NCBI RefSeq assembly: GCF_001720485.1
Contig: NZ_CP017114.1
Span: forward strand, 868,001 to 932,000
Length of the DNA: 64,000 nt
Source of the DNA: Cobetia marina
GTDB lineage: Bacteria; Pseudomonadota; Gammaproteobacteria; Pseudomonadales; Halomonadaceae
Direction: 5' to 3'
How positions within the stretch are numbered: the first letter of the stretch is position 1; each line of letters opens with the position of its first letter. The notes beneath the pieces were generated by a model that was given only the letters and a program-made list of their open reading frames with translations, searched no databases and was not told the origin of the DNA. The translations under genes were made by a program, and so were the position numbers. Below, piece after piece: positions 1 to 64,000 of the stretch.

Positions 1-332
1 CCGCCGATGGCACCGGCGGCGGTGGCGATCGCGCGGCCGGAACCGCCACCGATCTGGCTGCCGAGCAGGCCGCCGACGACCGCGCCACCCAGGCCGCCAA
101 GCACGCCGCTGCCTTCATCCTGTGCCTGGATCTGCACCGGGCGCAGCGAGGTGATGGTGCCGTAGCTGACGGACTGTGCGCGCTTGGCCTGATCGCCGGT
201 GTAGACGTTGCCGGAATAGATATCGCTGTTCGCGCAGCCACCCAGTGTCAGCAGGCCAATGGCGATCACTGGCAACCAGCGTGCCGAGCGTTTCGCGTCA
301 GGACGTCGTTGTGAGTGGGTCGGGAAGCTCAT
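1..332 (-). CDS. Glycine-zipper outer membrane lipoprotein (SlyB/PcP family), 3' end outside window
   Basis: The reading frame opens at 332 and runs off the left edge, so only about 110 residues are visible. The N-terminus is basic (QRRPDAKRSAR), followed by a hydrophobic stretch ending in LTLGGC, a good lipobox with the lipidated Cys near residue 34. The segment SYGTITSLRPVQIQ is typical of SlyB/PcP proteins. It is followed by a Gly/Ala-rich hairpin (GVLGGLGGAVVGGLLGSQIG) that matches the glycine-zipper 2TM domain. Family knowledge places these proteins as small outer-membrane lipoproteins affecting envelope integrity. The missing C-terminus prevents a choice between SlyB and other members. 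Confidence 0.8.
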   Translation of the reverse strand, partial: MSFPTHSQRRPDAKRSARWLPVIAIGLLTLGGCANSDIYSGNVYTGDQAKRAQSVSYGTITSLRPVQIQAQDEGSGVLGGLGGAVVGGLLGSQIGGGSGRAIATAAGAIG

Positions 333-512
333 GATGTATTTCCTCGCAGGAAGCGGTGCAACATTCGGTTGTGATGAGGTCATGGGGTGTGGAGGCCGAT
401 GACGACGGATGAGAGAAGCTGGCTGGCACGTCCGTTGGCCGCCACCGTGTCGTTGCGCTGTCGAGGGCCGAGGCAATGCCCCCGTGACAGTGCAAGAACA
501 CTGTTTCCTAAC

Positions 513-541
513 AGTATAGACCACGTCGCCATTCTCGGGTT
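513..541 (-). promoter_or_regulatory. Possible promoter for the glycine-zipper lipoprotein gene
   Basis: Read leftward, 518-513 gives TATACT, a good -10 hexamer about 180 bases upstream of the lipoprotein start. The -35 region around 536-541 is poor. Apart from this and the hairpin at 618-657, I see nothing else between 333 and 726. Confidence 0.3.
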
Positions 542-617
542 CCCCTGCACGCCATCCCGGACGGGAGCACCCGTGCCACTGTTGCGTCGCGCCCCATGCA
601 CCGAATTCTGGAACGAC

Positions 618-657
618 GAAGACACGCAAGCCCGCGTGAACGGGCTTGCGTGTCTTC
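618..657 (-). terminator. Perfect 17-bp stem-loop downstream of aceA
   Basis: Bases 618-634 (GAAGACACGCAAGCCCG) pair perfectly with 641-657 around a 6-base loop. It lies 70 bases beyond the aceA stop codon. No long T tract follows in the minus direction, so termination strength is uncertain, but position and stem length fit an intrinsic terminator. Confidence 0.6.
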
Positions 658-726
658 GGATGGTGACTCTCGGTCAAGTCTCTGTCTCGCCGAGGGTTGT
701 CTGCTGTCTGCAGGGAAGTGCTGGGA

Positions 727-2037
727 TCAGAACTGGTCTTCCTCGGTAGAGCCGGTGAGGGCGGTGACGGAGGAGTTGCCACCCTGGATGACATTGGTCA
801 TGTCATCGAAGTAGCCGGTGCCGACTTCCTGCTGGTGTGCCACGAAGGTGTAGCCCTTCTCGGCGGCGGCAAATTCGGCTTCCTGTACCTTCTCGACGTA
901 GTGCTTCATGCCTTCGCCCTGGGCGTAGTCGTAGGCGAGATCGAACATGTTGAACCACATGTTGTGGATGCCGGCCAGGGTGATGAACTGGTACTTGTAG
1001 CCCATGTCCGAGAGTTCCTGCTGGAACTTGGCGATGGTGGCGTCGTCGAGGTTCTTCTTCCAGTTGAAGGAAGGCGAGCAGTTGTAGGCCAGCAGCTGAT
1101 CCGGGTATTCCTTCTTGATCGCTTCCGCGAAGCGGCGTGCTTCCTCGAGGTCCGGCTTGGCCGTCTCGCACCAGATCAGGTCGGCGTAGGGCGCGTAGGC
1201 CAGACCGCGTGCGATGGCCTGATCCAGGCCGGCATTGACGCGATAGAAGCCTTCGTCGGAGCGCTCGCCGGTCAGGAACGGCTTGTCGTAGTCGTCGACG
1301 TCAGAGGTGATCAGGTCAGCGGCGTTGGCATCGGTACGCGCGATGACCAGCGTCGGCACGCCGGCCACGTCAGCGGCCAGACGCGCGGCGACCAGCTTCT
1401 GCACCGCTTCCTGGGTCGGCACCAGCACCTTGCCCCCCATGTGACCACATTTCTTGACCGACGCCAGCTGGTCCTCGAAGTGCACGCCGGAGGCGCCCGC
1501 GCGGATCATGGCGGTCATCAGCTCATAGCCGTTGAGTACGCCACCGAAGCCTGCCTCGGCATCCGCCACGATGGGCGCGAAGTAGTCGACGAAGCCGGCA
1601 TCGCCCGGATTGGCCCCTTTCTGCCATTGGATCTGGTCGGCGCGACGGAAGGTGTTGTTGATGCGCTTGACCACGGTCGGCACGGAATCCACCGGGTAAA
1701 GGGATTGATCCGGGTACATGGCCTCGCTGGTATTGTTGTCAGCGGCGACCTGCCAGCCGGACAGGTAGATGGCTTCGATACCGGCCTTCACCTGTTGCAT
1801 GGCCTGGCCACCGGTCAGGGCGCCAAGACAGTTGACGTAGCCCTTCTTGGCATCACCATTGACCAGTTTCCAGAGCTTTTCGGCACCACGCGTCGCCAGG
1901 GTGTTGGCTTCCTGGACGGAGCCGCGCAGGCGCACCACATCCTCGGCGGAATACGGGCGTGTCACGCCTTCCCAACGTGCATTTTCGGCCCAGTCCTTTT
2001 CCAGCGCTGCAATCTGTTCGGCACGTGATTGAGTCAT
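727..2037 (-). CDS. aceA: Isocitrate lyase
   Basis: 436 residues, the usual length of the short bacterial isocitrate lyases. It cleaves isocitrate to succinate and glyoxylate, the first step of the glyoxylate shunt in the cytoplasm. The catalytic loop KKCGHMGGK is at residues 195-203 with the nucleophile Cys197. Supporting family stretches are [10 protein letters not shown] (91-100) and HFEDQ (186-190). The start at 2037 is chosen because AGGAGA sits seven bases upstream; an in-frame extension to 2118 has no such site and no family similarity. Together with icd at 10.2 kb, the window encodes both enzymes that compete for isocitrate. No malate synthase or aceK is visible here. Confidence 0.97.
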
Positions 2038-2229
2038 GGTGCATCTCCTGATGGCTTCGTCGCAGGGCCTCGAGGGCGCCTGGCATGTCGTGGTGTCTTG
2101 TGTCTGTTGCCGTGTCATCTGGTGAATCAGGGCGGGACCTGGTCAGAGACTGGCGTGCGGAAATGTCGTGAGACCCTCCGGGCTGCCTGCCGCTCATCGC
2201 CGCCAAGCGCTATCCATCATTTGTCATTG

Positions 2230-3051
2230 TCATCGTGGGATAGCGAGATCATCGTTTGTTGTTGTGGGTCTTGAAGTCGTGTCGGTCAGGCGAGTTCTCT
2301 CGAGCAGTACCTGATGGCAGCCCTCGCGCATCTCAGGATGAGGCTGCAGAGTCAGACGCTCGAGCCAGGGCTGCAGGAAGTAGAGGCTGGCCTCCAGGAC
2401 TGGCACCGTGCAGTTCGCAAGTCTTGCCGTGACGCGGGGAGGGCGGCCATCCGGCGCTCTGAGGCGCGCGATGAGCTCCCCCCAGCAGAGCGCCTCTCGC
2501 ACACTGCCGATGTGAGCGATATCGAGCCCGGCATGGCGTTCGCCGCGATGCCGCGCGGCGGCCAGCGTCCAGAAGGCCAGCGGGAGGGGGCGTCCGGCGA
2601 TCATGAGCCCCTTCACGGCTTGCTCGAGCCCGGGTAGCGCGAGGCGTGAATCAGCCGCCAGTCCGTCACCCTGACGTGCCACCTGCCAGGTGTCGTCGCG
2701 CAATCCCGGCTCCGGTCTCGTCGACGCGGGCTGCGAGGTCCCATCGAATCGTTGCCATTGCCAGTCGTTGCCTGCCAGGTGCCAGCGCTTGTCACGGCTC
2801 AGATGACAGATCGTCTGTGCCTGTGCAGCGGTCGGTTCTGGTGGAACGCTGGGCAGGAGGTCGATCATCGGGCGAGCCAGTCTGGCGAGGCGTGCCTGCA
2901 TCTCTCGGGAGTGCCACAGCTCACTCCGGGCTTCCTCCAGTGGCTTCCCCGTGATGCCACTGGTGGCGCTGCGTCCCGGCACATGGCTGCTGACGTTGGC
3001 CATGGAGCTCCCGCTGGATGTGGCAAGCGTTGCAGAGGGTATGCCATGCAT
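2230..3051 (-). CDS. Hypothetical protein of 273 residues upstream of aceA
   Basis: I do not recognise this protein. The start at 3051 is preceded by AGGAGG with a seven-base gap, which strongly supports translation. The sequence is rich in Arg, Trp and Leu, has no signal peptide or membrane segment, and shows no motif I can name. It ends with a Thr-rich tail (TRLTDTTSRPTTTNDDL). It lies about 190 bases upstream of aceA on the same strand and is followed by no obvious terminator, so co-transcription with aceA is possible. Composition matches the neighbouring genes, so it is probably native and lineage-specific. Confidence 0.55.
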   Translation of the reverse strand: MHGIPSATLATSSGSSMANVSSHVPGRSATSGITGKPLEEARSELWHSREMQARLARLARPMIDLLPSVPPEPTAAQAQTICHLSRDKRWHLAGNDWQWQRFDGTSQPASTRPEPGLRDDTWQVARQGDGLAADSRLALPGLEQAVKGLMIAGRPLPLAFWTLAAARHRGERHAGLDIAHIGSVREALCWGELIARLRAPDGRPPRVTARLANCTVPVLEASLYFLQPWLERLTLQPHPEMREGCHQVLLERTRLTDTTSRPTTTNDDLAIPR

Positions 3052-3313
3052 GGGGAGGCCTCCTGATTGGCGATGCCGCAATGCAGCGTGATGGGGATGA
3101 CTCCTAGCATCGCTGTGAATCATCGCGTTGTCTTTCATTCCTTGGTCGTATTAAAACGCCCGTTTCATACCATTTCAACGCTGCGGATAATTCGCATGAC
3201 AAACGAGTGTTTTAATATTTTCAATATCATCATCATGTCAGGTTTAATGGGCCCTGGGGAATGATGACTTGGTCACGTTTCACGTTGTAGCCAGACTACA
3301 AGATATTTCAAGG
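3052..3313. other. AT-richer intergenic promoter region
   Basis: This gap contains a visibly AT-rich stretch around 3135-3250, including TTTTAATATTTTCAATATC near 3210. It probably contains the promoter of the minus-strand hypothetical gene. I cannot assign a specific -35/-10 pair. Confidence 0.3.
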
Positions 3314-3347
3314 CATAAAAAAACCGGCCCCCACAGGGAGCCGGTTT
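3314..3347 (-). terminator. Rho-independent terminator after the GNAT gene
   Basis: On the minus strand the stem 3347-3340 (AAACCGGC) pairs with 3328-3321 (GCCGGTTT). Additional C-G pairs extend it inwards around a bulge, and a run of seven T follows (3323-3317). It lies 20 bases after the GNAT stop codon, a textbook intrinsic terminator. Confidence 0.85.
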
Positions 3348-3368
3348 CTGGTGACAAAACGTCGCTTT

Positions 3369-3800
3369 TCAGTTGAGAATCAAGCGCATGCTGCGGTGCG
3401 GTATCCCGGCATCGATGAATTCCTCACCGAAGGCCGTGAAGCCCAGGCGTTGATAGAATTCCAGAGCGTGGATCTGGGCATCGAGCAGTACCTCTGCGTG
3501 ACCCGCCTGGCGAGCGGCATGAATGGCCGCCTCCATCAGGCGCAGACCAAGCCCCAGCCCCCGTGCCTGGGAGAGCACGGCGACGCGACCGACATGGCCA
3601 TCCGGCAACAGGCGAGCGGTCCCGACGGCACGCCCTTCAAGGCGTGCCAGGAAATGGACGCACTGCTCGTCGCGGCCGTCCCATTCCTCGTCCTGCGGGA
3701 CCTGCTGCTCTTCGATGAAGACCACGCGACGGATCTCGCTGGCCTCATCGGCGAGGGTCTGCCAGTCACCGCGTTCCAGACTGATCATGGCGTCACTCAT
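3369..3800 (-). CDS. GNAT family N-acetyltransferase (ElaA/YjcF-like)
   Basis: 143 residues, one GNAT domain. The acetyl-CoA binding motif A is visible as VGRVAVLSQARGLGLGLRLM (about residues 70-89), followed by the C-terminal ALEFYQRLGFTAFGEEFIDAGIPH, which resembles ElaA/YjcF proteins. The early segment RRVVFIEEQQVPQDEEWDG also fits that subgroup. The acceptor substrate cannot be predicted. Its ATG overlaps the stop codon of the upstream roxA gene by four bases (ATGA), so the two are almost certainly translated together, and a terminator follows immediately. Confidence 0.88.
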   Translation of the reverse strand: MSDAMISLERGDWQTLADEASEIRRVVFIEEQQVPQDEEWDGRDEQCVHFLARLEGRAVGTARLLPDGHVGRVAVLSQARGLGLGLRLMEAAIHAARQAGHAEVLLDAQIHALEFYQRLGFTAFGEEFIDAGIPHRSMRLILN

Positions 3801-5050
3801 GCGTCATCTTCCTCCTCGTCCTCTTCGTCCTGCAGGTCGCATTCCAGAATCAGACTGCCGCGATTGACCAGCGCCGTGAGCAGGCTGACCACGGCCTTGC
3901 GATCAAGGTCGGCCGTCGTGTAGTCAAGCAACACCGCCGTCAGGCGTTCGCTGGAGGCCAGCGCTTCCGCGAGCGCCGGGGTCGCGGGGACGCCATCGCC
4001 ATCGACGAACAGGGTGCTGGTGTCATTCTCACCGTGACGGAAGGCGAAGCGCGAGCCCAGCGAGCGCACCAGTACGCCTTCATCTTCTAGATACTCGACC
4101 AGCTCATGCGTCTTGAGCGCCGGCTCACGGGCGGCGAGCTGCTCCAGATACTTGGGCTGGGTCATGTAGCGACCGAACCACTGGGCCAGCTGGGTCGGGT
4201 TGTCCAACGTGCTGAGCAACAGTTCGCGTACGCGCTCGAGCGAGGCGTCGTCCAGCTCGCCGGCATTGGCGACCGGTGCCATGCCCTGGTCACGGTAGCG
4301 CAGCGATTCCGGCAGGCTGGCGCCCAGGTAATCGGCATAGGAGGTGACGACTTCATCGGCGGAAGGGGCACGGAAGCCGACCGAGATGGTCATGCAGTCA
4401 TCGGACTGGCTGACGCCGTGGTGGGCCAGACGCGGCGGCACGTAGAGCATGTCGCCCGGCTCCAGCACCCAATCCTCGCCCGGTGTGACCTCGAAGTGCT
4501 TGAGGATGCGCAGGTCGATGCCATCGATGATCTCGGCGTCATCACCGTGCATGCCGCCCAGCTGCCAGTGACGCTGGCCTTGCGCCTGGAGCAGGAAGAC
4601 ATCGTAGTTGTCCAGGTGCGGGCCGACGCTGCCGCCGGTGGGCGCGTAGCTGATCATGATGTCATCGAGGCGCCAGCGCGGCAGGAAGGTGAAGGGCTCG
4701 AAGAGGGCAGCGACGTCCGGGACGTAATGGTCCACTGCCTGCACCAGCAGGCTCCACTGGCTGTCGTCCTTGGCATCGAGGCGCGCAAAGGTGGCGTCAT
4801 CGAAAGGCCCGTGGCTGACCTGCCAGGCCTTGTCGGGACCATGCTCTTCCACCAGGCGTGCCTCGATGCCGTCCTCGCAGGCCAGTCCCGCCAGTTCATC
4901 GGCTTCCAGCGGCGTCTCGAAATCCGCGAAGGCGCCGCGAATCAGCAGCGGCTTCTGCTGCCAGTAGTCGCGCAGGAATTCGCGGATGCTCAGGCCGCCC
5001 AACAGTGCCAGTGGCGTGTCGGTGTCGTGGGGGGCGGGGGATGTGCTCAT
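3797..5050 (-). CDS. roxA: Ribosomal protein uL16 3-hydroxylase (cupin/JmjC oxygenase)
   Basis: 417 residues, somewhat longer than E. coli YcfD/RoxA (373). This 2-oxoglutarate and Fe(II)-dependent oxygenase hydroxylates an arginine of ribosomal protein uL16. The iron ligands appear as the HxD pair His145/Asp147 (GPHLDNYDVF) and a distal His near 210 (VPPRLAHHG). The early segment REFLRDYWQQKPLLIRGAF is characteristic. The C-terminus is extremely acidic (DLQDEEDEEEDDA). The start at 5050 follows GAGAGG with a six-base gap; a longer frame to 5176 lacks family similarity. It is translationally coupled to the GNAT gene downstream. Confidence 0.9.
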   Translation of the reverse strand: MSTSPAPHDTDTPLALLGGLSIREFLRDYWQQKPLLIRGAFADFETPLEADELAGLACEDGIEARLVEEHGPDKAWQVSHGPFDDATFARLDAKDDSQWSLLVQAVDHYVPDVAALFEPFTFLPRWRLDDIMISYAPTGGSVGPHLDNYDVFLLQAQGQRHWQLGGMHGDDAEIIDGIDLRILKHFEVTPGEDWVLEPGDMLYVPPRLAHHGVSQSDDCMTISVGFRAPSADEVVTSYADYLGASLPESLRYRDQGMAPVANAGELDDASLERVRELLLSTLDNPTQLAQWFGRYMTQPKYLEQLAAREPALKTHELVEYLEDEGVLVRSLGSRFAFRHGENDTSTLFVDGDGVPATPALAEALASSERLTAVLLDYTTADLDRKAVVSLLTALVNRGSLILECDLQDEEDEEEDDA

Positions 5051-5204
5051 GCAGAACCTCTCGAACGTGAGCCGCGGCCCTTGGTGGGCCTGCGTGTCTC
5101 GCGATGACGTCGGTGAAGCCGCTTCCGGTTGGCTGGCGGCAATGCGATCCATGCCGGCCCGCGTGGGGCGTGACATGTCGTGCGCACTGACGTGGATACG
5201 TCAG

Positions 5205-5240
5205 TGGTCGTGAATTCATGGTCGTGAATACATGGTCGTG
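5205..5240. repeat. 14-bp tandem repeat upstream of roxA
   Basis: The unit TGGTCGTGAATTCA at 5205-5218 is repeated as TGGTCGTGAATACA at 5219-5232 and partly at 5233-5240. It lies in the gap between purB and roxA. Confidence 0.8.
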
Positions 5241-5290
5241 CAACGAGCGCCGCATGCAGCGCGTCGCCTGATGCCTGCTGTCTGATGTGT

Positions 5291-5326
5291 AATACGTGAT
5301 ACGTGATACGTGATGCGTAATGCATG
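5291..5326. repeat. 7-bp tandem repeat (ATACGTG) upstream of roxA
   Basis: Three perfect ATACGTG units and two decayed ones run from about 5292 to 5326. The array abuts the stem-loop that follows purB. The rest of 5051-5377 shows no gene. Confidence 0.8.
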
Positions 5327-5352
5327 ACGCCGGAGCAGAGGCCCCGGCGTCA
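5325..5352 (-). terminator. Stem-loop downstream of purB
   Basis: TGACGCCGG (5325-5333) pairs with CCGGCGTCA (5344-5352), 25 bases after the purB stop codon. There is no strong T tract in the minus direction, so its efficiency is uncertain. Confidence 0.5.
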
Positions 5353-5377
5353 TCTGACATGCAGTGCGCAATGTCGC

Positions 5378-7526
<2,149 letters not shown>

Positions 7527-7530
<4 letters not shown>

Positions 7531-8708
7531 TGCGCGGCAGACTCCTCGGGGCCAGAGAGCGGGGCGGCGGCCATGCTGCTGGCCGCTGCCGGAAGTTTCC
7601 AGGCGGCATCGATCACGCCGCCACCCAGACAGATGTCGCCGAGATAGAAGACGGCTGACTGACCGGGCGTGACGGCACGTTGTGGCTCATCGAAGCGTAC
7701 CTCGACACGCTGGCCGTCATTGACGATCAAGGTCGCGGCCTGATCTTCCTGACGGTAGCGATTCTTGCAGCGGATACGCAGTTCGCCGTTGGCATCGGCC
7801 GCGGGCGGCTCGCCCGCCACCCAGTCGACGGACTCGGTGCTCAGGACCTGGGTGTAGAGCAGCTCGTGGTGCTTGCCCTGCACGGCGATCAGCACATTGC
7901 GCTCCAGATCCTTGGCACAGACGAACCAGGGAGCGTCCGGATGGTTGCGCAGTCCGCCGATGCCCAGGCCCTGGCGCTGGCCGAGGGTGTAGTACATCAG
8001 GCCCATGTGCTCGCCGATGACCTCGCCGTCAGGTGTCTCGATCTTGCCCGGCTGGGCCGGCAGGTACTGCTTGAGGAAGTCGGCGAAGCGTCGCTCACCG
8101 ATGAAGCAGATACCGGTGGAATCCTTCTTGCGCGCGGTGACAAGCTCATGCCTTTCGGCGATGGCCCGCACTTCGTGCTTCTCCAGTTCTCCCACCGGGA
8201 ACAGGGTACGCGCGATGGCGGACTCCGGCACGGCGTGCAGGAAGTAGCTCTGGTCCTTGTTGGTGTCCAGGCCCTTGAGCAGGCGCGCACGACCGTCACG
8301 CACGCCGCCACGCACGTAGTGGCCGGTGGCGATCAGCTCGGCACCCAGCATCTCGGCATACTCGAGGAAGACCTTGAACTTGATCTCCCGATTGCAAAGG
8401 ATGTCGGGATTCGGCGTGCGACCGGCCTTGTACTCGGCCAGGAAGTGCTCGAAGACATTGTCCCAGTACTCCGCGGCGAAGTTGGCGGTATGCAGCTTGA
8501 TGCCGAGCTTGTCGCACACGGCCTGGGCATCGGCCAGGTCTTCGATGGCGGTGCAGTATTCGCTGCCGTCATCTTCGTCCCAGTTCTTCATGAACAGGCC
8601 TTCGACCTGGTAGCCCTGCTCCATCAACAACAGGGCAGAGACAGAGGAGTCGACACCGCCGGACATGCCGACGATGACCTTGGTTCCGGTACCGGTTTCA
8701 GCGGTCAT
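7527..8708 (-). CDS. mnmA: tRNA-specific 2-thiouridylase
   Basis: 393 residues. It transfers sulfur to U34 of tRNA-Lys, -Glu and -Gln. The PP-loop MSGGVDSS is near the N-terminus. The two catalytic cysteines are visible in [12 protein letters not shown] and in [10 protein letters not shown]. The C-terminus has the expected beta-barrel sequence ending in [15 protein letters not shown], followed by a short Ala/Ser-rich tail. I use the ATG at 8708; an alternative GTG lies five codons upstream. It is the first gene of the mnmA-hflD-purB unit. Confidence 0.96.
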
Positions 8709-8796
8709 CAGTTCTCTCGTCACCCGCGTGGCCGCGAGTCGTCACAAACAGGGGAGGCGGCGGATACGTCATTCTGGCACCGCTTGATTGACCGCG

Positions 8797-8826
8797 ATTA
8801 TACCTGAAGGCGTGGGTGGGATTCAC
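8797..8826 (-). promoter_or_regulatory. mnmA: Candidate promoter of the mnmA-hflD-purB unit
   Basis: Read on the minus strand, 8802-8797 is a perfect TATAAT about 90 bases upstream of the mnmA start. The -35 region (8820-8826) is weak. Position and -10 quality support the call; no regulator site is evident. Confidence 0.4.
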
Positions 8827-8881
8827 CCCGCCTGCAGCCTCTGACGCACGGCAGGCGCCTGAGCGGTCACGATGGCGCGTG

Positions 8882-9331
8882 TCAATCGTGGATGACGTCG
8901 AGCGGGAAGCGCTTGCCACGCAGGCTGTCGCGGATGCGGCGGGTCACCAGCGGGCTGCGCAGACGCCCCATGGCCTCCAGCTGCTCGATTTCCTCGAGAG
9001 TCAGCCAGTGGGTCCTGACGATGTCAGGGTCGAGTGGCGTGTTCAGGTGCTCCAGCGCCGCTGCCTCGAAGCCATGCGAGTGGAAATGGGTGCCATCCCC
9101 GGCAACGTGCACGTACAGGCCAAGATAGCCTGTCAGCAGGATACGCCAGGCCGTTTCCTCACGTACCTCGCGCTGCACGCCATCAATGATGCGCTCGTGG
9201 GGCTCGAGGTGGCCGGCCGGCTGGTTGAACAGCGTCGCGGGGCCGCCCTTGTCCTCTTCGACGATCAGGTAGCGCCCGGCGCGTTCCACGACACAGGCAA
9301 CGGTGGCATTCGGGGTCCAGCGTGCAGCCAT
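8882..9331 (-). CDS. nudJ: NUDIX hydrolase, phosphatase NudJ type
   Basis: 149 residues with a Nudix box starting at GHLEPHERIIDGV and continuing QREVREETAW; the usual Gly after EET is Ala. The opening WTPNATVACVVERAGRYLIVEE is typical of NudJ, which hydrolyses nucleotide tri- and diphosphates and thiamine pyrophosphate precursors. Its ATG shares one base with the stop codon of the pseudouridine synthase (TGATG), indicating translational coupling. In E. coli nudJ also sits next to rluE and mnmA, so synteny supports the call. Confidence 0.9.
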   Translation of the reverse strand: MAARWTPNATVACVVERAGRYLIVEEDKGGPATLFNQPAGHLEPHERIIDGVQREVREETAWRILLTGYLGLYVHVAGDGTHFHSHGFEAAALEHLNTPLDPDIVRTHWLTLEEIEQLEAMGRLRSPLVTRRIRDSLRGKRFPLDVIHD

Positions 9332-10140
9332 CAGGATTTTCTTCCTTTCTTGTGGGAGGGGGGGCGCGAGGAGGAGGGACGCGAAGATCCGCCGCTGCGT
9401 TTGCCTGCGGCTGCCTTGCCCGACGCTGGCTTGCCGTCGGCATGGTGGCCGGCCTGCCTGTCGGACTGTCGAGGCTTGCGCTTGTCGGCACCCCTGGTGC
9501 GCTGCTTCGGCCCCGAGCCGTTCTTGCGCTCCCCGGAGCCGCCGCCAGCGTTCCTGCCACGAGCGGGCGGGCGCGCCTGGCGTGGCGGCACGGGCATCTC
9601 GCCCTCCTCGCTGCGCCACTCGCCGGGTGCCAGGCCATCGAGCTTCCAGGGGCCGATGGCGGCTCGGACAAGGCGCAGTGTCGGCAGACCGACATGTGCG
9701 GTCATCCGGCGTACCTGTCGGTTGCGACCCTCGCTGATGATGATCTCGAGCCAGTGGGTGGGAATGCTGGCACGAAAGCGCACGGGAGGTTGCCTTTCTG
9801 GCAACGCCGGTGGGTCGATGAGCCTGACCTGGGCCGGTCGGGTCATGCCATCCTTGAGCTCCACGCCGGCTCTCAGCGCGGCGATGGCCTGCTCATCAGG
9901 GGCACCTTCCACCTGCACCCAGTAAGTCTTGGGTTGCTTCTTCTTCGGATGTGCGATCTGGTGGGAGAGCGCGCCATCACTGGTGAGCAGCAGCAATCCT
10001 TCCGAATCGTAATCGAGGCGTCCGGCGGCATAGACATCCGGCACGTCGATGAAGTCCGCGAGGGTCTGACGGCCCTGATCGCGGTCGGTGAACTGCGTCA
10101 GAACGCGGTAGGGCTTGTGTAGCAGATATATGAGAGACAT
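9331..10140 (-). CDS. rluE: Ribosomal large subunit pseudouridine synthase E type, with basic C-terminal tail
   Basis: 269 residues, about 50 longer than E. coli RluE. Catalytic motif [19 protein letters not shown] contains the conserved Asp. [21 protein letters not shown] is the family's second signature region. From about residue 190 the sequence becomes a disordered Lys/Arg/Gly/Ser-rich tail ([20 protein letters not shown] and onward), a likely RNA-binding extension. RluE modifies U2457 of 23S rRNA. The gene is divergent from icd and coupled to nudJ. Confidence 0.9.
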
Positions 10141-10198
10141 GGTTTAGACTTTTGTCGCGGCTGCCGTATAAGCCTACTGTGAGAAGCGGCACGGGTGC

Positions 10199-10204
10199 TA
10201 TACT
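10199..10204 (+). promoter_or_regulatory. icd: Possible -10 box upstream of icd
   Basis: TATACT at 10199-10204 lies 36 bases upstream of the icd start. No convincing -35 is seen at 16-18 bases upstream. An activator-dependent promoter or a different site is possible. Confidence 0.3.
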
Positions 10205-10240
10205 CGCGCCTCCACTGAATCCATGACAGGGGAGTTATCA

Positions 10241-11503
<1,263 letters not shown>

Positions 11504-11562
11504 GATCCGACACTTGTCTGACAGGGACTGACGTTCCGTTTCAGGCAGTGCAGGGTTTTCAG

Positions 11563-11596
11563 AAGAAGGCCCCCGGACGTGTCCGGGGGCCTTCTT
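11563..11596 (+). terminator. Perfect 16-bp hairpin after icd
   Basis: AAGAAGGCCCCCGGAC (11563-11578) pairs perfectly with 11581-11596 around GT, about 60 bases after the icd stop. The stem ends in TTCTT but lacks a long T run. Beyond it, 11597-11819 shows only leader sequence for clpS. Confidence 0.75.
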
Positions 11597-11819
11597 GCGT
11601 CTTGAGATGTCGTTTCGTCTTCCAGGAGACGACATTCCGGCGCGCTTTGCGCCCGCTCGCGAGCACACTTGAGCGCAGGGCGCTTGCATCATGCGCGACA
11701 TGCCCTCATCTTTTCCTTATCCCATCAACGTCAATGCCCGGCGATGGAAGTGGCCTTCCGTCGTGGCGCGTTGAGGCAATCAGCTTCGCCACTGCTTGTG
11801 TTCACCGGATCAGCCCCTT

Positions 11820-12221
11820 ATGTTCAAGACAGACACATCGTGCAGCAGCTTCTCTTTCTCGCAGCTGTTGCGGATCAGGAATCAGGCTCCCTCGGCACAG
11901 GAGCCGTCGCACCAGGAGGATCAGGATGGCGATCTGGCGTTCGCTACCGCTGAGCCCGAACTGGCGCCACCGCCCATGTACAAGGTCGTTCTGCACAATG
12001 ATGACTTCACGCCGATGGATTTCGTCGTGGAGGTGCTGACCACCTTCTTCAACAAGGATCAGGAGCAGGCAGTACAGATCATGCTCGCTGTCCATCATCA
12101 GGGAAAAGGAACCTGTGGCATCTTCAGCCGCGACATCGCGGAAACGAAATGCCACCAAGTGAATCAATATGCTCGAGAGTGCCAGCATCCGCTGCTGTGC
12201 GACATCGACCGGGCGGAGTGA
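11820..12221 (+). CDS. clpS: ClpS, N-recognin adaptor of ClpAP
   Basis: 133 residues, with a non-conserved N-terminal arm of about 50 residues followed by the ClpS core. The core begins [20 protein letters not shown], which holds the N-degron pocket residues (NDD and TPM), and ends HPLLCDIDR. ClpS hands proteins with N-terminal Leu, Phe, Trp or Tyr to ClpAP. The start is uncertain: 11820 gives MFKTDTS, an in-frame ATG at 11796 is possible, and neither has a strong ribosome site. It lies 33 bases upstream of clpA and is probably co-transcribed. Confidence 0.93.
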
Positions 12222-12254
12222 TCCGTCCAAGACGCGGCCTAGAGGGGACTTGCC

Positions 12255-14519
12255 ATGTTGAGCAAAGAACTTGAACTGACCCTGAACACGGCCTTCACCG
12301 TGGCACGTTCCAAGCGCCACGAATTCATGACCGTGGAACACCTCCTGCTGGCACTGCTCGACAATGCCTCCGCTTCGGACGTCTTGCGCGCCTGTGGCGC
12401 CAATCTGGACAAGTTGCGAGTCGACCTTCAGGACTTCATCAACTCCACCACCCCGCTGATCCCGGAAGAGCAGGAAGACCGCGAGACGCAGCCGACGCTG
12501 GGCTTCCAGCGCGTGCTTCAGCGTGCTGTCTTCCATGTCCAATCCTCCGGCAAGAGTGAAGTGACCGGCGCCAACGTGCTGGTGGCCATCTTCTCCGAGC
12601 AGGAAAGCCAGGCGGTCTACTTCCTCAAGCAGCAGAATGTCGCGCGGGTCGATGCGGTCAACTACATCGCCCACGGCATTTCCAAGGTGGCGGGTCACAC
12701 CCAGGCGCCTCAGGCGTCGGTCGAGAGCGAGGAAGGCGAGGAGAGCAGCGGCGAGAGCGGCAACAGCCCGCTGACCAACTACGCCACCAACCTCAACGAC
12801 CAGGCACGTCTGGGCAAGATCGATCCGCTGATCGGCCGTGATGAAGAACTCGAGCGCGTGGTGCAGATTCTGGTGCGCCGTCGCAAGAACAACCCGCTGC
12901 TGGTCGGCGAGGCCGGTGTCGGCAAGACCGCCATCGCGGAAGGTCTCGCCAAGCGAATCGTCGAGGAAGACGTCCCGGAAGTCATCAAGGAAGCCGTCGT
13001 CTACTCGCTGGATCTCGGCGCGCTGCTGGCGGGTACCAAGTACCGCGGTGATTTCGAGAAGCGCCTCAAGGCTCTGCTGGCGGAGCTGCGCAAGGAACCG
13101 AACTCGATCCTGTTCATCGACGAGATCCACACCGTCATCGGGGCGGGGGCGGCGTCCGGTGGCGTGATGGATGCCTCCAATCTGCTCAAGCCACTGCTGT
13201 CTTCCGGTGAGCTGCGCTGTATCGGTTCCACCACCTTCCAGGAATTCCGCGGCATCTTCGAGAAGGACCGTGCGCTGGCACGTCGCTTCCAGAAGGTCGA
13301 TGTCATGGAGCCGTCGGTGGACGACACCATTCGCATCCTCAAGGGGCTGCGAGGTCGCTTCGAGGAACACCATGCCCTCAAGTACACCGATGCGGCGCTC
13401 GAGACGGCGGTGCGACTGGCGGATCGCTACATCAACGATCGTCAGCTGCCCGACAAGGCCATCGATGTGATCGATGAAGCCGGTGCTCACCAGCGTCTGC
13501 TGCCCGAGAGCATCCGTGTCGATACCATCGATACCGAGCAGGTCGAGGCGATCGTGGCGTCCATCGCCCGCATTCCGCCGAAGACGGTCTCCAGCTCCGA
13601 CAAGAAGCTGCTGTCCAATCTCGAGCGTGATCTCAAGATGCTGGTGTTCGGTCAGGACGATGCCATCACCGGCCTTTCGGCAGCCATCAAGCTGTCGCGT
13701 GCCGGACTCAAGGCGCCGGACAAGCCGGTGGGCAGCTTCTTGTTCGCTGGGCCGACAGGTGTCGGCAAGACCGAGGTCGCGCGTCAGCTGGCAGCGTTGA
13801 TGGGGATCGAGCTGGTGCGCTTCGACATGTCCGAGTACATGGAGCGTCACACTGTCTCGCGCCTGATCGGGGCACCGCCGGGCTATGTCGGTTATGACCA
13901 GGGCGGGCTTCTGACCGAAGCCATCACCAAGCAGCCGCATTGTGTGCTGTTGCTGGATGAGATCGAGAAGGCACACCCGGAAGTCTTCAACCTGCTGCTG
14001 CAGGTGATGGACCACGGCCGCCTGACCGACAACAACGGTCGCGAAGCGGACTTCCGCAACGTCATCCTGGTGATGACCTCCAATGCAGGGGCCGAGCAGG
14101 TGGCGCGTCGCTCCATCGGCTTCAAGCATCAGGATCACTCCACCGATGCGATGGAAGTCATTCGCAAGACCTTCTCGCCGGAATTCCGCAACCGTCTGGA
14201 TGGCATCATCCAGTTCGGCGCGCTGGATCTCGCCGTGGTGCGCAATGTGGTCGACAAGTTCCTGGTCGAACTGCAGGCACAGCTTGACGAGAAACGCGTG
14301 CAGCTGGACGTGGCGGATGAAGCGCGAGACCTGCTGGCGACTCTGGGCTATGACCCGGCGATGGGGGCTCGTCCGATGGCGCGCGTCATTCAGGAGAAGC
14401 TCAAGAAGCCGTTGGCCGAGATGATCCTGTTCGGTGATCTGTCGGAGTCCGGTGGTATCGTGCATGTCACGGTCGATAACGGCGAACTGCACCTGGAGAC
14501 CGAGGCTGAAATGGCCTGA
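12255..14519 (+). CDS. clpA: ClpA, ATPase subunit of the ClpAP protease
   Basis: 754 residues, the usual ClpA length. Repeated Clp N-domain in the first 150 residues, then AAA+ module 1 with Walker A GEAGVGKT near residue 218 and Walker [17 protein letters not shown]+ module 2 has Walker A GPTGVGKT near residue 499 and Walker [14 protein letters not shown]. The ClpP-docking loop appears as RSIGFKHQD near residue 619. ClpA unfolds substrates, including those delivered by ClpS, into ClpP. A ribosome site GAGGGG precedes the ATG. Confidence 0.97.
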
Positions 14520-14570
14520 GGGTCGCCGCGTCTCGTGATGTATTGATGCCCCGCAGCATCATCACAATGA

Positions 14571-14604
14571 ACGGTCAGTGCTCAGGCACTGGCCGTTTTC
14601 TTTT
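14571..14604 (+). terminator. Intrinsic terminator after clpA
   Basis: Stem 14571-14581 (ACGGTCAGTGC) pairs with 14586-14596 including one G-T pair, loop TCAG, followed by TTTCTTTT. It lies about 50 bases after the clpA stop codon. Confidence 0.85.
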
Positions 14605-15264
14605 GCCCGCAAGAGCGCATTTGCGCAGTGATTCCGCTCCGCCGAGGATCAAATGCCGACAGCAGGGTCCATGGCGGAAAGGACGGCCGATGGTGCAGCC
14701 AAGACAGAGGCAAGAGAAGCAAGAGAAGCAAGAGGGCAAGGGAGCGTGAGCCAGGTGCGTGAACAAGGAGTATCTGCAGCCAGCCAGCAAGGTGCCAGTC
14801 AGCAAGGAAGAAGAGGGGGTGAGGACGGATTACGCAGAAGGGGAAAGGTGAAAGGCGCCCACGCCAAGGCCTCTGCCGCAAGGGCAGCGTGTCATGGCAG
14901 GGGCGGGGGCATGGATGAGCCGCTTGTCCTCATGGGATGGGAGCGAAGGCCAGACGGGCGTTCGGGCTCAGTACGCATCCACGGGGCAAAGCGGCATCAT
15001 CGGAATACTCTGGCGCGCACCATCGAGACGCGCCTTCAATGTCACGAGGAGTCGTGTCACGAAGGGCTGGTGGTGCGCTGTTCCGGGTCCGAGCGGGGGG
15101 ATCAGGCAGGAAAGGCTTCCATGTCTGAAATGCCAGGACGGCCGGTTCAGCCAGCCGGTGTCACAGGGAGCATTGGCAAGTGGGGTGAGGGCAGATCTTG
15201 ATTTGCCATGCCCCCGCAGCCTGATGCTCGATGTCGAGTGACCGGCAAGGCAGTCAGACCGTGC
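14605..15264. other. 660-base gap between clpA and infA without a recognisable gene
   Basis: No convincing gene is seen. In E. coli a tRNA-Ser gene lies near this position, but I find no T-arm or acceptor-stem pattern on either strand. A purine-rich stretch at 14701-14745 contains repeated AAGAGAAGC units. A plus-strand open frame of 182 codons (14653-15201) is low-complexity and lacks family similarity or a ribosome site. Confidence 0.5.
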
Positions 15265-15483
15265 TCAGCGCGAACGGTAGACGATACGGCCCTTGGACAG
15301 GTCGTAGGGAGTCAGCTCAACCTTGACCTTGTCACCGGTCAGGATGCGGATGTAGTTCTTGCGCATCTTGCCGGAGATGTGTGCGGTCACGATGTGGCCG
15401 TTTTCCAGTTCTACACGGAAAGTGGTGTTCGGAAGGGTGTCGACGATGACGCCTTCCATTTCAATATGATCTTCACGCGCCAT
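15265..15483 (-). CDS. infA: Translation initiation factor IF-1
   Basis: 72 residues, exactly the usual IF-1 length. The OB-fold sequence is near-canonical: [20 protein letters not shown] at the start and [15 protein letters not shown] at the end. IF-1 binds the ribosomal A site during initiation. It is a single-gene unit facing the clpA terminator, in the conserved clpA-infA-aat neighbourhood. Confidence 0.98.
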
Positions 15484-15834
15484 ATAGGCTGATCCTCATC
15501 TGATACAGGGAGTAATGCGGTGGGTTCCGAGCCATCCGCGCACAGAAAAGTGCCGGATTCGGGACTTCGATAGGCGATATTGTGCCGCAAGGGCGGCAGC
15601 AAGGCAAAGTCGAAGCGAGATTGTACGCTCCTTGAGCGCTCGTGGGCAGGCCGCAGGAGCGATAAAATCGTATCCAGTGCCACCGACAGGTTCCGCCGGC
15701 GGTAGGGGCTGCCCCTGTCCACTCTCGAGCTTCCCTTTCGAATCCCCTCTCGAGAACCCGCTGCACCGAGGTTGGGCAGCGGCACTGCCATGAGGTTCCC
15801 CATCCTTTCAGGAGCGGGAAGGCGAAGGCGGGCC
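15484..15834. promoter_or_regulatory. infA: Intergenic region with candidate infA promoter (15579-15607)
   Basis: Read leftward, 15607-15602 gives TTGCCT and 15584-15579 gives CACAAT with a 17-base spacer, a plausible sigma-70 promoter for infA with a leader of about 90 bases. A second TACAAT lies near 15625. The rest of the 350-base gap shows no gene; the TTTCGAATCCCC at 15737-15748 resembles a tRNA T-arm but no cloverleaf can be built around it. Confidence 0.35.
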
Positions 15835-16638
15835 CTAGGCGTCGCGCTGCAGGCTGTCACCAGTCTTGATGAGGCTCAGGGGGAGGTGAGTATCATGGAA
15901 GCTGAAGGGGATCCGACGACGCCAATGGCTGCCATCCAGGTATTCCAACGGTTGGAAATGCTGCTTGTAGTTCATCTTGCGGCAATCCCGTATCCAGTAG
16001 CCCAGATAAAGATGCGCCAGAGCCTCCCGGCGCGCCTGCTCTATCTGCCACAGTACGGCGTAGGTGCCGAGGGAGCGCGACTGGAAGGCTTCATCGGGGT
16101 CGTAGAAGGTGTAGATGGCGGACAGCCCATGGCTCATGCGATCCATGGCCGCGACCGCCACCAGTCTGCCATCGAGCCGGAAGCTGATCAGGCGTGCATA
16201 TTCATCGCGTGACGTCAGAAAGGTACGGTATTGCTCGTGGCTTGGCGGGAACATGTCGCCATCGGCGTGACGGCTACGGATATAGTGCGCATACAGACGA
16301 TAGTGTTCGGGATCGAACAGTGCCGGGCCTTCCTCGATGGTGAGATCGGCATTGCGCTTGAGCAATTTCTTCTGGGTACGGTTGGGCGTGAAGTCGGCGA
16401 TGGGGACTCGTACCGAGATGCAGGCGCGGCAATCGCCGCAGTGCGGTCGATAGAGGTGTGAGCCGCTGCGACGAAAGCCGAGCAGAGCCAGAGCATCATA
16501 GACGCCTGAGTTGGGCGCTTCCTGTGGGTCGAGGAACAGCGTGGTCGCCTGGCGTCCTTCCAGGTAGCTGCAGGCATGGGGCACGGTCAGGAAGAAGCGC
16601 AGATCGCGTTGCGGTTGTTTGGGGGTATTGCTGCTCAC
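15835..16638 (-). CDS. bpt: Aspartate/glutamate leucyltransferase (bacterial ATE family)
   Basis: 267 residues, a typical Bpt/Ate length. It transfers Leu from leucyl-tRNA onto proteins with N-terminal Asp or Glu, creating a primary N-degron for ClpS. The N-terminal cysteine region PHACSYLEGRQATTLFLDP and PHCGDCRACISVRVP matches the ATE N-domain, and DEAFQSRSLGTYAVLWQIE with LYLGYWIRDCRKMNYK matches the catalytic GNAT-like domain. Its neighbour aat encodes the other leucyl-transferase, and clpS/clpA are close by. Confidence 0.93.
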   Translation of the reverse strand: MSSNTPKQPQRDLRFFLTVPHACSYLEGRQATTLFLDPQEAPNSGVYDALALLGFRRSGSHLYRPHCGDCRACISVRVPIADFTPNRTQKKLLKRNADLTIEEGPALFDPEHYRLYAHYIRSRHADGDMFPPSHEQYRTFLTSRDEYARLISFRLDGRLVAVAAMDRMSHGLSAIYTFYDPDEAFQSRSLGTYAVLWQIEQARREALAHLYLGYWIRDCRKMNYKQHFQPLEYLDGSHWRRRIPFSFHDTHLPLSLIKTGDSLQRDA

Positions 16639-16758
16639 CTTCGCTTCATCTCCCTCACTGCATCAGTGTGGACGCCGGCAGCCCATCGTCGGTGATGACC
16701 TGCGCCAGGATGGCGGTATCGTTCCAAGGACCTGATGACCTTCACCTTGCGATATGGC

Positions 16759-17481
16759 TCACAGGTCTTGATTGCCGTGTTTCAAGGGCTCGGTTGTCAG
16801 TGACCACTTGCCCTCATGCCCTTCGCCAGTGGCATACTGGTCAAGATAGCTGATGAATTCGCTGCGAGCGATGCTGCAAGCCCCAAGGCTCTCCAGGTGC
16901 GGGGTGTGCATCTGGCAATCGATCAGCGGAAAGCCGCGTGCTTCAAGTTCACGGCACAACACGACCAGTGCCATCTTCGAGGCATCCGTGGTGCGAGAGA
17001 ACATGGACTCACCGAAGAAGACCCGGCCACAGGCCACGCCATACAGGCCGCCTACCAGGCTGTCACCCTGCCAGACCTCGACGCTGTGGGCGTGACCCAT
17101 GGCATGCAGAGCGATGTAGGCCTGCTGCATTTCTGGCAATATCCATGTGCCGGCCTGCCCCTCACGGGAAATGCTGGCACAGGCATCGATGACGCCGGTA
17201 AAGTCGCGGTCGATGCTGAAGTGGAACCCGCCATTGCGCAGGCGTTTGGCCAGACTGCGACGTACGCGCACCTCCTCGGGTCTCAGCACCATGCGCGGGT
17301 CTGGCGACCACCACAGTATCGGGTCACCCGGGCTGAACCAGGGAAAGATCCCGCGAGGGTAGGCCGCCAGCAACCACTCGGGGCTGAGGTCGCCGCCCGC
17401 GCACAGCAGGCCATCGGGGTCGCTCAGCGCTTCGCTGGCATGCGGGAAGCGTACGGGGGCAGGAGGAAGCCAGGGCAGCAT
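16759..17481 (-). CDS. aat: Leucyl/phenylalanyl-tRNA--protein transferase
   Basis: 240 residues, close to E. coli Aat (234). Transfers Leu or Phe to proteins with N-terminal Arg or Lys. The family pattern is clear: FPHASEALSDPDGLLCAGGD, then YPRGIFPWFSPGDPILWWSP, HSVEVWQGDSLVGGLYGV and FFGESMFSRTTDASKMAL. The start at 17481 (MLPWLPPAP) fits homologues; a frame extending to 17544 does not. It lies 120 bases upstream of bpt on the same strand and diverges from ftsK. Confidence 0.95.
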   Translation of the reverse strand: MLPWLPPAPVRFPHASEALSDPDGLLCAGGDLSPEWLLAAYPRGIFPWFSPGDPILWWSPDPRMVLRPEEVRVRRSLAKRLRNGGFHFSIDRDFTGVIDACASISREGQAGTWILPEMQQAYIALHAMGHAHSVEVWQGDSLVGGLYGVACGRVFFGESMFSRTTDASKMALVVLCRELEARGFPLIDCQMHTPHLESLGACSIARSEFISYLDQYATGEGHEGKWSLTTEPLKHGNQDL

Positions 17482-17650
17482 GGGCAGTCTCTTGTTGGAT
17501 CGTGAACAGCTCAGTGCAATGCGCTCGTGACACCTGGATGTCATGGGCAGACGTGAATCGGCAATTGTGACGTCACTGCCATCGGATGGTTATGATAACC
17601 GGCTGAAGGTACATGGAAAATCGCCCACAAGGTGCAAGGGGGATGGCGAC

Positions 17651-20600
17651 TTGACTGCCAAGAGTGCCAGAAAGACAAGTCGGGATCAGGCGAAGCCGGA
17701 GACCCGCAGCCGCCGCGCGGCAGCAACACCGAGAAAGCGTGCCCGCCAGAAGGCGGATGCGCCAGGCTTCTTCGCTCGTCTGCGGGGCGCTTCAGCGGCC
17801 AGCAAGCCCGCGCCCCGCAAGACGCCCAGAGTCTCGGGCAAGCCCGCGAAGAAGGACACGAGCAGGAATGAACCGCGCGAGATGAGCGCGGCGGCCCTGC
17901 GCCGTGAAGAGCGCCAGGCTGAACGCGAGGAGCGCAAGGCCATCCGTGCCGAACGACGCGCGGAAGCCCAGGCTCGCCCGCCTTCACGACTGACGACCAC
18001 CTTGCAGGGTGTCAGCCGTGAAGGCGTGGTCATCCTCATGCTCAGCCTGTGCGTCTTCATGCTGCTGGCGTTGTTCAGCTACGCGCCGACGGACCCCGGC
18101 TGGTCCTACAGCGGTCCTGAGTCGACGACGAGCAACTGGATGGGCAGCATCGGTGCCTGGTTGTCCGACGTCCTGTATTCCCTGTTCGGTGGCAGCGCCC
18201 TGTGGTGGCCTGCCATGCTCGGTTTCGGTGCCTGGCGTCTGATGCGTCAACCCAGCACCGAGCTGGTGTGGGACCCGACCACCATCGCGGTGCGTGCCGG
18301 CGGGCTCTTCCTGTTGATCATGGCGACTTGCGTGATCGGCGATATCCAGTTCTACAGCCCTGACAGCCAGCTGACCAATGGTGCCGGCGGTATTCTCGGC
18401 AAGGGCATCGCAGGAGCGCTCACGCCCTTGATCGGCATGGGCGGCACCGTGCTGGCGTCGCTTGCCAGCTTCCTGTGTGGTTTCACGCTGTTTACCGGCA
18501 TGTCGTGGCTGACGGTCATGGACGAGCTGGGCAATGGCTGCATGCGCCTTGGCGTCTGGCTGAAGGAGCGACTCAATAGTCGTCGTGATGATGAATACGA
18601 TGACGAGGCGACCTATGCCGAGGAAGCGCTGACTCACGACGAGAACGATGCCGACAACGAGCCGGAGCGTGATGATGAGCGACTGAGCTGGTGGCAGCGT
18701 CTGTTGCCGCGCCGTCGAGACGAGCGTGTCGAGTGGGAAGAAGACAGTGACGAGATACTGCTTGGCGCAGCGCAGGCTGACGACACTCTGGCGGCTGAGC
18801 CACGTGGCAAGCGTCGGGTGGAACCCTCGCTTGGCGGTGACGACGATTTCGCCAATGATCGCAGCACGGATATCCCCTGGCAGACAGCCGAGACCACGCC
18901 TTCCGCCAAGGTACCGGGGGCTGCCTACACCGAACGCATGACGGTGCAGAGTGCCACGGTCAACATCGAGGGCGTCGAGCTTGCCAGCGCCGTGCAGGCG
19001 GCCGTGGCGTCCCAGGCTGCCGCGGCCCCCAGAACGGCAGCCTCGCTCGAGAGCGCCGCAGACTCACGCGCCGATGTGACCCGCTCGCGCCTGCCGGATG
19101 CTTCTGCCATCGAAGCCGAGCGTCAGCGTCACGCCTCGGCGACTCGTGACACCGAGGCGTCGACGTCCGGCAGCACGCCGCCAGTCGATAGCTCGGTGAG
19201 CGAAACCGCACCGGTGACAGATTCCCGGCCAGCGAAGGAGTGGGACGCTGCGTCTGCCTTCGCACCTGCAGCGCGTCAGGACACTCGCCAGGCAGAGTCG
19301 ACCTCCCGCGAAGCTGACAAGGCGCCGCAGAGCCAGGCAGACCGTGAGACTGAGGCGGCCCGCGAAGCAGAAGCGGCACGTGAGGCCGAGGCAGCGCGTG
19401 AAGCAAAAGCGGCCCGTGAAGCCAAGGCAGTCCGTGAAGCAGAAGCGGCACGTCAGGCCCAGCATGAGGCCGAGACCTCCCGTCAGGCCGCCGCGCAGGA
19501 AGCCGAACGCGCTCACAAGGCAGCCAATCCGGCGCTTCAGCCGCCTGAGCCGCGTGATGAAGAGGATGCACCGCTACCGAGAGAGTCCTCCCTGGCAGGC
19601 GCTGCGGTCGGTGCCGGGGTGATGGCTGCCGGTGTGGCAGCAGCGGCCTCGCGCAAGGCCGTCGTCTCCTGGGATGATGCCTTCGAGGCTCCCACCGGCA
19701 AATCCACCGATGCCACGCCCACCGCATCGGGTCCGGCAACTGCTGGTGCGAGCGGTGCTGGTGGCGTCCCGACGTCAACTTCGGCTCCGACACCGACACC
19801 GGCAGAACCGACGGAGCCGGCGCCACGTGCGTCAGAGCCTGAGCAGGTTTCCCGAGAGCCAGCTTCTCGAGAGCTGGCCGCTCGTGAGTCGGCCGCCCCG
19901 TTGCAGCCGGCAGAGCCGCAGGTGCCGGAAGACGAGATCGAGCCGCAGCAGGCCCCCGCCAACGCGACGCCTGAGCGTCCGAGCTGGGCCTATGACGGCG
20001 ATGAGTCCGGCATGGTGCCGGGCGCCGGGCGACTGGCCACGGCGGAAGATGCGCAGGAAGCGGTACGGGATCCCTCCGGGCCGACTCTCTGGACCGTGGA
20101 GCACCTGCAGAGTCAGCGTCACGAAGGCTCGGATCACGAAGAGGCACCGGAGGGCGATCTGCCACAGCTGAGCCTGCTGACGCCCCCGGATGAGCAGAAG
20201 CCCAACTACAGCGAAGAAGAACTCGACCAGATGGCCGAGCTGCTGGTGGTGCGTCTGCGCGAGTACGGGGTGAAGGCCGAGGTGGCGGATGTGTGGCCGG
20301 GGCCGGTCATCACGCGCTTCGAGATCCAGCCGGCGCCGGGGGTCAAGGCCTCCAAGATCTCCAACCTGTCGACTGACCTGGCGCGCTCACTGCTGGTCAA
20401 GAGCGTGCGGGTGGTGGAGGTGATTCCGGGCCGTCCCACGGTCGGCATCGAGATCCCCAACCCCAACCGCGCCATGATCCGTCTGCGCGAAGTGTTCGAT
20501 TCCGATGCCTACCAGCTGGCGGAATCTCCGGTGACATTGGCACTGGGTCAGGACATCGGTGGCGCACCTGTCGTGGCCAACCTCGGCAAGATGCCGCACC

Positions 20601-21649
20601 TGCTGGTCGCCGGTACCACCGGCTCGGGCAAGTCGGTCGGCATCAACTCGATGCTGATCTCGATGCTGCTCAAGGCCACGCCAGATGAAGTGCGCATGAT
20701 CATGGTCGACCCCAAGATGCTGGAGCTGTCGGTCTATGACGGCATCCCGCACCTGCTGGCACCGGTGGTGACGGACATGAAGGAGGCCGCCAATGCCCTG
20801 CGCTGGTGTGTCGCCGAGATGGAGCGTCGCTACAAGCTGATGGCCGCCATGGGGGTGCGTAACCTGGCCGGCTTCAATGCCAAGATCGATGAAGCCGAGG
20901 CGCATGGCGCCCAGATCGCTGACCCGCTGTGGGAGCCGCAGCCCTGGGAGATGCACCAGCATCCGCCGGTGCTCGCCAAGCTGCCCTACATCGTGGTGGT
21001 GATCGACGAGTTTGCCGACATGTTCATGATCGTCGGCAAGAAGGTCGAGGAGCTGATCGCACGTCTGGCCCAGAAGGCGCGTGCCGCGGGGATTCACCTG
21101 ATTCTGGCCACTCAGCGCCCATCAGTGGACGTGGTGACCGGCTTGATCAAGGCCAACATCCCGACGCGCATGGCCTTCCAGGTCTCTTCCAAGATCGACT
21201 CGCGCACCATTCTCGACCAGGGCGGTGCGGAAGATCTGCTGGGCCATGGTGACATGCTCTATCTGCCGGCCGGTGCCGGCATGCCGACGCGTGTCCACGG
21301 CGCCTTCGTCGATGATGACGAGGTGCACCGGGTGGTGGATGACTGGAAGCGTCGCGGCACGCCGGAGTATATCGAGGAGATCCTCACCGGCGGCGTGCAG
21401 GCGGATGCGCTGGCCGGGCTTGAGGCCGAAGGCGAGGACGGCGATGCCGAGCAGGATGCACTCTACGATGAAGCGGTCGCCTATGTGGTCGAGTCGCGCC
21501 GTGCTTCCATCTCCGCCGTGCAGCGGCGCTTCAAGATCGGCTACAACCGTGCCGCGCGGCTGGTCGAGGCCATGGAAATGGCCGGTGTCGTCTCCGCGAT
21601 GGGCACCAACGGCTCGCGGGAAGTGCTCGCCCCCAACCATAGCGGCTAG
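17651..21649 (+). CDS. ftsK: DNA translocase FtsK
   Basis: About 1332 residues from a TTG start at 17651 preceded by AGGGGG; an ATG at 17543 would add 36 residues. A basic N-terminal arm precedes four membrane segments (about residues 130-300) that anchor the protein at the septum. A very long acidic and Ala/Glu/Pro/Thr-rich linker follows, including an [17 protein letters not shown] repeat around nt 19340-19490. The motor domain has Walker A GTTGSGKS near residue 988 and Walker [12 protein letters not shown] near 1117. The C-terminal winged-helix gamma domain ([21 protein letters not shown]) reads KOPS sites. FtsK coordinates division with chromosome dimer resolution. Confidence 0.96.
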
Positions 21650-21680
21650 GGCAGCCAAGCGTTTGAGTTGAAACATGAAA

Positions 21681-21715
21681 GACACGAAGGGGAGCTTTTG
21701 GCTCCCCTTCGTGTC
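21681..21715 (+). terminator. Perfect 15-bp hairpin after ftsK
   Basis: GACACGAAGGGGAGC (21681-21695) pairs perfectly with 21701-21715, loop TTTTG. It lies 32 bases after the ftsK stop and separates ftsK from lolA. No T run follows, so it may be a partial terminator or mRNA stabiliser. Confidence 0.65.
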
Positions 21716-21845
21716 AAAGACGTCAGATCACCTGTCAGACTCGCGGCGAGACTGGCAGGCCACAACCCGAATCGCTGACATGAGGTGGATATCGCGCGTC
21801 GAGGCCTCAGGCCGCAGCCATGTCCGTCTCATTGCAAGGAGTGTC

Positions 21846-22514
21846 ATGAATACACCGTCACGTTCTTTCGTTTCCTCATTGACCACCCGTCTGGCCAAGG
21901 GGCTGGGCGCCGCCTTGATGCTGGGCATGGCCAGCCTGCCGGCCCACGCCGATGACTCCGCCGGAGAGCGTCTTTCTCGCCTGCTGGAGCCCCTCAAGAC
22001 CTATACCGCCGACTTCGATCAGCAGATTCTCGATGCCTCGGGCCAGCGTCTGCAGGAAGCCCACGGCAAGATGTGGCTGTCACGCCCAGGCAAGTTCCGC
22101 TGGAGCGTCGACGCGCCATACCGCCAGGAGGTGGTCTCCGACGGCAAGGAAGTCTATCTGCATGACCCGGATCTGGAGCAGGTCACCGTGCAGCCACTGG
22201 ATGAGCGCGTGACCCACACGCCGGCACTGCTGCTGTCCGGGCGTTCCAGCGAATTGACCGCCAACTACGATGTCGAGCGCCAGCAGCAGGGGGCCCGCGA
22301 GACCTTCACGCTGACGCCCAAGCAGGCCGACACCCTGTTTGAAAGCCTCAAGCTGACCTTCGACGGCGAGCAGCTCGACATGCTGCAGATGGCCGATTCC
22401 ACCGGCCAGCGTACGGCCATCGATTTCCATGATGTCCAGTACAACCCGAGTCTGGAGGCCAGTCGCTTCGTGTTCCAGATTCCTGAAGGTGCGGATGTCA
22501 TTCGCGAGCAGTGA
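21846..22514 (+). CDS. lolA: Periplasmic lipoprotein chaperone LolA
   Basis: 222 residues with a signal peptide (basic start, LGAALMLGMASLPAHA, cleavage before DDSAG). The mature part shows LEPLKTYTADFDQQILDASG and KMWLSRPGKFRWSVDAPYRQ, hallmarks of LolA, which carries lipoproteins from LolCDE to LolB. The start at 21846 follows AAGGAG with a four-base gap. The ftsK-lolA-rarA order is conserved. A second LolA-like gene sits in the pigment cluster at 47.9-48.5 kb. Confidence 0.95.
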   Translation: MNTPSRSFVSSLTTRLAKGLGAALMLGMASLPAHADDSAGERLSRLLEPLKTYTADFDQQILDASGQRLQEAHGKMWLSRPGKFRWSVDAPYRQEVVSDGKEVYLHDPDLEQVTVQPLDERVTHTPALLLSGRSSELTANYDVERQQQGARETFTLTPKQADTLFESLKLTFDGEQLDMLQMADSTGQRTAIDFHDVQYNPSLEASRFVFQIPEGADVIREQ

Positions 22515-22542
22515 TCCGCGAGCAGTGACATGATGATCAGAC

Positions 22543-22576
22543 GACAACGCCCGGGCCAGATGGCCCGGGCGTTGTC
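22543..22576. terminator. Bidirectional hairpin between convergent lolA and rarA
   Basis: GACAACGCCCGGGCCA (22543-22558) pairs with 22561-22576 around GA. It lies between the stop codons of lolA and rarA, so it can serve both; GTTT follows on the plus side. Confidence 0.75.
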
Positions 22577-22587
22577 GTTTCTGGCGC

Positions 22588-23955
22588 TCACGACTGGGCG
22601 TCAGGCGTGTTCCGGTCGGCGTGGTCATCCAGCTCGCGGCGCCAGCGCTCTATCTCGGCAAAGCGCTTCTCGCCGCCATACTGGGTCGGGCGGTAGAACT
22701 GCTGTACCGGCAGTTCCTCGGGCCAGGCGTTGTGCGCCGTGCCGGCGGGATAGCCGTTGGGCTCGTTGTGGGCATAGCGATAGCCTTCGCCCATGCCCAG
22801 CTCCTTCATCAGGGTCGTCGGCGCATTGCGCAGATAGACCGGCACCCCGAAATGCGGCTGCTGGCGCACGAAGGCTCTGGCCTCCTTCCACGCCGTGTCG
22901 ATGGCGTTGCTCTTGGGGGCGATGGCCAGGTGGATCGCCGCATGCGCGATGGCACGTTGGCCCTCGTAGTCGCCCAGACGCAGATAGGCGTCCCAGGCCG
23001 CGATGGTCAGCGGCAGGGCACGCGGGTCGGCGTTGCCCACATCCTCGGAGGCAATCGCCGCCAGCCGACGCACCACATCCAGCGGATCCCCACCGCCATC
23101 CATGAAGCGCGCCATGTACAGAAGCGCCGCGTCGGGGCGTGAGGAGCGTACCGACTTGTGGATCGCCGACAGCAGGTCGTAATAGTCATCGCCCTGCTTG
23201 TCGAAGCTTGAGGCCTGATGGCCCAGCACGGCCTCCAGCGAGCTGTCCTCGAGTATCTCGCGCGTTCCCCCCTGGGCATCTGGCTCACGGCGCACGAAGT
23301 CGCAGGCGGTTTCCAGAAGGCCCAGGGCACGACGCGCGTCTCCCGAGGCTGCTCGCGCAATCCGGGTCAGCGTCTCGCGGCTGGCATCGATCTGACGCGT
23401 ACCGAGGCCATTGACCTCATCGCGCAAGGCACGGGTCAGCACCTCGATCAGATCCTCCTCGTCCAGTGCCTTGAGCACATAGACCCGCGCCCGCGACAGC
23501 AGTGCCGAGTTGACCTCGAAGGACGGGTTCTCGGTGGTCGCGCCGATCAGCGTCAGCAGACCCGACTCCACATGCGGCAGCAGGGCGTCCTGCTGACTCT
23601 TGTTGAGGCGGTGGATCTCATCGAGAAACATCACCGTCTGGCGCTCGCTGGCCTGATGGTGGCGCGCTCGCTCCACCACCTCGCGGATGTCCTTCACGCC
23701 CGCCATCACCGCCGACAGCTGTTCAAGGTGTGCATCACAGCCGTGGGCCAGTATCTCGGCCAGCGTCGTCTTGCCGACGCCCGGCGGCCCCCACAGGATC
23801 ATCGAGCGCACCACGCCGGATTCCACCATCTGGCGCAGCGGCATGTCAGGCCCGACCAGCGCCGCCTGGCCGATGTAATCTTCCAGCGAGCGCGGTCGCA
23901 TGCGGTAGGCCAATGGCGCATGGGAATTCGAGGCGGTATCGGCAAAGAGATCCAT
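22588..23955 (-). CDS. rarA: Replication-associated recombination protein A (RarA/MgsA)
   Basis: 455 residues, typical for RarA. AAA+ ATPase related to clamp loaders, acting at stalled replication forks. N-terminal [20 protein letters not shown], Walker [10 protein letters not shown], Walker [21 protein letters not shown], sensor 1 region [13 protein letters not shown]. The C-terminal tetramerisation region includes [19 protein letters not shown]. It is convergent with lolA. Confidence 0.95.
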
Positions 23956-24267
23956 CGGCGAGTCAGGCTCCGGCAGGCGTGGGCGGGGAATGCGCTCATC
24001 ATGGCCGATCCCGCAAGCCTGTACAAATCAGCAGGGCTGGCGCGGCCTGCCAACGGCATCAGGCCATCCGTGACTTCTTCACGGACTGTCATGTTTTCCT
24101 GACAGCATGCCTCGCGCATTCAGGCAATCCCGCCCAACGTCTAACGGGCGCTCATGGGATGTGTCCTACACTTCAGGATGACGACATTGCTACATTCGGT
24201 AGCAATGCCCGAGGCGGCAGCGCTGTCTGCCAGCATCGGCCACCTGTTCCGTCAGGAGGAGGAAGTC
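23956..24267. other. Intergenic region between divergent rarA and the hemerythrin-like gene
   Basis: No gene is seen. It holds the promoters of both neighbours, a short CTGTCA/TGACAG inverted repeat at 24086-24105, and the perfect palindrome at 24185-24207 listed separately. Confidence 0.4.
24185..24207. promoter_or_regulatory. Perfect 9-bp inverted repeat upstream of the hemerythrin-like gene
   Basis: CATTGCTAC (24185-24193) and GTAGCAATG (24199-24207) flank ATTCG. It is about 60 bases upstream of the start codon. The symmetric 23-base layout looks like an operator for a dimeric regulator; an RNA hairpin is the alternative. No T run follows, so it is not a terminator. Confidence 0.45.
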
Positions 24268-24816
24268 ATGCCCAATGTGACTCAGCTGCGCCAGGACCAC
24301 GCCAACATGGCGCGTCTATTGCACGTGCTCTCGCATCGCCACAGGACACTGGTCAGTGGCGAACGCCCGGACTTTCGCATGATGCGGGAAGTGGTGGATT
24401 ACATTCTCGATTACATGCAGGGCTTCATCATTCCGCTGGAGCGTCAATGCACGCAGATGTTGTGCGAGCGCTCCGAGGATGCCTCACCCCTGTGTCAGCG
24501 GCTCATCCAGCAGTATCACACTCTGCACGGCCGTCTCTCCAAGCTGTCCGACAATCTCGACAGCATCCTGATGGATCAGATCATACCGATGGATCAGTTC
24601 ATCCATGATCTGCGCGACTATGTCGAAGCGCATCGTGACTACCTGCGTGCCGAGCGTACCGAGCTGTTTCCGCTGATGCGGGACAATCTCAGTGATGAGG
24701 AATGGCAGCAGCTGACCGACGCCATCCCGCATGCCCGTGCAGAGCTTGAGCGTCTGCAGGAAGCCTATCCGGAACTCTACGCCGAGCTGACCGAAAGTGA
24801 GGTCGTGACCGCCTGA
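24268..24816 (+). CDS. Hemerythrin-like (DUF/HHE domain) cytoplasmic protein
   Basis: 182 residues, predicted all-helical. An HHE-type layout is visible: LRQDHANMARLLHVLSHRH at the start, QQYHTLHGRLSKLSDN in the middle and YVEAHRDYLRAERTELFPL near residue 140. The spacing of His/Glu ligands departs from classical hemerythrin, so a diiron site is likely but not certain. Related proteins sense or store O2, NO or iron. Start chosen at 24268 because AGGAGGAGG precedes it. It stands alone after an apparent operator palindrome. Confidence 0.75.
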   Translation: MPNVTQLRQDHANMARLLHVLSHRHRTLVSGERPDFRMMREVVDYILDYMQGFIIPLERQCTQMLCERSEDASPLCQRLIQQYHTLHGRLSKLSDNLDSILMDQIIPMDQFIHDLRDYVEAHRDYLRAERTELFPLMRDNLSDEEWQQLTDAIPHARAELERLQEAYPELYAELTESEVVTA

Positions 24817-25143
24817 TCCCCTGTACATGAAGGCCCTGTCGTCTCGTGAAGGTGAGGTCGCGCTCCAGAGCACTGCGCCGGAGCGCGCCCCCGTCTGACA
24901 GAAAAAAACCGCCATTTCGCCCGCCACAACAGAAAGAACGCCAAGCCTCTGGCGGGCATTCCCGAAAGTCTCCTCCCGTCACATCCCCCACACTGAAGTC
25001 ACTGAAACGCGTCCTTCGCAGGCCTCGGGCTGCGCGAAGGACACTGCCCATGCAGTGCTCAGTGATGTGCATCCTTGCCGATATCCACAAGGGGCAGATC
25101 GTCTGAGTGTCCAGATGACGGCCCTTCGGCCGGGGAGAGCGCC
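24817..25143. other. Leader region of the doeC-like operon
   Basis: About 330 bases with no gene. An AT-containing tract (GAAAAAAACCGCC near 24900) and short purine-rich stretches are the only notable content; no clear promoter pair was found. Confidence 0.3.
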
Positions 25144-26661
25144 ATGAGTGTCCAGACCCTAACCCGTCAGTGGGCCAGCGCCAGCGATGGCATGGCACTG
25201 GAAGACCCGCGACTGTTTCGTCAGCTTGCCTACGTGAACGGCTGCTGGGTGCATGGTGAGGCAGGCCGTGAGGAAGCGGTCTTCGACCCCGCCACCGGCG
25301 AGCGCCTCGGTCAGGTGCCGTGGCTCGAGTCCACGCAGATCGATGCTGCCATTGCCGCGGCCGATGAGGCCCAGCGGGAATGGCGCAAGCTGCGGGCGGA
25401 CCAGCGCGGCGAGCTGCTGGATGCCTGGTATGACCTCATCCGCGCCCACAAGCAGGATCTCGCCATGCTGATGACCCGTGAGCAGGGCAAGTCACTGGAC
25501 GATGCCCGTGGCGAGGTGGAATACGGCGCAAGCTTCGTTCACTGGTTCGCCGAGGAGGGCAGCCGTGCCTTCGGCGAGACCATCCCCAGTCATATCCCGA
25601 ATGCCGCGCTGGGCACCGTGCGTGAACCCATCGGCGTGGCCGCGCTGATCACGCCGTGGAACTTCCCGCTGGCGATGATCACCCGCAAGGCCGCCGCCGC
25701 GCTGGCGGCCGGCTGCACGGTGCTGGTCAAGCCCGCCGGCGAGACCCCGTTCTCGGCGCTGGCGCTGGCGGAGCTTGCCGAGCGTGCCGGGATTCCCGCC
25801 GGTGTCTTCAGTGTCATTACCGGCGAGGCCGCGGAAGTCTCGAAGCAGCTGTGTGATGACCCGCGTGTCGCCGGGCTCTCGTTCACCGGCTCCACCCGAG
25901 TGGGGCGTCTGCTGCTTTCCCAGTGCGCCGACAGCGTCAAGCGCGTCTCGCTGGAGCTGGGCGGCAATGCGCCCTTCATCGTCGGGCCGGACATGGACCC
26001 CGAGGAGGCGGCGCGTGCCGCCGTCGATGCCAAGTTCCAGACCTCCGGTCAGGACTGTCTCGCCGCCAATCGCATCCTGGTGCACGACAGCCTGTATGAG
26101 GATTTCCTGAGCCACTTCGTGCGCCTCATGAAGCAGCTCAAGGTCGGCAATGGGCTGGTCTCGGGTATCGACATGGGGCCGCTGATCCACCGTGACGCCG
26201 TGGCCAAGGCGCAGACCATCGTCGATGACGCCGTCGAGCAGGGCGCGCGGCTGATCCACGGCGATCAGAGCATGGCTCCCGGCCCCAACTTCTTCATGCC
26301 GGTGCTGCTGGCGGATGTCACGCCGAGCATGCGCGCCTGGCGCGAGGAGACCTTCTCGCCGGTGGCCGGCGTGACGGCCTGGCACGATGAGGAAGAGGTG
26401 ATCGCGATGGCCAACGACACCGAATACGGCCTGGCCGCCTACGTCTACACCCACGACATTCGCCGCGTCTGGCAGCTGATGCGCGGCCTGCGCTTCGGCA
26501 TGGTCTCGGTCAACTCGGTGAAGATGACCGGTGCGCCGATTCCCTTCGGCGGCGTCAAGCAATCCGGTCTCGGGCGCGAAGGGGGTCGCCAGGGGCTGGA
26601 GGAATATCTGGATATCAAGTACTACTGCCTGGGTGGGATGGAAAGCGCCTCCGGGAGTTGA
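25144..26661 (+). CDS. doeC: Aldehyde dehydrogenase, succinate/aspartate-semialdehyde type (DoeC-like)
   Basis: 505 residues of the NAD(P)-dependent aldehyde dehydrogenase superfamily. Catalytic Cys305 lies in TSGQDCLAANRILV and the general base Glu271 in SLELGGNAPF; TPWNFPLAMITRKAA and FTGSTRVGR are cofactor-binding stretches. On sequence alone it resembles GabD-type semialdehyde dehydrogenases. Placed directly before an aminotransferase and eutB/eutC-like genes, it probably oxidises aspartate-semialdehyde from ectoine breakdown (DoeC role). Start at 25144 follows GGGGAG. Function by context is inference. Confidence 0.75.
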   Translation: MSVQTLTRQWASASDGMALEDPRLFRQLAYVNGCWVHGEAGREEAVFDPATGERLGQVPWLESTQIDAAIAAADEAQREWRKLRADQRGELLDAWYDLIRAHKQDLAMLMTREQGKSLDDARGEVEYGASFVHWFAEEGSRAFGETIPSHIPNAALGTVREPIGVAALITPWNFPLAMITRKAAAALAAGCTVLVKPAGETPFSALALAELAERAGIPAGVFSVITGEAAEVSKQLCDDPRVAGLSFTGSTRVGRLLLSQCADSVKRVSLELGGNAPFIVGPDMDPEEAARAAVDAKFQTSGQDCLAANRILVHDSLYEDFLSHFVRLMKQLKVGNGLVSGIDMGPLIHRDAVAKAQTIVDDAVEQGARLIHGDQSMAPGPNFFMPVLLADVTPSMRAWREETFSPVAGVTAWHDEEEVIAMANDTEYGLAAYVYTHDIRRVWQLMRGLRFGMVSVNSVKMTGAPIPFGGVKQSGLGREGGRQGLEEYLDIKYYCLGGMESASGS

Positions 26662-26736
26662 GACGGGCATCATTCATTGTCACGGGCGGTCAGGGCCACG
26701 GCGCGATCGCCCCTTGTGGACCATTCGGAGAGTCAC

Positions 26737-28197
26737 ATGAGCACCGATAACACCCAACGCCAGTCTGTCGGCTTCGATGACAGCATCAGCACCGACGAGC
26801 TGATTCGCCGTGACCGCAAGGTCACCTTCCATGCCTCCACCCACCTGCGTGATTTCGCCCAGGGCGATCTGCCGGGCCGCGTGATCACCGGCGGCGAAGG
26901 CATCCGCATCCGTGAGCGCGACGGGCGTGAGCTGATCGACGGCTTCGCCGGCCTCTACTGCGTCAACATCGGTTACGGGCGCACGGAAGTCGCCGATGCC
27001 ATTCACGAGCAGGCCCTCAAGCTCAGCTATTACCACACCTATGTCGGCCACTCGAACGAGCCGCAGATCGCGCTGTCCGAGAAGATTCTCGAACTGGCCG
27101 GGCCTGACATGTCCAAGGTCTACTACGGCATGTCCGGCAGCGATGCCAACGAGACCCAGCTCAAGCTGGTGCGTTACTACCACAACGTGATCGGCAAGCC
27201 GGAGAAGAAGAAGGTCATCTCGCGCTGGCGCGGCTATCACGGCTCCGGCATCGCCTCAGGCTCTCTGACCGGCCTGGCGGCCTTCCATGATCACTTCGAT
27301 CTGCCGATCGCCGGCATCCTGCATACCGAAGCGCCGGACTACTACCGTCGTCCCGCGGAATGCGCCGAGATGAGCGAGCGTGAATTCTCCGCCTGGTGTG
27401 CCGACAAGCTCGAGGCGATGATCCAGGCCGAAGGGCCGGAGACCGTCGGCGCCTTCATCGGCGAGCCGGTGCTGGGCACCGGCGGCATCGTGCCACCGCC
27501 GGAGGGCTACTGGGACGCCATCCAGGCCGTGCTCAAGCGCCACGACATCCTGTTGATCTGTGACGAGGTGGTGTGCGGCTTCGGGCGCATCGGCAGCCAG
27601 TTCGGCTACCAGCACTTCGGCATCAAGCCGGACCTGGTCACCATCGCCAAGGGCCTGACCAGCGCCTATCAGCCGCTGTCCGGGGTCATCGTCGGCGACC
27701 GCGTGTGGAAGGTGCTGGAGCAGGGCACCGGGGAATTCGGCCCCATCGGCCACGGCTGGACCTACTCCGGCCACGCGCTGGGCGCAGCGGCAGGTGTCGC
27801 CAACCTGGAGATCATCCGTCGTGAGGGGCTGGTGGACAACGCCCGCGATACCGGCGCCTATCTGCAGAAGGCCATGAAGGCAGCCTTCGCCGATCACCCC
27901 ATCGTCGGCGACGTGCGTGGCATCGGCCTGCTGGCGGCGCTGGAGTTCTCACCGCAGCCGTCAGAGCGCAAGGCGTTCGATTCCGCACTCAAGGTCGGCC
28001 CGCGCATCTCGGCGGCGGCACTCGAGGAAGGGCTGATCGCCCGCGGCATGCCCCAGGGCGACATCCTCGGCTTCGCACCGCCGCTGGTGATCACCCCCGA
28101 GGAGATCGATGACATCATCGCCCGCGCGCGCCGCGCCGTGGACAAGGTGCATCAGGAGCTTCTCGACAACGGTGATCTGGCCTCTGGTGACAAGTAG
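26737..28197 (+). CDS. doeD: Class III aminotransferase, probable diaminobutyrate transaminase (DoeD-like)
   Basis: 486 residues of the PLP-dependent class III (omega) aminotransferases. The PLP lysine is Lys305 in TIAKGLTSAYQPLSG; DEVVCGFGRIGSQFGY holds the Asp that contacts the pyridine nitrogen; GMSGSDANETQLKL binds phosphate. Operon context, 75 bases after the aldehyde dehydrogenase and two bases before eutB, suggests it converts 2,4-diaminobutyrate (or its hydroxy form) to aspartate-semialdehyde. The start at 26737 follows GGAGAG. Omega-amino acid:pyruvate or putrescine transaminases are the alternative on sequence alone. Confidence 0.72.
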   Translation: MSTDNTQRQSVGFDDSISTDELIRRDRKVTFHASTHLRDFAQGDLPGRVITGGEGIRIRERDGRELIDGFAGLYCVNIGYGRTEVADAIHEQALKLSYYHTYVGHSNEPQIALSEKILELAGPDMSKVYYGMSGSDANETQLKLVRYYHNVIGKPEKKKVISRWRGYHGSGIASGSLTGLAAFHDHFDLPIAGILHTEAPDYYRRPAECAEMSEREFSAWCADKLEAMIQAEGPETVGAFIGEPVLGTGGIVPPPEGYWDAIQAVLKRHDILLICDEVVCGFGRIGSQFGYQHFGIKPDLVTIAKGLTSAYQPLSGVIVGDRVWKVLEQGTGEFGPIGHGWTYSGHALGAAAGVANLEIIRREGLVDNARDTGAYLQKAMKAAFADHPIVGDVRGIGLLAALEFSPQPSERKAFDSALKVGPRISAAALEEGLIARGMPQGDILGFAPPLVITPEEIDDIIARARRAVDKVHQELLDNGDLASGDK

Positions 28198-28199
28198 GC

Positions 28200-29324
28200 A
28201 TGGTATTGACCCTACCCCCGCTCAAGCATCCACGGGAAACGCCGCTGGCGCTGGCTGATATCCATGCCGCGCGCCAGCGGCTGTTTCATTCATCGACGGC
28301 CACCGGTGTCGAGCGTACGGCGCTGGTGCCATCCCCGGCACTGTCACGACGCTTCGATGCCGAGATCCTGCTCAAGCTGGAAACCCGTCAGCCCACCGGC
28401 GCCTTCAAGCTGCGTGGTGCCAGCAACCTGCTGGCGGCCGTGGCCGAGCAGTCGTCGGGGGATGCCGTGACGCGCCTGGCGCGCGGCGTGACCACTGCCT
28501 CCACCGGCAATCACGGTCGGGCGCTGGCCTATGCCGCGATGCGCCGTGGCCTGAAGGCCATCATCTGTCTCTCCGAGCAGGTACCCGCCAACAAGGTACG
28601 GGCCATCGAGGCGCTGGGCGAACTGGGCGGTGCCTCCGGCGGCAGCGTCGAGGTACGCCGTGTCGGCCGCAGTCAGGACGAGGCCTTTCGGGAAGTCCAT
28701 CGGCTGGTCGAGGAGGAGGGCATGCTGGCGGTGCCGCCCTTCGATGACCCGCTCATCGCGGCCGGTCAGGGCACCATCGGGCTGGAGCTGCTGGAGGATT
28801 GCCCGTCGCTTGATCATGTGCTGATCGGGCTCTCCGGCGGTGGACTGCTCGGCGGTATCGGGGCGGCGCTCAAGGCGATTCGCCCCGAGACCCAGGTGCA
28901 TGGCATCAGCCTCACCGAGGGCGCCGCCATGTGGCACAGCCTGCAGGCGGGCGCCCCGGTGGAGGTGGAGGAGGTCGCAAGCCTCGCCGATTCACTGGGC
29001 GGCGGCATTGGCCTGGACAACCACACCACGCTGCCGCTGGTGCATCGCGTGATGGATCACCACCATCAGGTCAGCGAGCGCGCCATCGCCCGCGCCATGC
29101 TGATGCTGCTGGAGGAAGAGAAGCTTCTGGTGGAGGGCGCTGCGGTGGTCGGGCTTGCCGCACTCGAGGCCTCGCGGCGAGGCGAGACCGACCCCGCGCT
29201 CGCCGAGTCGATCCGTGGCCAGCGCGTCGCGCTGATCATCAGCGGCAACGGCGTCAGCCTGGAAACGCTCGATCAGGCCAGAGCGCTGCTGGCAGACGCT
29301 CAGGGGCAAGGCCAGAACGCCTGA
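28200..29324 (+). CDS. eutB: Hydroxyectoine utilization dehydratase EutB-like (threonine dehydratase family)
   Basis: 374 residues of the fold-type II PLP family. Lys70 in ETRQPTGAFKLRGA is the PLP lysine, and GLSGGGLLGGIGAAL is the phosphate-binding glycine loop. The family also includes threonine and threo-3-hydroxyaspartate dehydratases. Association with an EutC-like gene and doeC/doeD-like genes supports the EutB assignment. It starts two bases after the doeD stop with a poor ribosome site, so coupling is likely. Its last four codons and stop are part of an 18-bp tandem array, and the stop codon falls in the first unit. Confidence 0.8.
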   Translation: MVLTLPPLKHPRETPLALADIHAARQRLFHSSTATGVERTALVPSPALSRRFDAEILLKLETRQPTGAFKLRGASNLLAAVAEQSSGDAVTRLARGVTTASTGNHGRALAYAAMRRGLKAIICLSEQVPANKVRAIEALGELGGASGGSVEVRRVGRSQDEAFREVHRLVEEEGMLAVPPFDDPLIAAGQGTIGLELLEDCPSLDHVLIGLSGGGLLGGIGAALKAIRPETQVHGISLTEGAAMWHSLQAGAPVEVEEVASLADSLGGGIGLDNHTTLPLVHRVMDHHHQVSERAIARAMLMLLEEEKLLVEGAAVVGLAALEASRRGETDPALAESIRGQRVALIISGNGVSLETLDQARALLADAQGQGQNA

Positions 29325-29438
29325 AGACACCAGAACGCCTGAAGACACCAGAACGCCTGAAGACACCAGAACGCCTGAAGACACCAGAACGCCTGAAGAC
29401 ACCAGAACGCCTGAAGACAACAGAGCGCTCGATGACAC
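29313..29438 (+). repeat. 18-bp tandem array across the eutB stop and the eutC leader
   Basis: Unit CAGAACGCCTGAAGACAC starts at 29313 and repeats at 29331, 29349, 29367, 29385 and 29403 (the last with one change), then a decayed seventh copy at 29421-29438. Six near-perfect copies indicate recent expansion. Each copy carries an in-frame TGA in the eutB frame. Confidence 0.97.
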
Positions 29439-29460
29439 CCGAACCCCCGGAGGAGGACGC

Positions 29461-30450
29461 ATGACGGAACCGACTCAGGACAGCATGCAGAGTTATTCAC
29501 GCGAACAGATCGCCGAGGTCGTGGGGCTGGATACCACTGCACTCAAGGCCATTCGTGATGCCTTCATCGCGTTGGGGCAGGGCAAGGTGGTGCAGCCGCC
29601 GATCCTGTCGATGGCCATCGAGGAGGCCAACGGCGAAGTGGACGTCAAGACGGCCCACATCCAGGGGCTCAAGCACTTCGCGATCAAGATCAGCCCCGGC
29701 TTCTTCAACAATCCCGCCCGCGGCCTGCCGAGTCTCAATGGCCTGATGGTGGTGTTCTCCGCCGAGACGGGCCTTGCCGAGGCGCTGCTCAATGATGGCG
29801 GCTACCTGACGGCGGTGAGAACCGCGCTGGCCGGCGCCGTGGCCGCCGACGCCCTGTCTTGCCCGGACAGCAAGCGGGTCGCGCTGATCGGGGCCGGTGA
29901 GCAGGCCGGCCTGCAGCTGGAGGCCTTGCGGCTGGTGCGCGACATCGAGAGTGTCGATGTCTGGGCGCGGGACAAGCAGCGTGCCGAGACCTTCGCGCGG
30001 GAGACGGAGGAGCGCCTGGGGCTGACGGTGCGCAGTCATGACAGCCTGCATGCGGTCTGCCAGAACGCCGATATCATCGTCACCGCCACCCCCTCGCGAA
30101 CGCCGCTGCTGGACTACTCGATGCTGCCGGAGGGCGTGCATGTCACCGCGATGGGCTCCGACAGCCCCGAGAAGCGTGAGCTGGAAGCCGATGTGCTCCT
30201 CGAGTGCGATCATTTCGTGTGTGATACCCGCGCCCAGTCCGAGACCAACGGCGAGCTGAAAGGGCTGGAGGCCGAGCAGGCCAGATCACGTGACGTGCAT
30301 GAGCTGGGCCGTCTGCTGGCTGAGGGGCGTGATCTGCGTTCAGGCGGGTCGGCTCCTGATACCTGCATCACGGTGGCGGATCTCACCGGTACCGGCGTGC
30401 AGGATACGGCCATCGCCAGCCTGGCGCTCTCGCGGCTCGTCCGGCGTTAG
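29461..30450 (+). CDS. eutC: Ectoine utilization protein EutC (ornithine cyclodeaminase/mu-crystallin family)
   Basis: 329 residues. NAD(P)-binding Rossmann motif ALIGAGEQAGLQLEAL near residue 140; PSLNGLMVVFSAETGLAEAL and NDGGYLTAVRTALAGAVAAD are strongly EutC-like. Relatives reduce cyclic or linear imines (alanine dehydrogenase, iminosuccinate reductase BhcD). With EutB it may convert a hydroxylated ectoine-derived intermediate through iminosuccinate to aspartate; this is inference from the BhcB/BhcD analogy. The ribosome site GGAGGAGG ends five bases before the ATG, immediately after the tandem array. Confidence 0.85.
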   Translation: MTEPTQDSMQSYSREQIAEVVGLDTTALKAIRDAFIALGQGKVVQPPILSMAIEEANGEVDVKTAHIQGLKHFAIKISPGFFNNPARGLPSLNGLMVVFSAETGLAEALLNDGGYLTAVRTALAGAVAADALSCPDSKRVALIGAGEQAGLQLEALRLVRDIESVDVWARDKQRAETFARETEERLGLTVRSHDSLHAVCQNADIIVTATPSRTPLLDYSMLPEGVHVTAMGSDSPEKRELEADVLLECDHFVCDTRAQSETNGELKGLEAEQARSRDVHELGRLLAEGRDLRSGGSAPDTCITVADLTGTGVQDTAIASLALSRLVRR

Positions 30451-30606
30451 TACGGGAAGTGTCGGTACGGAAAACGTCGGTACTGGCAGCGTCAGCGCTG
30501 GAGCGCCTGAATGGTGCGGCGGACTTGCCCGCAGCGTCGCCGCATGCGAGGGTCACGCAGGTGACGGCAGGAAGCCGTTGACGCCCCTTGCCACTCGGAG
30601 CCTGTC

Positions 30607-31470
30607 GTGACTCGTACCTCGTCCTCATCTGCCGCCCGGCCGCGTGCCCTGAGCGCTGCGCCCGATGTCGAGATCTGCCGCACACCGCTGGCGGATCTCT
30701 GCGCCGACTGTGACGCCGTGACCCTGCTGCCGCCGCTCTCGCCGCCGGAGGAGGGCCATGTGCGCCACCACTGTGCGCTGGATGCCCCGCTGGCGGTGTT
30801 CGATCTCGACGATACGCTGCTCGATGGCGACTGCACTGGCATGTGGATGCGCTGGATGGTCGCCTGTGGCTGGATCAAGGCTGTCGATGCCTTCATGGCC
30901 ATCGGCGAGCGTCATCAGGTGCAATACCATGCCGGCACCCTGGACATCCACGAGCACACCGGCCATCTGCTCAGCCCGCTCGTCGGGCGGCATCGTGATG
31001 AGGTGCGTCGCGAAGTCGATGATTTCGTGGAAGAAATGGTCATGCCGCGACTGCTGGAAGGTGGCATCGCGCGGCTGGCCGAGCACGGTGAGGCCGGCCA
31101 TCGCACCCTGATCATCTCCGCCTCCATGCATCATCTGGTCGGGCCCATCGCCAGTCGTCTGACCGCCGATGGGGCGCTGGCCACCCATCCGGCCTTTGAT
31201 GGGCAGGGCTGCTTCACCGGAGCCACCAGCGGTATCGTCACCTTCCGCGAAGGCAAGCTGGCGGCGCTGGATGACTGGCTTGCGGGTGCCGAGCGCATCC
31301 ATCGCACGCCGCAATCCCTGTGGGGCTATTCCGACTCCCACAATGACCTGCCCCTGCTGGAGCGGGTCGATTTCCCCCACGCCACCCAACCGGACGCACC
31401 GCTGCGCCAGCTGGCCGAGGCGCGCGGCTGGCCAGTGGTTGACTGGCGCCTGTCGCGCCTGTCGGACTGA
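30607..31470 (+). CDS. HAD-superfamily subfamily IB hydrolase (phosphoserine phosphatase-like)
   Basis: 287 residues from a GTG at 30607. Motif I VFDLDDTLLDGD has Asp66 and Asp68; motif II is IISASMHHL; motif III/IV is GYSDSHNDLPLL. This pattern is the HAD-IB type that includes SerB-like phosphatases and relatives of unknown substrate. The first 51 residues are unlike homologues. A GTG at 30760, preceded by GGAGGAGG, would remove them and place motif I near the N-terminus, so that start may be the true one. It ends four bases before the EamA gene. Confidence 0.82.
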   Translation: MTRTSSSSAARPRALSAAPDVEICRTPLADLCADCDAVTLLPPLSPPEEGHVRHHCALDAPLAVFDLDDTLLDGDCTGMWMRWMVACGWIKAVDAFMAIGERHQVQYHAGTLDIHEHTGHLLSPLVGRHRDEVRREVDDFVEEMVMPRLLEGGIARLAEHGEAGHRTLIISASMHHLVGPIASRLTADGALATHPAFDGQGCFTGATSGIVTFREGKLAALDDWLAGAERIHRTPQSLWGYSDSHNDLPLLERVDFPHATQPDAPLRQLAEARGWPVVDWRLSRLSD

Positions 31471-31474
31471 TGTC

Positions 31475-32485
31475 ATGAACCCGCTGGCCGGGCGAGAAGC
31501 CGCCTCCCACGCCTCGCGGCAGGCGCGGGGCGTGGCGATGACGGCCTGCGGGGTGCTGTTGATCTCGCCGGACGCGCTGCTGCTGCGACTCGCCGATGTC
31601 GCCGATGGCCCGCTGGTGTTCTGGCGCGGTCTGCTGACGGCCATCGGCTTTGCACTGTTCCTGCTGGCCCTCCAGCGCGGCACTCCCGCACAGCGCATCG
31701 CCAGCGCCCTGGCGCGCATGCGTGGCTGCGGGCGTACCGGCGTATGGGTCGCGCTGCTGTTCACCGGCTCCACCCTGGGTTTCGTGCTCGCCAACCAATA
31801 CACCCGCGCCGGCAACGTGCTGATCATCCTCGCCGCCAGTCCGCTGTTCGCGGCGCTGATGTCGCGCCTGTGGCTGGGCGAGCGTCAGCCACGCCATGTG
31901 TGGGGCGCGATTCTGGCCTCGCTGGCGGGCATCACGCTGCTGGTGCTCGATGAGGCCGGCAGCGGCACGCTCACCGGCAACCTGCTGGCGCTGGGCTGCA
32001 GCCTGTCGCTGGCCGGCAACTTCACGCTGTGTCGTACGCGCCCGGGGCATGACATGAGTCCGATGCTGACACTGTCCGGGCTGGTCACCGCGCTGTGCGG
32101 CCTGCTGGCGTGCCTGTGGAGCATGACGCAGGGCGGCGGTGACGTGCTGACGCAGCTGTGGCCTTCGCACGGTGCCGATTTCGCCCAGCGCGCCGGCTGG
32201 CTGGTGCTGCTGTGCCTGGTGCTTTCGCCGCTGGGCTTCACGCTGATCCAGCGTGGCCCGATCTATCTGCCCTCTGCGGAAGTGGCGCTGCTGATGTTGC
32301 TGGAAAGCGTGTTCGGCATCCTGTGGGTGTGGTGGGTGCTGGAAGAATCGCTTACCCCGCGTGGCTGGGCGGGCGGTGCACTGGTGCTGGGCGCGATGCT
32401 CATCAAGAGTCTGATCGACCGTCGTCACCGTCAATCGGTGACGGCGAGCGCGCGTTCTGCGGATGCGTCCACCGGTCGCAGCTGA
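31475..32485 (+). CDS. EamA/DMT-superfamily transporter
   Basis: 336 residues, ten predicted membrane segments arranged as two EamA repeats (for example VWVALLFTGSTLGFVLANQY and NVLIILAASPLFAALMSRLW in the first; SAEVALLMLLESVFGILWVW in the second). The latter stretch is the typical EamA C-terminal signature. It is an inner-membrane exporter of small metabolites; the substrate is unknown. Start at 31475 chosen because it follows the HAD stop by four bases. Confidence 0.88.
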   Translation: MNPLAGREAASHASRQARGVAMTACGVLLISPDALLLRLADVADGPLVFWRGLLTAIGFALFLLALQRGTPAQRIASALARMRGCGRTGVWVALLFTGSTLGFVLANQYTRAGNVLIILAASPLFAALMSRLWLGERQPRHVWGAILASLAGITLLVLDEAGSGTLTGNLLALGCSLSLAGNFTLCRTRPGHDMSPMLTLSGLVTALCGLLACLWSMTQGGGDVLTQLWPSHGADFAQRAGWLVLLCLVLSPLGFTLIQRGPIYLPSAEVALLMLLESVFGILWVWWVLEESLTPRGWAGGALVLGAMLIKSLIDRRHRQSVTASARSADASTGRS

Positions 32486-32749
32486 TACAATCCCGCCCAT
32501 CCCCGAGTTTATTCACTGTCAAATGACAGCCCTCTGGACGCCTCACGGCGACCGGAGCGAATAGCTCATGGCGCGAAGAAAGCCACAGGGCGACCGGAAA
32601 CGACAGCGGCATCACGACGCAAGCCAGGCGCGAGCGGCACTGCCCCTGACGGCAGCGATGAAGATTGCCACGACCGGACGCCAGACTGACTCGACAGCGC
32701 CAGGATTCAGCACGCACACCACCTTCCCCAACCTGTTGCGGACGACTCG

Positions 32750-34237
32750 ATGACAAGCAGCCTCAAACAGCAGTGGCTTTCCAACCTCCGGCCCGACATC
32801 CTGTCCGGCCTGGTGGTGGCATTGGCCCTGATCCCCGAAGCCATCGCCTTCTCCATCATTGCCGGTGTCGACCCCAAGGTCGGCCTGTATGCCTCCTTCT
32901 CCATCGCCGTGGTGACCGCCATCGCCGGTGGCCGTCCGGGCATGATTTCCGCCGCCACCGGTGCCATGGCACTGCTGATGGTCGACCTGGTCAAGGACCA
33001 CGGCCTGGAGTACCTGCTGGCCGCCACCGTGATGACCGGCGTGATCCAGGTCATCTTCGGCTACTTCAAGCTCGGCTCCCTGATGCGCTTCGTCTCGCGC
33101 TCGGTGGTCACCGGCTTCGTCAATGCACTGGCGATCCTGATCTTCATGGCCCAGCTGCCGGAGCTGACCAACGTCACCTGGCACGTCTATGCCATGACGG
33201 CCGCGGGCCTGGGCATCATCTATCTGCTGCCGCTGGTGCCGAAGATCGGCAAGCTGCTGCCGTCGCCGCTGGTCTGCATCATCGTGCTGACCCTCTTCGC
33301 GATGGTCGTCGGTCTGGATATCCGCACCGTCGGTGACATGGGTGAGCTGCCGGACAGCCTGCCGGTGTTCCTGATTCCGGACATCCCCTTCAATCTGGAC
33401 ACCCTGTGGATCATCCTGCCGTACTCGCTGCCGCTGGCGGTCGTGGGCCTGCTGGAATCCCTGATGACGGCCACGCTGGTCGATGATCTGACCGACACGC
33501 CGTCCGACAAGAACCGTGAGTGCAAGGGCCAGGGCGCGGCCAACGTCGTCACCGGCTTCCTCGGCGGCATGGCGGGTTGCGCGATGATCGGTCAGACGAT
33601 GATCAACGTGAAATCCGGCGGTCGTACGCGTCTCTCCACCATGGTGGCGGGTGTCGTGCTGCTGATCCTGGTCGTGTTCCTCGGCCCGTGGGTCTCGCAG
33701 ATTCCCATGGCCGCACTGGTCGCGGTGATGATCATGGTCTCCATCGGCACCTTCTCCTGGCAGTCGATCCGTGACCTCAAGAGCCACCCGATGTCCACCA
33801 ACATCGTCATGCTGGGCACCGTTGCCGTGGTGGTCGCGACCCACAACCTGGCGATCGGCGTGCTGGTCGGCGTGCTGCTCTCGGCGCTGTTCTTCGCCAA
33901 CAAGATCGGCCAGGTGCTGCATATCGGCAGCGACATGAATGCCGATGGTCGTACCCGCGAATACCGCGTGGTCGGTCAGGTGTTCTTCGCCTCCAGCGAG
34001 CAGTTCCAGGCCGGTTTCGACCTCAAGGAAACCGTCGAGCGTGTCGTGATCGACGTCAGTCGTGCGCACTTCTGGGACATCACCGCCATCGGCGCGCTGG
34101 ATACCGTGGTGGTCAAGTTCCGTCGTGAGGGGACCGAGGTCGAGGTACGTGGCCTCAACGAAGCCAGCGCCACGCTGGTGGATCGCTTCGCGGTGCATGA
34201 CAAGCCGGACGCGGTCGAGAAACTGATGGGTCACTGA
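32750..34237 (+). CDS. SulP/SLC26 family anion transporter with STAS domain
   Basis: 495 residues. The membrane domain begins [20 protein letters not shown] and includes [20 protein letters not shown], both SulP hallmarks. [20 protein letters not shown] and [20 protein letters not shown] form the conserved sixth to eighth segment region. A cytoplasmic STAS domain covers about residues 400-490 ([20 protein letters not shown]). Family members carry sulfate, bicarbonate or dicarboxylates; which one is not evident. A universal stress protein gene follows, a frequent pairing with SulP genes. The ribosome site before 32750 is weak. Confidence 0.9.
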
Positions 34238-34301
34238 TCACGCACGCATGACCCTGCGCGATCGAGGCACTTCGCTTGATCGCGCCGCGTGACAAGGTCA
34301 G

Positions 34302-34334
34302 ACGGCGGGCAGTCCTTCACGGGCTGCCCGCCGT
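34302..34334 (+). terminator. Hairpin after the SulP gene
   Basis: ACGGCGGGCAGTCC pairs with GGGCTGCCCGCCGT around TTCAC (one G-T pair), followed by TTTG. It lies 65 bases after the SulP stop and before the universal stress gene. Confidence 0.75.
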
Positions 34335-34480
34335 TTGCGTTCATGGGGTCGGAAAGTGGTAATCTCGAAACAGGCCGCGCCGGCATCGCTGGGGAATGTC
34401 ACTCCTCCTTCTGCGTCGCCCCGGTCGGCACGCCATCTCCGTTGTCAGTACTTTTTGTTGTCAGCACAAGGAAGCCCGCC

Positions 34481-35371
34481 ATGAGCCAATCCTCTGCCAG
34501 TGCCGCGACAGGCCATGACAAGGTCACCGCCTGCATTGACGGCTCCGCCTTCGCCGCCCCCGTGTGTGACGCCGCCGTCTGGGCCAGCCAGCGCCTGTCG
34601 GCACCTCTCAGCATCCTGCATGTGATCGACCGCAATGAAAGCGCCGAACCCGCCAATGGCGATCTCTCCGGCAGCATCGGTCTCGGTGCCCGGGAGCACC
34701 TGCTGGAAGAACTCGCCACCCTCGATGAGCAGCGCGGGCGCATCGCCCAGGAGCAGGGCCGCCTGATGCTGGAAGCCGCCTGTGAGCGCGCCACCCAGGC
34801 CGGTATCACCGAACCACGCCCTCGCCAACGCAATGGTGAGCTGGTCGAGACACTGGCCGAGCTTGAGGACGAGATTCGCCTGCTGGTGATCGGCAAGCGC
34901 GGGGAAGGGGCGGAGCAGGCCAGTGAGCATCTCGGCAGCAATCTGGAGCGGGTGATTCGCAGCCTGCATCGTCCCGTGCTGGTAGTGCCGGGCGAGTTTC
35001 AGACGCCGACACGCGTGTTGATCGCCTTCGATGGCAGCGCCACCATCAAGCGTGCCATCGAGGTGCTGGCGGCCAGCCCCTTGCTGCAGGGCGCCGAGCT
35101 CCATCTGGTGATGGTCGGCGCGGACTCGGTGGAGCATCAGGCTCCGCTTGAGACCGCGCGTGACACCCTCCAGTCAGCGGGCTTCAACGTGCAGGCCAGC
35201 CTCAAGGCCGGTGAAGTGGAAGCCTGTCTGCGCGAATACGCCAAGGAGCACGCCATCGACATGCTGGTGATGGGCGCCTACGGCCACTCGCGCATCCGTC
35301 AGTTGCTGGTCGGCAGTACCACCACCGAGATGATCCGCAATGCCACGGTGCCGCTGCTGATCCTGCGCTAG
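34481..35371 (+). CDS. Universal stress protein with two Usp domains
   Basis: 296 residues made of two tandem UspA domains (about 1-150 and 155-296). The second holds a complete ATP-binding loop GAYGHSRIRQLLVGSTT; the first has the degenerate GKRGEGAEQASEHLGSN. Such tandem proteins modulate stress responses and often partner with SulP or other transporters. Start at 34481 follows AAGGA. A frame extending upstream over the terminator is not credible. Confidence 0.9.
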   Translation: MSQSSASAATGHDKVTACIDGSAFAAPVCDAAVWASQRLSAPLSILHVIDRNESAEPANGDLSGSIGLGAREHLLEELATLDEQRGRIAQEQGRLMLEAACERATQAGITEPRPRQRNGELVETLAELEDEIRLLVIGKRGEGAEQASEHLGSNLERVIRSLHRPVLVVPGEFQTPTRVLIAFDGSATIKRAIEVLAASPLLQGAELHLVMVGADSVEHQAPLETARDTLQSAGFNVQASLKAGEVEACLREYAKEHAIDMLVMGAYGHSRIRQLLVGSTTTEMIRNATVPLLILR

Positions 35372-35404
35372 CACGTTCAGCACACGCCCTGCCGGGCAAT
35401 GAGA

Positions 35405-35444
35405 ACGCCGCGCCTTCCCGTGTCATGTCGGGATGGCGCGGCGT
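35405..35444 (+). terminator. Hairpin after the universal stress gene
   Basis: ACGCCGCGCC (35405-35414) pairs with GGCGCGGCGT (35435-35444); an inner TCCCG/CGGGA helix extends it. About 35 bases after the stop codon. The remaining bases to 35659 are the RidA leader with no other visible feature. Confidence 0.65.
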
Positions 35445-35659
35445 CGTCATTTCCGCCCCTTGGGCAGTGGCCACAGATACGCAAGGCAGAAACCCTCACG
35501 ACGACTGGAAAATACCCCGCAGGTCGCGTTGCGCCGCTCGCCGGAATCTGGAACGCTGATGGCCGCTTATCCTCATTGCGCGCCATGCCGCTGAGGGGCT
35601 TTCCCTTACGCTGGTGCGTCTTTCACCACTCCAAGAAGAACGGCACAAGGACACTCTCC

Positions 35660-36019
35660 ATGAGCGATATCCAACGTCACGATACCAAGGCACGCATGAG
35701 CCGCGCCGTCATCCACAACAACACCATCTACCTGTGTGGTCAGGTCGCCGGGCCGGAACAACGCTTCAGTGATATCACGGACCAGGCCAACAGCATGCTC
35801 GCGCGTGTCGATGCGCTGCTGGAAGAAGTCGGCACCGACCGCGAGCATCTGCTCTCCGCCACCGTCTATCTCAAGACAATGGACGACTTCAAGACCTTCA
35901 ACGACATCTGGGACGCCTGGGTACCGGAAGGTCACGCCCCCGCCCGTGCCTGCGTCCAAGCCGCCATGGCCAGCCCGGAACTGCTGTGTGAAATTACCGT
36001 GGTCGCCGCCGTTAAATAA
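35660..36019 (+). CDS. RidA/YjgF/YER057c family enamine-imine deaminase
   Basis: 119 residues, single RidA domain. The conserved substrate arginine is in [17 protein letters not shown] and the C-terminal Glu in [11 protein letters not shown]. RidA proteins hydrolyse reactive enamines/imines generated by PLP enzymes such as threonine dehydratase; the subgroup cannot be fixed by eye. Start at 35660 follows AAGGA. Its stop codon coincides with the left edge of the AT-rich island, with the gene apparently intact. Confidence 0.9.
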
Positions 36020-36038
36020 CACGCAGTATGGTTTTTCT

Positions 36039-36073
36039 AACCCTGTTAGAGTTTTCTCTGGCAGGGTTTTTTT
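36039..36073 (+). terminator. Terminator after the RidA gene
   Basis: AACCCTG (36039-36045) pairs with CAGGGTT (36062-36068), followed by a T run to 36073. It protects the islet gene from read-through of the upstream genes. It may be part of the islet. Confidence 0.7.
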
Positions 36074-36099
36074 ATGTTTATTATTGTTGTAATTATGCT
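36071..36099 (+). promoter_or_regulatory. Weak candidate promoter of the DUF6119 gene
   Basis: TTTATG at 36071-36076 and TATGCT at 36094-36099 with a 17-base spacer would give a short leader before the start at 36120. Match to consensus is modest, but AT richness makes promoters of this kind likely. Confidence 0.25.
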
Positions 36100-36119
36100 T
36101 TTTAATTAAAGGTGTGATT

Positions 36120-37757
36120 ATGGCGGGTTTGGAAGTTTATTTATCGCTTAACTCTTTGTTAGTAAAGCCAGAATATGCACAAAGAGATTTGAGTAGTTTG
36201 CTAAAACCTGGCTCTATGTTTAATGAGTATGATTTAAGTGAGGAGCATGAACTTGATGCCGAAGGAAAGCTATTTGTTAAAACACCTGTTGCTAATGAGC
36301 CAAAATGGCGGAGTTTTGCTGAAAGTGTAGTTGGTGAGGAACTAACAGGGTTACAAAATATTTCTAACTCTGCCGTATTGCTAATTAAATCTAACGGCAA
36401 GGTTGTAGCATTTACGTTTGGCTACGGACGTTTTTTGTTAGACTTAACATGCTTTGTTCCCGACTTTGGAATAAAAACAGCTTTGAATACGTTAGATCAT
36501 AGTAGTCTCCGTAGCGTAGATGTTTTGACTTTAGATGATCAAGCAGTCCAGAAAAAATCACAATCTTCAAAAGAAGCTGGCGTTGATATATTTGGTATTG
36601 ATGTATCTAGAGATATATTGAGAGCTGTTACAGGTTCCGCTAAAGATGGAGTCGAGCTAAATAGAATTACTGGCGGTGATGCTATCTACTCGTTTAGCTT
36701 ATCTATTAGTGTATCTGAGCTTCCTAGTTTAATAGATACTCTTTACGGCTACTATAACAATGAATCGTATAAAAACGAATTTTCATGGGTTGATAATATT
36801 AGAAGAGTAAAAAATGATGGAGAAATATCTAGTTTAAATGAAAGCATGTTGGATAACGTAAAACTAAAAAATTCTGTGATAAAAATCACTATGCCAGAGA
36901 TTATCAACTGGGATCTAGTGCATGGGTTTAGCTATACGCGTGCTAAAACTCAAGTCAATCCAACAATCGAGACGGAAGATTATTTCGATACTATAAATGC
37001 TACGAGTATAACGATTGAGTCTATAAAAAGCGATAAGCTGTTCGTCTTTTATTTAGATGGTAGTGTTAAAGAGTATTCTATATACAAGTGCTTATATTAT
37101 GAGTTTGTGAGTGGTGATAAAACTTATGTGATGTTTTCTGGTGTATGGTATGAAATAAACAATAAGTTCATCTTGGACATAGATGCTAATTTATCTAGGA
37201 TACCAATATCTAGCCTATCTTTTCCAGATGTACATGTTTGGACCGATAGAATTAACGAAAAAGATATACTTAAAATTGAATCAGAGGGGCATTATAACTC
37301 TAGAGTGTCGACAGGCAGTAATTTTTACTTGTTAGATAAAAACCTAGTTAAAACAAGTAAATCTACCAGTAGTATAGAGCTTTGTGATTTAATGACAATT
37401 GACAGAAAGTTCGTGCATGTTAAACACCGTAAAGGAGGATCTTCTGGCTTGAGTCATTTATTTGCACAAGGTTATGTATCCGCTGAGCTGACTTTGAGTG
37501 ATCGAGATTTTCGAAAAGAAGCTAGGAAAAAACTTAAGCCGATAAGTAGTTCGCTTAGAGATACCATCCCAATTGATGGTTATAAAAGTAGTGGTGTCGA
37601 AATTGTGTTTTTGGTTTTAGGTGAAGATTCGGCAAGTTTAATTTCTAATTTACCTTTGTTTAGTAAGGTTAATCTAAGTAAAGTATATGACAATTTGATA
37701 CATCGAGGATTTGACGTAAGCGTGGCTGGTGCAGCTAAATTAGATATAAGTCAGTGA
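36120..37757 (+). CDS. TIGR04141 family sporadically distributed protein (DUF6119), putative defence gene
   Basis: 545 residues, no signal peptide or membrane segment. Family hallmarks seen by eye: KWRSFAESVVG near residue 62; AVLLIKSNGKVVAFTFGYGR near 86; FGIDVSRDILRAVTG near 158; and HVKHRKGGSSGLSHLFAQGY near 433. The C-terminus (EIVFLVLGEDSASLISNLPLF) fits the same family. Its biochemical activity is unknown to me; members are patchily distributed, often in accessory regions, which suggests phage defence or element maintenance (inference). AAAGG precedes the ATG by seven bases; an in-frame GTG lies at 36114. Codon use is AT-rich and unlike the neighbours, indicating horizontal transfer. 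It is convergent with the gene at 37771, with only 13 bases between. Confidence 0.85.
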   Translation: MAGLEVYLSLNSLLVKPEYAQRDLSSLLKPGSMFNEYDLSEEHELDAEGKLFVKTPVANEPKWRSFAESVVGEELTGLQNISNSAVLLIKSNGKVVAFTFGYGRFLLDLTCFVPDFGIKTALNTLDHSSLRSVDVLTLDDQAVQKKSQSSKEAGVDIFGIDVSRDILRAVTGSAKDGVELNRITGGDAIYSFSLSISVSELPSLIDTLYGYYNNESYKNEFSWVDNIRRVKNDGEISSLNESMLDNVKLKNSVIKITMPEIINWDLVHGFSYTRAKTQVNPTIETEDYFDTINATSITIESIKSDKLFVFYLDGSVKEYSIYKCLYYEFVSGDKTYVMFSGVWYEINNKFILDIDANLSRIPISSLSFPDVHVWTDRINEKDILKIESEGHYNSRVSTGSNFYLLDKNLVKTSKSTSSIELCDLMTIDRKFVHVKHRKGGSSGLSHLFAQGYVSAELTLSDRDFRKEARKKLKPISSSLRDTIPIDGYKSSGVEIVFLVLGEDSASLISNLPLFSKVNLSKVYDNLIHRGFDVSVAGAAKLDISQ

Positions 37758-37770
37758 TCGAGTAGCAGGT

Positions 37771-38655
37771 TTATATGATGCTTTGTCGTTTTGTTTTTGC
37801 CTCATACCTCACCCATTCCCGATAAAACCCGTCCAGTCGTTCTGTCTCGTTGAGGTGTGATGCCTCGGCGAGGCGTTTGCGTGCGTCTGTAGGCAGCATG
37901 GCGATGCGGGCGTCGAGGTCGTGGGCGTGGCGGGGGTTGTGGTATTCGAGGTCCAGCCCGAGCGGGAGGGTGGCGAGGCCGACGAGGACATGCCCGTGAC
38001 GGTGGGCGATGGAGACGTAGAAGCCTGCCGGTAGCGCAGGGTGATGGGGTGCCTGGCCACGCGGTGACCAGTCGGCCAGTGGCAGCGCAATGCCTTGGGC
38101 CGCGGCGAGTTCGCCGAGCAGAAGGCGGGCGAGGTGGGATTCGGCTTCACATTGCTGGCGACGGCGGGCCTTGGCAGATGACACGGGAGTGTCCGCGTTA
38201 TCCACATCCGTCTGGCGAGGGCGCATCAAGTTACCGCTGGAAGCCTCACCCGAGGAGTTGATAGAGGGAGCAGCCGAATCAGCACAGGATGCTGGCAGCA
38301 CACACGCTTCGGCCAGCCACAGGCGGGCTGGCCGAGGGGAAGATTCAGAGCAGGTATTTGGCAAGGCGCAGGCTGCCGCAAATCCCAAGGAAGCGGCGAG
38401 AGCATGGGGATCATGCGAGATCAGCGGCTCGCCGTTGGACAAGTCGGCGCTCGGCGAACCAGTGCTCGGCGAACCAGTGCTCAGTGAACCAGTGCTTAGT
38501 GAAGCGGAGCCATGCGATACCGCATGCCCCAGCACCACGCAGCGGTAGGCGGGGTGATCGGTCGGGCGCGCCGCAGGAGTATCCGCCGCGCGCGCCGAGC
38601 TGCCCTCGACCGGCTCGCCTGTCTCACTCACATCCTTGCCTTCCCTGGCCGTCAT
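37771..38655 (-). CDS. 4'-phosphopantetheinyl transferase, C-terminus probably replaced by islet sequence
   Basis: 294 residues. The Sfp-type core is in the second half: PAGFYVSIAHRHGHVLVGLA, GLDLEYHNPRH (Mg-binding Asp/Glu) and FYREWVRYEAKTK (equivalent of the WxxKEA motif, with YEA). It would activate the two ACPs of the aryl polyene cluster. The protein stops eight residues after EA, and those codons (KTKRQSII) are AT-rich like the islet, so the native C-terminus seems lost. An unusual low-complexity region of roughly 90 residues (LSTGSLSTGSPSTGSPS and flanks) separates the N-terminus from the core and includes a 15-bp repeat. Activity is uncertain. Confidence 0.75.
   Translation of the reverse strand: MTAREGKDVSETGEPVEGSSARAADTPAARPTDHPAYRCVVLGHAVSHGSASLSTGSLSTGSPSTGSPSADLSNGEPLISHDPHALAASLGFAAACALPNTCSESSPRPARLWLAEACVLPASCADSAAPSINSSGEASSGNLMRPRQTDVDNADTPVSSAKARRRQQCEAESHLARLLLGELAAAQGIALPLADWSPRGQAPHHPALPAGFYVSIAHRHGHVLVGLATLPLGLDLEYHNPRHAHDLDARIAMLPTDARKRLAEASHLNETERLDGFYREWVRYEAKTKRQSII
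38446..38505 (-). repeat. 15-bp tandem repeat inside the phosphopantetheinyl transferase gene
   Basis: Unit AGTGCTCGGCGAACC recurs four times (38446, 38461, 38476, 38491) with a few changes, encoding the five-residue repeat GSLST/GSPST. Confidence 0.9.
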
Positions 38656-38664
38656 GATGGCGAA

Positions 38665-39204
38665 TCAGTTCTTCGGATGCAGGATCACCAGATCCCCGCG
38701 CAACGCGACGCCCGCGACGACATTGCCCGCGTGGCACTCGTACTTCTCGCTGCTGGAGTAGGGCACGTTGTCATAGTCGCTGCGAATGTTGATGACGGCA
38801 TTGGCCCCGTATTCCCGCGCCTTCTCCTGCAGCTCGCGCAGCGCCGACAGGAACACCCAGCGGCAGGCCGCGGCATCGCTCTTGTTGGTCGCGTTGGTCT
38901 TCGGGTTCACCCGTGCCCAGCCACGCTTCTCGATGCGCTCGTAGGGCTGCTTGTCACCGAAGAAGAAGGCCACATCCTTGCCCAGTCGCTGACTGGCCGC
39001 AGTGCTGGCCATCACCGGCATGATGGGCAGGAAGTGCTGCGTATCCCGCGCCTGTGCCGGCGCGGAGGCCAGCAGCCCGGCCGCGCCGAGCACCAGGGCG
39101 GACACCAGCACGCGTCCCCGCGACAGGCGGCCGGCCGGCGCCGTGCTGGCGTGGGCCATGGGGTGTGACGAGGAAACGAACGACTGAGCAACGGATGACG
39201 CCAT
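38665..39204 (-). CDS. Small secreted protein of aryl polyene clusters (often labelled excinuclease ATPase subunit)
   Basis: 179 residues. A hydrophobic segment (VLVSALVLGAAGLLASAPAQA) ending before RDTQHF is a signal peptide. The mature part, with LREYGANAVINIRSDYDN-like sequence and KYECHAGNVVAGVALRGDLV, matches the YbjQ-like proteins commonly found at the end of aryl polyene clusters and misannotated as excinuclease subunits. Its role in the pathway is unknown. The start at 39204 follows AGGAG; 190 bases separate it from the ketosynthase gene upstream. Confidence 0.7.
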   Translation of the reverse strand: MASSVAQSFVSSSHPMAHASTAPAGRLSRGRVLVSALVLGAAGLLASAPAQARDTQHFLPIMPVMASTAASQRLGKDVAFFFGDKQPYERIEKRGWARVNPKTNATNKSDAAACRWVFLSALRELQEKAREYGANAVINIRSDYDNVPYSSSEKYECHAGNVVAGVALRGDLVILHPKN

Positions 39205-39396
39205 CTGACACCTCTCCTGACAGGGTTTGACTGGCTCGACGCCAGGGAATATCGCCTTCATCCAGCCAACGGCGTGAGCCAATCACACCATAGACCATGC
39301 AGCGGGCGCGTATCTTGCGCCAGTTGTGACCCGCTGCAAAGTCGTCTGGTGGCGACAGTCACGCGCCCGATGACCCCGAGGGCCGTGCGGGCGTCG

Positions 39397-40653
39397 TCAG
39401 CCCTGCCAGCGCCGCAGGATCAGCGAGGTATTGATGCCGCCGAAGGCGAAGTTGTTGCTCATCACCGTATCCGTCTCGATCTCGCGGCCGCCGTCACGCA
39501 GGTAGTCCAACGTCGCGCAGCGCGGGTCGATGTCCTTGAGGTTGGCGGTGCCGTGGAACCAGCCTTCGCTCATCATCTCGATGGCGATCCAGGCTTCCAG
39601 CGCGCCGCAGGCCCCCAGGGTATGGCCGGTGTAGCTCTTGAAGGCACTGATGGGCGTGCGTTCCCCGAACACGGCATGAGTGGCGTGACTCTCGGCGATG
39701 TCGCCGCGCTCGGTGGCGGTGCCATGCGCGCTGACATAGCCGATCTCGCTGGCCGAGAGGCCGGCATCGTCAAGGGCCATGCGCATCGCGGCCTCCATCA
39801 TGTCGGCGTCCGGCTGGGTGACGTGGCGGCCATCGGAGTTGGTGCCGAAGCCGAGAATCTCGGCGTGGATGGTCGCGCCACGCGCCAGGGCGTGGTCCAG
39901 CTCCTCGAGGATCAGCGTGCCGGCACCTTCGCCGATCACCAGCCCGTCACGCTCGGCATCGAAGGGCCGCGGCGAGCGGTCCGGGCGGTCATTGCAGGTG
40001 CTGGTGGCGAACAGGGTGTCGAACACCGCGGCATCGGCGGCGGACAGCTCCTCGCAGCCCCCGGCGACCATCGCTATCTGGCGGCCGAAGCGAATCGCCT
40101 CATAGGCATAGCCGATGCCCTGGCTGCCGGAGGTGCAGGCGCTGGAGGTGGTATGAATCCGCCCCTTGATGCCGAGAAAGACCCCGATGTTCACCGGGGC
40201 GGTATGCGCCATCATGCGGATGTAGGAGTTGGCGTTGAGGCCATCGGTGGAGTGGTTGATCAGCATGTTGCCGAAGTCCGCCACCGCGTCCGGCTCACCG
40301 GCGGACGCGCCGTAGGCGATGCCCATCTGGCCGCTCTCCTTGAGCGGGCTGTCACTCAGTCCTGCGGCTTCCAGCGCCAGCTCGCTGGAGCGGGTCGCCA
40401 GCTGGGCCACGCGCCCCATGCTGCGCAGCGCCCGGCGGTTGTAGTGCTTGGGCAGTTCGAAATCGCTGACCGGCGCGCCGAGACGCGTGTTGAGACCCTC
40501 GTACTTGTCCCAATCCTCGATATAGCGGATGCCGGTGCGGCCCGCGGCCAGATTGGCGCGCAGGGTCGGCCAGTCATTGCCGATGGGCGAGAAGCCATGC
40601 ATGCCGGTGACGACGACGCGATGGCCGCGCAGCGGGGAAGAGGGAGCTGTCAT
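39397..40653 (-). CDS. apeR: Beta-ketoacyl-ACP synthase (ApeR-like)
   Basis: 418 residues, full-length FabF-type ketosynthase. Catalytic triad: Cys173 in TTSSACTSGSQG, His in VSAHGTATERGD and His in KSYTGHTLGACG. Condenses the growing chain with malonyl-ACP in type II aryl polyene synthesis. The start shares one base with the apeQ stop (TGATG). In the reference cluster order O-P-Q-R this is the R position. It is the last of the overlapping core genes. Confidence 0.88.
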   Translation of the reverse strand: MTAPSSPLRGHRVVVTGMHGFSPIGNDWPTLRANLAAGRTGIRYIEDWDKYEGLNTRLGAPVSDFELPKHYNRRALRSMGRVAQLATRSSELALEAAGLSDSPLKESGQMGIAYGASAGEPDAVADFGNMLINHSTDGLNANSYIRMMAHTAPVNIGVFLGIKGRIHTTSSACTSGSQGIGYAYEAIRFGRQIAMVAGGCEELSAADAAVFDTLFATSTCNDRPDRSPRPFDAERDGLVIGEGAGTLILEELDHALARGATIHAEILGFGTNSDGRHVTQPDADMMEAAMRMALDDAGLSASEIGYVSAHGTATERGDIAESHATHAVFGERTPISAFKSYTGHTLGACGALEAWIAIEMMSEGWFHGTANLKDIDPRCATLDYLRDGGREIETDTVMSNNFAFGGINTSLILRRWQG

Positions 40654-41447
40654 CAGAACATCCCTCCGTTCACCGCGATGGTCTGGCGGGTGATGTAGCC
40701 GGCATCCTTCGAGCACAGGAAGGCCACGGTGGCGGCGACTTCCTCGGCCTCGCCCGCGCGGCGCATGGGAATCATCTTCAGCGCCTCGTCCATCTCGACC
40801 CCTTCGGTCATCTCGGTGGCGATGACCCCCGGCGCGACGGCATTCACGGTGATGCGGCGCTTGGCCAGTTCCACCGCCAGCGCCTTGACCGCGCCGATCA
40901 GCCCCGCCTTGGCGGCGGAATAGTTGACCTGACCGCGATTGCCCATCATGCCGGACACCGAGGACATCACGATGATGCGCCCCGGCTTGCGGCGACGCAC
41001 CATCGGCATCGCCAGCGGCTTGACCACGTTGTAGAAGCCATCGAGGTTGGTGCGGATCACGCTGTCCCAGTCCTCATCGGTGAGCGCCGGGAAGGCGTTG
41101 TCGGCGTGGATGCCGGCATTGCAGATGACGCCGTAGTAGCAGCCGTGGGCCTCGACATCGGCCTCCAGCGCGCTGCGTGCGGCCTCGCGGTCGGCGACAT
41201 CGAAGTTCAGGATGCGCGATTCACCGCCCAGGGCGCTGATCTCACGCGCGACCTCCTCGGCGGCATCACGGCGCGAGCGGCAATGCAGCACCAGATTGTA
41301 GCCTTCGCGGGCCAGACGCAGCGCGATGGCGCGGCCGATGCCACGGCTGGAGCCGGTGACCAGAATCCACTCGCGCGTCTCATTGGCAGCGGCGGCCCCC
41401 TGGTTGTCAGCAGGGGTAGTTCGAGTAGCGGGAGGTGTGACAGACAT
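40653..41447 (-). CDS. apeQ: 3-ketoacyl-ACP reductase (ApeQ-like)
   Basis: 264 residues, classical short-chain dehydrogenase/FabG. Cofactor motif TGSSRGIGRAIA, NAGI segment (VICNAGIHADNAF), catalytic SSVSGMMGNRGQVNYSAAK with Ser, Tyr and Lys. Reduces the beta-keto group after each extension. A disordered Thr/Ala-rich N-terminal arm of about 27 residues precedes the Rossmann fold. Overlaps neighbours by one base on both sides. Confidence 0.9.
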   Translation of the reverse strand: MSVTPPATRTTPADNQGAAAANETREWILVTGSSRGIGRAIALRLAREGYNLVLHCRSRRDAAEEVAREISALGGESRILNFDVADREAARSALEADVEAHGCYYGVICNAGIHADNAFPALTDEDWDSVIRTNLDGFYNVVKPLAMPMVRRRKPGRIIVMSSVSGMMGNRGQVNYSAAKAGLIGAVKALAVELAKRRITVNAVAPGVIATEMTEGVEMDEALKMIPMRRAGEAEEVAATVAFLCSKDAGYITRQTIAVNGGMF

Positions 41448-42091
41448 CAGACATTACCTTGCGGTGCGGCACCGGCAGCATCCTGCTGACCGGGTGAGTG
41501 TTCTTGTGAGTGTTCTGGTGAGCGCCCCTGTGGGCCTGCTTCAGAGCTTCCTTCCTCCGACACGGCAGACGCCACGGCCTGGGCGGGCGGCTCGAAGACA
41601 TTCACGCCGGCACGGGCGACCTGCGTGCCGTGCTCGTCGCTGAGGGTGGCCTTGAAGGCGCCCAGGCCGTTGTCGGCGCGATAGTCGAGCTGCACGTCTA
41701 TCTGCCAGCGTTGCCCGCAGGCGAAGGCGTGCAGTTCACTCTCATAGCGGCGGCTGCCGAGCAGAAACCCGACGCGGGGTGACTGGCCTGCGCGCGCGGC
41801 CTGCAGGCCCGACCAGGCGGCGATGGCCTGGGCCATCCACTCGAGCCCGACCCAGGCGGGAATCACGGCCTGGCCAGCGCCGTCCAGCTCCGCGAACAGA
41901 TCCTCGGGCGAGGGGCGCACGCTCGCGCTCAGCGAGTGCTCGTCACAGGCCAGCACCTCATCCAGCAGGCACATGCCCGCCTCGTGTGGCACATAGGGGC
42001 CGATGGCGCAGGGCATGACGGGATAGCCCTCGTCATGAAAAGACGTGCCGTCGGGTAGCGGCGTGGCGGGGGTAGCGGTCGGGGTCAGCAT
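41447..42091 (-). CDS. apeP: Hotdog-fold 3-hydroxyacyl-ACP dehydratase (ApeP-like)
   Basis: 214 residues. The segment YVPHEAGMCLLDEVLACDEH followed by WVGLEWMAQAIAAWSGLQA is the ApeP-type hotdog dehydratase pattern. It removes water to form the conjugated double bonds. The last 40 residues are a Ser/Gln/Glu-rich tail encoded partly by a 12-bp repeat (EHSQEHS). Overlaps the ketosynthase by seven bases and apeQ by one. Confidence 0.85.
   Translation of the reverse strand: MLTPTATPATPLPDGTSFHDEGYPVMPCAIGPYVPHEAGMCLLDEVLACDEHSLSASVRPSPEDLFAELDGAGQAVIPAWVGLEWMAQAIAAWSGLQAARAGQSPRVGFLLGSRRYESELHAFACGQRWQIDVQLDYRADNGLGAFKATLSDEHGTQVARAGVNVFEPPAQAVASAVSEEGSSEAGPQGRSPEHSQEHSPGQQDAAGAAPQGNV
41494..41522 (-). 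repeat. 12-bp tandem repeat at the apeP 3' end
   Basis: GTGAGTGTTCTT and GTGAGTGTTCTG followed by a partial GTGAG, about 50 bases before the apeP stop codon. In frame, it encodes EHSQEHS. Confidence 0.8.
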
Positions 42092-43386
42092 GCAGAGGAC
42101 TCCGGGTCGGTGGCGTGACGCTCCAGTATCAGCGAGATGTTGTTGCCGCCGAAGGCGAAGGCATTGCTCATCACTCTGAGCGGCGGGGTCTCGGGGCGGT
42201 CACGATAGACGATGTTGAGCGCGGGCAGTGTCGGGTCCAGTGCTTCACGCGGGGTGGCGTGCGGCGGCAGGCGACCATGTTCCAGCGTCAGCCAGCAGAA
42301 GGCGGCTTCCAGCGCCCCGCAGGCCCCCAGCGTATGGCCGGTGAGGGCCTTGGTGGAACTGACGGCGGGCGGACGGCTTGCGGCCTCGTCGCCATCGGGA
42401 CCGAACAGGCGGCTGATGGCGAGGCTTTCCATGGCGTCATTGAGCGGCGTGGCCGTGCCGTGCAGGTTGATGTAGTCGATCTCGCCGGGGGCGCGGCCGG
42501 CGCTGGCGAGCGCGCCACGCATCGCGGCCTCGGCACCGCTGCCATCCGGGCAGGGCGCGGAGATGTGATGGGCATCGCTGGATTCGCCGACGCCGGTCAG
42601 CTGCACGCCACCGTGCTCCGGCGTGACCACGAACAGCACCGCGGCCTCGCCCAGATTGATGCCGTCGCGCGCGGCGCCCAGGGGCTGGCTTTGCTGGCGG
42701 CTGACGGCCTCCAGACTCATGAAGCCCTTCACCGTCATGTGGCACAGGCTGTCGGCCCCACCGGCGATCACCGCATCACACTGCCCGGAGGCCAGCAGAC
42801 GCCGTGCGCTGGCCAGGGCCTTGGCGCTGGAGGTGCAGGCGGTGGAGAGGGTGTAGACCGGCCCGCGCGCGCCGCTCAACCAGGCCACGCACTCGGCGGG
42901 CGCGCCCAGTTCCTGACGGCGGTATTCAAAGCTCTCCGGCCAGCTGTCGGCGCTCGGCGTGCCCTGGGCAACGGCGGCGCGCTGGGCGTCCATCGCAGCT
43001 TCCGTCTCACCGATACCGGAGGTACTGGTGCCCAGCACCACGCCGATGCGCTCCGGCGCGATGCCCTGGCGCTTGAGGGCCTCAAGCTCCGGTGTCAGCT
43101 GCTCAAGCGCGGTGGCCAGCAAGCGGTTGTTGCGTGAGCGCAGCGGGGCCGGCCAGTCGCTGTCATCCACCAGCCGCGCGGTGACACGGCCCAGTGACAG
43201 CGGCGTGCCGGGACTGAAGTCATCACTGACGCGCAGGCCGCGACTGGCGCTGAACAGCGCACTGCTGATCAGCCCGTGGTCGGCGCCCAGCGGACAGACG
43301 ATACCGGGCCGAGACAGACGGCATGGGCTGCGAGGGGTGAGGCCATGGCGGGTATCAGGTGCCTCGGGTGTGACGGGTTCAGTCAT
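42085..43386 (-). CDS. apeO: Beta-ketoacyl-ACP synthase (ApeO-like)
   Basis: 433 residues. Catalytic Cys184 in TLSTACTSSAKAL, His in NLHGTATPLNDAM, His in ALTGHTLGACGALE. This is the elongating ketosynthase that pairs with the chain-length factor ApeC in characterised systems. The start at 43386 is chosen because upstream residues in the frame are Arg-rich and unlike any ketosynthase. It is 23 bases downstream of the lipoprotein gene. Confidence 0.88.
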   Translation of the reverse strand: MTEPVTPEAPDTRHGLTPRSPCRLSRPGIVCPLGADHGLISSALFSASRGLRVSDDFSPGTPLSLGRVTARLVDDSDWPAPLRSRNNRLLATALEQLTPELEALKRQGIAPERIGVVLGTSTSGIGETEAAMDAQRAAVAQGTPSADSWPESFEYRRQELGAPAECVAWLSGARGPVYTLSTACTSSAKALASARRLLASGQCDAVIAGGADSLCHMTVKGFMSLEAVSRQQSQPLGAARDGINLGEAAVLFVVTPEHGGVQLTGVGESSDAHHISAPCPDGSGAEAAMRGALASAGRAPGEIDYINLHGTATPLNDAMESLAISRLFGPDGDEAASRPPAVSSTKALTGHTLGACGALEAAFCWLTLEHGRLPPHATPREALDPTLPALNIVYRDRPETPPLRVMSNAFAFGGNNISLILERHATDPESSAC

Positions 43387-43409
43387 GCGGGGAAGCTTCC
43401 GGTGAGTCG

Positions 43410-44084
43410 TCAGGGGCTGGGGGAAGACAGGGGATCTAGCGTCATCTGCATCTCGGTGGCCGGGTCCCGCAGGATTACGCGGCCTTCGGCGTCGCGGGTC
43501 AGCTCGGCCATGCGCTCGCCATCGCGCAGGATGAGGCGCTGCGCGGTCTGGTGAGGCGTGTCCCACTCGCCGTGCTGCACCAGTTGCCAAACGCTGCCGG
43601 CAAAGGCGTCATCGATCGCGGCCTGTGGCCAGTGGACCCAGGCGATGCGACGGGCCAGCCAGTCGGCGGTGAAGGGCAGCTTCTCGAGCACCTCGGGGCG
43701 GGCCTTCTCGAAGCGGCTGCCATCGGCGTCATGCACCAGTGTCAGCAGTCGCTGGCCCTGCACGCTGAGCAGCACCAGCCGCATGGCCTCGGGCGATTGG
43801 CGCAGCACGCCGATGAGGGGCGGCAGGTCGCGAGCCTCGTCCTCAGCGGCGTCTGCTGCCGCGCGATTCTCGCTGGCCTCACTCTTGTTACGCTCAACGC
43901 GCAGAATCAGACGTTGGGTGCTGCTCTCCTGCAGGCTCGTCAGGGCCGGCATCGGGCTCTCGGCGCTGAGCGGACCGGGCACGAGCAGGCTGCAGCCGCT
44001 CAACAGCAGGCTGATCGCCAGCAGCAGTCCGACGGATCGCCGCCCGACTGAGACGGCATGAGGCGAGAGACGCATGGATATCAT
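43410..44084 (-). CDS. apeN: DUF3261 lipoprotein of the aryl polyene cluster (ApeN-like)
   Basis: 224 residues with a signal peptide ending in the lipobox LLLSGC (Cys about residue 31). The body (VLEKLPFTADWLARRIAWVH, then TQRLILRD) fits DUF3261 proteins of pigment clusters, probably LolB-like outer membrane acceptors. Its ATG overlaps the FAD enzyme stop by four bases, which decides the start. Confidence 0.8.
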   Translation of the reverse strand: MISMRLSPHAVSVGRRSVGLLLAISLLLSGCSLLVPGPLSAESPMPALTSLQESSTQRLILRVERNKSEASENRAAADAAEDEARDLPPLIGVLRQSPEAMRLVLLSVQGQRLLTLVHDADGSRFEKARPEVLEKLPFTADWLARRIAWVHWPQAAIDDAFAGSVWQLVQHGEWDTPHQTAQRLILRDGERMAELTRDAEGRVILRDPATEMQMTLDPLSSPSP

Positions 44085-45475
44085 GACGATACTTTACCTT
44101 TTCTGGCGTCATTCTGCCGCGTGCCGGCCGTTGAGAGAGCGCTTGCGGCGGGCTCGCAGGTCTCCGCTTGCGTCGCCTGCGCTGCCGAGAGCGTGGCCAG
44201 TGCGGTCAGGCGACGACGACTGGCGCTGACGAAGGGATTGGCCTCGTCCCAGGCGTAGCCGGCGAGGACCGAGCTGATCATCTGGCGAATGCGGTCCGGC
44301 GAGCGAGGGTGATAGATGATGTCGGTCAGGCGGCTGTCGTACCAGGCGGTGACAAACTCGCGGAACACCTCGATGCCACGTCGCAATGGCAGCTCGTATT
44401 CGCTGGCCCAGTCCGGGCGCTGCTCATCGCGGGTCGCGGTCAGTTCGCGCGCGACCAGCGGCGCGGCGCGCAGGGCGGATTCCAGCGCGATGGTCACGCC
44501 GGAGGAGAACACCGGGTCCAGAAACTCGCCGGCATTGCCGAGCAGCGCATAGCCCGGGCCATGCAGGCGGCTGACATCGGCGCTGTAACCGCCCAGCGAC
44601 TGCACGGCATTGGCGGGCGTGGCATCGCGCAGCAGCTCCGCCAGGCGCGGTTCTTCCATCACCCACTGCCACAGGTGTGTCTGCGCATCGTCCCCGGCGG
44701 CAGGCTCGATCAGCTCACGCGGGCCGACCACGCCCAGCGAGGCGCGGCCATTGGCGAAGGGAATCAGCCAGTACCAGACATCCGGATGCCCCGGGTGCGA
44801 GGCGATCAGGATAGTGTCGCGACGATAGCCCTCGGCGGGCGGCGCGAGGTCGGCGATGCCATCGTGGACATGGCCGAACAGCGCCATGCGCGGCTCCAGA
44901 CGCGGATCACGCTCAAGCGATTCGAGCCGCGCCAGCACGCGCCCATAGCCGCTGGCATCCAGCACGAAGGCGGCCTTGAGCTCGCGGCCATCTTCCAGCG
45001 TGAGGCAAGGCCCCTGGGCATGGCCGGTGGCGTCGCTCTGCGTGGGGCGAGCGGGAGTGAAGCCCGTGACCGTGACGCCGAATTCGACCTCGGCGCCTGC
45101 CGCCCGTGCGCCCTCGATCAGACGCTGATCAAAGTCGGCGCGCTCCACCTGCCAGGTGGTGCCGGGGCCGTCGCTGAACTTGTCGCGGAAGTCGATCACG
45201 CGATGCTCGCCGCGCCGGGTGAAGGCCGCACCGGTCTTGCGCTGATAGCCACCGGCGGCGGCGGCCTCCATCAGGCCACAGGCCTCCAGATGCTGCATGC
45301 AGCGCGGCAGCAGGCTCTCGCCGATGGAGAAGCGCGGGAAGTGGCTGCGCTCCAGCACGCGTACCGCATGGCCGGCGCGCGCCAGCCAGGCCGCCGCCGC
45401 CGCCCCGGCAGGTCCGGCGCCGATGATGATGACTTCCTTGCGTGGTGGGTTGTTGCTGTGATCTGCCGATTCCAT
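44081..45475 (-). CDS. NAD(P)/FAD-dependent oxidoreductase (halogenase/monooxygenase-like) of the aryl polyene cluster
   Basis: 464 residues. N-terminal FAD motif IIGAGPAGAAAAAWLARAGH; later GYALLGNAGEFLDPVFSSGV is the second FAD contact of the tryptophan-halogenase/geranylgeranyl reductase group. The halogenase WxWxIP motif is not seen; YWLIPFANGRASLGVVG occupies that region, so halogenation is unlikely. It probably oxidises the aryl head group. An AGGGG ribosome site precedes the ATG, and there is an 84-base gap from the MMPL gene. Confidence 0.85.
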   Translation of the reverse strand: MESADHSNNPPRKEVIIIGAGPAGAAAAAWLARAGHAVRVLERSHFPRFSIGESLLPRCMQHLEACGLMEAAAAGGYQRKTGAAFTRRGEHRVIDFRDKFSDGPGTTWQVERADFDQRLIEGARAAGAEVEFGVTVTGFTPARPTQSDATGHAQGPCLTLEDGRELKAAFVLDASGYGRVLARLESLERDPRLEPRMALFGHVHDGIADLAPPAEGYRRDTILIASHPGHPDVWYWLIPFANGRASLGVVGPRELIEPAAGDDAQTHLWQWVMEEPRLAELLRDATPANAVQSLGGYSADVSRLHGPGYALLGNAGEFLDPVFSSGVTIALESALRAAPLVARELTATRDEQRPDWASEYELPLRRGIEVFREFVTAWYDSRLTDIIYHPRSPDRIRQMISSVLAGYAWDEANPFVSASRRRLTALATLSAAQATQAETCEPAASALSTAGTRQNDARKGKVSS

Positions 45476-45559
45476 GGCATCGTCCCCTGTCGTTGTCGTT
45501 ATGTGTTCATGACGGCATTCGTGTTCCCGCCTCCGTCTGGCCCGCGTGACGAGATCGCC

Positions 45560-47917
45560 TCAACTGCGGGCGAAGGGCACCAGGCACCAGGTGGCCGTCA
45601 GCCCCAGCAGGCAGGCCAGCCCCAGTGCGGCCAATGCCGGTGTCTGACTGAAACTCAACAATCCGAAGGCTAGCAGGCTGGAGGCACATGACAGCGAGAT
45701 CGCCAGCAGACTGGCCTGCGAGGCGCGGCTGGCGGTGTCTCCGCTCCTGTCTTTTTCTGCGCTGCGCGCAGGATGCTCGGCACAGAAGATACCCGCATCC
45801 AGGCCAATCCCCAGTACCAGCAGCAGGCCCAGCAGGTGGAACAGGTTGAGGCCGACGCCCGCCAGCGTCAGGGCGGCGAGCGTCAGTACCAGTCCGCCCA
45901 GCGGCGGCAGCAGGGCGCGCCAGGTGCTGCGGCGATAGCGCAGCGCCAGCAGCAGGCTGATCACCACCACCGCAGCACTGACCAGCCAGGCCATTTCGCT
46001 GCGAATGCTGCCGAGCGTCGTCGAAAGCCTGGCGACCTGATCGACGTACTCGAGGCGGTCATCGCCTGCCGCGAGGCGTGCCAGGGCGGCGCTGCCCTCG
46101 GCCGTGACATCACCAAAGCGCACGATGCCGATGGCGGCGGTGCGGGAGTCGAGCCACAGTCGCTGGCCCATCTCACCGGCGGGCAGTGTGACCCAGTCGG
46201 CCGGGCGCAACGGATGGGCGCTTTCGATGGCCTGCTCGGCACGTTTCACCAGCGCGGCGGGCAGGCCCGCCTGACGAAGCACCTGGGGCAGCAGGGTGCG
46301 GGTGCGTTCACGCATGGCGCCGAGGTTGGCCTGCTGCTGTTCAAGCGTCGGCAGTTGCTGGGCGAGGCTCGCCCAGTGCCCCAGTTGCTGCTGGGCATCC
46401 AGCTGCTGGAAGGTGTCTTCCAGTGCCTGCAGGCGCGTGAGCAGCGCGGCATCATTCTCGGCCTGCACGATCAGGTAGCGCAGGCCGTCCGGTTCGGCGA
46501 GCAGACGCTGGACCTCGCGCTGCTCGTTGATCAGCGACGCAGGCGAGGGGTTGAGCTGAGTGAGACGGTCATCGCTGCGCAGTCCGTAGAGGCTGGCCAG
46601 CGCGGCCACCAGCAGCAGACCCAGCGCCTGCCAGCTGCGCCTGCCGGGAATGGCGCGCGCCAGACAGCCTGCGGCGCGGGCGGCGGAGGAGTCCTCGCGA
46701 GTGGCCTGTGCCGGCAGTGGCAGTTGCGGCAGCCACAGGCGTACGCTCAGCCAAGCGCCGAGCAAGCCGAGCGCCGCGAACATGCCCATCTGGCGCAGGC
46801 CGGGCATCGGCGTCAGGGTGATGGCCAGATAGGCGGCGAGGCTGGAGCACAGCCCCAGCGTCAGGCCCGGCCATAACGCAGCGAGTCCGCCACGGCCCTT
46901 CGTCGTCGCCAGTCGGCGCATGCACTCCAGATGCAACACGTAATCGATGGAGATGCCGATCAGGCTGGCGCCGAAGGCCAGCGTCAGCACATGCAGGCTG
47001 CCGAAGGCCCACCAGGTCAGCGGCAGCGCGAACAGCACGCCCGTGGCCACCGGCACCAGCAGCAACGGCAGCCGCCGTGGGGTGCGGAACACCGCCCACA
47101 GCAACAGCAGCACGCCGATCAGCGAGCCGAGCCCGATGGTCGACATTTCCTGTCTGGCCTGCTGCGCTCCGGCACTGGCATGGAAGACCAGCCCGGAGCG
47201 CAGCAGCCTGACGTCGGGGTAGTCGGCCCTCACGCCATTCACGGCCTGTTCCAGCGCCTGCTGATCACCCATCGCGTAGGCGCTGCCGGTGAGGGTGGCG
47301 CTGATCAGCCGATAGCCGCTGCCAGGCTGCTCACCGCTTGACGTCGGCGCGCGCAGCAACAGCTGGCCGCCGGACAGCGACAGGTTGGCGGGTGTCAGCC
47401 AGTCCTGCCAGGCGCCGGCGAGACCGAAGGGATCATGGATCAGGTCGCGCTGGCCGCCGGGCTGGAACAGCTGCCTGAGGGCGCGCGCCTGCCACTGCTC
47501 GTCACTCAGCTCGGCAAGCCGCGGGGCGATCAGGGCCGGCTGGACCTCGGCCGGCAGGCGCAGGCTGGCGAGGCTCTTGCCGTCATCCAGCGTCGCGAGG
47601 GGGGCGAGCGCCTGACGCAGCGCCTGGGCGGCGGCGTCACGCTGCTTGAGTGACGTGGCGCTGGCATCGCGTGCGCCGACCAGCATCACCAGCCGATTGG
47701 CGGTGTCCTCCAGCGATTCGGCGCGCGCGGCCAACGGGCTGCGTTCCTGCGCTGGCAGCATGGCGGTGATGCGGGTGTCGATCGCGCCTCGCCATGGGCT
47801 CTGCGGGGCGAGCTTCCCGGCCAGCAGCACCGCGCACAGCAGCAGCACGCCGGCCCACAGCCAGCGCCAGGCGGCGCGATCCAGCCCCGTGTCATGCGAG
47901 TCGCCGCGCCCTGTCAT
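45560..47917 (-). CDS. apeM: MMPL/RND-type exporter of the aryl polyene cluster (ApeM-like)
   Basis: 785 residues. Two repeats, each with a large periplasmic loop and a block of membrane helices. SLIGISIDYVLHLECMRRLA in the first half and LLVLGIGLDAGIFCAEHPAR in the second are the typical MMPL helix-4 positions with Asp. It most likely passes the aryl polyene lipid across the inner membrane to the LolA-like carrier. ATGA overlap with the LolA-like gene sets the start at 47917. Confidence 0.88.
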   Translation of the reverse strand: MTGRGDSHDTGLDRAAWRWLWAGVLLLCAVLLAGKLAPQSPWRGAIDTRITAMLPAQERSPLAARAESLEDTANRLVMLVGARDASATSLKQRDAAAQALRQALAPLATLDDGKSLASLRLPAEVQPALIAPRLAELSDEQWQARALRQLFQPGGQRDLIHDPFGLAGAWQDWLTPANLSLSGGQLLLRAPTSSGEQPGSGYRLISATLTGSAYAMGDQQALEQAVNGVRADYPDVRLLRSGLVFHASAGAQQARQEMSTIGLGSLIGVLLLLWAVFRTPRRLPLLLVPVATGVLFALPLTWWAFGSLHVLTLAFGASLIGISIDYVLHLECMRRLATTKGRGGLAALWPGLTLGLCSSLAAYLAITLTPMPGLRQMGMFAALGLLGAWLSVRLWLPQLPLPAQATREDSSAARAAGCLARAIPGRRSWQALGLLLVAALASLYGLRSDDRLTQLNPSPASLINEQREVQRLLAEPDGLRYLIVQAENDAALLTRLQALEDTFQQLDAQQQLGHWASLAQQLPTLEQQQANLGAMRERTRTLLPQVLRQAGLPAALVKRAEQAIESAHPLRPADWVTLPAGEMGQRLWLDSRTAAIGIVRFGDVTAEGSAALARLAAGDDRLEYVDQVARLSTTLGSIRSEMAWLVSAAVVVISLLLALRYRRSTWRALLPPLGGLVLTLAALTLAGVGLNLFHLLGLLLVLGIGLDAGIFCAEHPARSAEKDRSGDTASRASQASLLAISLSCASSLLAFGLLSFSQTPALAALGLACLLGLTATWCLVPFARS

Positions 47918-48489
47918 TCGGGGCACTGATCGCGCGGTGTCAGGGTCAGGGCAAGACGGTCACCGTCGCCGCTGGTGAGGGTCAGGTGGTCAAGCCAGCT
48001 GCCACCCTCGATCTCGAGGTGTTCGATGGCCTCGGCCAGACGGGCATCACGCGGTGTCAGGCTGGCCTGCCAGTCATCCGCGCTGCCGGTGAGCTGGAGC
48101 GTGAAGTGCTCCTCGAGCGCCTGCCAGTCGCCGTGGAAGAAGTTGACCAACAGCTCCGCCATCGCCTGCTGGTCGGCGGGCAGCGGCTCGCCGTCCGGGC
48201 CTTCGCTGGCATTCGGGCGCATCTCGAGACGGTCCTCGATGGGGGAGGTGGTTTCCCACACCAGGCCTTCGGGCGCGTTCGGATCACCGATCAGATGGAA
48301 CTGGCCACGACTCTTGAGCTGTGCGCCGACATCCTCGAGCCAGCGGGTCTGCTGGAAATCACCGCAGACAGGGGCGGTGCGCGCCAGCTGTTGGGTCAGG
48401 GCGCGGGCGTCGAATTCGGCGGCGCTGGCCCCGAAGGCACTGGCAGTCAGCAGCAGGGCAGTGGCGGCAATGGCAAGGCGTGACGTCAT
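47914..48489 (-). CDS. apeL: LolA-like outer membrane lipoprotein carrier of the aryl polyene cluster (ApeL-like)
   Basis: 191 residues with a signal peptide (MTSRLAIAATALLLTASAFG to ASA). VCGDFQQTRWLEDVGAQLKS and VWETTSPIEDRLEMRP are LolA-like but much diverged from the housekeeping lolA at 21.8 kb. It probably carries the pigment across the periplasm. TGATG overlap with the thioesterase stop sets the start at 48489. Confidence 0.85.
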   Translation of the reverse strand: MTSRLAIAATALLLTASAFGASAAEFDARALTQQLARTAPVCGDFQQTRWLEDVGAQLKSRGQFHLIGDPNAPEGLVWETTSPIEDRLEMRPNASEGPDGEPLPADQQAMAELLVNFFHGDWQALEEHFTLQLTGSADDWQASLTPRDARLAEAIEHLEIEGGSWLDHLTLTSGDGDRLALTLTPRDQCPE

Positions 48490-49106
48490 CACGGCGTTCC
48501 TCGTGTCGGGGGCGGGGTGGCAGGCGCGTCCTCGTCGGCTGTCTGTGACGGGTCTGCCTGCGACGGGCTGGTCTGTGACTGGCTGGCCTGCCAGGCGGCC
48601 AGCCGCTCGCTGAGCGCAGGCGGCGAGGCCAGCAGCATCTCACCATCCGCGAGTCCGACGGCGACCTGCACGCTATGGCCACGGGTCAGGCGCTTGCCGC
48701 TCTCGACATCGCGGATCACGTAATCGAGCTTGAGGCGGTTTTCCCACTCGCGCAGGCGCGCGGTGACGGCGATGCGCTGGCCGAAGCGCGCCGGGCCCGC
48801 GTAGCGCAGGCGCAGGTCGATCACCGGCCAGGCATAGCCTGACTCGCGCATCTGCGGGTAGTTGTAGTCGAGCATGTCGAGCAGCTTGCAGCGGGCGATC
48901 TCGAGATAGCGCACGTAATGGCCGTGCCAGGCGACTTCCATCATGTCGACGTCGTGGAAGGGCACTTCCATTTCCACCGTGGCGCTGGGTATCGGCGTTT
49001 CGGCGGGCTGGTTCATGGCGTTTTTCTCGCTCGTGGCTGTCTGCTCGCTCAGAGATGTTTTCTCGCTCAAGGCTGTCTGCTCGCTCAGGGCTGTCTGCTC
49101 GCTCAT
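48489..49106 (-). CDS. apeK: Acyl-CoA/ACP thioesterase of the aryl polyene cluster (ApeK-like), repeat-extended N-terminus
   Basis: 205 residues. The 4HBT hotdog core starts at about residue 45: EVPFHDVDMMEVAWHGHYVR holds the catalytic Asp, and YLEIARCKLLDMLDYNY follows. The first 30 residues are a near-perfect six-residue repeat (SEQTAL, SEQTAL, SEKTSL, SEQTAT, SEKNAM). The C-terminal tail is also repetitive (SQTSPSQADPSQT). The ATG at 49106 overlaps the ammonia-lyase stop (ATGA). An internal ATG at the end of the repeats (MNQPAETP) is an alternative start. Confidence 0.85.
   Translation of the reverse strand: MSEQTALSEQTALSEKTSLSEQTATSEKNAMNQPAETPIPSATVEMEVPFHDVDMMEVAWHGHYVRYLEIARCKLLDMLDYNYPQMRESGYAWPVIDLRLRYAGPARFGQRIAVTARLREWENRLKLDYVIRDVESGKRLTRGHSVQVAVGLADGEMLLASPPALSERLAAWQASQSQTSPSQADPSQTADEDAPATPPPTRGTP
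48531..48590 (-). repeat. 15-bp-period repeat at the thioesterase 3' end
   Basis: A degenerate 15-bp period (GTCTGTGACGGGTCT-like units) encodes SQTSPSQADPSQT. It mirrors the repeat at the other end of the same gene. Confidence 0.65.
49016..49106 (-). repeat. 18-bp tandem repeat encoding the thioesterase N-terminus
   Basis: Five 18-bp units beginning at the start codon, each coding SEQTAL-like hexapeptides; the first two are identical at the protein level, later ones diverge. Confidence 0.9.
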
Positions 49107-50710
49107 GCGTTGGCCTCGTCTGCGCTCAGGGCCCAGTGGCGCTCACGGATGCGCGCACACAGCAGGCGCAGATCGGCCTCCAGACCGCGATCTTCCTCGA
49201 GCGGGGCGATGTCCTCGCGCAGCTCGCTGACGAAGGCCGCCAGGCTCGGTGGCGTGGCGCTGTGGCCGGCGATGGCGGCGCGTTGCTCACAGCCCTGCGC
49301 GGCGGCGTGCAGGGTGGCGGCGGCGACCTGCTCGACCAGCGCCAGCACGCGCAGGGCATCCCGCGCGGCGATGGTGCCCATGCTGACCTTGTCCTGATTG
49401 TGGCATTCGGTGGAGCGCGAGAAGACGCTGGCCGGCATGGTCAGCTTGAGGGCTTCCGCCGTCCAGGCCGAGGCACCGATCTGCACCGCCTTGTAGCCAT
49501 GGTTGAGCGGCGCGCGCTCCGGCGTGGCACCGCTGAGGTTGCTGGGCAGGCCACGGTTGTAGCGGCTGTCGACCAGCAGGGCCAGCTGGCGGTCGAGCAG
49601 GTCGGCCAGGTTGGCGACCGCCGTCTTGAGGCTATCCATCACCATCGCCACATGGCCGCCGTAGAAGTGGCCGCCGTGGAGGATCTTGCCGGCCTCGACA
49701 TCGATCAGCGGGTTGTCGTTGGCGCTGTTGAGCTCGGTCTCCAGGAAGCGGCGCCACCAGTCGAGACTGTCCTCGACCACGCCGATGACGTGGGGCGCGC
49801 AGCGCGTCGAGTAGCGGTCCTGCAGGCGCGGTGAGTTGATCGGTGTGGCATCGACTTCCGGCGCCGCCGGGTGGGCCAGATCATCACGCAGCCACTGCGC
49901 CACGCGGGCCTGACCGGGATGCGGCTTGGCGGCGAACAGGTCGGCATCGAAGTGGTAGGGATTGCCTTCCAGTGCCTGCACGCTGAGCGCGGTGATGCGC
50001 GCACTCAGACGGCTGAGGTAGCAGGTGCGACCGAAGGCCAGTGCGGCGAGGGCCGTCATCACGGCGGTGCCGTTCATCAGCGCCAGGCCTTCCTTGGGGC
50101 GCAGCACATAGGGTGTCAGGCCGTGCTGGGCGAAGACGTCAGCGGTCGGGCGCAGTGCATGTGGCTGGCCTGCGCCGGGGCGCACCCACACCTCGCGCTC
50201 GCCACACAGCACGGCGGCGAGATAGGACAGCGGAGTGAGATCGCCACTGGCGCCCACCGAGCCTTCCTCGGGGATGCGCGGCAGGATGTCGTGGTCGAGC
50301 AGCCAGACAAGGCGTTCCAGCAGCGCCAGGCTGACCCCGGAGACACCACGGCACAGCGAGACGAGGCGCACCATCACCACCGCGCGGCTGCTGACCACGT
50401 CAAGGTCCGCGCCCATGCCACAGCCGTGGAAGGTGTAGAGGTGGCGTGGCAGGGCCTCGAGGTCTTCCGCGCCTTGCACGGCGCGGGTCACGGAATCGCC
50501 GTAGCCGGTGGTGACGCCGTAGACCACGCCTTCCTCCTCCAGCAAGCGTTCCAGCAGGGCGGGGCCGGCCTCGATGCGCGCTCGGAAGGCAGGCGCATCA
50601 CTCAGACGTACGCCACACCGGCCCTCGGCGACGTCGATCAGCTGCTCGAGGGTGATATCACTGCCGTCGAGCGTCAGCGCCGGGGCAGTGGTTGAGACGG
50701 GATATGACAT
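49103..50710 (-). CDS. HAL/PAL/TAL family aromatic amino acid ammonia-lyase
   Basis: 535 residues. The MIO prosthetic group forms from Ala154-Ser155-Gly156 in SVGASGDLTPLSYLA. VYGVTTGYGDSVTRAV contains the catalytic Tyr. In aryl polyene clusters this enzyme supplies the aryl starter acid (4-coumarate or cinnamate) from Tyr or Phe. The substrate-selectivity loop reads HLYTFHGCGMG, which differs from typical histidase, but I cannot decide between Tyr and Phe. The ribosome site is weak, and a hexamer repeat lies just upstream. Confidence 0.9.
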   Translation of the reverse strand: MSYPVSTTAPALTLDGSDITLEQLIDVAEGRCGVRLSDAPAFRARIEAGPALLERLLEEEGVVYGVTTGYGDSVTRAVQGAEDLEALPRHLYTFHGCGMGADLDVVSSRAVVMVRLVSLCRGVSGVSLALLERLVWLLDHDILPRIPEEGSVGASGDLTPLSYLAAVLCGEREVWVRPGAGQPHALRPTADVFAQHGLTPYVLRPKEGLALMNGTAVMTALAALAFGRTCYLSRLSARITALSVQALEGNPYHFDADLFAAKPHPGQARVAQWLRDDLAHPAAPEVDATPINSPRLQDRYSTRCAPHVIGVVEDSLDWWRRFLETELNSANDNPLIDVEAGKILHGGHFYGGHVAMVMDSLKTAVANLADLLDRQLALLVDSRYNRGLPSNLSGATPERAPLNHGYKAVQIGASAWTAEALKLTMPASVFSRSTECHNQDKVSMGTIAARDALRVLALVEQVAAATLHAAAQGCEQRAAIAGHSATPPSLAAFVSELREDIAPLEEDRGLEADLRLLCARIRERHWALSADEANA

Positions 50711-50750
50711 GACGAGGTACCTGAAAGCCGAGAGCCTGAAAGACGGACAA

Positions 50751-50822
50751 CTGAATCTGAACCTGAACCTGAATCTGAATCTGAATCTGAGCTTGAACCT
50801 GAACCTGAATCTGAAACTGAGA
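50751..50822 (-). repeat. Hexanucleotide repeat in the leader of the ammonia-lyase gene
   Basis: Twelve units of CTGAAT/CTGAAC-type hexamers (a few variants) fill half of the 135-base gap between the glycosyltransferase and ammonia-lyase genes. On the transcribed strand it is (TTCAGR)n-like. Non-coding by position. Confidence 0.93.
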
Positions 50823-50845
50823 AAGACGGGGTGACGCGCCAGCCG

Positions 50846-52795
50846 TCAGGTCACTCGCTCGGACTCCGAGGCACCTTCGCTAGAGGTCGGGACGTCGGGC
50901 GCCTGGTGCCAGAAGTCGAAGAAGTTGAACCATTGCAGCGGGTGGCGTCTGACACGCGCCTCGAGATGACCGGCATGGCGCTGCATGGCCTGCTCAATCC
51001 ATGCCTCGCGGGTGCTGCGCTTGATGGCGCGGCTGTCATCGAAGGGCGCGAAATCGACCCGGAAGCGGGGATTGGCACCGCCCTGCTCGCGCACGCAGCT
51101 CAGGGTGTAGACGTGACAGCGCAGCAGCGCCGCCAGCATGAAGGGGCCCACGGGGAAGGGCGCAGGTTGATCGATGAAGTCGCAGTGCTGGACACGGGCG
51201 CGGGTGACGGCGCTCTGTTCCACGCTCTCCCGCTCGCTTCCCCCCGCGTTTTCCCGTTCTGCCGCCACGCTTTCGGGGGGAATCGGCACGCGGTCCGCGG
51301 CGATGACCACGAAGCCACCGCGATTGACGCGGTCACCCAGCGCCATGGCGGTAGCGGGGGTGATCTCGCTGACCTCGATCATCTGCGGCGGCTTGCGCCC
51401 GGTGGCCTGTTCCAGCAACTGGTTGAACTTCTCGGCGTGACGCGTGTGCACCAGCGCGCACAGGTCGATGTCGTGGCGCTCGCCGATGGCATTGATCACA
51501 TCCAGATTGCCGTGGTGGGCGACGAGGATGATGCCGCCCTCGCCACGCAGCGCGGCATCGCGCAGGTCTTCCGGACCGGTGCCGGTCAGCGAGGAGAGCG
51601 GAATCTCGCCGCTCCAGGCCGAGACCTTGTCCATGATCGCCTCACCGAACTGCATGAAGTGGGCGAAGCTTCTGGCCCACAGGCGCACGCCACCAAGTCC
51701 GGGCTCCAGGCGTCTGAGGTAATCGAAGGAGGCACGTCGCGCCACGCCGCGCAGCAGGAAATACCACATCAGCACCGGGAACAGCGCGATGCGAAACGGC
51801 CAGGCCCCGAGCCGACGGCGGATCGTCACCATCAGCCGCATGCCGCTCAATGAGCCGGTTTCGGACAGGCGGGCCCAGTGATTGGGCGCGACGCTGTCGT
51901 CGGCGGTCTGTGCTGCACGGCCTTCGCCATCTGTCAGCGCGTCATCTTGAGCGTGGGCGGTTTGCCGCTTGCCGCCTCGGCGGCTCAGCGTGCGCCAGGC
52001 CAGTGTCGGCGAGCGCAGCAGCATGCCGCAGAACAGGCGGGTATGCATGGCGCTGATCAACAGGTTGTCGTGGCCGGGGCGGAAGTGGCTGACGCCTCCG
52101 GTGGGATAGCTGACACGCACCGGCAGGTTGGCCACCTCGCCCCCGGCCCAGTACCAGCGCACCAGTACCTCGGTGTCGAAGGACATGCGATCGCCACAGT
52201 CATTGCGCGCCAACAGGCGATTGGTGGCGGCCAGCGGGTAGAGGCGCACGCCGCACATGGTGTCGCGGATGGCCAGCGACAGGGTGTTGATCCATACCCA
52301 GACATGTGAGGCGTAGCGACCGTAGAAGCGGATGCGCGGCACGCTGGCATCGTATTCGGGATAGCCGATCTGCAGGCAGTCGGGATTGTCCTGCATGCCC
52401 TTCAGGAAGGCGGGCAGGTCACTGACATCGTGCTGGCCATCGGCGTCCACCTGCAGGGCATGGGTGAAGCCGAGCTGCTCGGCAGCCTGCAGGCCACTGC
52501 GCACCGCCGCTCCCTTGCCGCCATTGTGCGTGCGACGCACCAGGTGATGGCCCTCGGCCGCCAGCTGATCGAGTACCTCGGCGCAGGGGGCACTGCAGCC
52601 ATCATCCACTAGCACGATGGGCAGGCCGAGCGGTGCCAGGCCCGCACAGACGCCGGCGATGGTGGCGGGGTGATCGTAGACCGGGATCACCACGCAGGCG
52701 CGCAGGGCGTTGCTCTGTTCAGGAGCGCTCTGGCGAGAGAGATGCTGCTCAGAATCGTGCTGCGAGTCGCTCACAGGCGCAGGGGATTGGCTCAT
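50846..52795 (-). CDS. apeJ: Bifunctional glycosyltransferase 2 / LpxL-like acyltransferase (ApeJ-like)
   Basis: 649 residues, two domains. Residues about 30-265 are GT-A glycosyltransferase family 2: CVVIPVYDHPATIAGVCAGL, the DxD-type ALQVDADGQHDVSDLPAFLK. From about 330 it is a lysophospholipid/lipid A acyltransferase with the HX4D motif in LVAHHGNLDVINAIGERH. It probably attaches sugar and acyl groups anchoring the aryl polyene in the outer membrane. Start by ATGA overlap with the ligase gene. Confidence 0.85.
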   Translation of the reverse strand: MSQSPAPVSDSQHDSEQHLSRQSAPEQSNALRACVVIPVYDHPATIAGVCAGLAPLGLPIVLVDDGCSAPCAEVLDQLAAEGHHLVRRTHNGGKGAAVRSGLQAAEQLGFTHALQVDADGQHDVSDLPAFLKGMQDNPDCLQIGYPEYDASVPRIRFYGRYASHVWVWINTLSLAIRDTMCGVRLYPLAATNRLLARNDCGDRMSFDTEVLVRWYWAGGEVANLPVRVSYPTGGVSHFRPGHDNLLISAMHTRLFCGMLLRSPTLAWRTLSRRGGKRQTAHAQDDALTDGEGRAAQTADDSVAPNHWARLSETGSLSGMRLMVTIRRRLGAWPFRIALFPVLMWYFLLRGVARRASFDYLRRLEPGLGGVRLWARSFAHFMQFGEAIMDKVSAWSGEIPLSSLTGTGPEDLRDAALRGEGGIILVAHHGNLDVINAIGERHDIDLCALVHTRHAEKFNQLLEQATGRKPPQMIEVSEITPATAMALGDRVNRGGFVVIAADRVPIPPESVAAERENAGGSERESVEQSAVTRARVQHCDFIDQPAPFPVGPFMLAALLRCHVYTLSCVREQGGANPRFRVDFAPFDDSRAIKRSTREAWIEQAMQRHAGHLEARVRRHPLQWFNFFDFWHQAPDVPTSSEGASESERVT

Positions 52796-54783
52796 GACGC
52801 CTCCGAGGTGGAATGGGGGGATGGGGTGGCCGCGGGCCCGTCATCGCGGGTGACGTCCGGAGCATGCGGCTGACCATGACGCAGCCGTCCACTGGCATGC
52901 AGGCCTGCGCGGGATTCCAGCCGGAAGTCGAGCCGCAGGCCCTGGGCGTCTTCCAGCAGGTGAGTGCTCAGCGTGAAGCGCATGCCGGGCAGCAGCAGGT
53001 TGGAGAACTTGAGGCGTTCCAGGCGCAGGAAGGGCGCATCGTCCATGCCTACGCCGTTCACCCGCAGTGTCCTGCCTTGCTCGCGTGCCCACTTGAGCAT
53101 CACCACACCCGGCACCAGCGGTTGGGCGGCGAAGTGGCCGTCGAGATAGACCAGACCATCAGGCACCTCGGCTTCCAGGGTGCTCTGCTGTGGCCCGCTG
53201 GAGGTGTCCCCCAGCCAGCGTGGCAGGCGCGGATCATCGAGATCGGCGAACAGCCGCGCGATGGAGTCCGCGGTGAACTTGCCCTGGGCATTGAGCGGCA
53301 GGCGCGTGACGAAGCGCCAGTAGCGCGGCAGGGCGATGCGCTCGAAGCCCGGCATCAGCGCGCGGCGCAGGCGGGCGATCAGATCGCGGCGGCTGGCGTG
53401 ATCCTGCGGCAGCGCGCGCTCCTCCATCACCACCACTGCGCCCAGGCGATGATCGCGGGTGGGCATCGGCAGGCAACGTACCTCCAGCACCTCCGCTTGC
53501 TCGCTCAGGCAGCGCTCCACCGCGCTCAGCGAGACCCGCTTGCCGGCCAGCTTGACCAGCCGATCACTGCGCCCCAGTAGCTGGAAGCGTGGTGCCGCGT
53601 GGTGCTCGCCTTGCGACGACGTTTCAGCCGCCACTGGCGCGGCGTTGTCGGCCTGCTGCCACCACTGATCAGGCGCTTCCAGAAATGGCGAGCGCACCGC
53701 GAAGTCCGGCGAGAAGGTGATCTCTACTGCCGGCAGCGGCGTCCAGTGGGCTGTCTCTTGCTGGCGGCGCCGGGCGATGCCGCCCGTCTCGGTGCTGCCG
53801 TAGAGTTCGATCACCGGTGCCTTAAGGCTGGCTTCGGCATGACGGGCAGCCTCTGCCGGCAGCGGAGCGCCCGAAGAAAAGACCCGCAATACCTGACCGA
53901 GTTCCGCCAGAGGGACGGCGGATGGCGTCTGTTCATCGGTCTGTGGCAGACGCGCCAGCTGGGCCGGAGAGCTGACCAGCTGGCAGCGATGACCAAGCCC
54001 GGAAAGCTGAGCGATGGCGGCGGCCAGCTGCTCCGGGTAGTGGCAGGCTTCGCTCAGGAACGGCACGCCTTCGCTGAGCGGACGCAGCAGCGAGACCAGC
54101 AGACCGTAGATGTGCTGATGGCTGACCTGACTGAGGCTGACGGTGTCCGGCGTGGACGCCAGGGCTGTATCAGGGCCTGTCGCCAGCGGCCATAGCACGC
54201 GATGCACGGCCAGTTCGGCCTCGAGCTGGTCGAAGCGCTTGGCGATGCGCAGTGGCTCGCCGGTGGAGCCGGAGGTGCAAAGCTCCAGTGCGATGCGTGC
54301 GGCATCGGGCGTGGTGTCCGGTCGTACAGGGGCAGGTGCAGAAGCCGTCGCGGCAGTACCTGAAGGGGCGGGCTGTCCCGGTGGCCAGCCATCGGCGGTG
54401 GTCTCGGGGAGCTGGCCGGCGCTGCCGCCCGCCAGACGTGCCAGGGTCTCGGGGCGGTCATCTCCCGGCAGGATCGCCCGCATGCCGCGTTCCCACAGCG
54501 CCAGCAGCTGCACGCAGGCGCCCAGCGTGGTGGGCTGGAACAGCACCCAGCGTGCACCGGGCTGGCGGGCGTCGTGATCACCGGGCAGGCAGTCCAGCCA
54601 GTGATGCCAGGCGTCCACGCGCGCCATCAGTTCGGCACGCGTCAATGCGCGCAGTGGGTGACCGGGGATGGCCAGCCAGCAGGCCGGCGCCTCGGGTGAC
54701 TGTTCGGCGAGTTGACGCCAGACATGCTGCGTCAACAGCGACGTGACCGGCGTATCCGGGCTGACGGGAGATGAGTCAGGCAT
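52792..54783 (-). CDS. AMP-dependent acyl ligase fused to ApeI-type dehydratase (ApeH-ApeI)
   Basis: 663 residues. The N-terminal part is an adenylating enzyme: ELCTSGSTGEPLRIAKRF (ATP loop), VIELYGSTETGGIARRR and RFQLLGRSDRLVKLAGKRVS. From about residue 545 a hotdog domain follows, with LVYLDGHFAAQPLVPGVVML as its His-containing signature. It should activate the aryl acid for loading on the ACP and dehydrate intermediates, combining the separate ApeH and ApeI functions. Start at 54783 is set by TGATG overlap; a frame to 54822 overlaps the previous gene. Confidence 0.85.
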   Translation of the reverse strand: MPDSSPVSPDTPVTSLLTQHVWRQLAEQSPEAPACWLAIPGHPLRALTRAELMARVDAWHHWLDCLPGDHDARQPGARWVLFQPTTLGACVQLLALWERGMRAILPGDDRPETLARLAGGSAGQLPETTADGWPPGQPAPSGTAATASAPAPVRPDTTPDAARIALELCTSGSTGEPLRIAKRFDQLEAELAVHRVLWPLATGPDTALASTPDTVSLSQVSHQHIYGLLVSLLRPLSEGVPFLSEACHYPEQLAAAIAQLSGLGHRCQLVSSPAQLARLPQTDEQTPSAVPLAELGQVLRVFSSGAPLPAEAARHAEASLKAPVIELYGSTETGGIARRRQQETAHWTPLPAVEITFSPDFAVRSPFLEAPDQWWQQADNAAPVAAETSSQGEHHAAPRFQLLGRSDRLVKLAGKRVSLSAVERCLSEQAEVLEVRCLPMPTRDHRLGAVVVMEERALPQDHASRRDLIARLRRALMPGFERIALPRYWRFVTRLPLNAQGKFTADSIARLFADLDDPRLPRWLGDTSSGPQQSTLEAEVPDGLVYLDGHFAAQPLVPGVVMLKWAREQGRTLRVNGVGMDDAPFLRLERLKFSNLLLPGMRFTLSTHLLEDAQGLRLDFRLESRAGLHASGRLRHGQPHAPDVTRDDGPAATPSPHSTSEAS

Positions 54784-55394
54784 CAGGTGTGTGAACTCCG
54801 CAGGCGACGGCGAACCAGCCATTCACCGCCGAACAGGAGGCCCATCAGCACATAGCTGATCAGGCCGTTGTAGAGCGTCCAGGTCGCCAGGTCGGCATGC
54901 AGGGCCGTCCAGCCGGCGATGCTGGCATTGAAGAGGAAGAAGGCACACCACACCCGGGTGACCTGGCGGGTGTAGCGCACGCCGGCAGGGGGCAGGTCGG
55001 GTTCCTTGAGGCGTGCGAGGCGCTCGACCACCGGCATGCCGCGCCACAGGCTGGTGGCGAAGACGCTGAGCATGGCCAGATTGACCAGTACCGGATAGGC
55101 CCGCAGCCCGAGTTCGGCCTCGCTCGCCACGCTGATGCCCACCAGCAGGGCGGCCAGACCCAGGCGCAGTGCCGGATGCAGCGGCAGGCGCTGGATCAGC
55201 AGGGCGCCGAACAGGATCAAGGCCCACACCCAAGGCGACGAGTGTCCACTGACCGCGCCGCTGTCTGCGGTGAGGCGCGACAGCAGGGCGTAGACCAGCA
55301 GTGGCCAGCCAAGAGCGGCCACGATGCCCAGCACGCCGAGCAGCACCCTGCTCAGTGCGGGGCGCGTGCGGCTGTCAGGGGACGACGGCGTCAT
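54783..55394 (-). CDS. apeG: COG4648 membrane protein of the aryl polyene cluster (ApeG-like)
   Basis: 203 residues with about six membrane segments (LLGVLGIVAALGWPLLVYAL, then WVWALILFGALLIQRLPLHP, VLVNLAMLSVFATSLWRG and others). VWCAFFLFNASIAGWTALHA and a basic GGEWLVRRRLR end match the family found only in such clusters. Function unknown; perhaps it helps assemble the membrane-bound synthase. Start by ATGA overlap with the second ACP. Confidence 0.8.
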   Translation of the reverse strand: MTPSSPDSRTRPALSRVLLGVLGIVAALGWPLLVYALLSRLTADSGAVSGHSSPWVWALILFGALLIQRLPLHPALRLGLAALLVGISVASEAELGLRAYPVLVNLAMLSVFATSLWRGMPVVERLARLKEPDLPPAGVRYTRQVTRVWCAFFLFNASIAGWTALHADLATWTLYNGLISYVLMGLLFGGEWLVRRRLRSSHT

Positions 55395-55663
55395 GCCTGG
55401 CGCTGTGTCAGCTGTTCGACGGCGGTGACCACATCGTTGAGCGTGCGCACGCTCTTGAAGTCGTTGGCGTCGATGCGTCGGCCGGTGAACTTCTTGAGCT
55501 CGACCACCAGGTCCACGGCATCGATGCTGTCGATGTCGAGATCCTCGTAGAGGCGCGCCTCCGGGTGGATGTCAGCGGCCTCGATCTCGAACAGCTCGAT
55601 CAGGGTGCTGCGGACATGGGCGTAGATCTCCTCGCGGGAGGGGGTCGGTTGATCAGCGCTCAC
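55391..55663 (-). CDS. apeF: Acyl carrier protein (ApeF-like)
   Basis: 90 residues from a GTG at 55663 preceded by GGTGGAGG. The phosphopantetheine serine is in EDLDIDSIDAVDLVVEL. It overlaps the first ACP by 11 bases, a tight arrangement that fixes the start. It carries aryl or malonyl chains after activation by the phosphopantetheinyl transferase at 37.8 kb. Confidence 0.88.
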   Translation of the reverse strand: MSADQPTPSREEIYAHVRSTLIELFEIEAADIHPEARLYEDLDIDSIDAVDLVVELKKFTGRRIDANDFKSVRTLNDVVTAVEQLTQRQA

Positions 55664-55922
55664 GACGGGCCTCCACCATCTCGCGCAGCGCGTTGAGGCT
55701 GGCGAAGTGGGCCCGGGTGTCCTCGGATTCGGCATCCAGGGTGATGCCGTAGCGCTTCTGCAGCGCGAGGCCCAGCTCCAGGGCGTCAATCGAATCCAGC
55801 CCCAGGCCGTCCACGAACAGCGGCTCATCGGCGACGATGTCGTCCGGGGTGATGTCTTCAAGCTCCAGCGTATCGATGATCAGCTGCTTGAGTTCCAGTT
55901 CCAGCGAGGTGGTATCACTCAT
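55653..55922 (-). CDS. apeE: Acyl carrier protein (ApeE-like)
   Basis: 89 residues; the serine is in DGLGLDSIDALELGLAL. An AGAGGA ribosome site precedes the ATG. Two ACPs are standard for aryl polyene synthases. A 160-base gap to the acyltransferase gene upstream may contain an internal promoter, though none is obvious. Confidence 0.9.
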   Translation of the reverse strand: MSDTTSLELELKQLIIDTLELEDITPDDIVADEPLFVDGLGLDSIDALELGLALQKRYGITLDAESEDTRAHFASLNALREMVEARRER

Positions 55923-56082
55923 GGGAAATCCTCTCTCTAGCGCGTCAGGGTCGTTGATCCATGGATCAGCGATGATGTCGGGGGTCAGTCATTCAATAAC
56001 GGCAGATATGCCATCTGGATGAATCTGCGGCATGCCTTCGTGACATGTCTGCCACTCATGCCTGGCCTTCCTGCACAGACTT

Positions 56083-56928
56083 TCATGCCTGATGGGGGCT
56101 GTCAGGCTCCGCGATGGCCTGCTGGAAACGCTCGAGCTGCGTGGCGAAGGTGCCCGCCAGCTGGCGGGTCAGTTCGCGGGCATCCCGGGACAGCGGCGCC
56201 TCCGGCTCATCCTGCTCCTGTGTACGGGAGACCTCGGGGGCCATGTCCGGCAGTACCTTGAGATTGAGCATCACGCGCTGCGCGGGGATGTGGTACCAGG
56301 GCTCGCCCTTGGTCAGCGTGCTGGGCTGGCAGTCGATGAGCACCGGGGTGATGTCACAGGGCGTGCGCAGGGCGATGTTGGCGGCGCCGCGACGGAACTT
56401 CAGGGCGCGGCCCGGCACGCTGCGCGTCCCCTCGGGGAACAGGATCAGGGCGTTGCCCTTGGCCAGGCTCTCGCGGGCGGCATCCAGCACGCCTTGTGGC
56501 TCGTTGTTGGTGATATAGCCGGCGGCGCGGATCGGCCCGCGAGTGAACGGGTTGCGGGCCAGACGCCCCTTGACCACGCAGTCTGCGTGGGGGATCAGCG
56601 CGATCAGGAAGACCACGTCGATCAGTGTCGGATGATTGGCCAGCACCAGCAGCCCCGGGCGCTGCAGACGCTGACAGTCGTGCAGACGGTAGTCGAGCAC
56701 ACCCAGGCCGCGCATCAGCTGGAGGAAGCCGCGCATGGCGTGATGGATGATGCGGCGCGCCAGGCGCTGGCGGCGTTCGCCATCGCGCATGCTTACTGTC
56801 AGCAGGGGCAGCAGCCCCCCCAGCAGCAGGCCACCCAGCCCGAAGACGCTGAAGCTGATGGCGGTGGCGATGCCACGCCACAGGCGCCCGAGGGGGGAGG
56901 ATAGCCCGAAGGCACGAGGAGACGTCAT
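56083..56928 (-). CDS. apeD: Lysophospholipid acyltransferase (PlsC-type, ApeD-like)
   Basis: 281 residues. One or two N-terminal membrane segments (ISFSVFGLGGLLLGGLLPLL), then the HX4D motif LANHPTLIDVVFL and the FPEGTRSVPG motif. Within the aryl polyene cluster it likely acylates the lipid anchor. The start is set by TGATG overlap with the upstream gene at 56928. Confidence 0.85.
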   Translation of the reverse strand: MTSPRAFGLSSPLGRLWRGIATAISFSVFGLGGLLLGGLLPLLTVSMRDGERRQRLARRIIHHAMRGFLQLMRGLGVLDYRLHDCQRLQRPGLLVLANHPTLIDVVFLIALIPHADCVVKGRLARNPFTRGPIRAAGYITNNEPQGVLDAARESLAKGNALILFPEGTRSVPGRALKFRRGAANIALRTPCDITPVLIDCQPSTLTKGEPWYHIPAQRVMLNLKVLPDMAPEVSRTQEQDEPEAPLSRDARELTRQLAGTFATQLERFQQAIAEPDSPHQA

Positions 56929-57635
56929 CACTGCGGCGCGGCGTCAGTGGCGGGAGGAGGGTTCAGTTGCCAGGCCTGCCGGCGACAGACGAGCGGTGTC
57001 TGTCCGGCGGCTTCCAGCCACTCGATCACCTCGATGGGGGTCGGGGCGTGGCGGGCCGGCTCCTCGGCGTCGACTGGCAAGGCGGCGAGCCGCGGGGCCT
57101 CAGGCGAGGTGCGGCTCAAGCGCATGGCGACGGCACTGGCATGCTCGGGATAGTCGCCGTGGTGCTGGAAGGCCTCTGGCGCGGCGATATCGGAGAACAG
57201 CACGATGACTTCCTCCCGCTCCCCCAGATAGCCGAGCGCTTCGCTCATCAGTGCATCGAACTCGTCACCGCAGGCGGCGAGCGCCTCGAGCGGCTGATGG
57301 GACTGACGCGTGATCGAGTACATGCCAAGGATGGCGTTGTGCACCGAGAGCGAGAAGCGTGCGGGTGACAAGGCCTCCTGCGGCTGGGTGGCCGAGTCGA
57401 GCAGGGCAAGTATCTTGCTGGTGTCGCCATGTCGGGAGGCGTGGATGATCGGCAGATCGCCCTCAGGGTCGAGGGTGAACAGCAGCTTGCAGCATGCCTG
57501 CCCGACCGGACTCAGTCGGCGGCGCAGCATCGCCGGTACCTGTTCGGCACGCGGGGAGGAGGTGATGTCGGTGCGACCGTCGTGGGTCGTGCGTGTCGCA
57601 CTCGCCTGCCAGGCTCGCCAATCAGTCAGACGCAT
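56928..57635 (-). CDS. apeC: Beta-ketoacyl synthase-like chain length factor (ApeC-like)
   Basis: 235 residues, corresponding to the N-terminal half of a ketosynthase only. The usual catalytic Cys region and the two catalytic His motifs are absent. LLFTLDPEGDLPIIHASRHG and FSLSVHNAILGMYSITRQSH are the conserved stretches of this group. In studied systems it forms a heterodimer with ApeO and sets chain length. First gene of the minus-strand cluster; AGGA precedes the ATG at 57635. Confidence 0.85.
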   Translation of the reverse strand: MRLTDWRAWQASATRTTHDGRTDITSSPRAEQVPAMLRRRLSPVGQACCKLLFTLDPEGDLPIIHASRHGDTSKILALLDSATQPQEALSPARFSLSVHNAILGMYSITRQSHQPLEALAACGDEFDALMSEALGYLGEREEVIVLFSDIAAPEAFQHHGDYPEHASAVAMRLSRTSPEAPRLAALPVDAEEPARHAPTPIEVIEWLEAAGQTPLVCRRQAWQLNPPPATDAAPQ

Positions 57636-58016
57636 GAGGTTCCTGTCCGTGAACGCATCGTTGCCATATTGGAGCCTCAGTGTACCGCAGGGGAAACGGC
57701 CAGCCCAAGCCAGCGGCCCATCAGGCCGACCGTTGGTGCTCTGGTGGACAAATGCCCGATGCCGCGCGAGTGAGACGTCGCGGACCCGGCACCTCGCGCC
57801 ACCGCGCGCTGGGCGCCTTGCGGGCATGAGCACTGGACTGCCCGCGATGACGGTGTAAGGTGTCGCTTCAGCGAGCCAGAGGCCGAGGGCCTGAGGGCGA
57901 TGGGAGCGCCGGCAGCGGGGGCGTGTGCGCCTGCCGGGCGGTCCTGTCATGCCTTCTGGTGGTCATAACGAAGGGTGAGGATGGGGAATGAAGCCGATCA
58001 TGCGTGAGGCAACGTC
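57636..58016. other. Divergent promoter region between the aryl polyene cluster and trkH
   Basis: 380 bases with no gene. On the minus strand a TACACT lies about 40 bases before apeC, and a CCGGCAG/CTGCCGG inverted repeat sits at 57909-57937. No confident promoter or regulator site. Confidence 0.3.
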
Positions 58017-59528
58017 ATGAGCACGCCGAGGGAGGCGAGAGCGGGGGGCCACGGTGCCGCCTTGATGCGCCGTCTGCAGGTGACGGAGTGGCTGCCGGTG
58101 GTCCGGGTGCTCGGCCTGCTGCTGTGCGTGGTGGCGGTGATGATGCTGGTGCCGCTGCTGCTGTTGCTGGAAGAGGGCGATGCGGATGCGTGGGCCTTCG
58201 CGATATCGCTGGGCATCACGCTGGGGTCGGCTCTGGTGATGCTGCTGGTCTCGCACCAGGTGGAGCTGCAGCTCAAGCCCCGCGCGATGTTCGTGCTGAC
58301 GACCCTGAGCTGGGTGCTGGTGTCAGCCTACTCGAGCCTGCCCTTGATCTTCGGCGCGACCCACCTGGGCGTCACCGATGCCGTCTTCGAGTCGGTCTCG
58401 GCGATCACCACCACCGGCTCGACCGTGCTGACCCACATCGAAGGACTGTCGGATGGCCTGAAGCTGTGGCGTGGCCTGATGCAGTGGGTGGGGGGGATCG
58501 GCATCATCGTGATGGCCATCGCGATCCTGCCGTTCCTGAAGGTGGGTGGCATGCGTCTGTTCCAGACCGAATCCTCGGACTGGTCCGACAAGGTGCTGCC
58601 ACGTGCCGGGGGTGTCGCCAAGGCGATCGGGCTGGTCTATGTGGGGCTGACGCTGCTGGCGATCCTGAGCTACTGGCTGGGGGGCATGCTGCCGCTGGAT
58701 GCCGTGGTGCATGGCATGACCTCGCTGGCCACGGGCGGGTTCGCCAACTACGACAGCTCGATGGGCATCTATTCCGATCGCCCGCATCTGCTGTGGATGG
58801 CTTCCGCCTTCATGCTGCTGGGGGCGCTGCCCTTCGTGCTGTTCATCCGCGCCTGGCAGGACAGTGCCGGGGTGATGTGGTGCGACGCCCAGGTGCGCGG
58901 CTTCCTGCGTTTGCTGGGCTGGGTGATCGCGGCGCTGACGCTCTATCGCGTCGTGCTGGGGGAGGATCTCTTCACGGCGCTGACCCAGGTGACCTTCAAC
59001 GTCATGTCGGTGGTGACCACCACGGGCTATGCCAGCGATGACTACAGTGCCTGGGGGCCCTTCGCGGTGGTGGCCTTCTTCTATCTGACCTTCGTCGGGG
59101 GCTGCAGCGGCTCCACCAGCGGGGGCATGAAGATCTTCCGCCTGCAGATCGGCCTGATCATGCTCGGCAATCACCTGCGCTCGCTGATCCATGCCAACGG
59201 GATCTTCTCCCAGCGCTACAACGGGCGCGCCCTGCCGGATGAAGTGGTGCGCGCGGTCATCGCCTTCTCGTTCTTCTTCTTCATCACCATCGGCGGGCTG
59301 GCACTGGCGCTGTCATTGATCGGGCTGGATCTGGTGACCGCCGTGACCGGTGCCGTGACCGCCGTCACCAACGTCGGCCCCGGGCTTGGGGACATCATCG
59401 GCCCGGCCGGCAACTTCGCACCGCTGCCTGACAGCGCCAAATGGCTGCTGTGCATCGGCATGCTGATGGGGCGCCTCGAGATCCTGACCGTGCTGGTGCT
59501 GTTCTCGCCCAGCTTCTGGCGCAAGTAG
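58017..59528 (+). CDS. trkH: TrkH family potassium uptake protein
   Basis: 503 residues, about ten to twelve membrane segments. The four selectivity-filter loops are visible: VSAITTTGSTVL, MTSLATGGFANY, MSVVTTTGYASD and TAVTNVGPGLGD. GGCSGSTSGGMKIFRLQ is the conserved Trk/Ktr loop. It imports K+, important in osmoadaptation of halophiles, with the cytosolic partner TrkA encoded elsewhere. TrkH and TrkI cannot be told apart by eye. Confidence 0.93.
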   Translation: MSTPREARAGGHGAALMRRLQVTEWLPVVRVLGLLLCVVAVMMLVPLLLLLEEGDADAWAFAISLGITLGSALVMLLVSHQVELQLKPRAMFVLTTLSWVLVSAYSSLPLIFGATHLGVTDAVFESVSAITTTGSTVLTHIEGLSDGLKLWRGLMQWVGGIGIIVMAIAILPFLKVGGMRLFQTESSDWSDKVLPRAGGVAKAIGLVYVGLTLLAILSYWLGGMLPLDAVVHGMTSLATGGFANYDSSMGIYSDRPHLLWMASAFMLLGALPFVLFIRAWQDSAGVMWCDAQVRGFLRLLGWVIAALTLYRVVLGEDLFTALTQVTFNVMSVVTTTGYASDDYSAWGPFAVVAFFYLTFVGGCSGSTSGGMKIFRLQIGLIMLGNHLRSLIHANGIFSQRYNGRALPDEVVRAVIAFSFFFFITIGGLALALSLIGLDLVTAVTGAVTAVTNVGPGLGDIIGPAGNFAPLPDSAKWLLCIGMLMGRLEILTVLVLFSPSFWRK

Positions 59529-59562
59529 GCGCTCGCCGGCAGCAGGCTGCATGAAGCGGGCA

Positions 59563-59606
59563 GACACGACAACGCCACCGTCGCAGGACGGTGGCGTTGT
59601 CGTGTC
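59563..59606. terminator. Perfect 20-bp bidirectional terminator hairpin
   Basis: GACACGACAACGCCACCGTC (59563-59582) pairs without mismatch to 59587-59606, loop GCAG. It lies between the convergent trkH and PlsB-like genes. Confidence 0.8.
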
Positions 59607-59630
59607 CAGGGAGATATCCCGTGAGCGTGA

Positions 59631-60887
59631 TCAGTCGGTGGCGGTGGCCTCGGCGGCGTCCAGCTTCTCGTCGAGATCGATGGACAGGCCTTCACGATTG
59701 AGGATCGGGTTGGCGTACTGCACCAGCCACCAGTCCCTGAGCTCACTCGGCACGCCGGCGAGACGATTCTCGAACACGGCGCGCTCGGCACCACTGATGG
59801 CGGAGACATCCAGCGCGGCGGCCAGGCGTGGCTCGTCACGCAGCTGCGGACGGCTGGCAGCCAGTTTCTCGAGGGCCAGCTGGTGGCTCGGGTAGAGGGT
59901 GTAGTGCTGGAGTACCTGACGGTCGACTTCGGCGACCACGTCGTCCGGAGTGGCGAAATCACCCTTGAGCGGCTCGCCGAACACCAGCTTGACGCGCCCC
60001 TTGTGACCGCTGATGCCGGCGGCGATCGACTGGATGTCCTCGTACTGCACCTTCTCGTAGCGCCCTTCATTGGCGATGGCCGCCAGCTCGCGCGCCTTCT
60101 GCAGATCGCAGGGGTCGAATTCGTAGCTGATGGACACCGGCACGATGTTGAGCTCGCTGACGCTCTCGCTGAAGGGGCGTGTCTTGTCGGCGGTGCGGGC
60201 CGCCATGGTCAGCATCTTGATGATGGCGCTTTCGGTGCCGTCACGGCCATCCTTGGCACGCCCTTCCCGCTGGGCCAGCCAGATGGAGTGCCGATCGTGG
60301 ATCAAGGAGTGACGAATATAGCCCGACAGTGACTGGTAGGCCGCCAGCATCGCGCGCTTGCCCTTGGCGGAGCGCGGCACGATGAAGCTCTTGTTGAGGC
60401 GCATCAGGTCGGTGACGAAGGGCTTCTGCAGCAGGTTGTCGCCGATGGCGATGCGCACCGTGTCGCGGCCGTGACGATAGAGCGCGTAGTTGACGAAGGC
60501 CGGGTCCAGCGAGATGTCGCGATGGTTGGACAGGAACAGATACGGCGTGTCTTCCGACAGCCGCTCGAGTCCCACCGTCTCGAAACTGGTGGTGGTGGTA
60601 TGGATCATGCGCGCCATGTAGCTGGCGATGCGGGTCTGGAAACTGGCCACGTCCTTCACGCCCATCATCTCGCGCTTGATGGCCAGGCGAGCGATCTGGC
60701 GCGCCAGCCACGGGAAGCGCTGGGTCAGTCCCGGCAGGCGGAAGCGAGTCAGGGTGTCGAGCAGTTCGCGGTCCTGCTCGAGGCGCACCAGTACCTCACT
60801 TACCTCGTGATCGTGGTAGGGGCGAATCCTGGCGAACGGGTCCTGTTCGTCAGGCGTGGCAGGCTTGGGCGTTGCTGTGTCAGTCAT
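59631..60887 (-). CDS. PlsB-like glycerol-3-phosphate/lysophosphatidate acyltransferase
   Basis: 418 residues, about half the length of E. coli PlsB. LFLSNHRDISLDPAFVNYAL is the HX4D motif region, MRLNKSFIVPRSAKGKRAM and WLAQREGRAKDGRDGTESA the substrate-binding and RxGR-type motifs of the PlsB group. Likely acylates glycerol-3-phosphate or lysophosphatidate at the inner membrane. Fifty-four bases downstream of rdgC. Confidence 0.85.
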   Translation of the reverse strand: MTDTATPKPATPDEQDPFARIRPYHDHEVSEVLVRLEQDRELLDTLTRFRLPGLTQRFPWLARQIARLAIKREMMGVKDVASFQTRIASYMARMIHTTTTSFETVGLERLSEDTPYLFLSNHRDISLDPAFVNYALYRHGRDTVRIAIGDNLLQKPFVTDLMRLNKSFIVPRSAKGKRAMLAAYQSLSGYIRHSLIHDRHSIWLAQREGRAKDGRDGTESAIIKMLTMAARTADKTRPFSESVSELNIVPVSISYEFDPCDLQKARELAAIANEGRYEKVQYEDIQSIAAGISGHKGRVKLVFGEPLKGDFATPDDVVAEVDRQVLQHYTLYPSHQLALEKLAASRPQLRDEPRLAAALDVSAISGAERAVFENRLAGVPSELRDWWLVQYANPILNREGLSIDLDEKLDAAEATATD

Positions 60888-60941
60888 CGACGCACGTCAT
60901 CCGGATTGTCATTCTTGAGAAGAGAAGAAAGGGGGTGGCGC

Positions 60942-61862
60942 TCAGCTTCCCGGCTGAGCTTCGCCGCCCAGCCAGGCGGTCATCTGCTCGATCACGCCGG
61001 AGAGCACCTGGGCCATCAGCGCGAAGTCGGTCTCCAGTCGCAGGATGGGGTCTTCACCATCCTCCTGGGCATTGGCTTCATCGATGACGGCATCGGCGAA
61101 CTTGAGGCTCTTGAGCGCCATGTCCTCGCCGAGGATCAACGCCACGCGGCCCTCGACTTCTAGTGCCAGCTTGCTGACCACGCGGCCCAGAGTGAGCGCC
61201 GTCTGGATTTCCTCGCCGTCGAGGTCGAACTGACGGGCACGCAGCACGCCATCCTCGCCGCCCGGCGCCTTGAGCTCGACCTGATCACCGACGATGAGGT
61301 CATCCGGACGCGAGGCCACGTCCTTCAGCCAGGTGGTCATCACCTGGGAGGGCGGCTGGGCGACGGCCAGCGGCGTGACCTTGAGCGAGCCCAGCGTCTG
61401 GCGCAGCAGGTCGAGGACTTCCTCGGCACGCTTGGCGTTCGAGGCATTGATGGCGATCAGCCCGCGACGGCTGTCCCACCACAGGTCAGTGCGCGAGGAG
61501 CGCGTGAAGGCGCGTGGCAGCAGCTCCTCGTAGATCTGCTCCTTGAGGGTCAGCTTCTCGCGGCGACGCAGCGGACGACCTTCCGCCGTCTCGCGCTCGG
61601 CGACTCGCTCCTCGAGTTCTTCCTTGACCACGGCAGTGGGCAGGACACGTTCCTGACGCAGTGCGCTGATCAGATAATGGCCCTGGATCTCGTGGACCAG
61701 CATGTCGCTGTTGCGACCGCCCGGTGCCACCCAGCCGATACGCTTGGCTTCGACGCCGGTGACCGGGCGGAAGACATGCTCCGGCAGGGCGTCGGCGAGA
61801 CGACCCTCTTCCAGCGGTGCGCTATCGTGCAGGCGATACAGTTGCAGGTTCTTGAACCACAT
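60942..61862 (-). CDS. rdgC: Recombination-associated protein RdgC
   Basis: 306 residues, the usual RdgC length (about 300). The start MWFKNLQLYRL at 61862 is family-typical; a frame running to 61943 is not. GWVAPGGRNSDMLVHEIQGH and LALEVEGRVALILGEDMALK are conserved stretches. RdgC forms a ring on DNA and restrains RecA. Confidence 0.95.
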   Translation of the reverse strand: MWFKNLQLYRLHDSAPLEEGRLADALPEHVFRPVTGVEAKRIGWVAPGGRNSDMLVHEIQGHYLISALRQERVLPTAVVKEELEERVAERETAEGRPLRRREKLTLKEQIYEELLPRAFTRSSRTDLWWDSRRGLIAINASNAKRAEEVLDLLRQTLGSLKVTPLAVAQPPSQVMTTWLKDVASRPDDLIVGDQVELKAPGGEDGVLRARQFDLDGEEIQTALTLGRVVSKLALEVEGRVALILGEDMALKSLKFADAVIDEANAQEDGEDPILRLETDFALMAQVLSGVIEQMTAWLGGEAQPGS

Positions 61863-62073
61863 GCGACCAGTCCTTGAGTCCGGTGAACGGGGGCTGCCCG
61901 TCTGAATGGCGCATATTATGGCGAAACTCATGCGGCGGGTCATCCGCCGTGGACGTGACCCTGCGTCACACTGCGGTTGCCGACCATCGCGCGCGAGCGC
62001 AAAGACATACTGTGTGCACGCTGTGGCGCTAGTCTGAGATCGACCTGGCGGTGCACGGTCTGGCGGTTTGCGG

Positions 62074-62109
62074 TATCGCCCGACAGATATCGCCCGACAG
62101 ATATCGACC
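62074..62109. repeat. 14-bp tandem repeat upstream of the YHYH lipoprotein gene
   Basis: TATCGCCCGACAGA at 62074-62087 and 62088-62101, with a partial third copy at 62102. It lies about 50 bases upstream of the start codon of the YHYH gene. Confidence 0.85.
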
Positions 62110-62152
62110 CGCAGGCATAGACCATCAGATTTGAGACGCGGAGGGCGGCAGA

Positions 62153-63334
62153 GTGATCGACGACGGTGTTATGAAGACTGCTGTGGGGACTGCTGAGGAG
62201 ACGGTTGTGGCGGCTTTTGTGAAGAGCAGAGCGTCGGGCGCGAGCGCGCTGAAACGGGCACGGCCACTGACGCTGGCGGCGCTGACCCTGCTGCTGTTCG
62301 GCTGCAGCGGGGAGGATGACGCGCACGACAGGGCGGCCAGCACGGCGGCGGCCAGTACAACGGTCACGAAAGAGACAGTCGTTGCAGAGGAAGCCACTGA
62401 CGGCGAACCTGCCCCGGCGGCGGTTGGACTGGATCCTCAGATATTTGCCGCGGGCGCGATCGTCGGTGAGGTCGAGACCGTCGACTGCACCTTGAGCGGC
62501 GGCACGCAGACGACCTGCTATCAGTTCCGCGTGGCCGGTGCGCCCGCGGACCCGGAAACCTCGCCGGAGGGGCCTTTCTGCCCGCCCAATATCCATTCCG
62601 GTGAGGAGGAAGGCGGCACCTGGATGGATGGCGAGGGCACCCTCTATCAGGTGGACGGCGAGTTCATCAAGAATCTGGCCACTCTCTATCAGGACAAGGA
62701 GTGGCAGATGTACGACGTCAACACGGGCGAGATCACCGTGATCGATGGCGCGCGTGGCTGCGAGGTGGCGGGGAACCCGAACCCCATCGAAGGCTTCGAC
62801 AACTTCTGTCTCGAGTGTCCGCTGGAGGAACTGGGCGGCGGCATCGAGAAGACTGTCGTGATCCCCAAGGTGCCGGTACCGGCCGCCGAGCCGACCTCGC
62901 TGGCCGGCCGCGCCAACACCGGCGTGGCGCTCAATGGCGTGCTGTTCGGCCCGCCGGCACCGCTGGAGCTGATCCTGAGCTCTCACACCCTGGGGGTGCT
63001 CGATGATTGTGGCGCGCATGCCAATCCGCATGAGGGCTATCACTATCACACCGCCACCGGCTGCTCCGAGATCGGCATTCAGGAGGATGGCCATTCGCCG
63101 ATGATCGGCTATGCGCTGGATGGCTATGCCATCTATGCCAGAGAGGACAAGGACGGCAATGTTCCCGCTGGGCTGGATGACTGTGGCGGCGAGACGGACC
63201 CGGTGCGTGGCTATCACTATCACGCCTCCGCGCCGGGGGTTAACCAGATCTTCGGCTGTTTCATGGGCGAGAAGGGGCACTTCCTCGACGAGGAGGGAGG
63301 CGAGAGGCCGCCGCAGGACCCGCCCGGCGAGTAG
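62153..63334 (+). CDS. YHYH domain-containing lipoprotein
   Basis: 393 residues from a GTG at 62153 (GGAGGG upstream); an ATG at 62171 is an alternative. The N-terminus has an atypically long arm before the hydrophobic segment LTLAALTLLLFGC, a lipobox with Cys near residue 57. The YHYH domain fills the C-terminal half, with two GYHYH motifs (EGYHYHTATGCSE and VRGYHYHASAPGV), DGYAIYARED and DDCGG between. Domain function is unknown; the His clusters suggest metal binding. Single gene. Confidence 0.85.
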   Translation: MIDDGVMKTAVGTAEETVVAAFVKSRASGASALKRARPLTLAALTLLLFGCSGEDDAHDRAASTAAASTTVTKETVVAEEATDGEPAPAAVGLDPQIFAAGAIVGEVETVDCTLSGGTQTTCYQFRVAGAPADPETSPEGPFCPPNIHSGEEEGGTWMDGEGTLYQVDGEFIKNLATLYQDKEWQMYDVNTGEITVIDGARGCEVAGNPNPIEGFDNFCLECPLEELGGGIEKTVVIPKVPVPAAEPTSLAGRANTGVALNGVLFGPPAPLELILSSHTLGVLDDCGAHANPHEGYHYHTATGCSEIGIQEDGHSPMIGYALDGYAIYAREDKDGNVPAGLDDCGGETDPVRGYHYHASAPGVNQIFGCFMGEKGHFLDEEGGERPPQDPPGE

Positions 63335-63433
63335 CCGTCCTGCAGGTCTGGACGTGAAGGGCATCGCCCGTGGCAGATCCCGCCGCCTTGTCAGGATGGC
63401 GTGCAGGGCGGGCGCCATCATTCAACCAAGCGT

Positions 63434-63463
63434 TTGTTTTTCTGCTCGTGCCCGGCCTAAGAT
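63434..63463 (+). promoter_or_regulatory. Candidate sigma-70 promoter of the thioesterase gene
   Basis: TTGTTT (63434-63439), an 18-base spacer and TAAGAT (63458-63463), about 50 bases upstream of the start codon. Confidence 0.4.
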
Positions 63464-63514
63464 CTGATGACGAGGGCCGAGCAGGCTCATCCGTTTCCCG
63501 CACAGGAGGCAAGG

Positions 63515-64000
63515 ATGCAACAGGACAGCCGTCAACAGGACGCCGCCGATGAGACCGCCGGCACTTTCAGTCGCACGACACTGACGGTGCGAGGTTATCA
63601 CCTGGATGGCTATGGGCACGTCAACAACGCCCGGTATCTGGAGTTCTACGAAGAAGGGCGCTGGGAGTTCATGCTCGCGCATCTGGACCTGGCGGACCTC
63701 AAGCGCGAGGGCATCGCGATGGTGGCGGTCAATGTCAATCTGGACTGGCATTATCCGGCCACCGTGCATGATGAGCTGGTGATCACCACGCGACTCGCTC
63801 GGGTCGGGCGGCGCAAGATGATCATGCATCAGGAGATCCATCTGGGCGAGACGCGCATGGGCGAGGTGCATCCGCGCTCCGGCGCACTGGTCTCCCGCGC
63901 GGATTTCACCTTCGTGCTGATGAATACCCAGACCGGACGGGCCATGCCGCTGGAGGGAGAAATCGGCACGCTGCTGGTATCATTGCTGTCGCCCGAGCCG
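63515..64000 (+). CDS. Acyl-CoA thioesterase, YbgC/FadM-like hotdog protein, 3' end outside window
   Basis: 162 residues visible, open at the right edge. AGGAGG precedes the ATG at 63515. The 4HBT motif is HLDGYGHVNNARYLEFYEEG, with the catalytic Asp and a following helix; LDWHYPATVHDELVITTRL is the next conserved strand pair. Hydrolyses acyl-CoA thioesters; the substrate is unknown. Only a few residues may be missing, since family members are 135-170 residues. Confidence 0.85.
   Translation, partial: MQQDSRQQDAADETAGTFSRTTLTVRGYHLDGYGHVNNARYLEFYEEGRWEFMLAHLDLADLKREGIAMVAVNVNLDWHYPATVHDELVITTRLARVGRRKMIMHQEIHLGETRMGEVHPRSGALVSRADFTFVLMNTQTGRAMPLEGEIGTLLVSLLSPEP

Follow-up and report, generated by a model that had tools for sequence, protein, structure and literature searches.

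A DUF6119 family gene in a small defense hotspot of Cobetia is a candidate for one-gene phage defense

The window analyzed here, a 64-kb stretch (64,000 nucleotides) of the genome of Cobetia marina, contains an abrupt AT-rich islet of 1726 bp that is enclosed by high-GC genes and encodes a single protein of the TIGR04141/DUF6119 family. The features of the locus are the following:

35660..36019, + strand: RidA-like gene, conserved left flank (PF01042, E 3.1e-25; present in all six genomes of the genus)
36039..36068, + strand: terminator hairpin after ridA (13 pairs and a T run; homology to the sister genomes stops just beyond)
36073..37798, no strand: AT-rich cassette, the variable part of the slot (34.4% GC; edges by blastn against four sister genomes)
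36120..37757, + strand: TIGR04141/DUF6119 gene, 545 aa (open reading frame, start context, Pfam and TIGR04141 profile matches)
37771..38655, - strand: PPTase-like gene, right flank (weak PF17837 match: E 0.018, 15.5 bits, below the cut-off of 27)

The GC content of the islet (36073-37798) is 0.344, compared with 65.2% for the rest of the window, which places it at z of about -11 relative to 1177 stretches of the same length from the window (mean 0.653, sd 0.028, minimum 0.585); GC3 of the gene is 0.27. The frame in the list of open reading frames (36114-37757, + strand) opens at GTG, and the ATG at 36120, which follows AAAGG, yields 545 aa, also the length of the database copy (P0001). The protein belongs to the TIGR04141/PF19614 family, with scores that exceed the curated cut-offs across most of each model and cover nearly the whole protein (TIGR04141, E 3.1e-134, 448.3 bits against a cut-off of 35; PF19614, DUF6119, E 1.7e-131, 439.9 bits against a cut-off of 27). 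An islet of this composition, a single 545-residue gene with its own ribosome site and the family identity, for which a profile search had been suggested, were all put forward in a preliminary description of this stretch and are borne out; the foreign origin proposed there is supported. Apart from DUF6119, no Pfam domain was detected in the protein at E <= 0.001, and no PADLOC model matched it at E <= 1. The gene is present in one copy in the genome (4.18 Mb, one contig) and is the only gene of the islet, in which neither a partner nor a mobility gene was seen; the only other frame of at least 80 aa inside, a TTG-initiated antisense frame of 87 aa, is not a convincing antitoxin-type gene. The searches yielded no promoter-like site ahead of the gene (four such sites in the scanned stretch against 6.7 in shuffled sequences), nothing in Rfam that reached the gathering score between 35300 and 38700 and no tRNA in the 64-kb window.

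A similar hairpin is found 3' of ridA in four sister genomes, and therefore the terminator at 36039-36068 probably belongs to ridA; this 13-pair structure with its T run is the terminator that the preliminary description had placed in front of the DUF6119 gene. In blastn comparisons with the four sister genomes, homology on the left ceases just past this hairpin. On the right, it runs out among the final codons of the PPTase-like gene, which fall inside the cassette, so that the C-terminal tail of the protein changes from one species to the next among the five compared. In one sister genome (G005), part of the end of the PPTase-like gene looks AT-shifted by eye, as though it were cassette-borne. 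The right border of the slot (37771-43590) consists of the PPTase-like gene together with genes for beta-ketoacyl synthases, a reductase and an ApeP-like dehydratase, a set that we take to be probably an aryl-polyene type cluster.

Both flanks, ridA and the PPTase-like gene, are present in all six genomes of the genus, of which only C. marina itself has the DUF6119 gene, the other five having other cargo. In four of the five sister genomes, a single contig carries both flanks, separated by 1574-2527 bp of DNA with a GC content of 35-42% that encodes unrelated proteins in each genome; in the fifth (G002), they end on two contigs, the cargo is incomplete, and the DNA on each contig looks AT-rich by eye. 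None of the five sister slots is empty, contrary to the expectation of the preliminary description that relatives would show empty sites. The cargo of G003 is a 582-aa AAA/OLD-TOPRIM protein that matches Old in PADLOC (9.2e-73), and that of G004 comprises PycTM (2.6e-26) and pieces of the PycC cyclase (1.9e-24 and 8.8e-78). The G005 slot (L031 2124-3641) encodes an Abi_C protein (Pfam, 1.7e-21) with a partial AbiJ match in PADLOC (1.7e-18) and a second protein of 239 aa that has no Pfam match and looks membrane-bound, whereas G001, the one of the four sister genomes scanned whose cargo has no PADLOC match, contains (L030 2088-4211) a protein in which a transglycosylase domain is combined with membrane-like stretches, together with a NYN-LOTUS protein (NYN 5.6e-36 with OST-HTH in Pfam), a pair that is a candidate for a new two-gene defense system. 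At a contig end in G002 (L033 4223-4849), on the strand opposite to the other cargoes, there is a NADAR protein that was identified with Pfam only (1.8e-27). Among the sister cargo proteins scanned, the only mobility gene is the transposase gene, with an integrase core, of an insertion sequence in the G004 slot (L029 2229-4117); this element splits the PycC gene, and therefore this Pycsar allele looks broken. The slot thus carries different cargo in each of the six genomes, and with conserved flanks, differing cargo and known defense systems in the cargo of three of the four sister genomes scanned (G003, G004 and G005), the stretch between ridA and the PPTase-like gene in Cobetia qualifies as a small defense hotspot, of which the islet would be one allele.

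On a wider scale, PF19614 was detected sporadically in three overlapping samples, namely in 8 of 151 genomes of Halomonadaceae and 4 of 369 genomes of the class (own genome and one fragment counted in both) and in 11 of 398 genomes of the phylum (own genome counted); together with its occurrence in one of the six Cobetia genomes, these counts agree with the patchy distribution given in the preliminary description. Altogether 887 relatives passed the E-value threshold among 7994 scored candidates. A divergent member of 840 aa (L144 4318-6837) is lengthened considerably at its N terminus and shares the C-terminal motif, and a distant relative (L042 8740-10449) adjoins a phage integrase gene in a Pseudomonas phage record. 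No paper on the family was found in the library searched, and the profile libraries used give no function for it. The outcomes that the preliminary description had named as contrary to it (no family match, presence throughout the genus, no association with accessory regions) were all tested, and none of them was found.

An acquired gene that stands by itself, with no mobility gene beside it, could also be a solitary toxin or addiction gene, or else a neutral passenger that arrived by chance. We regard this as highly unlikely: the islet has no convincing second frame that could be an antitoxin, relatives of 544-547 aa with 51-58% identity and invariant motifs are found in many bacteria, and the slot holds defense cargo in sister species. 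In particular, the addiction module that had been suggested for this gene is not supported because the islet shows no partner gene.

The neighborhoods of DUF6119 genes in other genomes were explored at 16 of the 18 fetched loci (all except L144 and L145, the latter a fragment; own genome not used, and a further fragment, L127, not extended). The scan took in 125 neighboring proteins no shorter than 120 aa and no farther than about 5 kb from the gene, the reading frames being called by a simple longest-frame procedure. Type I restriction genes were found at 6 of these 16 loci (L131-L134, L136, L143), the neighbor set being represented by the best 25 of 296 matching PADLOC families. In a control comprising random loci of the same genomes, for 13 of the 16 fetched loci (117 proteins), there was no type I model among the best 25 of 67 matching families, for which up to three members each were given and broad helicase/ATPase models came on top. 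The operons at L131-L133 are homologous, with the same layout, and may represent one event; they also hold a roughly 345-aa gene (about 11800-12950) that probably belongs to the RhuM family. At two loci in Halomonadaceae genomes (L128 8141-8911 and L130 8091-8879), DUF6602 proteins directly adjoin DUF6119, a possible two-gene partnership, and a GmrSD-type protein is encoded near DUF6119 at L139. As for plasmids, 27 records matched, of which 20 were listed, 15 were opened and 13 had annotation. Among these 13 annotated loci, type I restriction genes adjoin DUF6119 at six (L038, L039, L040, L044, L163, L166), Shedu, TIR or NACHT genes are located within 10 kb at three more (L035, L043, L165), and no recognizable defense neighbors were found at four (L041, L162, L164, L167). 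On four plasmids (L038, L040, L044, L163), the order is hsdS-DUF6119-hsdR with overlapping ends. Co-location with defense genes, which the preliminary description had proposed to check across genomes, is seen in both sets of loci.

This arrangement, along with the homologous type I operons, raises the possibility that DUF6119 proteins guard restriction systems in the manner of PrrC: the type I complex would keep them silent, and its blockage by a phage would set them free. The Cobetia copy would then watch a different partner or would have lost its own. There is a precedent: PMC2610378 describes PrrC as kept inactive by the type I enzyme to which it is linked and as activated by a phage anti-restriction peptide. 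Nevertheless, most of the copies examined are outside such operons, the Cobetia islet has no restriction gene and Pfam reveals no PrrC-type ATPase domain, and we consider a guard function rather unlikely.

The remaining evidence comes from the predicted structure of the protein, with two further features:

37188..37754, + strand: C-terminal domain, codons 357-545, with nuclease structural neighbors (AlphaFold model, VIA-align)
37278..37424, + strand: candidate site codons E387 (37278), D423 (37386), H433 (37416) and K435 (37422), invariant in alignment A2

The C-terminal part (about residues 357-545) is predicted to have a nuclease fold: the first seven rows of structural neighbors for model 1 and the first nine for model 2 are nucleases, with weak scores. 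E387, D423, H433 and K435 are invariant in all 106 sequences of alignment A2. The PD-(D/E)XK motif requires D followed by (D/E)xK; in DUF6119 the aspartate (D423) and the lysine (K435) never vary, whereas H433 occupies the place of the middle acid in 106 of 106 sequences, and therefore we do not file DUF6119 as a canonical member of that superfamily. The same histidine, the weak structural scores and the position beside hsdS and hsdR would fit a dead nuclease fold, that is, a non-catalytic partner such as a DNA-binding or specificity factor that aids other defense systems. We find this distinctly unlikely, as a dead site need not keep E387, D423 and K435 invariant as well and the Cobetia copy is the sole gene of its cassette.

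The explanation that we favor, with moderate confidence, is that the islet is a hotspot allele that carries a stand-alone, one-protein defense effector composed of an N-terminal sensor and a C-terminal variant PD-(D/E)XK nuclease. Cassettes of about 1.6-2.5 kb would replace one another between ridA and the PPTase-like gene, the most likely route being homologous recombination within the conserved flanking sequences and not integrase activity. The N-terminal part (about residues 1-350) may sense infection or foreign DNA and would hold the nuclease inactive until infection; once switched on, the C-terminal domain, with the variant site E387-D423-H433xK435, would cut DNA, presumably in a metal-dependent manner, in a mode of action resembling that of Shedu or Hachiman HamA. 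Given that this is a foreign gene in a slot with defense cargo and that its product has a nuclease-like predicted shape, it is a good candidate for one-gene phage defense, and the solitary state of the Cobetia copy suggests that the protein can function by itself. The phage-defense role suggested in the preliminary description is thus backed by the cargo of the sister slots and by the type I neighbors, although the function itself is something that we infer. A broader and rather improbable version is that DUF6119 is a new modular HxK defense nuclease that acts solo in hotspots and has elsewhere become inserted between hsdS and hsdR as a backup that fires when type I restriction fails.

With respect to known systems, the Cobetia protein does not differ from the TIGR04141/PF19614 family, which it matches over its full length, with the same motifs and sporadic distribution. 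Shedu is also a one-protein system, in which an N-terminal sensor restrains a C-terminal nuclease until infection; in contrast to Shedu (SduA, DUF4263), the Cobetia protein has no DUF4263 match, has HxK in place of the acid and differs in its N-terminal part. Hachiman HamA (DUF1837) requires the helicase HamB, whereas the Cobetia islet, flanked by the RidA-like and PPTase-like genes, contains no HamB, and the HamA motif is D-E(X)K as opposed to D-HxK in DUF6119; according to PMC12278908, changing E138 and K140 of HamA abolishes defense. The likeness to PrrC, which PMC2610378 describes as an ABC-ATPase-like tRNA nuclease, is confined to part of the DUF6119 family, in which the gene likewise accompanies type I restriction genes as an additional member; the ABC ATPase domain of PrrC is absent from the Cobetia protein, and the Cobetia gene is solitary, the restriction link being found only in other genomes.

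A widespread family without a function thereby gains a testable role, with a predicted fold, candidate catalytic residues and a defense context. Moreover, the slot in Cobetia offers a compact natural inventory of small cassettes, which makes candidates of its uncharacterized occupants as well, namely the NYN-LOTUS/transglycosylase pair and the membrane protein beside Abi_C. Core flanks with changing defense cargo are described for the core defense hotspots cDHS1 and cDHS2 of Pseudomonas aeruginosa, with RidA among the markers used for cDHS2 (PMC10250203), and for hotspots of Escherichia coli (PMC10121019). The Cobetia slot resembles these in its conserved flanks, changing low-GC defense cargo and the lack of a single mobile element, and differs from them in taking cassettes of about 1.6-2.5 kb and in having no adjacent tRNA or tmRNA. 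Accordingly, the hotspot type is already known, and the Cobetia slot adds a small example from a further genus; what is new is the proposal of a function for the uncharacterized DUF6119 family from the company that it keeps in the slot and in operons and from its predicted fold.
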